This document shows positions 1 to 34,876 of a DNA stretch of 34,876 nt, one piece after another. Within the stretch, counting starts at the first letter, position 1; every line of letters starts with the position of its first letter. The translations under genes and the position numbers were made by a program. Source of the stretch: Candidatus Methanofastidiosia archaeon (GTDB taxonomy: Archaea; Methanobacteriota_B; Thermococci; Methanofastidiosales; Methanofastidiosaceae); contig JAAZKM010000005.1 of NCBI GenBank assembly GCA_012799835.1, positions 1 to 34,876 of the forward strand, given 5' to 3'. The notes beneath the pieces are model-generated. The model was not told where the DNA came from, searched no databases, and saw only the letters and a list, made by a program, of their open reading frames with translations.

Positions 1-1
1 A

Positions 2-64
2 GAATTAAAAGAATTAAAATTTGGGGATTCATGTTTTGAAATAGTGGAATCAGACATTACTTAA
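2..64 (+). CDS. C-terminal end of an unidentified protein (partial, 5' end outside window)
   Basis: A plus-strand frame is open from base 2 and stops with TAA at 62-64, giving about 20 residues ending in ESDIT. Its stop overlaps the stop of the minus-strand gene that begins at 61, so the two genes converge tail to tail. The fragment is too short to assign to a family, and it could be a chance open frame. Confidence 0.4.
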   Translation, partial: ELKELKFGDSCFEIVESDIT

Positions 65-972
65 GAAGGCCTCTGCCAGTTCCAGTGAACTATATTTCCA
101 GATTCATCCATTTCTATATAACAGACATACCTTGAAATTGATTGGTATTTCAAATCAGCTGGCATGTTTATTTTAAATGTTTTATTTACCTTCTCTATTG
201 TTGTTTTTTCGTAGTAAACTCTAACTAGCTCAGGGTTTGATGTTCCGCACTCTACAGGTAAATTCTTACTTGCCTGATTATTAACGAAGTCTAATGCCAG
301 GAAGAGAGCATATTCCTCATTGATCAATTGATTCTGGTAAGTTCTCTGAAGTTTATACATAGAGTTTCTAGTCTCAGTTAGTTGGTCTCTAAGCATATCA
401 TTTCTCTTGTTTAGACTATCATTTAGCTCTTTTAGAGTTTGATTTTCTTTAGATATGGATTGTAGTTGTTTTTCAAGCTGAAATATGTAAGATTCTTTTG
501 AACCCAGGTTATTATCAATTTGCCTGTTAGCGCCATAAAGTGAAAATGAAGTTACCAATACGACCGAAAGTAGAAGCGAAAGAACAACGGAAACTTTAAA
601 CCAGTTGACGTCTGGTTTCAAGGTAAAATTTCTCCTTATTTTAGGCTCAACGCCCGTCGTCTTTTGTGTTTCATTCGCCGTTATTTTCTTAGTATCCCCA
701 TAAACATTGTTTATCGGCTCAGGCTGGGTTCGCCTTCTCAAAATCCGATCGTGTTTTTCTCTATATGCTTGATAAAAAGTATTAGAGCGAATCTCTGGGA
801 TGTTATAACAGGATGTATTATTATCATTTGCTGTTTTTCTGGGTATTGGGCGCCTTTCAGACCTTTGATCACCAGAAAAGTGTTCACGGATTAGGCTTTT
901 CTTCTCCTCTAAACGTTTCAGCCTCCAAAAAATATCCAATTCTTCATCATTCATACGGTATCGCCAGCGCAT
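61..972 (-). CDS. Hypothetical single-pass membrane protein with coiled coil
   Basis: I do not recognise this 303-residue protein. Seen: a basic, polar N-terminal region (residues 1-123), one hydrophobic segment at about 124-147, a heptad-rich coiled coil at about 150-215, and a mixed C-terminal domain of about 85 residues ending NWQRPS. The topology suggests a cytoplasmic N-terminus with the coiled coil and C-terminal domain outside, because basic residues precede the membrane segment. The start is chosen because a TATA box at 991-1000 sits about 23 bases ahead of this ATG, which predicts a nearly leaderless transcript. Met7 is an alternative start. The gene lies just downstream of TFB but has its own promoter. 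Confidence 0.65.
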   Translation of the reverse strand: MRWRYRMNDEELDIFWRLKRLEEKKSLIREHFSGDQRSERRPIPRKTANDNNTSCYNIPEIRSNTFYQAYREKHDRILRRRTQPEPINNVYGDTKKITANETQKTTGVEPKIRRNFTLKPDVNWFKVSVVLSLLLSVVLVTSFSLYGANRQIDNNLGSKESYIFQLEKQLQSISKENQTLKELNDSLNKRNDMLRDQLTETRNSMYKLQRTYQNQLINEEYALFLALDFVNNQASKNLPVECGTSNPELVRVYYEKTTIEKVNKTFKINMPADLKYQSISRYVCYIEMDESGNIVHWNWQRPS

Positions 973-990
973 ATTATAGGTGTATTACCA

Positions 991-1000
991 GTATATAAAG
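991..1000 (-). promoter_or_regulatory. TATA box for the coiled-coil membrane protein gene
   Basis: On the minus strand this reads CTTTATATAC, about 23 bases ahead of the ATG at 972. That spacing places the transcription start at or next to the start codon. It lies in the 37-base gap after the TFB stop codon. Confidence 0.6.
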
Positions 1001-1009
1001 ATTTATGTT

Positions 1010-1936
1010 TTAAATCTTAACATCAATTCCCAATTTTTCTATAATTTCTTTATATCTGTTCCTAACAGTGACTTCTGTGACTTTTGCTACCTCTGAAACA
1101 GCCTTTTGGGTTCTTCTTTCACTTTCCATGATGGCTGCAAGGTAAATGGCTGCTGCACAGACCCCTGTTGGGCCCCTTCCTGATGTTAAACCTGCTTTAA
1201 TTGCGCCTTCTAGGATATCCTGTGCTTTTCTTTGGACTTTTCCCGAAAGCCCTAATTCTGTGGCAAATCTAGGGATATAATCCACCGGACTTGTTGGATA
1301 AAGTTTTATCTCAAGTTCTCTAGTTATGAATCTATAGCTCCTACCTATCTCCTTTTTATCAACCCTTGAATGTTCAACAATTTCATCCAAAGTTCTAGGT
1401 ACTTTATATTCACGACAGGCAATATATATACAAGCAGATGTTACAGACTCTATTGATCTACCCCTAATAAGCCTTTTATCAACGGCTTTGCGGTAAACCA
1501 TTGCTGCACCTTCCCTAATGTTTCGTGGTAGGTGTAAGTGAGAAGAAAGTCTATCAAGTTCAGTTAATGCGAAAGCTAAGTTTCTATCCTTGGCATCAGC
1601 AACTTTAATTCTTTTATGCCATTTTCTCATTCTATATATTTGGGCCCTCCTACCTGCGCTAATGTCTCTACCATGAATATCTTTGTTTTTCCAATCAATC
1701 ATGGTGGAAAGACCCTTATCATGGATAGTATAGGTCATTGGAGCGCCTACCCTACCCCTTTTCTCTCCTTGTTCATGGTCAAAAGCTCTCCATTCAGGAC
1801 CCGTGTCAATTATATCCTCAGAAATTACCAGACCGCATTCGTCACACGTAACTTCAGCTCTAGAATAGTCCCGAATAAGTTTATGACTCCCACATTCTGG
1901 GCATGCATGAACTTTCTTCGTTATAGTTTTTTCCAT
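1010..1936 (-). CDS. tfb: Transcription initiation factor B (TFB)
   Basis: TFB is the archaeal TFIIB homologue that bridges TBP bound at the TATA box, the BRE and RNA polymerase. The 308-residue length is usual. Seen: an N-terminal zinc ribbon with Cys12, Cys15, Cys31 and Cys34; the B-finger/reader segment around DTGPEWRAF; then two cyclin-like repeats, the first from about residue 115 and the second from about 210, each with the family's helix pattern (GAAMVYRKA and [11 protein letters not shown]). The gene has a strong TATA box at 1957-1967, about 25 bases ahead of the ATG, so the mRNA is probably leaderless. No split B-finger or intein is present. Assignment is firm; whether the genome has other TFB paralogues is not visible here. 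Confidence 0.96.
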
Positions 1937-1946
1937 AATATGTAAG

Positions 1947-1967
1947 GTAACCGTAACTTTTATATAG
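1947..1967 (-). promoter_or_regulatory. tfb promoter: TATA box plus GTTACGGTTAC element
   Basis: The gene strand carries CTATATAAAAG at 1967-1957, preceded by CCGAAAG, a reasonable BRE. It is followed immediately by TTACGGTTAC (1956-1947), between the TATA box and the predicted start site at the ATG. The same ten-base word occurs in the cdc48 promoter at 5237-5246. Confidence 0.6.
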
Positions 1968-1992
1968 CTTTCGGTTGAATTGAAATCCTTAA

Positions 1993-3969
1993 TTAAGTCT
2001 TGTAATCTGATTTACGTTGTTCTTTGTAGTCTTCAATGATTTTTATAAGTTTATTAGACTCCTTTTCTTTTTTATAAGTTAATAATAGTTCTTTTTCTTT
2101 TTTATAGACTAAATCAAAGCTTTTTCTATCAAGTATCACAAACTTGGAAATTAGTTCCATTTTTATATCTTTCGAATCGATTATCGGTATTTCAACATCG
2201 ATTAGCTCTTCTTGGGCTTGGTGGGATATGTTGCCATTGATGAGAACAGCTTTAATCTTAATATCAGAAAGCATCTTTACTGCTTCTGCACCCCCTCCTG
2301 TGGCATCTTTGAGGTAAACTATGTCCCCTTCAGTAAGATCCTGATTTTTTGTAAGATGTTTGATTCCATCAATAGAAAAGACTGTTAATACTTTACCGAT
2401 GAGAATGTCCTCAGATTCCATAAGAGGTTTCAATTCTTTTAGTTTCTTGTTTTCTTCGGTCAATATATTGATTTTATTCTTTAAAATATCTACTGTCTTT
2501 CGCAAAGAAATTATTTCAAAGTTTTTAGTCTTAATGACGTTTTCCTTAAGCGCCTCTTTTTTCTGGCTGCCCAATATGTCAAATAATTTTCTTTCAAGAG
2601 AGATTATCACTGTTTCTTTTTCCTGAAGTTTTCTTTTCAAATCGATGCTCTCAAGTTGTAGTTTTTCAAAGTCTTTTTTTAAGACATTCTGCTTCTCTTT
2701 AAAATTTTCAATAATTTTTGATTGTTCTAGAATTATTTCTTCTGGGTTTTTCTGTTCAATTATTACTTCATCTTCTTTTTCCTTCATGTCTTCCTTTATT
2801 TTGTCAAAAGCGTCTTTAATGGGCATACCCTTTATTACTTCACCGATTATCCTTGAACTATAAAGGGATAGTTCAGGGGGGATTTTGGACTTAATCTGTG
2901 TGAATTTGTTCTTATAATGTAAGTGTGCTTTTAGCGCTGCTGAAAGGGCATCTCTTTCGTGAGCATTTGTTACTTCATAGTCTTTTGACAATTCATTCTT
3001 TTCCCTAACAGATATAGAAAGTGGCGGAACATAGAGTATTGAATCAAATGATGTACTAAGTTTTTCAATGAAACCTGAGGGTGGTTGCACATCAGATGCA
3101 AATATCAGAGGATATCCATATTTTCTGATTTCCTCTTTAACATCTGACATCGAGAAACTTCTCTTTGAAATAATCGTAAGTACATTTCCCTCTAAATCTA
3201 AAACAGATAATCCAACTGTTGTCCCAGGATCTACCCCTACGATGACATATTTGTCCTTTATATTGAATCCTTTAACTCTTTTTACTAAAGGTTCATACTC
3301 AATTGAACTCTTTTTAAGCGGCCTAACATCAATCCTTATATCCCCTCTGCTATTTTTAATCAAAATATTTTCAAAGTTGGAATATACTTTAAAAATGCCC
3401 TTTGAAAAACCTCCTTCTCTCTCAACAACATTTATATCAAAATTAAATCCTTCGTTTGTCAGTTCTTTTTCAATCTCTCGTACCTTATATTTGATTAGGG
3501 CAAATGTTCTCCTTTGATATCTGCCTTGTGAATATCCACCTCTACCCAAGCTTCTACCGCTAGAAACTAATATTTCAGTTTCGTCTTCATACATCTTTAG
3601 TTTATAACCAACTCCCTCAAAAGGGAGCCTGGAAAGTGCATATGCCTCGTCAAAGGGATTTTTTGGATTTAGGTTGATCCTGTGTCTTTTTGCAAGGACG
3701 GGAAGTGATGTAAAATCATCAAACTTGCCAGTAACTTGAACTATCGAAACGTATTTTGATAGCTTCTCGAGATCTTTTCTAGGGAATTCTTCGGTGGAAT
3801 CAATTCCCATGTAGATAGGGGAGTGTTTTTTTATTAATTTCAAGAGCTTAAGCCTTGATCCGCTTTCCTTCAAAACAGTAGAAAATCTGTTTCCTTCTCT
3901 TGAAATCAATACCATAGCATAAATTCTTGGGTCACGGGAAATTATGTCGACTCCCAAGGATGTTTCCAT
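1993..3969 (-). CDS. DUF460 family protein, predicted RNase H-fold nuclease with coiled coil
   Basis: This 658-residue protein matches the archaeal DUF460/COG2433 family, whose biochemical function is unknown to me. Seen: an N-terminal domain (about 1-235); an RNase H/RuvC-like domain starting at GVDPGTT (Asp247), with a second acidic strand at ASDVQPP (about Asp293) and an acidic end motif NAHERDA (about Asp342); a long charged coiled coil at about 408-520; and a C-terminal domain of about 130 residues. Asp/Asp/Asp placement is what an active RNase H-fold nuclease would need, which is inference from fold. The start at 3969 is preceded by GGTG eight bases upstream. It diverges from trmJ across 47 bases holding both promoters. 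Confidence 0.88.
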
Positions 3970-4016
3970 AAATGCACCAAAAACTTTATCTTTATCTTAA
4001 TAACTTCTTTGACTTA

Positions 4017-4724
4017 ATGTTTTATATAATTTTTGTAGAACCTGAAACTCCTGGCAATATTGGAAGCGTTGCCAGGGTAATGAAAAATTTCGGTTTCTAT
4101 AATCTAATTTTAGTTAATCCTGTCGAAATCACAGATGAAGCCTATAAGTTAGCTGTTCACGCCGAAGAGATCATAGAATCAGCTGTTATTGTTGGAAGTT
4201 TAGAGGAGGCCTTGACTTATGTTGATATGTCAGTTGCAACAAGTGCAAACACAAGTGGCGGGGTGTTAAGAAATTATATTGCCATAGAAAATATCGCCAA
4301 AAAAATGTCCCCTGAATTTAAGATAGGTATTGTTCTTGGTAGAGAAAGTAGTGGGCTTACGAATGAAGAAGTTAAGTTGTGTGATACGATAACAATAATT
4401 CCGACTGATAGGAGATATCCAACAATGAATGTTTCTCACGCTCTTTCAATAGTTCTTTATGAACTATTCAAATCCAATTGTTGTAAAAAAACAAATTCTT
4501 TTGATGATTATGAGCTAATAGAAAAGAATCTGTTGATAGATGATTTCAAGAGGATTCTATCGGTTGTTGAAGAAAGAGAATATAGGAGGGATAATGCATT
4601 GACTGTTTTCAAACATGTGTTAGCAAGAGGATTTAATACACGAAGAGAAATTTACACGCTTAAGGGAATCTTTAGAAAAATTACCTTGAAACTAGAGGGG
4701 GATCCCGAAGAAAAACTCATTTAG
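4017..4724 (+). CDS. trmJ: TrmJ-like SPOUT tRNA 2'-O-methyltransferase
   Basis: Members of this SpoU/TrmH subgroup use S-adenosylmethionine to methylate the 2'-OH of tRNA position 32. All three SPOUT knot motifs are visible: motif 1 EPETPGNIGSVARVMKNFGF, motif 2 GIVLGRESSGLTNEEV, and motif 3 RRYPTMNVSHALSIVLYEL. I take the start at 4017 (MFYIIFVEPE), which gives 235 residues and aligns with the usual N-terminus. The in-frame ATG at 3972 would add 15 unconserved residues and reach into the promoter region shared with the divergent DUF460 gene. The C-terminal 70 residues form the helical extension typical of TrmJ. The tRNA target is inferred from family membership. Confidence 0.9.
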   Translation: MFYIIFVEPETPGNIGSVARVMKNFGFYNLILVNPVEITDEAYKLAVHAEEIIESAVIVGSLEEALTYVDMSVATSANTSGGVLRNYIAIENIAKKMSPEFKIGIVLGRESSGLTNEEVKLCDTITIIPTDRRYPTMNVSHALSIVLYELFKSNCCKKTNSFDDYELIEKNLLIDDFKRILSVVEEREYRRDNALTVFKHVLARGFNTRREIYTLKGIFRKITLKLEGDPEEKLI

Positions 4725-4888
4725 AGTCTGGCCCCAGTTATATTCAATATTTGAATTTTTTTATCAATAGAAATGAAGGGAATGGGCAGCAAATAAGGGT
4801 TAAAAATGAATTAATTTTTAATTGTATGTTTTTCAAAAATGAGCAATATCTATTTAAATTAGTAAAGCGAATTTTTATTGGTGGCTTA

Positions 4889-5203
4889 ATGAACTATCTT
4901 TTCGATGACGATAGGAAAAAAGACAGTTATGAAGTTGAAACTTTGAAGGACTCAATTAGACGAATTAAGAATAATCTTGATATGATTTATAGAGAGATAG
5001 AGGAAATTGAACGCAGATTATCTAATCAAAATGAGCTTTTTGAAGTGAGACGTGATGATTACGACGACTTTGTCAAAAATGCTATTAATAAAAAAAGACC
5101 GGCCCGTTTGGATAAAGACGTTTCTTTTGAGGCTGACGATGCTTTCAAATCTGATGATAGTAGTGATGATTTTACCAAAAAGCTAGAGCTCTACGATGAG
5201 TAG
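4889..5203 (+). CDS. Small acidic coiled-coil protein, unknown function
   Basis: I do not recognise this 104-residue protein. It begins MNYLFDDDRK, has a charged coiled coil at about residues 15-50 (repeated IRRIKNNLDMIYREIEEIE heptads), and ends in an Asp/Ser-rich acidic tail. No membrane segment or catalytic motif is seen. The frame is open upstream to 4751, but the ATG at 4889 is preferred: it has GGTGG six bases ahead and a TATA-like CTATTTAAATTAG about 30 bases ahead, and the extra upstream residues look like translated spacer. It stands alone between trmJ and cdc48. Confidence 0.65.
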   Translation: MNYLFDDDRKKDSYEVETLKDSIRRIKNNLDMIYREIEEIERRLSNQNELFEVRRDDYDDFVKNAINKKRPARLDKDVSFEADDAFKSDDSSDDFTKKLELYDE

Positions 5204-5212
5204 AAGATAGTT

Positions 5213-5258
5213 TTTTGCAAATGCCAGTTTTGCAAAGTAACCGTAAGATTTATAAATG
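5213..5258 (+). promoter_or_regulatory. cdc48 promoter: tandem TTTTGCAAA repeats, BRE-like element and TATA box
   Basis: Two identical TTTTGCAAA words (5213-5221 and 5228-5236), each containing the perfect palindrome TTTGCAAA, lie 15 bases apart. They run directly into GTAACCGTAAG (5237-5247) in the BRE position and then the TATA box ATTTATAAATG (5248-5258). The predicted transcript starts near 5280, giving a leader of about 25 bases with no clear Shine-Dalgarno site. The tandem palindromes are a candidate activator site. Confidence 0.5.
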
Positions 5259-5304
5259 ATTAAAATAACTTAATATTAGCTTAACTTAATGTTAATTTAA
5301 TATT

Positions 5305-7416
5305 ATGGTGTTAAACATGAAAGAAAAAAATGAAGTAGAACTTGTTGTAGGAAGCGCAGAAAAGCTTGATGTGGGAAAAGGTGTTGTACGAATTGGCCCC
5401 AATACAATGAGAATGATGCATCTAAATTATGGTGAGATAGTAAGAATTAAAGGAGAAAAAATAACAGCCGCAAAGGCATTGCCTGACATTGATGAGGATT
5501 CTGATATTATCAGAATGGACAGTATAATAAGAAAAAACTCCGGTGCATTACTTGGTGACAAAGTAACAATATCAAGGGCTGAAGTTAAGGACGCAAAGGC
5601 TATCACACTAGCCCCGATGCAGGCCGATATGCAGTTTTCTGGTGATCTTTCAAGTTATTTTAAAGACAAATTTAAAGATATACCGATTGTCCAAAATAAT
5701 ATTTTTGCCTTTGAAATCTTTAATAGGAATCTCCCATTTGTAGTTACAAAAACAAATCCTAGAGGCATTCTAAAAATTGTTCCCTCCACAAAGATTACCA
5801 TTTCTACAAAACCAGTATCAGAGTCAGAAATATCCAAAATGCCTGATGTTACCTATGAGGATATCGGTGGACTTAAGGATGAAATCCAGAAAGTTAGGGA
5901 AATGATTGAAATGCCAATGAAGCATCCTGAGGTATTTTCAAAACTAGGAATAGACCCTCCAAAAGGTGTTTTGTTATACGGCCCTCCTGGCACAGGAAAA
6001 ACTCTTCTTGCAAAGGCGCTTGCAAATGAGATAAATGCATACTTCACCTCGATTAACGGTCCAGAGATAATGAGCAAGTACTATGGCGAGTCTGAAGAAA
6101 ATCTTAGAAAAGTCTTTGAAGACGCAGGAGAGAATTCCCCGGCAATAATTTTCATAGACGAAATAGATGCAATAGCCCCCAAAAGGGAAGAATCAAAGGG
6201 GGAAGTTGAAAGAAGGGTGGTATCCCAGCTTCTTACTTTAATGGATGGACTGAAAACACGGGGTAAAGTTGTGGTGATTGCTGCAACAAACTTACCGGAT
6301 ACAATTGACCCTGCGCTTAGAAGGCCTGGTAGATTTGATAGGGAGATTGAAATTGGTGTGCCAGACGTAAATGACAGAAAGGAAATCCTTCAAGTTCATA
6401 CAAGGAGTATGCCTATATCAGAAGAGGTTAACATTTCACACTACGCTTCAAAAACACATGGTTACAGTGGTGCAGATCTTGAAGCGTTGTGCAAAGAAGC
6501 AGGCATGAAGGCATTAAGGAGGGTTATTCCCGATATTAGGGGTGATATTGAAATAACTCCGGAAATTCTAAATAAGCTTGAAGTTACTAAAAATGATTTT
6601 GACCTAGCATTTCTGGAAGTTGAACCTTCTGCTATGAGAGAGGCTTTAGTTGAAGTCCCAACTGTGAAGTGGAGTGATATAGGGGGACTAAAGGAAGTAA
6701 AGCAGAGATTGCAGGAAGCAATTGAATGGCCACTTAAGTATCCTGAAGTATTCAAGAGGATAAAGGTTGAAGGACCAAAAGGAATCCTTTTATATGGACC
6801 ACCTGGTTGTGGGAAGACTCTACTTGCAAAGGCAGTTGCAACTGAGAGTGAAGCAAACTTCATTGCGATTAGAGGGCCTGAGTTAATCTCCAAATGGGTT
6901 GGGGAGAGTGAAAAGGGGATAAGGAAAATCTTTAGTAAAGCAAGACAAGTGGCGCCAGCAATTATATTTTTCGATGAAATAGATTCAATTGCACCGAGGA
7001 GAGGGCAGGAAACAGGTGCAAAAGTTACTGAAAGAATGGTAAATCAGCTGTTGACAGAGATGGATGGCGTAGAATCTTTAGAAAGAGTGATTGTAATTGC
7101 CGCAACAAACAGGCCAGACATTTTAGATGAGGCGTTATTAAGGCCAGGCAGATTTGATGTGATAGTGGAAATACCCTTGCCAGACAAGGAATCAAGGCTA
7201 GAGATATTAAAGATACATACAAAAGGGATGCCATTAAAGGATATCGATATCAACGAATTAGTTGGGCCAACTGAAGGTTTCACAGGTGCAGATATAAAAT
7301 CCCTTGTCAGGGAAGCAGGACTTAATGCAATAAGAAAGAATCTTGACAAGACAGATCACGTTACCAAAGAAGATTTCGATGAAGCGCTACAAAAAATAAA
7401 ATCTTATAAAAAATAA
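5305..7416 (+). CDS. cdc48: CDC48/VAT-type AAA+ ATPase
   Basis: A double-ring AAA+ unfoldase that uses ATP to extract or unfold proteins, in archaea probably feeding the proteasome. Seen in 703 residues: an N-terminal double-psi barrel substrate domain (about 1-185); D1 with Walker A GPPGTGKT at 226-233, Walker B IIFIDEID near 282, and arginine-finger segment [14 protein letters not shown]2 with Walker A GPPGCGKT at about 498-505 and Walker B IIFFDEID. Both ATP sites look intact. The C-terminus is IKSYKK and lacks a clear HbYX proteasome-docking tail. The first ATG is used; Met5 (5317) is an alternative start. It forms a single-gene unit with its own promoter and an oligo-T terminator. Confidence 0.96.
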
Positions 7417-7427
7417 TTTTCTTTTTT
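7417..7427 (+). terminator. Oligo-T terminator after cdc48
   Basis: TTTTCTTTTTT follows the cdc48 stop codon directly. Archaeal RNA polymerase terminates on such U-tracts without needing a hairpin. Confidence 0.5.
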
Positions 7428-7464
7428 AGATAAATTAAAATAGTATTAAGACAACATTCTGAAC

Positions 7465-8457
7465 ATGAAAGAGGCACTTTTTTATAAAAAAGAAAACGGT
7501 AATATGAGGTGCCTGTTATGCCCACATGTTTGTCTTATTGAGCCAGAAAAAAGGGGTAAATGTAAGACTAGGATAAATCTAGATGGTAAGTTAAATACGC
7601 TAGTTTATGGGGAAAGTGATTTGGAAAAACTTTATTATCATGTTGATCCAATTGAAAAAAAACCACTGTATCATTTTTATCCTGGATCACTATCTCTTTC
7701 ATTTGGAGTTCCGGGGTGTAATCTATTCTGTGAAAACTGCCAAAACTATGACCTTTCTCAATCCACACCTAATGATATAAAAGATCGTTATTTAAAACCA
7801 AAAAAGATTGTCGAGTTAGCCAAATCATATGGTTGTAAATCAATTTCTTACACGTATACAGAACCCACTATATTCTATGAATATGTGATTGATATATCAA
7901 AGATAGCTAAAGAAAAGGGCATTAAAAATGTCTGGGTAACAAACGGCTTTATTAATCCAAAACCTTTGAATGAAGCCCTACCATATATTGATGCAATGAA
8001 TATTGACCTTAAATTCTTCTCAGAGGACCTATATCAGAAAGTATGTGGCGGTAAGTTGCGACCGGTTCTTGAAACAATAAGAGCCGCATCAAAAGTAACT
8101 CATATTGAAATTACAAATCTATTGATTCCCACATTGAATGATTCAGATGAAGATGTTGAAAAGCTTGTTGATTTTGTTGCAGAGTTAAACAGGGATATCC
8201 CTTTGCATTTTTCTGCATATAGACCTATGTATAAAATGAATATAAAGTCAACAAGTTCTGAGACTCTTTACCGTGCAAAGGAGATAGCAGAAAGAAAACT
8301 AAACTATGTATACTTAGGGAATATACCTGCTCATAATGACACTTTATGCCCTACGTGCAAAAATATAATTATTAAAAGAAATCATAATGTGGAAATCAAA
8401 CTAATAAATGAAAAATGTTCTATATGTAACACAAAAATACCAATAATAGTCAATTAA
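7465..8457 (+). CDS. amrS: AmrS-like radical SAM protein (AmmeMemoRadiSam family, PflA-related)
   Basis: This 330-residue protein belongs to the COG1180 pyruvate-formate-lyase-activase-like radical SAM group. Seen: an N-terminal cysteine cluster (CLLCPHVC and a further Cys in RGKC), then VDPIEKKPLYHF, and the radical SAM cluster motif CNLFCENC with Cys85, Cys89 and Cys92. The TIM-barrel follows, with TYTEPTIFYEY and NIDLKFFSEDLYQKVCGG, then a C-terminal zinc ribbon with CPTC and CSIC pairs. The family is widespread in archaea and often encoded with Memo and AMMECR1 proteins, neither of which is adjacent here. The physiological substrate is not known to me. Its length is normal. Confidence 0.88.
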   Translation: MKEALFYKKENGNMRCLLCPHVCLIEPEKRGKCKTRINLDGKLNTLVYGESDLEKLYYHVDPIEKKPLYHFYPGSLSLSFGVPGCNLFCENCQNYDLSQSTPNDIKDRYLKPKKIVELAKSYGCKSISYTYTEPTIFYEYVIDISKIAKEKGIKNVWVTNGFINPKPLNEALPYIDAMNIDLKFFSEDLYQKVCGGKLRPVLETIRAASKVTHIEITNLLIPTLNDSDEDVEKLVDFVAELNRDIPLHFSAYRPMYKMNIKSTSSETLYRAKEIAERKLNYVYLGNIPAHNDTLCPTCKNIIIKRNHNVEIKLINEKCSICNTKIPIIVN

Positions 8458-8483
8458 TAAGACAATAATTAGAATTACCATAA

Positions 8484-8550
8484 CCTTTTTAAACAGCTAT
8501 ATTAATTGTTGATGGAGTGCCGTTTTAATCAATTAAAAGGCAAAAGGTGG
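8484..8550 (+). promoter_or_regulatory. mmd operon promoter and leader with an 11-bp inverted repeat
   Basis: A TATA-like CTTTTTAAAC at about 8484-8493 predicts a start near 8515. The leader then contains an inverted repeat: TGCC (8518-8521), a bulged G, TTTTAAT (8523-8529), spacer CA, ATTAAAA (8532-8538), GGCA (8539-8542). The Shine-Dalgarno site GGTGG follows at 8546-8550, seven bases ahead of the mmdA ATG. The repeat could be an operator or an RNA hairpin just before the ribosome site. Its inner part, TTTTAA-N4-TTAAAA, recurs in the mad operon promoter. Confidence 0.5.
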
Positions 8551-8557
8551 TTATTAT

Positions 8558-10108
8558 ATGGCCATTGAAGGTATGCTAAAAGAACTAAAAGAAAAGAAAG
8601 ACAAATTAAAAATGGGTGGAGGAAAGAAAAAGCTAGAAACTCAACATGCTAAGGGAAAACTCTCGGCTAGAGAAAGGCTTGATATCCTCCTTGACAAAGG
8701 CAGTTTTACTGAAATAAACGGACTGATAAAACATAGGGCAGTTGATTTCGGCCTTGATAAAACAGATATACCTGGAGATGGCGTTATTACGGGTTATGGC
8801 ACAATTGAAGGTAGATTAGTATATGTCTTTTCACAAGATTTTACTGTGATGGGTGGCTCTTTAGGAGAAGCTCATGCATTCAAAATCAGTTATGTTATGG
8901 ACCAAGCTAGAAAGATAGGGGTGCCTGTAATCGGGATAAATGACTCCGGCGGAGCTAGAATTCAAGAAGGTGTAGACTCCCTCAAGGGATATGGGGAAAT
9001 ATTCTACAGAAATACCATAGCTTCAGGAGTAATACCTCAGATTACTGCCATTATGGGCCCTTGTGCTGGCGGTGCTGTTTATTCCCCTGCTCTTGGTGAT
9101 TTTGTCTTCATGACTGAAAATACAAGTTATATGTTCATAACAGGGCCACAGGTTGTAAAAACTGTGCTACATCAAGATGTCACATTTGAAGAGCTTGGTG
9201 GGGCTCATGTTCACGAAACAAAAAGTGGTATGGCCCATAGAGTCGGTAAAAATGATGAAGATACGTTAAATCTAATGAGGACTCTGTTCAGCTTTTTGCC
9301 ATCAAACAATATGGAAGATCCCCCTGCAATTGAGACAACTGATGATCCGCTGAGGGAAACACCGGAACTCTATTCTATTATACCTGAAGATTCAAATAAA
9401 GGGTATCATGCAAGTGATGTTGTTAAAGCGATTCTTGATAATAACGACTTCTTTGAGTTGCATCCAAACTTTGCGCCAAATATCATTATTGGATTTGGGA
9501 GATTGGATGGAAAGGTAGTAGGGATTGTAGCAAACAATCCAAGCCACATTGCGGGAGTCTTGGATATTAATTCATCTGACAAAGCGTCAAGGTTTGTAAG
9601 ATTCTGTGATGCTTTCAATATCCCTATAGTGACATTTGTGGATACTCCTGGATATATGCCGGGTTTGGATCAGGAACATGGTGGGATAATTAGGCACGGT
9701 GCAAAACTATTATATGCTTACTCTGAAGCAACAGTTCCATTGCTAACTGTCATTGTGAGAAAGGCTTATGGTGGGGCTTACATAGCTATGGCTTCAAAAC
9801 ACTTGAGGTCTGATGTAGTATACGCTCTACCGACTGCAGAGATTGCAGTTATGGGGCCGAAAGGTGCTTGTGAGATTGTTTTTAGAAAAGAAATAGCTGA
9901 AGCCTCAAATCCAGAGAAAAAAACTGAGGAGTTAAGCGAGGACTACAAAAATAAATTCGCAAATCCATATATGGCAGCTGCACGTGGATATGTAGACGAT
10001 ATTATTGATCCAAAGAATCTAAGAACAGCACTTATTAATTCACTTAGGGTATACTACTCTAAAAAGGAAGTATTACCAAAGAAGAAACATGGTATGATCC
10101 CCTTTTAG
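8558..10108 (+). CDS. mmdA: Methylmalonyl-CoA decarboxylase alpha subunit (biotin-dependent carboxyltransferase)
   Basis: This subunit moves the carboxyl group between an acyl-CoA (methylmalonyl-, propionyl- or malonyl-CoA) and carrier-bound biotin. The 516-residue protein is a full-length PccB/MmdA-type double crotonase fold. Seen: [17 protein letters not shown] near residue 30; [12 protein letters not shown] and the first oxyanion segment [19 protein letters not shown]; the second-half segments [27 protein letters not shown] and [15 protein letters not shown]. It heads an operon whose later genes include a membrane beta subunit, which favours a Na+-pump decarboxylase over a plain carboxylase. 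It could also act as propionyl-CoA carboxylase with the AccC encoded at 22423. Acyl-CoA preference cannot be read from sequence alone. Confidence 0.9.
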
Positions 10109-10117
10109 GTGAAAATA

Positions 10118-10450
10118 ATGGTAAACATGGAACATTTAATATTGGGACTAACATTAGTTTTGGTCGGTATGGCTATAACTTTCTTAGTTTTAGTTATTTT
10201 GTCTGGGGTCATAAATTATTTTGGGGTATTGATTAAAAGAGCGGAAGAAAAGAACAGCAAAGGAAAGGAAAAAGATGACCCGACTGAAATTGAAGAAGAA
10301 ACTGAAGCATCTAATGATAATGAATTGGCTGCTATGATATCCGCAGCTTATTTTCATATATCCAAGGATGCAATTTCATTGATTAATTTACATTCTAAAC
10401 AAGAAAACTGGAAACTGATAGGCAGACGGGACCAAATGGAGGTGTTATGA
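10118..10450 (+). CDS. mmdD: Sodium-pump decarboxylase gamma/delta subunit (OadG/MmdD type)
   Basis: This small membrane subunit anchors the carboxyltransferase to the beta pump in the OadG family. Seen: one N-terminal hydrophobic segment (about residues 6-34), a charged linker, and a short C-terminal helix motif NELAAMISAAYFH, the kind that docks to the carboxyltransferase. I choose ATG 10118 because AGGTGA, overlapping the mmdA stop, lies five bases ahead. The GTG at 10109 is part of that Shine-Dalgarno site. It has 110 residues, and its stop overlaps the next start. Confidence 0.85.
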   Translation: MVNMEHLILGLTLVLVGMAITFLVLVILSGVINYFGVLIKRAEEKNSKGKEKDDPTEIEEETEASNDNELAAMISAAYFHISKDAISLINLHSKQENWKLIGRRDQMEVL

Positions 10451-10887
10451 TGGCAAAATACAAAGTTAATGTGGATGGGAAAGATTACGAAGTTGAAATT
10501 GAGAATATTGGAAGCGGAAATCTAGAGATTAGATTAGGAGATAAAAAATCTACGGTAGTTATAGAAGAATTACTGGAGATGTCAAGGCAACAATCATCAC
10601 CAACACAAGTTTATCAAACTACAACTCAGCCTAAAGTTGCATCTGCACCTGTTTCAAAGCCGTCTTCTGGTAAAGGAGAGCCTGTAAAAGCAGTGATGTC
10701 TGGAACTGTAATATCTTTAGTAAAGAAACCTGGTGACACAGTTGCAATAGGAGATGTTGTACTAATACTTGAAGCAATGAAGATGGAAAATGAAATATCC
10801 TCTCCCCTAGCGGGTGTAATCAAAGACATTTTAGTTAGTCCGGGAAAGCCAATTAACACAGGCGATACCCTCTTCACAATAGGATAG
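10450..10887 (+). CDS. mmdC: Biotin carboxyl carrier protein of the decarboxylase (gamma subunit)
   Basis: This subunit carries biotin between the carboxyltransferase (MmdA) and the membrane decarboxylase (MmdB). Its 145 residues comprise an N-terminal beta domain, a flexible Pro/Ala/Ser/Thr-rich linker (about 45-75), and a C-terminal biotinyl domain with the acceptor lysine Lys111 in EAMKMENE. The layout matches MmdC/OadA-type carriers with no AccB thumb. Two adjacent ATGs (10447 and 10450) are possible; GGAGGTG at 10438-10444 favours the second slightly. Either way the start overlaps the mmdD stop, indicating coupled translation. Confidence 0.93.
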   Translation: MAKYKVNVDGKDYEVEIENIGSGNLEIRLGDKKSTVVIEELLEMSRQQSSPTQVYQTTTQPKVASAPVSKPSSGKGEPVKAVMSGTVISLVKKPGDTVAIGDVVLILEAMKMENEISSPLAGVIKDILVSPGKPINTGDTLFTIG

Positions 10888-10894
10888 TGATAGC

Positions 10895-12031
10895 ATGGTT
10901 GACTTAATATCCTCTTTTTTTGAAATATTCAAAACAACAAGCGGTCTTTTTGATGTGACTATAGGCAATCTTGCAATGATAGTGGTGGGTTTAATACTTA
11001 TCTATCTTGCAGTTTACAAGGGATTTGAACCGCTTTTGTTAGTGCCAATAGGATTTGGATGTATTATTTCCAATATACCTCTAACTGGAATTTCAGATCC
11101 CGACGCAATTGGTGGAGTCTTTGGCATCTTCTTAAAGTACCTTATAGCAAACGAAATTGTCCCTTGTCTTATATTTATGGGAATTGGGGCGTTAACAGAT
11201 TTTGGGCCATTGTTGGCAAATCCAAAGACGTTTATATTGGGGGCAGCTGCCCAGATTGGAGTTTTCATAGCCCTAGTTGGATCAATTGTTCTAGGATTTA
11301 CCCCGCAACAGGCTGCTTCGATTGGGATCATTGGTGGTGCGGACGGCCCCACTACAATTTATGTAACAACAGTATTAGCCCCTGAGCTATTAGGTGCCAC
11401 TGCAGTTGCTGCATACTCTTACATGTCTTTAGTGCCATTAATACTGCCTCCGGCCATAATGTTGACAACTACTAAGGCTGAAAGAAAAATTAAGATGGTA
11501 CAAATGAGGGTAGTTTCACAGAAGGAAAAGGTAGCCTTCCCCATAATCGCTGCAATTGTTACTGGATTATTAGTTCCAAAAGCAATCCCACTTGTTGGAC
11601 TGCTGTTTGTCGGAAATCTTTTCAGGGAAACTGGTGTCACCCAGAGGCTAGCCAAGGGTGCAAGTGAGGAACTGTTGAATATAGTGACAATAATATTGGG
11701 GCTTTCAGTTGGTAGCACAATGGATGCAACAAACTTCCTTAATGTACAAACAATAAAAATCATGGTATTAGGCGTTGTTGCTTTCTTCTCGGCTGCATGT
11801 GGTGGAGTTATAGTTGCAAAAATAATGAATCTATTCCTAAAGGAGAAGATTAATCCGATGATTGGTGCTGCTGGCGTATCAGCTGTACCAATGTCTGCAC
11901 GAGTTGTTCAGAAGTTGGGATTGAAAGAAGATCCACAAAATCATCTTTTGATGCATGCCATGGGGCCAAACGTTGCAGGAGTTATCGGCACAGCTGTTGC
12001 TGCTGGAGTCCTTATAGCATCTCTAGCCTGA
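10895..12031 (+). CDS. mmdB: Na+-translocating decarboxylase beta subunit (OadB/MmdB)
   Basis: This integral membrane protein decarboxylates carboxybiotin and couples it to Na+ export. The 378-residue length and about nine hydrophobic segments are normal for OadB/MmdB. The conserved coupling motifs are all present: GGADGPTTIY, with the Asp equivalent to OadB Asp203, and NPMIGAAGVSAVPMSARV, with the Asn and Ser equivalents of Asn373 and Ser382. It is therefore likely functional. It is the only carboxybiotin-decarboxylating membrane subunit in the window and is a candidate partner for the mad operon, which lacks one. Confidence 0.94.
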   Translation: MVDLISSFFEIFKTTSGLFDVTIGNLAMIVVGLILIYLAVYKGFEPLLLVPIGFGCIISNIPLTGISDPDAIGGVFGIFLKYLIANEIVPCLIFMGIGALTDFGPLLANPKTFILGAAAQIGVFIALVGSIVLGFTPQQAASIGIIGGADGPTTIYVTTVLAPELLGATAVAAYSYMSLVPLILPPAIMLTTTKAERKIKMVQMRVVSQKEKVAFPIIAAIVTGLLVPKAIPLVGLLFVGNLFRETGVTQRLAKGASEELLNIVTIILGLSVGSTMDATNFLNVQTIKIMVLGVVAFFSAACGGVIVAKIMNLFLKEKINPMIGAAGVSAVPMSARVVQKLGLKEDPQNHLLMHAMGPNVAGVIGTAVAAGVLIASLA

Positions 12032-12036
12032 TTTTC

Positions 12037-12426
12037 ATGGATGAATTCAAAATAAAAATAAATGATAAGGAACATCAAGTAAAACTAAAAAAAATAAGTG
12101 ATGGAGAATATCAGGTATTTTATGATGAATTCATCTATGAAGTTTCTATTTTAAAGAAAGCACAGATAAGAAAAAATGATGACGACCACTATAGAAAAGA
12201 AAATGGCATTATCTATGTTGAGTCGGTGATTGGAGGTATTGTTCTTAAACTAGAAAAAAAGGTAAATGAACAAGTGACAAAGGGAGATCCAATAGTGACA
12301 TTAATTGCAATGAAGATGGAAACAATAGTTTATGCCCCTGATTCAGGAGTGTTGTTAGAGATGATGGTGCATGAAGGAATGGTAGTTGAAAAGGGCGAAC
12401 TCCTATTTACAATAGGTTTGAAATAA
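12037..12426 (+). CDS. Second biotinyl/lipoyl-domain carrier protein, variant biotinylation motif
   Basis: This 129-residue protein follows mmdB after five bases. Residues 1-45 form a beta-rich N-terminal domain resembling that of MmdC; residues 57-128 form a biotinyl domain with the acceptor lysine at Lys93 in IAMKMET. The usual Glu before AMKM is replaced by Ile. The Pro/Ala linker of the first carrier is missing. The AMKM core suggests it may still be biotinylated, which is inference. It may serve as an alternative carrier for another carboxyl donor, or as a structural subunit. Presence of two carriers in one decarboxylase operon is unusual. Confidence 0.8.
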   Translation: MDEFKIKINDKEHQVKLKKISDGEYQVFYDEFIYEVSILKKAQIRKNDDDHYRKENGIIYVESVIGGIVLKLEKKVNEQVTKGDPIVTLIAMKMETIVYAPDSGVLLEMMVHEGMVVEKGELLFTIGLK

Positions 12427-12444
12427 TGAGAAAAGTTTATTAAT

Positions 12445-12582
12445 ATGGGAATTGTTAATGTGATAGACGAAAATCTAAACGTGAAAAACAAATGCCCCTC
12501 AATTGAGATAAGTGGCAATCCCTCTGTTGAGGAAATTATTGTAATACTTTCATTGTTTAATTTTAGGGAGGTGGATAAATGA
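12445..12582 (+). CDS. 45-residue protein resembling an acyl-CoA carboxylase epsilon subunit
   Basis: A short ORF fills the gap between the second carrier gene and the CoA-transferase, and its TGA overlaps the next ATG in an ATGA junction. The protein runs MGIVNVIDEN to FREVDK. Its second half, IEISGNPSVEEIIVILSLF, follows the pattern of actinobacterial acyl-CoA carboxylase epsilon subunits (hydrophobic strand, G-N-P-[ST]-x-E-E, then a hydrophobic helix). Veillonella methylmalonyl-CoA decarboxylase also has a tiny epsilon subunit (MmdE). The match is by eye. No strong Shine-Dalgarno site precedes the ATG at 12445. It could stabilise the carboxyltransferase complex. Confidence 0.6.
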   Translation: MGIVNVIDENLNVKNKCPSIEISGNPSVEEIIVILSLFNFREVDK

Positions 12583-13775
12583 GGCCATTAGAAGGAGTAA
12601 GAATACTAGATTTAAGCCACGTGCTTGCAATGCCTTATTGTACCATGATATTAAGTGATATGGGTGCTGAGGTCATAAAAATAGAAAAAGTGGGTGGAGA
12701 CGACTCTAGGAAATTTGGGCCATATAAAAATAAAGAAAGTGCCTATTTCATGAGCATTAATAGAAATAAAAAAAGTGTCGTCATAAATCTAAAAGAGGAA
12801 AAGGGAAAAGAAATCCTTAGAGAATTAATAAAAATCTGTGATGTAATCACGGAAAATTTTAGACCTGGTACTATGAAAAAACTCGGATTTTCTTATGAAA
12901 ACGTCAAAAAAATAAATCCTAGTATTATCTATGCCACCGTCTCCGGATTTGGAAATGATTCAATTTATACTGAAAGACCTGGATATGATATCATAGCTCA
13001 AGCCTATGGGGGTCTCATGAGTATAACAGGGTTTCCTGATGATCCCCCGACAAGAGTTGGATCATCAGTTGCGGACATAATGGCCGGCATGTTTTCAGCC
13101 ATAGCAATTCTGGGTGCATTACGAACCAAAGAAAAAACCGGACTTGGCCAGTATATAGATACTGCGATGGTAGACTGTATCTTTGCAATTTTAGAGAATG
13201 CAACTGTCAGATATACTGTTTCCGGAGAAGTTCCACAGAGGATTGGCTCAAGACACCCAAGCCTCACACCTTTTGATGTTTTTAAAACACTTGATGGTTA
13301 TATGGTAATTGGGATAGGAAATGATAATTTGTGGGAAGTATTTTGTAAGAGTATCCCTGAATTCAATTTACTAGTAATGGCAGAAAGATTCAAAACTAAT
13401 GATTTGAGGACAAAGAATCAAGCAGAGTTAAAGAAGATTATTGAAGAGTGGACACAGAAACATACCACTGAAGAGCTAGTGACAATAATAACAGATGCTG
13501 GTGTTCCCTGCAGTCCTGTCAACACTATTGATAAGATTGTAAAAGATCCGAATACAAAATACAGGAATATGCTCTTTGAATTTGATCACCCGATAGCAGG
13601 AAAAATGGTTACCGCAAATAGTCCATTGAATTTGCCATTAACACCCTGTAAAAATCATGTACGCCCCCCAACACTTGGTGAAAACACTGAGGAAGTCTTA
13701 TCTAAAATTTTGGGATACTCCCAAGAAAAGATTGAGGAGTTAAAGAAGAATAAAATAGTTTATGGGAGGGAGTAG
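12579..13775 (+). CDS. Class III (CaiB/BaiF family) CoA-transferase
   Basis: These enzymes move CoA between carboxylic acids through an aspartyl-CoA thioester. The 398-residue protein shows the family N-terminus (PLEGVRILDLSHVLAMPYCTMILSD split over residues 3-27), ADVIKIE-like GAEVIKIEKVGGDD, NRNKKSV, NFRPGTMKKLG, and the catalytic Asp166 in SSVADIMAGM. It has a strong GGGAGG Shine-Dalgarno site, inside the preceding small ORF with which it overlaps by four bases. In context it could activate malonate, methylmalonate or propionate using another acyl-CoA, so supplying MmdA with substrate. The actual acids are unknown. Confidence 0.88.
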   Translation: MRPLEGVRILDLSHVLAMPYCTMILSDMGAEVIKIEKVGGDDSRKFGPYKNKESAYFMSINRNKKSVVINLKEEKGKEILRELIKICDVITENFRPGTMKKLGFSYENVKKINPSIIYATVSGFGNDSIYTERPGYDIIAQAYGGLMSITGFPDDPPTRVGSSVADIMAGMFSAIAILGALRTKEKTGLGQYIDTAMVDCIFAILENATVRYTVSGEVPQRIGSRHPSLTPFDVFKTLDGYMVIGIGNDNLWEVFCKSIPEFNLLVMAERFKTNDLRTKNQAELKKIIEEWTQKHTTEELVTIITDAGVPCSPVNTIDKIVKDPNTKYRNMLFEFDHPIAGKMVTANSPLNLPLTPCKNHVRPPTLGENTEEVLSKILGYSQEKIEELKKNKIVYGRE

Positions 13776-13781
13776 ATAGAT

Positions 13782-14384
13782 ATGAAAAGGGAAGATATAG
13801 CCAAAAAATTGAAAACTTTAAGCGCTGCATCTATCAGTGACGCCCTTAAAAAAAGAGGTTCTGTTGATGAATCTATTAAATCCATAAAACAGGGGGACTT
13901 TATCTGTGGCCCCGCTTTCACAGTGAAATGTTGCCCCGGTGATATGCTTACAGCTTTAAACGCTTTAGAGGAGATTAGCGAAGGAGAGGTATTGGTAATT
14001 GATGGAGGAGGAGTTACCAAATTTTCCATTTTTGGGGACCTTATGGCAATGCAAGCTAAATTCAAAAAAGTTGCTGGTGTTATTGTGGATGGGTCTGTAA
14101 GGGATGTTAAGGGGATACGAAAACAGAATTTACCCGTATTCTGTCGTAGTATTGTTACAAAAGCCGGAAATGCGGCAAGACATGGGGAAATGAATATTCC
14201 GGTAGTATGTGGTGGGATTATCGTTAATCCGGGGGATTGGATAATCGGAGATGATGACGGTGTTGTAGTCATCCCGAAAGATATCATAGAAAGCACAATA
14301 CACATTGCTGAAGAAACTTTTAAAAGGGAGGCAATAATCAGGGAAGCTATAGAGCAGGGAAAATCTATTAGTAAATTACTTTAA
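13782..14384 (+). CDS. RraA-like aldolase/decarboxylase (HMG aldolase family)
   Basis: Proteins of this family include bacterial RraA, which inhibits RNase E, and metal-dependent 4-hydroxy-4-methyl-2-oxoglutarate aldolases that also decarboxylate oxaloacetate. The 200-residue protein keeps the catalytic segments GDLMAMQAK and GVIVDGSVRD, with the Arg-Asp pair that binds the keto acid and metal. An enzymatic role is therefore more likely than RNase control. It lies six bases after the CoA-transferase gene and appears co-transcribed with the decarboxylase genes, suggesting a C3/C4 acid step such as oxaloacetate or citramalate-type cleavage. The substrate is inferred only. Confidence 0.83.
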   Translation: MKREDIAKKLKTLSAASISDALKKRGSVDESIKSIKQGDFICGPAFTVKCCPGDMLTALNALEEISEGEVLVIDGGGVTKFSIFGDLMAMQAKFKKVAGVIVDGSVRDVKGIRKQNLPVFCRSIVTKAGNAARHGEMNIPVVCGGIIVNPGDWIIGDDDGVVVIPKDIIESTIHIAEETFKREAIIREAIEQGKSISKLL

Positions 14385-14404
14385 ATTTTAATCTGGGTGC
14401 AAAG

Positions 14405-15709
14405 ATGTTCGAACGCTTGAGAGGCACTAGAGACTTCCTTCCTAATGAGATGGCAGCAAGAAAGAAGGTCTTTTCGTCAATAAAAAAAACTATTGAAGAA
14501 TTTGGATTTTTTGAAACAGACACGCCAGCGATAGAACTATTTGACCTTTATTCCATCAAAAGTGGTGAAGAGATTATAGAAGAGCTCTACGCTTTTGAAG
14601 ATAAAGGCGGAAGAATGATCTCTTTACGCCCAGAGCTTACTCCCTCAGTTGTTAGGGTTTTAGTTTCTAGGGCCAAGGAACTTTCTTTTCCAGCAAAATG
14701 GTACTCAATACCAAGGCTATGGAGGTATGAGAGGCCTCAAAGCGGGAGATTAAGGGAATTTTATCAACTTAATATTGATATTTTTGGTTCAGAGGATCCA
14801 AGGGCGGATGTAGAAGTCATTTCGTGTGCTATAGAGCTACTATGTGACTTGGGTTTTGATGAGTCTGATATCGAGGTAAGGATATCTGATAGGCGCATGC
14901 TTCAGGAATTTCTTCTAAATCTTGGAATAGAAAACTATTTTGATGTTCTCAAAATAATAGACAAGAGAGAAAAAATAAGTGAAAATGACTTTGATAAGAT
15001 GCTTATAGGTATCAACTTAAATGATGATCAAATAAAAGAAATAAAAACTTTTCTCAATTCTAAGGGTAATTTCCTAAACTCAATTGGCACTCTTTCAAAG
15101 AATTATAAAGGAGCCGGGGTATCCAAAATTATTGAATCTCTCAAAAAGATTGCAGAGGATCTAAACGACAGAGGTTATGAAAAATTTGTTACTTTTGACC
15201 CATCGATTGTCAGAGGTCTTGATTATTATACCGGCATGGTGTTTGAAGTCCATGATAGAAAAAGAGAGTTCAGGGCATTGTTTGGTGGGGGCCGATATGA
15301 CAATTTAGCCGAATTATTCGGGGGGGACCATATACCGGCTGTTGGATTTGGAATGGGTGACGCAGTTTTAGAACTTATGATGCGAAGAAAAAAGATTTGG
15401 CCTGAAGAAAAAGTTGAAATTGATTTGTTTATTGCAACTATAGGTAATGTAGAAAAGGAAGTCACTAAAGTATTAACTAGTTTAAGAGGTAGTGGATTTA
15501 AAGTTGATTTTGACATTATGAACAGGAATCTATCAAATCAAATCAAGTTTGCAAACAAATTAGGTGCAAATTATCTTTTAATTATGGGTGAAAGAGATCT
15601 AAAAGAAGGGAATGTGACACTGCGAGAGTTAAAATCTGGCAATGAGACCAAAGTTTTTTTGAATGATTTCATTTCTTCACCATCTAGTCATTTAACGAAA
15701 GTTTTATAA
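14405..15709 (+). CDS. hisS: Histidyl-tRNA synthetase
   Basis: This class II synthetase charges tRNA-His. Its 434 residues include the N-terminal RGTRDFLPNEM, motif 2 RLWRYERPQSGRLREFYQLN, the histidine-specific segment VRGLDYYTGMVFEV, GGGRYDNLAELFGG, and motif 3 PAVGFGMGDAVLELM, followed by the C-terminal anticodon-binding domain. GGGTG six bases before the ATG is a usable Shine-Dalgarno site. It sits 20 bases after the RraA-like gene, so it is probably read from the same transcript. The stop codon overlaps a TATA-like element for the following tRNA. Confidence 0.96.
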   Translation: MFERLRGTRDFLPNEMAARKKVFSSIKKTIEEFGFFETDTPAIELFDLYSIKSGEEIIEELYAFEDKGGRMISLRPELTPSVVRVLVSRAKELSFPAKWYSIPRLWRYERPQSGRLREFYQLNIDIFGSEDPRADVEVISCAIELLCDLGFDESDIEVRISDRRMLQEFLLNLGIENYFDVLKIIDKREKISENDFDKMLIGINLNDDQIKEIKTFLNSKGNFLNSIGTLSKNYKGAGVSKIIESLKKIAEDLNDRGYEKFVTFDPSIVRGLDYYTGMVFEVHDRKREFRALFGGGRYDNLAELFGGDHIPAVGFGMGDAVLELMMRRKKIWPEEKVEIDLFIATIGNVEKEVTKVLTSLRGSGFKVDFDIMNRNLSNQIKFANKLGANYLLIMGERDLKEGNVTLRELKSGNETKVFLNDFISSPSSHLTKVL

Positions 15710-15711
15710 AA
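15702..15711 (+). promoter_or_regulatory. Probable TATA box for tRNA-Cys
   Basis: TTTTATAAAA overlaps the hisS stop codon. Its centre is about 29 bases ahead of the tRNA-Cys 5' end, a normal distance for an archaeal tRNA promoter. Confidence 0.5.
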
Positions 15712-15734
15712 TACTTAAAATGTATTCTGATTAA

Positions 15735-15805
15735 GCCGGGGTTGTCGAGAGGCTCGGCCTCGGACTGCAGATCCGATTACGAGGGTTCAACTCCCTCCCC
15801 CGGCT
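15735..15805 (+). tRNA. tRNA-Cys (GCA)
   Basis: The acceptor stem is GCCGGGG/CCCCGGC. The anticodon arm is TCGGA-CTGCAGA-TCCGA, giving anticodon GCA. The T arm is GAGGG-TTCAACT-CCCTC. The discriminator base is U (15805), the identity base for cysteine. The CCA end is not encoded and no intron is present. Confidence 0.95.
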
Positions 15806-15813
15806 TCACAAAA

Positions 15814-15957
15814 GGGGACATGGTGTAACCAGGCCATCATCATGGACTCCAGAATCCTTTCCAGATGAAAGAGATGACTGATGGCATTTGCCGATGAAGA
15901 AATTCTGGAGTTTGATGGGGAAATCCATGGATCAGGGTTCAAATCCCTGTGTCCCCA
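15814..15957 (+). tRNA. tRNA-Trp (CCA) with a 70-base intron
   Basis: The acceptor stem is GGGGACA/TGTCCCC and the T arm is CAGGG-TTCAAAT-CCCTG; the discriminator is A (15957). Exon 1 ends after position 37 at 15852 and exon 2 resumes at 15923. The mature anticodon arm is ATGGA-CTCCAGA-TCCAT with anticodon CCA. The exon-intron junctions form a bulge-helix-bulge: central helix CTCC (15847-15850) with GGGG (15917-15920), flanked by three-base bulges AGA and AAA. This is the standard target of the archaeal splicing endonuclease. The CCA end is not encoded. Confidence 0.94.
15853..15922 (+). ncRNA. tRNA-Trp intron, possible C/D-box guide RNA
   Basis: In several euryarchaea the tRNA-Trp intron is itself a box C/D RNA guiding 2'-O-methylation of the same tRNA. 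Here I see a GATGA core near the 5' end (C-like, about 15863), an exact CTGA at 15879-15882 (D'), GATGA at 15893-15897 (C'-like) and TTGA at 15912-15915 (D-like, one mismatch). The bases before the last box, ATTCTGGAG (15902-15910), are complementary to CTCCAGAAT (15847-15855), which covers the anticodon loop. Boxes C and C' match only their cores, so this is tentative. Confidence 0.5.
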
Positions 15958-15973
15958 CTTTAAAGTTGATTTT

Positions 15974-16429
15974 ATGAACACTTCAAATTTTACCACAGTA
16001 TCCAAACTTGTAAGGCCTGAAAATTTAAATCATCATGGCACCTTATTTGCAGGCGTCACTTCAATGTGGTTTGTTGAAAGCTCTTTCATTGAAGCATCAA
16101 GAGTGTATGGAGACCCCTCTAAGATAGTTTGTATAAAAGTTCATGGTATGAAATTTATCAGACCCGGAAATAACGGAGATATTCTAGAGATTAAGTCAGT
16201 TTTAGCGCATGTTGGAAAAACAAGCCTTACTATATACACAAAGATATATCTAAGAAGTACTGAGGATCAATTGGTCGATGGATTTGTTACTTTTGTCACA
16301 ATAGATGAAAATGGTAAGTCAATGCCACATGGCATAAAGTATGAAAAGCCAAGTGAAGGAGAGGGATTGACGCTCTGGAATGAGGTAGAGAGATTAAAAC
16401 ATTCCGACACTCAGACAAAAATGAATTAA
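15974..16429 (+). CDS. Acyl-CoA thioesterase, hotdog fold
   Basis: This is a 151-residue hotdog-fold thioesterase of the BACH/YciA (4HBT) type, hydrolysing acyl-CoA to free acid and CoA. Seen: VRPENLNHHGTLFAGVTSMWFVE, the typical N-H-x-G-T-L-F-G-G segment with slight variation, and KIVCIKVHGMKFIRPGNNGDILEI in the beta sheet. The frame is open back to 15881, but that part lies inside the tRNA-Trp gene, so I use ATG 15974, sixteen bases after the tRNA. The gene is bracketed by tRNA-Trp and tRNA-Leu, only two bases from the latter, and is probably released from a joint transcript by tRNA processing. The chain length of its substrate is unknown. Confidence 0.85.
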   Translation: MNTSNFTTVSKLVRPENLNHHGTLFAGVTSMWFVESSFIEASRVYGDPSKIVCIKVHGMKFIRPGNNGDILEIKSVLAHVGKTSLTIYTKIYLRSTEDQLVDGFVTFVTIDENGKSMPHGIKYEKPSEGEGLTLWNEVERLKHSDTQTKMN

Positions 16430-16431
16430 AC

Positions 16432-16516
16432 GGAGGGGTTGCCAAGCTTGGCCAAAGGCGCAGGATTCAGGGTCCTGTTACGTAGGTATTCGGGGGTTCA
16501 AATCCCCCTCCCTCCA
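16432..16516 (+). tRNA. tRNA-Leu (CAG)
   Basis: A class II tRNA with a long variable arm. The acceptor stem is GGAGGGG/TCCCTCC with one G-U pair, the anticodon arm is CAGGA-TTCAGGG-TCCTG (anticodon CAG), and the T arm is GGGGG-TTCAAAT-CCCCC. The discriminator is A (16516), required for leucine. No CCA is encoded. Confidence 0.94.
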
Positions 16517-16536
16517 CTCATTTACCATTAATTGTA

Positions 16537-16554
16537 TTTTATTTCCTTTGTTTT
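16537..16554 (+). terminator. Possible T-rich terminator after tRNA-Leu
   Basis: TTTTATTTCCTTTGTTTT lies about 20 bases after the tRNA and would end the plus-strand transcript before the convergent minus-strand gene. No other feature is seen between 16555 and 16667. Confidence 0.35.
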
Positions 16555-16667
16555 GTATTAAGTGCTCTCAGCGGCTAAATAAAACAGAAACAACAATATT
16601 GAAGAAATAGTGGGTATCCCTTTTCTAATCAAACATGGAACAAACACAATATCTGGATAAAAACAGA

Positions 16668-17375
16668 TCACTTGGAGTTATTTCTATAGGCCTGTTTTCT
16701 TAAAACGTATTCAACTTCATCTTTTCTCATTCCGGCTTTGATATCCTTAGAATAGAGTATCTCTATCATTTTTACATCAATTGCGGAATATTTTTGGGTA
16801 TATGACCACCTTTCATAAAATATGCTATCAGGATACTTCAAAGAATCTTTCATAAGGCCCAAAGATTGGGTTAATTCTTCCCTTATCATATGTGATCTCT
16901 CTTCTTGAAGTAACGATTCATCAGTTGCAATACATATGTCACATTCATAAATTATGTTGTTTCTCCATTTACAGAAAAAATAACCATAGTTTCCAGGAAC
17001 AGCATTGCAAATGGAAAAATCCTTGATAGGAACAAAATAGATATTGATGTTGGGATTTGATTCATCTATACAGACTGATATCCTATCGCCAATAATGTCA
17101 TTAATATCCGAAATAGTCCTGTTCAACGCAGCTAAATCGCTATCATTTGGGGCCCCATTAATTTTGATCCTTATATCGGAATCCCATTTTCTGATAAGTT
17201 CGGTGTTGCCGCCATATTCTGTTCCAAGAGCGATTTCTTTGAAATATTCTATCTCTTTATCTGTATACCTATAGGCAATATTTTCATTTTGGGAAGGAAT
17301 AGTTGTTTTTTCATCAAGAGATAGGCAGCAGATATTCAATACTAAGATAAATAAAATAGCATAGAATTTAATCAC
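16668..17375 (-). CDS. DUF2927-like exported protein, possible metallopeptidase relative
   Basis: The 235-residue protein starts with a hydrophobic signal sequence (about 1-18) ending in a Cys pair, so it may be secreted or lipid-anchored; the lipobox (NICC) is poor. The C-terminal third reads EERSHMIREELTQSLGLMKDS, then PDSIFYERW, then DVKMIEILYSKDIKAGM. That is the arrangement of the DUF2927 family (EE-x-x-Q-x-LGL-x-xDS, D..m..lLYd..i..GM). DUF2927 proteins are thought to be related to zinc peptidases; their function is unknown. A TATA-like ATTATATATCC lies upstream (about 17396-17406). It is convergent with tRNA-Leu and downstream of the mad operon. Confidence 0.7.
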   Translation of the reverse strand: MIKFYAILFILVLNICCLSLDEKTTIPSQNENIAYRYTDKEIEYFKEIALGTEYGGNTELIRKWDSDIRIKINGAPNDSDLAALNRTISDINDIIGDRISVCIDESNPNINIYFVPIKDFSICNAVPGNYGYFFCKWRNNIIYECDICIATDESLLQEERSHMIREELTQSLGLMKDSLKYPDSIFYERWSYTQKYSAIDVKMIEILYSKDIKAGMRKDEVEYVLRKQAYRNNSK

Positions 17376-17456
17376 AACAATAGAATATAACTTGGATATA
17401 TAATAATATCTCAGAAATTAAAGAAGTGTAAGGCATGCATAGCTGACTTGATATAG

Positions 17457-17573
17457 CTACTTTTTTTTATATTTATTTTTATAGTAATAAAACACCGCAG
17501 TGATAATTACTATTGGAATTAACATCCGTAAAAAAAATGCGACTAGAACTGTTTGAAATGGCGATAGTGTCAT
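17457..17573 (-). CDS. 38-residue membrane protein at the end of the mad operon
   Basis: A short ORF begins eight bases after the mdcB stop with AGGTGAT placed five bases before the ATG, one of the better ribosome sites in the operon. The protein is MTLSPFQTVLV..., one hydrophobic helix (about residues 5-31) followed by a Tyr/Lys-rich tail ending YKNKYKKK. The basic tail indicates an N-out, C-in single-pass topology. I cannot name a family. Placement in an operon that lacks a membrane subunit makes it a possible anchor for the soluble decarboxylase/carboxylase complex, comparable in size to small OadG-type anchors. That role is inference. Confidence 0.6.
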   Translation of the reverse strand: MTLSPFQTVLVAFFLRMLIPIVIITAVFYYYKNKYKKK

Positions 17574-17581
17574 GTAATCAC

Positions 17582-18433
17582 CTAAATCTCCTTTTCAACA
17601 AAGTAAAAGAATAATGTAGCACTTAAAAGGTCTGCTGCCCCCCCTGGACTTATATTGGATTTAAGAAACTCCATCTCTAAGTCTAGTATTTTTGTCATTC
17701 CTGTAGGTGTTAATACGCCACCAGATTTAATAATTTCTTCAGATTTTTTCTGTATGTCATAAAAGGTATTAATCCCGTTTCTAGAGATGATATTCGTATC
17801 TTCTGCTTTTGACATTATAGCTATCAGTGAGTGGAGTGAGGATTTGTTTAAATCTTGAGTTTTTTCATAAGCTTTTTTAAACTCTGGCAATCCGTATTCC
17901 ATCACAGTGGGCAATCCCTTTTCAACTTCACCCCGGATGCCTGTGATACCGTGCTTTAAGAAAATATTTTCCCCTTTTGAGAGGGATTTCTTGCTCTTCT
18001 TAAGGGATTCTAGTTCCTTTTTAGTGATCCCGGAAGTGATTTTTGAAACAGAAGATGAGATGTTTTTGGTGGAAAGTTTTCTTTTTTTAAGTAAGTAGCC
18101 TGATGCTCCAAGTATCAGATAAAATAGAAATATGAGGCCTTTTTGAGTATTGACGCCTTTTGTTACTTCAAACATTCTGCCCTCAACGTCAAGGCCAAGT
18201 TTTCTTAAAGGCGGGAGCATTTTATTTAGATCGCCTTTATAGTTGTAGCCATAGTGGGATACTTCTTTAAATCCTTGGCTTAAAACGGCTGTGCTTTTCA
18301 AAAACAGAGTAAAATCCATATCTCTGTGGGCTCCGGAAGAAAATGGGGTTACAAGTCCTGGTTTTGGGTAGGTAGATACTTCAAGAAGTATGCTTCTAGT
18401 TGCAAGTTCCCCCAATATGTCTACTTTCTTCAT
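17582..18433 (-). CDS. mdcB: Triphosphoribosyl-dephospho-CoA synthase (MdcB/CitG family)
   Basis: This enzyme makes 2'-(5''-triphosphoribosyl)-3'-dephospho-CoA from dephospho-CoA and ATP, the precursor of the prosthetic group on malonate decarboxylase carrier proteins. The 283-residue protein carries the family signatures: VSTYPKPGLVTPFSSGAHRDMD near the start, LRKLGLDVEGRMFEVTKGVNTQKG, AEDTNIISRNG, and the C-terminal NISPGGAADLLSATLFFY. Its ATG overlaps the mdcG stop by four bases (ATGA). It corresponds in role to madG of Malonomonas rubra. The presence of both mdcB and mdcG supports true ACP-dependent chemistry rather than CoA-linked malonate metabolism. Confidence 0.93.
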   Translation of the reverse strand: MKKVDILGELATRSILLEVSTYPKPGLVTPFSSGAHRDMDFTLFLKSTAVLSQGFKEVSHYGYNYKGDLNKMLPPLRKLGLDVEGRMFEVTKGVNTQKGLIFLFYLILGASGYLLKKRKLSTKNISSSVSKITSGITKKELESLKKSKKSLSKGENIFLKHGITGIRGEVEKGLPTVMEYGLPEFKKAYEKTQDLNKSSLHSLIAIMSKAEDTNIISRNGINTFYDIQKKSEEIIKSGGVLTPTGMTKILDLEMEFLKSNISPGGAADLLSATLFFYFVEKEI

Positions 18434-19077
18434 AGATATGCCTCAACAGTTTCTCTTTCTATTAACACTACATCTCTAAGTCCTTTGCCAAGCAATGTAT
18501 CACTTTCGGATGCATATTCTTTAAGGTTTATCCCATAACCGGATGTAAGATGGATTTCAGTGTCAATTTTAATTCCATGAGATATCTCTACTTCATTACA
18601 TGTTTTCAATAGATCAATTAATTCTTTTTGATTAAAATTTTTAACTATTAGATCAAGATCTGATTTATCATGGGTATATGGTAATCCGGTGACAATTTCA
18701 AGGGAAGTTGACCCCCAAACGCCCACGTTGTATTCATTTATTATATGAGATAAAGCTTTGAGTGAAGGGGTTCTCTCTTCAAATCTAAAATTTGGAATTT
18801 CATACGGAGTTATCAATTTTGTTATCTTATTTCCGGAAACGGAAGATGCAAATCTGAGTCTTCTGCCATCTTGGGTAAATGGGTGCACAAAACCGATAAA
18901 AACTTTCTCATTCTCTGAATAATAGTTACCCCCTGTAGTAGTTTCTATTTCATCACGTCTTACGATACCAGGAATAATGTTTTTTAAAATAAGCTCCTTG
19001 AAATCCTCATTTTGAATTAGTGAAGTGTTGATTTTTTTCCAATCTGAAAATACGAGATCATGCCTTCGGAAAATCAT
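18430..19077 (-). CDS. mdcG: Phosphoribosyl-dephospho-CoA transferase (MdcG)
   Basis: This nucleotidyltransferase attaches the triphosphoribosyl-dephospho-CoA group to the serine of the carrier protein (MadE). The 215-residue protein has the nucleotidyltransferase metal motif in VGVWGSTSLEIVTGLPYTHDKSDLDLIV (split over about residues 116-143), including the DLDL pair, and a later KEYASES segment matching MdcG. It follows madH after eight bases and overlaps mdcB. The Shine-Dalgarno site is weak, so translation may be coupled to madH. It corresponds to madK of M. rubra by position. Confidence 0.88.
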   Translation of the reverse strand: MIFRRHDLVFSDWKKINTSLIQNEDFKELILKNIIPGIVRRDEIETTTGGNYYSENEKVFIGFVHPFTQDGRRLRFASSVSGNKITKLITPYEIPNFRFEERTPSLKALSHIINEYNVGVWGSTSLEIVTGLPYTHDKSDLDLIVKNFNQKELIDLLKTCNEVEISHGIKIDTEIHLTSGYGINLKEYASESDTLLGKGLRDVVLIERETVEAYL

Positions 19078-19085
19078 ACTGGAAT

Positions 19086-20204
19086 TTACCTATCCTTCAC
19101 CCAACATGGATCTTTGACGCTCATAGTTTGATAATCAAGCTGCGCTTGAACAAGTAAGTCAAACATTTTAGTTTTAATAGGCCCTTCTATAATAATTGGA
19201 TCGTTATTTTCTTCATATCCTTTTGGTATTATTGAAGGTTTAAGCTCTAGGACAGTTCTGTCAGAATTTAATACAACATCATCAGGTACCTTTGCCACTT
19301 TGGACTTAATTCTCAAAATACTTCGACAGGCTCTTTCAATGGTCTGTTTAGCGTTAAGTGTTGTCTCCCTGACATAGATTTCATAATCAGGTTGAGTTCT
19401 AGCCCTCATGTAGGTAATTATTTTACCATTCTTATCAAGTGCATGTCCGGATTCAACAACAGGGAAACTATCGCCAGTTGGCAGCCCCCCAACAACTGCC
19501 TCTTTAAAGTCACGACCAACGTCAGACCTTACAAAGTCAATGTCCTCTCTTACTGGGTGACCATTCATAGTAATCCAGCCGAACTCTTGAGTTCCATATA
19601 TATCATTGACTCTGGCCCCTAAAATATCTTTAATGACGTCAACGGCCTCTAAGTCCAATGGAGTGCCAATGCAGTTGACTATATCAACTTTGGGTAGATC
19701 GTCTACAACATTTAATTTGATGGCATCGTTTAAAGATGCTTTTAAAAATGCAGATTCACCGAATATCACATTTGGCTCCTTGTAATACAAGTCCATCAAA
19801 AAAGAATCTCTTGATGATTTTGTAAGGAATGTCCATGTTACACCCAGCTCTTCCAAAGCGTTTCTAGTAATGGCGTTTAGAAGTGGAGGATAACAAAACA
19901 TGGCTTTTTGGCCTGATTTGACTCCTGCCATCTTTAGTGCATTTTTACCTACATTTTTTCTATATTCTTTTTCATTTGGCGTTATTCCAACAATGTTTTG
20001 CCATGCGGTCGTACCTGTTGTAAAAGTGATGTATGCATAGTTTAGGGGTGTGTGTACCTCTTCAATAATATGTGCGGCAGTGGGCCCATTAATCCCTTTA
20101 TCGGCGAGGGTTCTGTGCTTCATTTCATCGAAAGAAGGAACAGTAGAAAAGGTTTCAACACTATCTTTTAATTCTTCAAAGTAGATGTTTGATTTTTTTT
20201 CCAT
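19086..20204 (-). CDS. madH: Acetate:acyl-carrier-protein ligase (MadH-like adenylating enzyme)
   Basis: MadH of Malonomonas rubra acetylates the carrier protein from acetate and ATP, priming malonate decarboxylase. This 372-residue protein (about 41 kDa) has features of a compact adenylate-forming enzyme related to phenylacetate-CoA ligases: the phosphate-loop YITFTTGTTAW near residue 58, VNCIGTPLDLEAVDV, and the YGTQEFGW motif near 209, where the Glu contacts magnesium in relatives. The usual full C-terminal swing domain appears shortened. GAGGAG lies eight bases ahead of the start. Its place between the carboxyltransferase genes and the prosthetic-group genes is as in M. rubra. Without position and neighbours I would have called it only an AMP-forming ligase. 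Confidence 0.82.
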   Translation of the reverse strand: MEKKSNIYFEELKDSVETFSTVPSFDEMKHRTLADKGINGPTAAHIIEEVHTPLNYAYITFTTGTTAWQNIVGITPNEKEYRKNVGKNALKMAGVKSGQKAMFCYPPLLNAITRNALEELGVTWTFLTKSSRDSFLMDLYYKEPNVIFGESAFLKASLNDAIKLNVVDDLPKVDIVNCIGTPLDLEAVDVIKDILGARVNDIYGTQEFGWITMNGHPVREDIDFVRSDVGRDFKEAVVGGLPTGDSFPVVESGHALDKNGKIITYMRARTQPDYEIYVRETTLNAKQTIERACRSILRIKSKVAKVPDDVVLNSDRTVLELKPSIIPKGYEENNDPIIIEGPIKTKMFDLLVQAQLDYQTMSVKDPCWVKDR

Positions 20205-20245
20205 TTAAACTCCTCAAAATATAAAAATATAAAATAAAGGTAAAA

Positions 20246-21124
20246 TTATTTTAGTAGTTCGGGTAGAATCTTTTGGTATTCTTCGTCAATCTTTTTGATG
20301 GCTTCCATTCGCTTCTTTCTGCCGCCTCTTTGTGCACCGATCTCTCCTCTGTGCCAAATTCCAAGTTGGTCCCCTTTGCCTTGCTTTCTAAGATCCCTTA
20401 CTTCCTTTACTGTCTTAATGATTGTAGATCTCATGTCTTCTGGTTTTTTGACCATTTCGTCGATACCGCCAAGATCATAAAAGTATTCGGCCCCTGATGC
20501 AAATACTGGATTTGTTTTGACAAGTTCATTGAGCCTCTCCAAAGGTATCTTTGTAATGACTGCAATACTTGTTGTTGGCATAACGTGAACAATTGTTCCA
20601 TATTCTTTTGGAAGTGCAAGAATCCTATCTGAAAGTAGTCCGTGGCATAGGAATCCGCCGCTGACAGCCCTTCCTATAATCATTCCAATTACAGGATGCC
20701 CTGCCAATCTAGCGTCTTCAATTGCAAACTGGTAGGAAGCTGTACCTTTAGTCATCCCTACAATTTCTTCTATTTTACCTGGACTATTTCCCGGTGTGTC
20801 AATCAAAAGGATGATTGGTCTTTTCTTATCTTTTGGTCTATCTTTATCTGCATCGATTGTAGCATAAATTGCCTGAGAGAATTTGTATGCCTCTTCCATT
20901 CCCAAAATTCCGCTGTAGACAACTCTAAATCTGGGATTTGGTCTTCTTGAGTTATTTGCCAGAACTGAGCATACCTCACCATCCAACATTGCTTGACCAA
21001 CCATTACCGGAGGCGCAAGTTCCGCATCAAGGTGAGTAGTTCCTATTACATTTTCTTGGAATGAATCTTTGTCAAAGATCATCTGGATTGCTTCTTCTGT
21101 CTTTCCAATTAGTGTAGTTATCAT
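20246..21124 (-). CDS. madD: Malonyl-ACP carboxyltransferase subunit (MadD / MdcE-like)
   Basis: One half of the carboxyltransferase that moves CO2 between malonyl-ACP and the biotin carrier. The 292-residue crotonase-fold protein shows IILLIDTPGNSPGKIEE (near 106-122), GHPVIGMIIGRAVSGGFLCHGLLSDRILALP with the second oxyanion Gly-Gly, and an MPTTSIAVITK segment, as in MdcE and AccA-type subunits. The start follows the madC stop directly (TAA then ATG) with AAGGAGG seven bases ahead, so the two halves are made together. C-terminal residues are Arg/Lys-rich (RGGRKKRMEAIKK). Confidence 0.88.
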   Translation of the reverse strand: MITTLIGKTEEAIQMIFDKDSFQENVIGTTHLDAELAPPVMVGQAMLDGEVCSVLANNSRRPNPRFRVVYSGILGMEEAYKFSQAIYATIDADKDRPKDKKRPIILLIDTPGNSPGKIEEIVGMTKGTASYQFAIEDARLAGHPVIGMIIGRAVSGGFLCHGLLSDRILALPKEYGTIVHVMPTTSIAVITKIPLERLNELVKTNPVFASGAEYFYDLGGIDEMVKKPEDMRSTIIKTVKEVRDLRKQGKGDQLGIWHRGEIGAQRGGRKKRMEAIKKIDEEYQKILPELLK

Positions 21125-22090
21125 TTAAATCCTCCTTGGCCTTCTTTTAACAACTGAAAGGAATTTTTCCTGAGGCATCTCTGGTATCTCATCGACATTT
21201 GTATTTCCATATATTTTCCAGAGATCTTTAGAGTCATTTATTTTCTTCTCAGCTGCAAGTTTTACAACTTCAAGATTTTCTTCAACAAGTTGAGGTGAAC
21301 CTACTTTTCTTGTCTTTGAGATCTTGCTCATAGGTTGATCTACAATATTGACAATTGTATCCCTAAATGCACCAATTGTATCTTTAATTAAGTAGTCCAC
21401 ATCACCAAGGATGTATTTTGATCTTGCCCCCATAGTTCTCCAAATAAGGGCCCTATCTGAAGCATCGAATTCATCCTTTCCTACTTCTTGTTGGATAACT
21501 TCAGGACCTGTAAGACCGATTCTCCCAAAGTCATTTGCTATAACAACGTCAGCACTTAAGCAAACGAAGCCTTGTGCACCGTATGCCCCAATTGTACTGC
21601 CAGTTAACGCAATGTACGGTACTTTGTTTTGAAGTTCCCAGATAGTTTCCATTGATTCAGAGTGCATTAAAAGTCCGGCATTTGCTTCATGTAATCTAAC
21701 CCCACCTGAGTCAAATGACACAATACATATTGGTTTTCTATCGTCTGGTACTGTCCCGTATTTTTCTTTCATCTTCTCATAGGTCTTTAAGGCAAGTTTC
21801 ATTGTGTAGGCCATCTTGGCTCCATTGACTTCACCTAGAGCGCCACCTACAAACTTTCCCTCCTGAGAGACTACAAACACGGGGTGTTTTTTTATCATAC
21901 CCACGCCAACAGTTATCCCATCGTCAAATTCAACTGCTTCTCCTAGAACCATTAAATGTGGGCTAGTCATTTTGTCCCTTGGACCTAGAAATTCTTTGAA
22001 AGTATCTTTATCAACTATTCCGTAAGCTCTTTCCCTTGCAGTTGCTTGGTAAAAGCTTTTACTTTGAAGATCTTCCCAATTTATTCTCAT
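21125..22090 (-). CDS. madC: Malonyl-ACP carboxyltransferase subunit (MadC / MdcD-like)
   Basis: The beta-type half of the carboxyltransferase. In 321 residues it shows TARERAYGIVDKDTFKEFLGP, GITVGVGMIKKHPVFVVSQEGKFVGGALGEVNGAKM (split over about 75-110), SFDSGGVRLHEANAGLL, and the oxyanion segment TGSTIGAYGAQGFVCLSADVVI. These match MdcD and AccD-like folds. It lacks the zinc ribbon of bacterial AccD, which separates it from classical acetyl-CoA carboxylase. AGGTGAT lies four bases ahead of the ATG. It pairs with madD and follows madE after eight bases. Confidence 0.88.
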   Translation of the reverse strand: MRINWEDLQSKSFYQATARERAYGIVDKDTFKEFLGPRDKMTSPHLMVLGEAVEFDDGITVGVGMIKKHPVFVVSQEGKFVGGALGEVNGAKMAYTMKLALKTYEKMKEKYGTVPDDRKPICIVSFDSGGVRLHEANAGLLMHSESMETIWELQNKVPYIALTGSTIGAYGAQGFVCLSADVVIANDFGRIGLTGPEVIQQEVGKDEFDASDRALIWRTMGARSKYILGDVDYLIKDTIGAFRDTIVNIVDQPMSKISKTRKVGSPQLVEENLEVVKLAAEKKINDSKDLWKIYGNTNVDEIPEMPQEKFLSVVKRRPRRI

Positions 22091-22098
22091 AAAATCAC

Positions 22099-22422
22099 CT
22101 ATTGGAGACCTCCTCCATTGTCTACTGCCTGTTGAAGTCTTCTGATAACAACTGCGGGTGTAGCTGCGTTGTCATTTATATCGACTTTAACTCCGGAGAG
22201 TCCAGATCTGTCAATAAATTTTTTAACAACTGTTTCCCAAACGTCATCAAACCCAACAACTGTGGTTAAAATGTGGATTCTTACCTTACCTTTAAGGGCG
22301 TTCTCCTTTTCAATCAAAACTTCAAGATCCCCGCTGGCTACAACGCCGATATGGGACCATTCATCTTTTAGTGTTTTGGGATTTTCTGGCTTAAATTCAA
22401 AGTTTAATTCTCTTAAAGCCAT
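22099..22422 (-). CDS. madE: Malonate decarboxylase acyl carrier protein (MadE / MdcC)
   Basis: This 107-residue carrier protein holds the acetyl or malonyl group as a thioester on a phosphoribosyl-dephospho-CoA arm. The attachment serine is Ser30 in IGVVASGDLEVLIE, the signature of MdcC/MadE. Other family traits are VVGFDDVWETVV and NDNAATPAVVIRRLQQA near the end. It is unrelated to 4'-phosphopantetheine fatty-acid ACPs. The start directly follows the accC stop, with GGGGGAG seven bases ahead. An ACP of this kind is notable in an archaeon. Confidence 0.92.
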   Translation of the reverse strand: MALRELNFEFKPENPKTLKDEWSHIGVVASGDLEVLIEKENALKGKVRIHILTTVVGFDDVWETVVKKFIDRSGLSGVKVDINDNAATPAVVIRRLQQAVDNGGGLQ

Positions 22423-23784
22423 TTATTCTCCCCCGTTCTTTGAATTGGTCAAATGTTTTTCAATGAAGTCTGTGTGAAAAACTCCTCCCCTAAAGATTTG
22501 ATTCTTCATAACTTTTTTGTGGAATGGAATTGTCGTGTTAATGCCTTCAACTATGAACTCATCAAGGGCTCTGTTCATCCTATCTACTGCTTCATTCCTG
22601 TCTTCTCCCCATGCAATCAATTTTGCAATAAGAGAGTCGTAGAACGGTGGAATCTGATATCCCTGGTAGCATGCTGTATCTACCCTGACAAAAGGCCCTC
22701 CTGGTAAAATAAGTTTTTCTATTAGTCCAGGTGAAGGAACGAATGTATTTGGATCTTCTGCATTTATTCTGCATTCAATTGCATGCCCTCTAAGTTGAAC
22801 ATCCTTTTGTGTGTAAGGTAACTTTTCACCAGCTGCAACTCTTATACCGGTCTTAACAATATCTATATTGGAAATCATTTCAGTTACACAATGTTCTACC
22901 TGAACTCTTGTGTTCATTTCCATGAAGTAGAAATCGTCCTCCTTATCATTATATAGGAATTCTACAGTTCCGGCACCTTCGTATTTTGCAGCAATCGCAG
23001 CTTTTACAGCGGCTTCACCCATTCTCTTTCTAATTTCTGGAGATATAGCAGGGGATGGGCCTTCCTCGACAAGTTTTTGGTGTCTTCTCTGAATTGAACA
23101 ATCTCTTTCTCCTAGATGTATTGCATTTCCGTACTGGTCAGCAATAATCTGGATTTCAATGTGCCTTGGTTGTTCAATAAATTTTTCAATGTAAACATCT
23201 GGATTACCAAATGCAGCTTGTGCTTCAGCCTGGCATGACCTCAAAGCCGACTCCAATTCTTTCTCAGACTTTACAAGTCTCATGCCTTTTCCACCGCCAC
23301 CTGCGGATGCTTTACAGATTACAGGACAGCCAATTTTCTTTACGAGTTTCTCAGCTTCCTCTACTGTTTTTACAATACCATCAGAACCAGGCGTTACCGG
23401 TACTCCACCTTTTTTCATAGTATCTTTAGCTGTTGCTTTGTCTCCCATTGCATCAATTGACTCTGCACTGGGGCCTATGAATTTTATATCATTGGCTTTA
23501 CAAAGCTTAGAAAATCTAGAGTTTTCTGCAAGGAATCCGTACCCAGGATGAATACCTTCTGCTCCCGTGACAATTGCGGCATTTATGATATTCATCATAT
23601 TCAAGTAACTCTTAGTTGATTGAGCAGGTCCAATATTGACTGATTCGTCTGCAAGTTTCACGTGAAGTGCATCTTTATCAGCATCAGAGTAAACTGCTAC
23701 TGTTTTGATTCCCATTTCTTTACATGCCCTAATTATCCTTACAGCAATTTCTCCCCTATTTGCAACAAGAATTTTCTTAAACAT
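22423..23784 (-). CDS. accC: Biotin carboxylase (AccC type) inserted in the mad operon
   Basis: This enzyme carboxylates carrier-bound biotin with bicarbonate and ATP. I start it at ATG 23784 ([17 protein letters not shown]), with AAGGAGG seven bases ahead; the longer frame overlaps madA and is not supported. The 453-residue protein is a complete ATP-grasp biotin carboxylase: [35 protein letters not shown], and [13 protein letters not shown] with the catalytic Arg and Glu. Known malonate decarboxylase operons have no biotin carboxylase, since the carboxyl group comes from malonate. Its presence between madA and madE suggests ATP-driven carboxylation of acetyl-ACP, or supply of carboxybiotin to MmdA or a pyruvate carboxylase. 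Confidence 0.93.
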
Positions 23785-23795
23785 ATTAATCCTCC

Positions 23796-25541
23796 TTACC
23801 AATTTCTAAATCTGACTGGCGGTTCATATAAACCTCCAGACCATTCTACAAGTTCACTCATGCTCTTTGCAGCAAGTTTTGATCTTTTAGCATCATTATA
23901 ATATAGGTTTAAATCTTCAGGTAGTGCAACAATTCCAGCTTTTCTTAGTTTCTTAGTCTGTGCGTCATCAGCTGCAAGCCCCAAAGGTGTATATCCTGCA
24001 ACTGCTTTAATTGCGTCCATCCTCTCCTTCAATGATTTACATTTGTGTATGTATGCTATTCCTTCTTCAGTGACAATGTGTGTAATATCATCACCGTAAA
24101 TCATGATTGGAGGTATCTCAAACTTTGCTTGGGCTTGTAGTTTGAATGCATCTAGTTTTTCTACAAATACTGGAGACATTCCTTCCCCAAATGATTCAAC
24201 CATTTGGACAACAAGTTTTCTCCCTCTGTAAATTGGCCCAATTAGTGATTCTCTCATTCCGTCTTCCTTTGAAGCTAAGAGCCATCCTTTTGAGGGATGT
24301 CTTCTTCCCGGAGCATTACATGCCATATTTGGCGCCCCACCAAAGCCTGGAATTCTTCCGGCTGTTGCAGCGGCACTGTTACCAAATTGGTCAATTTGAA
24401 GTGTTGACCCGAAGAATGCATCAACGGCATAGTGGCCTGCGGCTTGTGACATTACTCTGTTAGACCTCATTGTTCCATCTGGGCCGATTGGGAATATGTC
24501 AGGTCTTGCCATGATATATTTCTCCATTCCAACTTCACTACCAAATGGCATGAAGGATTCTGCCCATCCTGATTCAATTGCAGGTATCATTGTTGGATGA
24601 GGATTTAATGCCCAATGTGAACAAATCTTTCCTTTTAATCCCATCTCTTCTCCAAATGTCGGAAGTAAAAGCTCTACTGCGGCAGTATTAAAACCAATAC
24701 CGTGATTTAGAGTTTTAACTTCATATTTGGCATAGACACCAACTAAGGCCATCATGGCTATGAATATTTGGGATTCTGTGATTAATCTTGGGTCTCTTGT
24801 AAAGAGTGGTTCAATATAGTATGGTTCTTCTGTAGGTATAATAAAGTCAACCCAGCCCCCGGGTACATCTACACGAGGCACTTTATTGACTATTTCATTT
24901 ACTTGCACTATTACAATACCTTTCCTAAATTTAGTGGCTTCAATTACTGAATGAGTTTCTTCAGTATTAAATCCAGTGTAAAGATTCCCCTCTTTGTCTG
25001 CTGCATTTGCGGCAACTAAACACACTCTTGGGGTGAGGTCAAGATATGTTCTTGCAAACAATTCCATGTATGTATGAATTGCACCAATTGTTATTTTCCC
25101 GTTCATGACCATATTTGCAAGTCTTGCAGCTACTGGGCCTGAATAACAAAAATCTACTTTTGAAGCAATGCCTTTTTCAAAAACATCTAGGTGTTCAGGT
25201 AAAGCTAGCACTGATTGTATCATATGGATGTTATTTATTTTAGAAGGATTAACTTTTGCAAAAGCCTTTGCTAAAAAGTTGGCCTGTTTTTGATTGTCCC
25301 CTTCAATAGCTACCCTGTCCCCTGGTTTAATAACTGCTTCTAAAAGAGCCACAGCGTCTGCTGGATCAACAATTTTTGTGCCTGATTTCACAAAATTCTT
25401 TGCTTCAGCAAGTCTCTTTAGTGTATCTTCTCCTCGTTTATCCCATCCTTTTTTTGCTCTCTCTATTCTATCGTCATAGGGTACACCTGACATTTTACCG
25501 GGTGTTTGAAATATATCCCTTAGGTAGTTTATATCTTCCAT
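23796..25541 (-). CDS. madA: Acetyl-ACP:malonate ACP transferase (MadA / MdcA, alpha subunit)
   Basis: MadA exchanges acetate for malonate on the carrier protein: acetyl-ACP plus malonate gives malonyl-ACP plus acetate. The 581-residue protein matches MdcA/MadA along its length; visible signatures are [16 protein letters not shown] near the start, [50 protein letters not shown], and [23 protein letters not shown] 25541 is chosen because GGTGAT precedes it by four bases; the upstream GTG lies in that site. It stands second in the operon, twenty-nine bases after accB, and the following gene is accC rather than madE. Confidence 0.94.
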
Positions 25542-25570
25542 AAGTATCACCTTAATAGGGAGTACCCAGC

Positions 25571-26059
25571 TTAGAGAGGCTCGAGAAGTATAAATACCTG
25601 TCCAACTTTGACAAGAGTTTCATTTACTACTTTAATTTCTGCAATTCTTGCTTTTCTTGGTGCGGTAACTTCATTAAACATTTTCATAGCTTCAACAAGT
25701 GCGACAACTTGTCCTGCTTCTACAATATCTCCGGCCTTTGGAAGTGGTTTCTTATCAATTGTAGTTCCGGGGGATACATATGCCACTCCTGGTGTTGGAG
25801 CTGTAAGCTCAATCATGTTTGAAGATGCAGCTGCCTTTGGTGCTTCCTTTGCGACAGGTGCTTCTACAGTTTCTTCAACTGCGGCTGCAGTCGTCATAGC
25901 TGCAGGTATAGAAATTTGAGGTTGAGTGGCCTGAACAGTGGCACTGCCGCCAGCAACAACAGTCCTAATCTCAACGGAATCCTTTCTGACTACCAACTCT
26001 GCAATATTATTTTTTTTACAAGCTTCAAGAATTGATATTAAAGACTCTAAATTTAACAT
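25571..26059 (-). CDS. accB: Biotin carboxyl carrier protein (AccB type), first gene of the mad operon
   Basis: This 162-residue carrier has an N-terminal helical segment (about 1-35), an Ala/Pro/Val-rich linker (about 36-82), and a biotinyl domain with the acceptor Lys126 in VEAMKMFNEV. The segment PGTTIDKKPLPKAGDIV resembles the AccB thumb insertion, so it looks closer to acetyl-CoA carboxylase BCCP than to MadF. That fits its co-occurrence with accC. GGAGG lies eight bases ahead of the ATG, and the operon promoter lies about 70 bases upstream. It would shuttle CO2 between AccC and MadC/MadD, and perhaps to MmdB. Confidence 0.9.
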   Translation of the reverse strand: MLNLESLISILEACKKNNIAELVVRKDSVEIRTVVAGGSATVQATQPQISIPAAMTTAAAVEETVEAPVAKEAPKAAASSNMIELTAPTPGVAYVSPGTTIDKKPLPKAGDIVEAGQVVALVEAMKMFNEVTAPRKARIAEIKVVNETLVKVGQVFILLEPL

Positions 26060-26085
26060 TTATTTTCCTCCAAAATTATTTCTCT

Positions 26086-26133
26086 TACCTCTAAAAGGTA
26101 GTTGTTTTAAGAGATTAAAAATTCATTTAAAAA
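26086..26133 (-). promoter_or_regulatory. mad operon promoter with two inverted repeats
   Basis: On the minus strand TTTTTAAA (26133-26126) is the best TATA box, with an AAAAGA stretch ahead as BRE. It predicts a start near 26103. Between TATA and start lies TTTTAA-GAGA-TTAAAA (26105-26120), a palindrome sharing its arms and four-base spacer with one in the mmd leader (8523-8538). At the start site lies TACCT-CTAAA-AGGTA (26086-26100). Both are candidate repressor sites; the second could also form a small 5' hairpin. The leader is about 45 bases. Confidence 0.5.
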
Positions 26134-26261
26134 TCTTTTGATTGTATTAATTACAAAGTGCAAAAAATAATATAAAATAAATAAAAAATAATATTATAAA
26201 TATATGATTGTGCAATTTATTGCCAAATTTAAGCCATGATTTCTAATTTTAGGCCTAGTTA
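26134..26261. other. A+T-rich intergenic stretch between speB and the mad promoter
   Basis: No ORF is seen. The stretch contains almost only A and T from 26162 to 26205, bracketed by two GTGCAA words (26158-26163 and 26210-26215). A perfect palindrome GCAAT-TT-ATTGC occupies 26212-26223. It could bind chromatin proteins or a regulator upstream of the mad promoter, or simply be spacer. Confidence 0.35.
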
Positions 26262-27128
26262 TTATGTCATTTTTATGTACTTGTAAGTCATCATTTTGTA
26301 CAAGAGTTTACTTGCAACAAATTCTGAAACAGAAGATCCTTCTTGTGGAGCTACTTCAACAATATCCACTCCAACTACGTTCCTTCTGAAAAAAACTTCT
26401 TTTAAAAAATCACAAACTAGATACCAAGATAAGCCTCCGGGTTCAGGTGTTCCAGTTCCCGGAATGAGAGACGGATCAAATGCATCTATATCAAAGGTGA
26501 CATAAACATTTTTGGATAGATTTTCAATCGCTCTATTAAACCAGCTTTTGTTGTCATGGATATCCTTTGCGTAAAAAATATTATAATTTCCATTGCTGAT
26601 TTTTTCATACTCTTCTTCTGAAAAGCTTCTGATACCTACTTGGACAATTGGGGCATCTTCACTAACTCTTGACATTACTGAAGCATGGCTATATTTATCA
26701 CCTAGATACGCATCTCGTAAATCCAAATGTGCATCAAATTGCAGAACAGAAAGATCCTTGTATATTTTTTTGGCTGCTTTCACTGGGGCTTGAGATACAG
26801 AATGTTCACCGCCTAAAACACATAAAAATTTGTTGTCATTTAATATTTTGAAAGACTCGTTCTCAATGTCATGCATTATTTTTTCCATTGATTGATTGCA
26901 GTCAATTTCTTTTTTTGTGTGAATCCCCAACGTGCACGTTGAAACAAAAAATTCTTCATCAAAAAGTTCCATGTTCTGACTTGCATCAATTATTGCTTTA
27001 GGCCCTAAAGAAGTGCCTCCTTTATAGGAGACGGTTTTTTCCAATGGCACTGGCAAAACTACAAAATAAGAATTCTCATAGTTTGAATAATTTTCCTCAA
27101 GCCCGCCATAGTTGTCTGGTACTTCCAT
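26262..27128 (-). CDS. speB: Agmatinase (ureohydrolase family)
   Basis: Agmatinase hydrolyses agmatine to putrescine and urea in archaeal polyamine synthesis. The 288-residue protein has all binuclear manganese motifs: GGEHSV near 110, DAHLDLRD near 134 with SHAS after it, and FDIDAFDPSLIPGTGTPEPGG near 216. N-terminal PVPLEKTVSYKGGTSLGP is typical of SpeB rather than arginase. I use ATG 27128; the upstream in-frame TTG is less likely. It follows the flavodoxin gene by ten bases and probably shares its transcript. Confidence 0.92.
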   Translation of the reverse strand: MEVPDNYGGLEENYSNYENSYFVVLPVPLEKTVSYKGGTSLGPKAIIDASQNMELFDEEFFVSTCTLGIHTKKEIDCNQSMEKIMHDIENESFKILNDNKFLCVLGGEHSVSQAPVKAAKKIYKDLSVLQFDAHLDLRDAYLGDKYSHASVMSRVSEDAPIVQVGIRSFSEEEYEKISNGNYNIFYAKDIHDNKSWFNRAIENLSKNVYVTFDIDAFDPSLIPGTGTPEPGGLSWYLVCDFLKEVFFRRNVVGVDIVEVAPQEGSSVSEFVASKLLYKMMTYKYIKMT

Positions 27129-27138
27129 GTTCAATCAA

Positions 27139-27621
27139 CTAATCGAATCCTTTAAGGCTTTTTAGAGTATCTGCAAATTTTTTGGCATAGTTCCTGCATT
27201 GTTTTTCAGCTCTTTCATCGGGCGAACCAATTGAAACAGGACCATAGTGATCAGCATTGTGGACACCAACTATAACCATTCCATGAATTAACATGGCCTT
27301 TAAGATTGAAAGTAATGTAGTCTCATTTCCGCCCCCAATGTAAGCGCTTGAAGTGAAAGCCCCACCTAGTTTACCAGACAAATCTCCATGGTACTTTATG
27401 CTTCGATCAATTAGCTCTTTCATTTCAGCCGCCATATCCCCGTAATAAGTCGGAGATCCTAAGATAATGCCATCGTAGTCCAGTAAGTAGTCGGGAGAAG
27501 TTTCATGAACATCCCTAACCTCTACATCAATTTTCTCATTCCTCAAATAAGTTGCAATCATGTTTGCCATTTCTTTGGTATTTCCAGATTTGGTATAATA
27601 AACTATTAATACAGAAACCAT
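27139..27621 (-). CDS. Flavodoxin-fold FMN protein
   Basis: A 160-residue flavodoxin/WrbA-like protein. Seen: the FMN phosphate loop in VYYTKSGNTKEMA (residues 8-20), GIILGSPTYYGDMAAEMKELID around 50-70, and GGAFTSSAYIGGGNETTLLSIL in the third FMN-binding loop. The GGGNET loop resembles NAD(P)H:quinone reductase-type flavodoxins. The partner is unknown. The start ATG follows the stop of the 48-residue ORF by one base, with GAGGAT as the ribosome site, so the two are co-translated. Confidence 0.88.
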   Translation of the reverse strand: MVSVLIVYYTKSGNTKEMANMIATYLRNEKIDVEVRDVHETSPDYLLDYDGIILGSPTYYGDMAAEMKELIDRSIKYHGDLSGKLGGAFTSSAYIGGGNETTLLSILKAMLIHGMVIVGVHNADHYGPVSIGSPDERAEKQCRNYAKKFADTLKSLKGFD

Positions 27622-27622
27622 A

Positions 27623-27769
27623 TTAATCCTCTATTTTTATTTTTATTTTGCCTTTCTCATATCCCCTAAGAGGGGACAACATCCCTTTTATGGTATTAGT
27701 AATTATTTCCTCAACAAAAGGATTAAGATCAATGTCTTTTCCATTAATGCTTATTTCAATTTTTGACAT
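27623..27769 (-). CDS. Small conserved-looking protein, 48 residues
   Basis: A short ORF ahead of the flavodoxin gene encodes MSKIEISING to KIKIKIED. It has a beta-helix-beta look: strand IEISINGKDIDL, helix NPFVEEIITNTIKGMLSPL, and strand KGKIKIKIE. I recall similar small proteins in methanogens but cannot name a family. GGGGGT four bases before the ATG supports this start; an in-frame ATG at 27781 is possible if the mRNA is leaderless from the TATA box at 27801-27810. It heads the flavodoxin-speB transcript. Confidence 0.65.
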   Translation of the reverse strand: MSKIEISINGKDIDLNPFVEEIITNTIKGMLSPLRGYEKGKIKIKIED

Positions 27770-27800
27770 GTCTACCCCCATCTTTATTATTTTCAATTAT

Positions 27801-27810
27801 TTATAAATAT
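27801..27810 (-). promoter_or_regulatory. TATA box for the small protein-flavodoxin-speB operon
   Basis: The minus strand reads ATATTTATAA here, flanked by further A and T. It predicts a start at about 27779, within a few bases of the alternative start codon at 27781 and about ten bases ahead of ATG 27769. Confidence 0.5.
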
Positions 27811-27898
27811 CTCTGTTTCATGGGAGGTAGGTATTGTAAAGTGCCCCCTTATACTTTAACAAATTACAATTGATTAATTTTATATATTAAAAGATAAT

Positions 27899-28141
27899 AT
27901 ACGTATTGGCGATAATCTGGTTACTGAAAAGATTTATGAAAAGGCAAAGCAGTACCATAAGAAAGAAGTTTTTGTTAGAGATATTTTTATTTCTAGGGAA
28001 GAGGTAGATAATCTACGACATATTAGCTTACCTTCGGGTGTACGTCTTGATATCAAAAAATTAAAGCAGGGATTTCTTGCCCGTTTTTCTGGGGATACTG
28101 AAAAAGTAATAATGATAGTGAAAAATCTTTTTGAAGAATAA
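27899..28141 (+). CDS. Orphan 80-codon frame lacking a standard start codon
   Basis: A plus-strand frame is open from 27878 to TAA at 28139-28141 and reads like a real protein: IRIGDNLVTEKIYEKAKQYH, then KKEVFVRDIFISREEVDNLR, then LPSGVRLDIKKLKQGFLARF, ending VKNLFEE. Composition and codon use match neighbours. There is no ATG, GTG or TTG before residue 70; a CTG at 27917 lies just after the start predicted from the TATA box at 27879-27887. It may use a rare start (CTG, ATA or ATT), contain an upstream sequence error, or be a decayed gene. The coordinates given begin at the ATA codon and are arbitrary. I do not recognise the family. Confidence 0.45.
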   Translation: MRIGDNLVTEKIYEKAKQYHKKEVFVRDIFISREEVDNLRHISLPSGVRLDIKKLKQGFLARFSGDTEKVIMIVKNLFEE

Positions 28142-28168
28142 CGTGATATAACTCAAATTAGATTAGTC

Positions 28169-29335
28169 TTAATTTTTATCGGTCAAGTGTACTTTCCCAT
28201 ACATCCCCCCTCCACCGGGTTCAATATAGATGCTGCCGTTTCTAAAATCTATTATTGCTTGCGCCGCTTTTTCACCAGCAATTTTTTCTATTTCTTCTTT
28301 TGGTGTAACAAGAAGAACATTGATTTCATTCTTAAAAGACTGAATTAGCAACTTCCAAAGGTCCTGTACTTTTTTGGAGTTTACAGAGGCAAGCCCTAAA
28401 GTTTGAACTAAGATTTCAGCAAGAGGGATAGTTTTGATATACCTTGGCCTATGTGGCGGATGAGTAACTTCTTGATCACACAAGTCATTAATTCTATCCA
28501 CAACACCTTTTTTTATAATCCCACCACAGGCGCACCTATTTTTCTGTTGAATTGCTAATTCAATTGAGTATTTTTTATAGCATCTTGTGCAGGCGGTCAT
28601 ATGGTATTTGCCAAGATCCGGATCAATACCGACGTTTAAAACAAATTTATTACCTCCACGTCTCCTTATAGCATTGATAATTTCATCATAGGTGTTATCT
28701 TTCACTTTTAATCTGTTAAACTCTCTTCCAACTCTATGTGGCCATGGAGAGTGGGCATCAGAATTTGTCATGAAGGTTATATTTTTTAGTTCGGATATGC
28801 CGTCTGCCATCTGAGTATCTGCAGAAAGTCCAAGTTCAAGGAAAGGAATGTTTTTAGTTTTGTAGCAGTGTTCAATGGAATCGTATTCTTTGTATAAGGA
28901 GGTCCAAGGGGTGAATGCATGCGCAGGCCCAATTAATCCGTCTATTGTATTGACTAGGTCTAGTAACTCATGCCCAGCTAAGTTAATATTGCATCTGCCA
29001 TCGGTGTCCAGATTAGGGGATTTATCCTTCACTAAATATCGAAATTCCTCGATGGCTGAAATAGACGGAAAAAGTATAATGTGGTGAATCCTTCTTTGAT
29101 CTTCCACTTCTGTAGTTAAGATAAATCTTATGCCACTTTTATGCTCAAACGTGCCCTCATCAATTTTATCAGTTGATGAAACAAAGTGATCAAGCCAGTT
29201 TTTGTTAAGACAGTCCCCTGAACCTATCGTATTTAGGCCTTTAAATTTCGATTGTTCTGCAATGACGGGAATTTCCATGTTATTAGAAGTTCCAGTAGAA
29301 TACATTGAATGAATATGAAAATCGACATTAATCAT
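28169..29335 (-). CDS. PHP-domain phosphoesterase-like protein with zinc ribbon and HhH
   Basis: A 388-residue protein of the conserved archaeal PHP family (TIGR00375 type). Seen: the metal-binding PHP start DFHIHSMYSTGTSNNM (residues 5-20), ITNSDAHS-like TFMTNSDAHSPWPHRVG near 200, a four-cysteine zinc ribbon CTRCYKK...CACGG near 250-275, and a C-terminal helix-hairpin-helix-like LLVTPKEEIEKIAGEKAAQA followed by a Gly-rich end. Metal-dependent phosphoester hydrolysis on DNA-related substrates is suggested by the family and the HhH; the true substrate is unknown. A divergent promoter with trxB lies upstream and predicts a leaderless start. Confidence 0.85.
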   Translation of the reverse strand: MINVDFHIHSMYSTGTSNNMEIPVIAEQSKFKGLNTIGSGDCLNKNWLDHFVSSTDKIDEGTFEHKSGIRFILTTEVEDQRRIHHIILFPSISAIEEFRYLVKDKSPNLDTDGRCNINLAGHELLDLVNTIDGLIGPAHAFTPWTSLYKEYDSIEHCYKTKNIPFLELGLSADTQMADGISELKNITFMTNSDAHSPWPHRVGREFNRLKVKDNTYDEIINAIRRRGGNKFVLNVGIDPDLGKYHMTACTRCYKKYSIELAIQQKNRCACGGIIKKGVVDRINDLCDQEVTHPPHRPRYIKTIPLAEILVQTLGLASVNSKKVQDLWKLLIQSFKNEINVLLVTPKEEIEKIAGEKAAQAIIDFRNGSIYIEPGGGGMYGKVHLTDKN

Positions 29336-29356
29336 GAAATTATTGGTGTGTTGCCT

Positions 29357-29375
29357 CTTATAACGTTTATTTATG
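29357..29375. promoter_or_regulatory. Overlapping divergent promoters of the PHP gene and trxB
   Basis: On the minus strand GTTATAAG (29364-29357) lies about 25 bases ahead of the PHP-protein ATG at 29335. On the plus strand TTTATTTATG (29366-29375) predicts a trxB start near 29396. The two TATA boxes are adjacent, so the genes probably compete for initiation. Confidence 0.45.
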
Positions 29376-29406
29376 TGAGGAATATATCACAGATAATCTT
29401 AAAAGA

Positions 29407-30357
29407 ATGTGTAAATCTAAAATTTATATGGACGTTTTTGATGTTGCAATTCTTGGGGGAGGTCCCGCTGGAATTTCAGCTGGGATATATGCTGCAAGAT
29501 TCAAATTAAATGCAGTTGTTATATCTAATTCATTGGGGGGCACTGCACAGTCTGCACATCTCATAGAAAATTATCCTGGGCATAGCGCTATTTCAGGTTT
29601 TGAGTTAATGCAGAAATTTAAAAGTCATATGAAAAGTTTTGAAGTTCCCGTAATTGAAAAACATGTGCATTCTGCCAGTAAGGAAAATGACTTCTTTAAG
29701 ATAAAACTATCAGACGAGGAAGTTAAAGCACGATACATTCTCATTGCAACAGGCACAAAAAGAAGAAAATTAGGTGTTCCTGGAGAAGCAAGGTTTTATG
29801 GAAAAGGTGTGAGCTACTGCGTTACTTGTGATGCATTTTTTTACAGAGATAAAACCGTGGCTGTTGTGGGGGGAAGTGATGCCGCAAATATGGCAGCCAT
29901 TCTTCTATCTTCAATGGCTAAGAAAGTTTATGTTATCTACCGGAAAGATAAGTTAAGGGGAGAATTAGTCTGGATTGAAAGAGTAATTACAAATCCCAAA
30001 ATTGAAGTTTTGTACGAATCTAATGTTGTTGAGATTAAAGGCAAGGACTTTGTTGAAGGAGTAAAGTTAGAGGATGGTAGAGAGATACCTTTAGACGGGG
30101 TATTTGTAGAAATCGGATCGATACCAGAATGTTGTTGTGCTAGCGATTTGGGTATCGAAATTAACCAAAAAGGATACATTCAGGTCGATTCTTCTCAAAA
30201 AACAAATGTAGACAGAGTCTATGCTGCAGGGGACGTGACATCTGGATCTAATGGATTGCAGCAAATTGTCACTGCCGCAAGTGAAGGCGCTATTGCGATA
30301 AAAAGTATTTTCGATGATATAGAAAGATCTAAGGTGACATTATGGAAAAAGGATTGA
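29407..30357 (+). CDS. trxB: Thioredoxin reductase-like flavoprotein
   Basis: This enzyme passes electrons from a pyridine nucleotide or other donor through FAD and a Cys pair to thioredoxin-like proteins. The 316-residue frame shows the FAD motif DVAILGGGPAGISAG, the redox pair CVTC in SYCVTCDAFFY, GGSDAANMAAILL at the nucleotide site, and YAAGDVTSGSNGLQQIV at the C-terminal FAD site. The NADPH-phosphate motif HRRxxxR is replaced by IYRKDKLRGE, so NADPH specificity is doubtful. ATG 29407 is about eleven bases after the predicted transcript start; ATG 29428 (MDVFDVAIL) fits the family N-terminus as well. Its end overlaps the next gene. Confidence 0.9.
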   Translation: MCKSKIYMDVFDVAILGGGPAGISAGIYAARFKLNAVVISNSLGGTAQSAHLIENYPGHSAISGFELMQKFKSHMKSFEVPVIEKHVHSASKENDFFKIKLSDEEVKARYILIATGTKRRKLGVPGEARFYGKGVSYCVTCDAFFYRDKTVAVVGGSDAANMAAILLSSMAKKVYVIYRKDKLRGELVWIERVITNPKIEVLYESNVVEIKGKDFVEGVKLEDGREIPLDGVFVEIGSIPECCCASDLGIEINQKGYIQVDSSQKTNVDRVYAAGDVTSGSNGLQQIVTAASEGAIAIKSIFDDIERSKVTLWKKD

Positions 30358-31064
30358 AATTAACTATTTTCAGTTTATTATTAATAGTTACTTTATTATT
30401 TGCAGGTTGTAACGAATCTAGTACAGATAAAGTTCTTTCTGAATCAGATAAAGTAGAAATAAAAAAATTATTTAGTGATATGGATGGAAAAGTAGAGCTA
30501 TTATTATTTACTTCTCAATTGGGATGTTATAGTTGTTCAAAAACTGAAACTCTCATGAAAGAGATTGATGGGCTTTCAGATAAAATTTCCCTTAAAACAT
30601 ATGACAGAGAAAAGAATGAGCAAATTGCAGCAAAATATAATATTGAATTAGTTCCGGCTGTAGTTATAGTTGGGAAAGAAAATTATGGGATTAAGCAATA
30701 CGGATTTCCTGGGGGGAGGGAGATTATGCCTTTCCTTGAAGCAATTAAAAACTCGTCAATGGAGAAACCAGTTCTATCTAATGAAATCTCCAAAAAAATA
30801 GATACAATGGCTAGTCCAGTTGAAGTAAAGATATTTATCACCTCGACTTGCCCTTATTGTCCTGATATGGTCAGGGGTGCAAATTACTATGCACTGGCTT
30901 CTGAAAAGGTATCCGCTGTTACCATAATGTCAAATGAATTTGATGAATACAGTAAAAAATATAAAATAAATTCAGTTCCCACGATAATATTCAATGAAAA
31001 GGTCAAGAGAGAGGGGCAAATGTCAGAAGAGGCTTTTGTTAACTATCTTGTTACTTCATCATAG
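30342..31064 (+). CDS. Lipid-anchored protein with two thioredoxin folds (PDO-like)
   Basis: A 240-residue protein with a signal peptide and lipobox LFAGC, lipidation at Cys23. Two thioredoxin/glutaredoxin-like modules follow: the first with CYSC (Cys62, Cys65) and cis-Pro105 in LVPA, the second with CPYC (Cys170, Cys173) and cis-Pro203 in SVPT. This is the architecture of archaeal protein disulfide oxidoreductase, but exported and membrane-anchored, while known PDOs are cytoplasmic. The ATG lies inside the 3' end of trxB with AAGGTGA five bases ahead, so it is translationally coupled to the reductase. It probably makes, reduces or isomerises disulfides outside the membrane, or relays electrons. 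Confidence 0.85.
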   Translation: MEKGLKLTIFSLLLIVTLLFAGCNESSTDKVLSESDKVEIKKLFSDMDGKVELLLFTSQLGCYSCSKTETLMKEIDGLSDKISLKTYDREKNEQIAAKYNIELVPAVVIVGKENYGIKQYGFPGGREIMPFLEAIKNSSMEKPVLSNEISKKIDTMASPVEVKIFITSTCPYCPDMVRGANYYALASEKVSAVTIMSNEFDEYSKKYKINSVPTIIFNEKVKREGQMSEEAFVNYLVTSS

Positions 31065-31073
31065 AGGGATAAA

Positions 31074-31700
31074 ATGAGAAAAATTTTGATGTTCATTGTA
31101 GTGGCATTGATATTATTTGCCGGTTGTGCTTCCAAGCCAAATACCGGCACAAATGGTAATCCAGATAATACAAATTCATCAGATACCCTATACCAACAAA
31201 TAGAAAAAGAAGCCATCTGCCCTTGTAGTACTTTTTTCAATCTTAAAGAATGTAAGCAATACTTCCCAGATTGCCCCTACACACCTATTTTGGATTCCAC
31301 TATAAACAACATGATTTCTGAGGGTAAATCAAAAAAAGATATTCTTGATGCCGCCGAACGGTATAATAACGGCATAATTGAAGGTAAATTGAATGATTTT
31401 AGGGGGTCACAGAATAAAGGTAGAGTGATCTTACTATACTTTGAATCTTCACTTTGTGAAATATGCCATGAGAAAAAGCCAGTATTAAAAGAGATAGAAG
31501 AAAAATATAGGGGAAGGATAGATATTTACAAGTTTGACAGGATAAATGATGGAGTCATATTCGATTACTTTATTGTCGATAGAATTCCCAGTATAATATT
31601 CTTTGATGGCAAGACTAGATTAAATGAAGTTCCTTTTAATAATGTTAGTGTCGAGGGGATTAGTTCGTTACTAGATTTTACTTTAGATAAAAAGAAATAA
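31074..31700 (+). CDS. Lipoprotein with a Cys-rich module and a thioredoxin fold
   Basis: A 208-residue protein with signal peptide and lipobox LFAGC (Cys18). After a Thr/Asn/Gly/Pro linker comes a Cys-rich segment with CPC (Cys49, Cys51), Cys60 and Cys67, followed by DSTINNMISEGKSKKDILDAAERY. That arrangement recalls the CcmH-type heme-handling domain (a Cys motif, then helices with MxxxIxEGxSxxEI), but the motif spacing differs. The C-terminal half is a thioredoxin fold with CEIC (Cys128, Cys131) and cis-Pro172 in RIPS. It lies nine bases after the previous gene and belongs to the same transcript. The CcmH comparison is tentative. Confidence 0.75.
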   Translation: MRKILMFIVVALILFAGCASKPNTGTNGNPDNTNSSDTLYQQIEKEAICPCSTFFNLKECKQYFPDCPYTPILDSTINNMISEGKSKKDILDAAERYNNGIIEGKLNDFRGSQNKGRVILLYFESSLCEICHEKKPVLKEIEEKYRGRIDIYKFDRINDGVIFDYFIVDRIPSIIFFDGKTRLNEVPFNNVSVEGISSLLDFTLDKKK

Positions 31701-31725
31701 GCAACAATGGTTGATACCCAAATAC

Positions 31726-31758
31726 TTTTAAATATCACTATTGTTAATAGGATGTGAT
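31726..31758 (+). promoter_or_regulatory. Internal promoter ahead of the signal-anchored thioredoxin gene
   Basis: CTTTTAAATATC at 31725-31736 gives a TATA box whose predicted start is near 31756. GTGAT (about 31755-31759), four bases ahead of ATG 31763, is the ribosome site. This splits the redox cluster into two transcription units. Confidence 0.5.
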
Positions 31759-31762
31759 AAAG

Positions 31763-32269
31763 ATGAAGGTATCTAGTATTGTCGCCTTTATTCTGGCCTT
31801 TGTACTTCTTATTTCTGGAATTTATGGACTCGATATAGGGCCAGTTTCAATTGAAAGCCGCCAATATGAACAATCAAAGCAAATTGGCTCTTATATTTGC
31901 TTATCTTGTATTGGATTGACGGGAAGCAAAGTCAGTCATACTTTAACAGAGGACACCCTTAATAGACTAAAAAAGATTGATTATCCTGTAAAAGTGTGGA
32001 TTTTCACTTCAAATGATTGCCCTACATGTCCTGATGCAAAGGCCATAATACTAAATTTCACATTAGAAAATTCTAATATTACCTATGAAGAAATAAGGCT
32101 TGAAACACAGGGACAATTCTTTGATACATATGCTGTATCGGAACTTCCTACACTCATTTTTTTCAATAAGGATGGTATTGTTTTAAGAAAGGATAATTTT
32201 GTTCATAAAGTTGTGGGGATAGACAACCTTCAAAAGAAAGTAATCGAAGCAATTGAAATGGTGAGTTGA
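31763..32269 (+). CDS. Signal-anchored thioredoxin-fold protein with a second CXXC
   Basis: A 168-residue protein starting at ATG 31763 (the upstream GTG is part of the ribosome site). Residues 4-22 form an N-terminal hydrophobic segment without lipobox, so the protein is anchored or cleaved. Then comes CLSC (Cys46, Cys49) in a short segment before the thioredoxin fold, whose own active site is CPTC (Cys86, Cys89) with cis-Pro129 in ELPT. The stop TGA shares a base with the next ATG. It probably exchanges electrons with the large membrane protein encoded next. The CLSC pair could be an extra relay or a metal site. Confidence 0.8.
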   Translation: MKVSSIVAFILAFVLLISGIYGLDIGPVSIESRQYEQSKQIGSYICLSCIGLTGSKVSHTLTEDTLNRLKKIDYPVKVWIFTSNDCPTCPDAKAIILNFTLENSNITYEEIRLETQGQFFDTYAVSELPTLIFFNKDGIVLRKDNFVHKVVGIDNLQKKVIEAIEMVS

Positions 32270-34350
32270 TGGGTAAAATAAAGCGTATTCGAACTATATC
32301 CCAATCACTTTCTTTAATTATTATAAATCTCGGTTTCCTCGGGATATTTTTTAAACATCTAACTGGGCCCGTTTTCAATTGCTATGCATGTCCATGGGCA
32401 TCTATAAGTTGTCCTATAGGATTGCTGCAGAATTTTGTGATGAACGGTCAAGTTCCGACATACGTATTAGGTACGATGGGGGCAGTATTTGTTTTTGTTG
32501 GTAGCGCATTTTGCGGATGGGTATGCCCATTTGGATTTTTGCAGGACGCAATCACCTTTGTTAAAAGTTTGATTAAGAAGAACAATAAAAAAATAAAAAG
32601 AAAGACCCAAATCAAAAACAAATCAAAGGATTTCTCTTTAATAACAAGATTAGTGGTGCTTTTAGCTATTTTAGTTCTTGCAATAAGGTATGTAGATACA
32701 ATCTTCTGCAAATTGTGTCCAATTGGAACAATAGAAGCAACATTTCCATATCAGATGGCTAATGGATTTTCATATAATATTTGGCTTGGTGCAAGGATAG
32801 TTATTTTAATACTTTTAGTTGTTATGTTTTTTGTAGTCAGTAGATTCTGGTGCAGATACCTTTGCCCAATAGGTGCATTGGCTGGCCCTTCTAACAAAGT
32901 CAGTATTCTTAAATTATTTCATAGCGGAAAAAACTGTGAAGGATGTAGTATCTGTAAAGATGTATGTCCTCTCGATATAGAGGTTGTAGAAGATCCAAAC
33001 TCGACACGCTGCACAAGGTGCGGGGATTGTGTCGATAAGTGCCCTAAAGGCAATCTAGCTTTTGGCCTGGATTTATTTGGATTAGTTACCATTTCACCCT
33101 TTAAAAAGAAAAAAGAGAAAACTCCTGAAAAGAAGCTTGTGACCCCAACTTCCGAAGGCATACCTGGAGTTAATGAAAAACATGCAGATCCAAAAATTAT
33201 CCCTCCAGAGGAAAATGATATTTTGGATGAGTTTAAGTATGGGGAAAAGGGCACTCTTGTTGAAAGACCCGCCTATATGGGATTCAAAAAAGGAGAAAGA
33301 GTTTATTTACCTTACGAGGAGGTAAAGAAAATAGGTATCAGACCGCCTAAAATCTCTCTTCCTGTTCTTTTAAAACAGTATTCTGAGGGGCGTTTGGCTG
33401 AGGATTATGATGCTCCAGAGGCATTTGTTGAAGAGAAGCTAGGAGAGAAATTGAGTGAAACTCCAAAGTCAATCCCAAAAGAAGAAGTTGATAAAAAACA
33501 TTTCGAAAAGTTTAGGGTTCCAAGGAGAACAGAGCTTCATATAGATCATATAAAATATCTAAAAGAACTGGATATCCCAATAGAGGTAAAAGCAATAGCA
33601 AATAATAACAAAGAGATTCCAGCTGTATTGCTTGCGATTATTGATGCGTCTAATCAAATAAACTTTGAATACTTAAACGCTAGAGATCAAAAAGCTGACT
33701 GGTATTACAAGGAGAGATTACCTTCAATATACTTTAATGGGAAATATTACCCTGGTTTATTTTCAGAAGATGAATTAATCTACAAAATAAAGCTAGAACG
33801 GTACATTATTGATAATGTAAGCTTAGTTATAGATTACACAAGATGTATTGGATGCAATAATCAAAGTTGTAAAAAAGTATGCCCTATTTTTAAAAATATC
33901 CCAATCTTAAATGAAGGATACGGTGTTTACCCTCTTTCTAAAATTGGGTGCTCTCTTTGCGGAAAATGTTTGATAGAATGCGACAGAGGCGGAATATCCT
34001 TCATATTTGGAGAAAAGCTTGTGATAGATCCGAATTTCAGCATAGATATGATTAAGAAAAATAAAGAGTTGATTTCTACAATATACCCTGAAACTGTTAT
34101 GCTGTTCCTTGAAAAGAACAAAAAACATTCCAATAGGGCCTTAAATTTCACTATAGCTTTATCATACCTTTCCCATGGCAAACTTTCATATCAAATAATA
34201 GATATTGCCAAAAATCAAGAGGCGGTTTTAAAAAGGAAAATCGGTGCCATCCCCTGCTTCTGGATATCTGAAAAGGTACAAATTTCAGGCATGGTTTCCG
34301 AGGCATCAATTCTTGCATTTATACGAAAGATATCAAAGTGGAAAGGATGA
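32269..34350 (+). CDS. NapH-type polyferredoxin membrane protein fused to two thioredoxin-like modules
   Basis: A 693-residue fusion; numbers are from the preceding in-frame TTG, one more than from ATG. Segments: four membrane helices near 12-31, 66-86, 126-142 and 172-192, with CYACPWASISCP, CGWVCPFG, CKLCPIG and CRYLCPIG motifs of NapH/CcoG proteins; two [4Fe-4S] sites (Cys224/227/230/234 and 249/252/255/259); a charged linker (280-420); a thioredoxin-like module with cis-Pro486 but no Cys pair (435-510); two more cluster motifs (Cys527/530/535/539 and 562/565/568/572); and a second thioredoxin-like module with cis-Pro663 but no Cys pair (610-690). It looks like a membrane electron conduit between cytoplasmic ferredoxin or quinone-like donors and thiol proteins. 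Confidence 0.85.
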   Translation: MGKIKRIRTISQSLSLIIINLGFLGIFFKHLTGPVFNCYACPWASISCPIGLLQNFVMNGQVPTYVLGTMGAVFVFVGSAFCGWVCPFGFLQDAITFVKSLIKKNNKKIKRKTQIKNKSKDFSLITRLVVLLAILVLAIRYVDTIFCKLCPIGTIEATFPYQMANGFSYNIWLGARIVILILLVVMFFVVSRFWCRYLCPIGALAGPSNKVSILKLFHSGKNCEGCSICKDVCPLDIEVVEDPNSTRCTRCGDCVDKCPKGNLAFGLDLFGLVTISPFKKKKEKTPEKKLVTPTSEGIPGVNEKHADPKIIPPEENDILDEFKYGEKGTLVERPAYMGFKKGERVYLPYEEVKKIGIRPPKISLPVLLKQYSEGRLAEDYDAPEAFVEEKLGEKLSETPKSIPKEEVDKKHFEKFRVPRRTELHIDHIKYLKELDIPIEVKAIANNNKEIPAVLLAIIDASNQINFEYLNARDQKADWYYKERLPSIYFNGKYYPGLFSEDELIYKIKLERYIIDNVSLVIDYTRCIGCNNQSCKKVCPIFKNIPILNEGYGVYPLSKIGCSLCGKCLIECDRGGISFIFGEKLVIDPNFSIDMIKKNKELISTIYPETVMLFLEKNKKHSNRALNFTIALSYLSHGKLSYQIIDIAKNQEAVLKRKIGAIPCFWISEKVQISGMVSEASILAFIRKISKWKG

Positions 34351-34876
34351 ACCTCATTGAATTAATTATTGTTGGCGCTATACAGGGATTTCTAGAGTTT
34401 CTGCCTGTTTCAAGTTCAGGTAACGTTACATTGATTCTTATGAATTTTTTGAAATTGAATCCTTCTGAGAGCTTTTCTTTGTCTATTTTTCTTCACCTTG
34501 GAACTCTCCTTGCGGTGTTGGTATATTTCAGGGAAGACATCATAGATATTTTAAGAAATATCACAACTGACAAAACATCACATTTTTTGATAGTTTCTAC
34601 AATTCTTACTGGAGTCGTTGGTGTGCCAATATACCTAATTCTAAAATCTATTTTTGATAGTATTACCATAAATCTTGGAAGTATTGCTATTGGTTTATTT
34701 TTAATAGCCACTGGAATTATTTTAAAATATAGGTCAGAAACTGGATTTAAAAAAGTGGAAGATTCAAATATATGGGACATGATATTTGCCGGCATATCCC
34801 AAGGTATTTCCATTATTCCTGGGATATCTAGATCAGGCATCACCCTTGCAACCCTATTGGGGCGAGAATTCGATAA
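34347..34876 (+). CDS. uppP: UppP/BacA-type polyprenyl-diphosphate phosphatase (partial, 3' end outside window)
   Basis: The ATG overlaps the previous stop (ATGA) and AAAGG lies just ahead. The visible 176 residues give a multi-pass membrane protein with both catalytic signatures: GAIQGFLEFLPVSSSGN near the start and PGISRSGITLATLLGREF near the visible end. The family dephosphorylates C55-type or archaeal polyprenyl diphosphate, recycling the lipid carrier for glycan synthesis. The first motif has Asn where most bacterial enzymes have His (SSSGH). Coupling to a redox membrane protein is unexpected. The C-terminal third is missing only because the window ends. Confidence 0.9.
   Translation, partial: MNLIELIIVGAIQGFLEFLPVSSSGNVTLILMNFLKLNPSESFSLSIFLHLGTLLAVLVYFREDIIDILRNITTDKTSHFLIVSTILTGVVGVPIYLILKSIFDSITINLGSIAIGLFLIATGIILKYRSETGFKKVEDSNIWDMIFAGISQGISIIPGISRSGITLATLLGREFD

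Follow-up and report, generated by a model that had tools for sequence, protein, structure and literature searches.

A candidate iron-sulfur route to exported thioredoxins, built on a NapH-type protein with outer-loop cysteines

In a window of 34,876 nucleotides from Candidatus Methanofastidiosum, a methane-producing archaeon, we confirmed five same-strand open reading frames at 29407-34350 (+) (Table 1). They encode a cytosolic thioredoxin reductase (TrxB), a protein disulfide oxidoreductase (PDO) lipoprotein (P2), a lipoprotein with a four-cysteine region followed by a thioredoxin domain (P3), a membrane-anchored thioredoxin-fold protein (P4) and a NapH-type membrane protein (P5). The five-gene order was kept in 8 genomes of the genus, and the trxB match of genome G009 contained two stop codons; P4 and P5 lay side by side in each of the four families sampled from the order (f1 to f4). 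The true start of trxB is probably 29428 rather than 29407, because stops occur upstream in relatives, and the likely starts of P4 and P5 are the ATG codons at 31763 and 32269, the latter overlapping the P4 stop. The first-pass annotation had described a trxB translationally coupled to a PDO lipoprotein, two further exported thioredoxin-fold proteins and a NapH-type polyferredoxin. All of these were borne out: trxB and P2 overlap by 16 nt and the P2 lipobox was found in 8/8 genomes, P3 has a lipobox and P4 an N-terminal anchor, and P5 matched both Fer4_5 (64 bits) and TIGR02163. It had missed three features: the outer-loop cysteines of P5, the CD1871A-like segment of P4 and, at the C-terminal end of P5, a degenerate thioredoxin-like domain.

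Table 1 Features of the five-gene cluster and the motifs or profile matches assigned to them.
Feature	Position (strand)	Motif or basis
trxB, FAD thioredoxin reductase, cytosolic	29407..30357 (+)	CxxC C138/C141; Pfam/NCBIfam
P2, two-fold PDO lipoprotein	30342..31064 (+)	CYSC, CPYC; lipobox FAGC; TIGR02187
P3, lipoprotein, four Cys then thioredoxin domain with CEIC	31074..31700 (+)	PF00085; lipobox
P4, thioredoxin-fold protein with membrane anchor, active site CPTC	31754..32269 (+)	PF14595
P4 N-terminal segment, TM helix and YICLSCIGLT, CD1871A-like	31763..31921 (+)	hhalign
P5, NapH-type, four TM, cytosolic ferredoxin domains, C-terminal degenerate thioredoxin-like domain	32266..34350 (+)	Fer4_5, TIGR02163
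P5 outer loop 1 motif CYACP...CP (C39, C42, C49)	32380..32412 (+)	predicted outside; kept f1-f3, lost f4
P5 inner CX3CP motif 1, CGWVCP (C83/C87)	32512..32526 (+)	invariant, 15 sequences
P5 outer loop 3 motif CKLCP (C148, C151)	32707..32718 (+)	predicted outside; kept f1-f3
P5 inner CX3CP motif 2, CRYLCP (C196/C200)	32851..32865 (+)	invariant, 15 sequences
P5 2x[4Fe-4S] ferredoxin domain, 8 Cys	32935..33042 (+)	Fer4 Pfam; 8/8 Cys in 15/15 sequences
P5 second cysteine-rich domain, 8 Cys	33844..33981 (+)	Pfam Fer4_6 at 521-540
P5 degenerate thioredoxin-like domain, no CxxC, cis-Pro position kept	34033..34347 (+)	hhalign

TrxB matched Pyr_redox_2 (E 7e-50), with TRX_reduct as the best NCBIfam model (E 2e-93), and was the single match per genome in 9/10 genus genomes (E<=1e-20). 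Since it has no export signal, it cannot directly reduce the lipoproteins and was ruled out as their direct donor; its partner in this genus is most likely a cytosolic thioredoxin. P2 scored 205.5 bits against TIGR02187, above the cut-off of 185, and, having two thioredoxin domains with CxxC, is a PDO member; its match to the PDO structure 1a8l had an E value of 2.6e-29. P2 thus has the two domains and two CxxC motifs of the Pyrococcus/Thermococcus-type PDO but differs from it by the lipoprotein signal. The P2 homologue of the sister family f4 is without a signal peptide. P3 matched PF00085 at 27.8 bits (cut-off 23.5), and its C49, C51, C60 and C67 were invariant among 8 sequences. The spacing of these cysteines had raised the idea of a CcmH relative, which we do not claim, as Pfam CcmH matched 1/8 members (E 0.28).

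P4 matched PF14595 at 27.2 bits (cut-off 25), and its C49, C52, C89 and C92 were invariant in 16 sequences from four families. Its N-terminal segment aligned with 50 bacterial CD1871A-like proteins (hhalign prob 96.8, E 2.8e-10; controls <=17). The curated NF040920 cut-off of 32 bits was not reached: the segment from the window gave no match and the best archaeal segment scored 12.6 bits (E 0.09). P4 shares with the CD1871A family CXXC motif-containing proteins (NF040920) a TM helix followed by ICL[ES]CIG, within the C-x-x-C-[IL]-G pattern that marks the family, but runs on into a thioredoxin domain. Judged by this alignment, P4 joins a CD1871A-like segment and a thioredoxin in one chain.

P5 (694 residues) scored 86.7 bits against TIGR02163 (NapH/MauN; E 1.7e-24), under the curated cut-off of 213, and is therefore a NapH/MauN homologue rather than a member of that curated subfamily. 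Orthologues were found in 18/115 genomes of the phylum, every one within the order. Hydropathy and the positive-inside rule predicted an N-in protein whose four TM helices place C39/C42/C49 and C148/C151 outside and the two CX3CP motifs and the ferredoxins inside. P5 thus has the predicted four TM helices, two inner-face CX3CP motifs and C-terminal cytosolic 2x[4Fe-4S] domain of NapH/MauN-type proteins (PF12801, TIGR02163), whereas the five cysteines in its two outside loops are absent from ordinary NapH; the archaeal form further has the second cysteine-rich domain and the degenerate thioredoxin-like domain. All five outer cysteines were lost in family f4, and P4 with its four was retained there; the second cysteine-rich domain has 8 cysteines in f1 and f4 and 4 left in f2 and f3. 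The C-terminal domain aligned with the PDO C-domain (hhalign prob 83, E 8e-6), and in relatives its best PF13192 match had an E value of 5e-4 and that of G020 to TIGR02187 4.8e-5; as it has no CxxC, it is not a direct redox partner. A thioredoxin-like reading of residues 425-515 was unsupported (hhalign prob 14.5). AlphaFold gave pLDDT 30 for P5, from an input of three near-identical sequences, and 50 for its C-terminal domain; none of the best 60 matches among solved structures spans the P5 membrane part.

This architecture suggests that P5 is probably a transmembrane iron-sulfur relay feeding the exported thioredoxins via P4, a model in which we infer cluster binding, direction, electron donor, carrier order and substrate. 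Reduced cytosolic carriers, most likely ferredoxin, would donate electrons to the cytosolic [4Fe-4S] domains of P5, from which they would cross the membrane via the inner CX3CP pair and the four-helix bundle and reach a site, either a cluster or thiols, formed by the five outer-loop cysteines. The CXXC of the CD1871A-like segment and the thioredoxin CPTC of P4 would then accept them as dithiol, and P4 would reduce the lipid-anchored P2 and P3, which may act on disulfides outside the cell.

DsbD/CcdA transporters move electrons by membrane cysteine pairs and are fed by thioredoxin. The task proposed for P5, supplying reducing power to extracytoplasmic thioredoxins, is also theirs (PF02683, PF13386), but P5 bears no sequence relation to them and has iron-sulfur domains. 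The earlier statement that no DsbD/CcdA-type transporter is visible holds for the window, and no CcdA-type membrane domain was found in the operon or the archaeal neighbourhoods. It fails for the genome: a PF02683 profile search found nothing, but the genome-wide absence taken from that model alone was overturned by a PF13386 match to a 501-aa exported protein with two glutaredoxin-like domains and DsbD_2 (2xGrx-DsbD_2), encoded away from the operon and keeping the Pro-Cys motif in two TM helices. Orthologues occur in most genus genomes, including G009, which had first appeared CcdA-free until a protein search. The outcome that the first-pass annotation had named as counting against its proposal, a CcdA homologue always co-encoded, does not hold across the order: in four f2 genomes (69-92% complete), neither of two Pfam models detected CcdA, the CcdA protein query matched its Grx-like part only, and three of the four retain P4-P5.

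This CcdA-type protein, fed by TrxB and a cytosolic thioredoxin, might itself reduce P2-P4 and leave P5 as a mere neighbour with another acceptor. Both membrane Pro-Cys motifs, the orthologues in the genus, a cytosolic thioredoxin with WCGPC and the coupling of trxB to the PDO are consistent with this reading, but we consider it unlikely, given the distance of the gene from the operon, the P4-P5 pairs of f2, the adjacency of P4 and P5 in every sampled family and the bacterial neighbourhoods described below. Because the protein is encoded in this genome, we read the candidate P5 relay as running in parallel in this genus, with the CcdA-type protein most likely a second way in. Cytochrome c maturation was dropped as a purpose: no c-type cytochrome assembly was found in 21 genomes, which leaves CcdA/ResA without the job for which they are best known.

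We defined outer-Cys NapH by two outside motifs, CxxCP-x(3-10)-CPxG (loop 1) and CxxCP or CxxxCP (loop 3); P5 carries both motifs in loops predicted outside, and in the archaeon the CD1871A-like segment and the exported thioredoxin both lie within P4. In Bacillota, 50/58 outer-Cys NapH genes had a CD1871A-like gene no more than 400 bp away, as against 0/17 ordinary NapH genes (Fisher 3.6e-11), and an exported TlpA-type thioredoxin neighboured 46/58 and 0/17, respectively; the 17 control loci, from other NapH subfamilies, are mutually related, so the P values overstate independence. The thioredoxin was missing from the fetched flanks of the other 12/58 loci. The commonest neighbour was thioredoxin (37 loci; the next commonest, 5), and the 58 neighbourhoods contained neither CcdA nor any other recurrent redox enzyme. 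In the NapH tree, the archaeal P5 core formed a single clade (100/99) within the outer-Cys side, and a clade missing one loop-3 cysteine had no TlpA neighbour, probably a single event. The bacterial neighbours are TlpA/ResA proteins, exported and with CxxC; archaeal P2 and P4 are nearer to PDO/glutaredoxin-like folds. In 19 TlpA-type partners, an in-frame TGA stands at the first active-site cysteine, probably encoding selenocysteine. The cultured, non-pathogenic Peptoclostridium acidaminophilum carries the NapH-type, CD1871A and TlpA genes.

The set could instead work in the oxidative direction, with P2-P4 forming or shuffling the disulfides of exported proteins and P5 carrying the electrons into the cell to an acceptor in the cytosol, as a DsbB substitute. 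PDO-type proteins are capable of oxidising or isomerising, and a VKOR domain was found in 0/115 phylum genomes. Reduction of low-potential ferredoxin by dithiols would, however, be uphill, and the bacterial partners are of the TlpA/ResA type, usually reductants, with the 19 probable selenoproteins among them; we regard this direction as improbable. Alternatively, the exported thioredoxins and CD1871A might keep the outer cysteines of P5 reduced for assembly of an outer cluster, with P5 feeding another outside reductase. Such a helper role would account for the strict linkage without thioredoxin as the final acceptor, but it seems the least probable reading, as the bacterial neighbourhoods offer no such recurrent enzyme and the archaeon's thioredoxin lipoproteins exceed a helper's need by two.

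Taken together, the first-pass proposal of delivery by iron-sulfur clusters rather than by CcdA-type exchange survives in part: a NapH/exported-thioredoxin unit recurs in archaea and Bacillota with candidate metal or redox cysteines predicted on both faces, but "rather than CcdA" is unsupported for this organism, given the CcdA-type protein in this and most genus genomes. The NapH-thioredoxin core is also bacterial, hence not archaea-specific, and the candidate route occurs in at least 56/399 sampled genomes of one bacterial phylum (Bacillota) plus the archaeal order. More tentatively than for P5 itself, and at somewhat short of even chances, outer-Cys NapH with CD1871A may be a general conduit, independent of CcdA, that carries electrons from ferredoxin in the cytosol to exported thioredoxins, probable selenoproteins among them, in Bacillota and Methanofastidiosales.

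Electron transfer across the membrane has been proposed for the NapH-type membrane protein of NapH-like flavinylated systems (PMC8238504). Those and NapH systems have cytochrome or FMN-binding partners, whereas P5-type proteins have CD1871A and thioredoxin and add the five outer-loop cysteines. Our literature search found no published description of the NapH, CD1871A and thioredoxin set, and the gene content suggests an undescribed candidate route by which electrons could leave the cell to serve thiol chemistry. Explanations of how anaerobes supply reducing power to extracellular proteins mostly invoke DsbD/CcdA, cytochromes or flavinylated proteins. If the relay model is true, a low-potential iron-sulfur route serving exported thioredoxins would add another type of feeder to these, giving a function to CD1871A, a named but unexplained tiny family, and to unexplained NapH variants, and joining iron-sulfur chemistry inside to thiol chemistry outside in both anaerobic Bacillota and Methanofastidiosales.

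The order trxB, P2 (a PDO lipoprotein), P3 (a Cys4-thioredoxin lipoprotein), P4 (a membrane-anchored thioredoxin) and P5 (a NapH-type iron-sulfur membrane protein) is identical in eight genomes of Ca. Methanofastidiosum, to which the window genome was assigned and whose name is borne by near-identical loci (94 and 82%). In one of them (G009), the sequence matching trxB contains two stop codons. The cysteine spacing of the P3 Cys4 domain is reminiscent of CcmH, with negligible Pfam support. The PDO of family f4 lacks a signal peptide, and thus an exported PDO may be a peculiarity of the window's genus.

Coordinates of the operon genes (five ORFs spanning 29407-34350 of the window) and of related features at fetched loci (L-numbers); f1, family of the window's genus; f2-f4, other sampled families of Methanofastidiosales
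Feature	Location	Strand	Description
trxB	29428 (best start)	+	3' end overlaps the P2 gene by 16 nt
P2		+	PDO, scores over TIGR02187 cut-off; lipobox present
P3	31074-31700	+	Lipoprotein; four invariant cysteines plus thioredoxin domain
P4		+	Thioredoxin fold, TM-anchored, CPTC
P5		+	NapH-type, 694 residues
f4 P5	L042:7953-9638; L043:8541-10226		
f4 PDO	L220:906-1586		
f3 membrane protein upstream of P4/P5	L037:8984-9655; L041:1164-1835; L035:2115-2801		
CcdA-type protein, window's genome	L052:5271-6776 (G000:C275)		
f2 three-repeat Grx-like proteins	L064:1339-2265; L066:1501-2424		
TGA-containing TlpA-type genes (19 loci)	L116, L117, L119, L131-L133, L136, L137, L139-L146, L148, L149, L151		

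NapH-like proteins are known as electron conduits. Hydropathy and charge place the P5 N-terminus, the TM2-TM3 loop and everything after TM4 inside. This inner side carries two NapH-type CX3CP motifs followed by a ferredoxin domain (8/8 Cys in every relative). Next comes another cysteine-rich domain, with 8 Cys in families f1 and f4 and 4 Cys in families f2 and f3. The last domain, degenerate and thioredoxin-like, has no CxxC, keeps the cis-proline position and matches the PDO C-domain (prob 83). The predicted outer loops hold five cysteines, as CYACP...CP and CKLCP, a pattern missing from ordinary NapH proteins, among them the second NapH that the window's genome encodes. The f4 P5 has lost all five outer cysteines and kept the inner ones; the f4 genomes with this P5 encode two PF02683 proteins each. 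The accessed parts of Meheust et al. 2021 (PMC8238504) catalogue NapH-like conduits with flavinylated partners and name no thioredoxin partners, and no description matching the set was found in the openly available literature.

P5 is present in 18/115 genomes of the phylum, all within the order, and in three further families P4-P5 occurs as a pair without adjoining trxB, P2 and P3. Immediately upstream of the f3 pair lies a Cys-containing membrane protein, DUF116-like by eye. For bacteria, we sampled 399 genomes from the phylum of a Clostridiales bacterium, plus one plasmid hit, and obtained 58 loci bearing the outer-Cys pattern; a further 17, which lack the pattern, were used as controls. CD1871A, an NCBI family of small TM proteins ending in ICL[ES]CIG, was encoded <400 bp away in 50/58 outer-Cys loci versus 0/17 controls, and an exported TlpA-type thioredoxin, with TGA read through, in the fetched flanks of 46/58 versus 0/17. 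In 19 of the TlpA-type loci beside an outer-Cys NapH, an in-frame TGA falls precisely on the codon for the first CxxC cysteine, suggesting that these proteins are probably selenoproteins missed by ordinary gene calling. A clade missing one loop-3 cysteine has no TlpA neighbour, probably reflecting a single event. In the NapH tree, the archaeal P5 cores group in a single clade (100/99), which falls on the outer-Cys side and adjoins a bacterial clade with mostly CLSC CD1871A motifs (90/75), and the controls are set apart (99/98).

The P4 N-terminal segment matched the CD1871A profile in hhalign with prob 96.8 (E 2.8e-10), versus 17 or less for reversed and unrelated signal segments, and fell below the NCBI CD1871A cut-off. 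P4 is a union of two bacterial parts, a CD1871A-like segment and a thioredoxin. That the parts are fused in archaea and adjacent in bacteria is the strongest sign that they cooperate. Four cysteines, a CxxC right behind the TM helix and the thioredoxin-site pair, are kept in 16/16 aligned P4 proteins, and we infer that both pairs exchange electrons.

The first-pass annotation proposed that electrons leave through iron-sulfur clusters rather than by CcdA-type thiol exchange. It correctly saw no CcdA in the window; this does not extend to the genome, where PF02683 gave no match and PF13386 one, distant from the operon. This exported protein combines two glutaredoxin-like domains with a DsbD_2 part, has Pro-Cys in two TM helices, and has orthologues in other genomes of the genus. 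Therefore, the better reading for this genus is that P5 provides a parallel route and does not replace CcdA. In four f2 genomes, two Pfam models detected no CcdA, which in drafts (69-92% complete) is not proof of absence, and the CcdA protein query matched only in its Grx-like part; P4-P5 is kept in three of the four. Family f2 also encodes exported three-repeat Grx-like proteins without a CcdA part, with CxxC in the first repeat only and a C-terminal TM helix.

In the most likely mechanism of the parallel route, ferredoxin or another low-potential carrier would reduce the cytosolic clusters of P5, from which electrons would pass to the outer cysteines and exit as a dithiol on P4, and next on P2 and P3. 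TrxB probably serves a cytosolic WCGPC thioredoxin and, through it, CcdA. The sampled genomes of the phylum contain no VKOR, which leaves room for a rival, oxidative role of the system. A search of 21 genomes turned up no protein of cytochrome c assembly, which makes cytochrome maturation an unlikely purpose. For the reductive route, the purpose may be the repair of disulfides in exported proteins, or of small disulfides.
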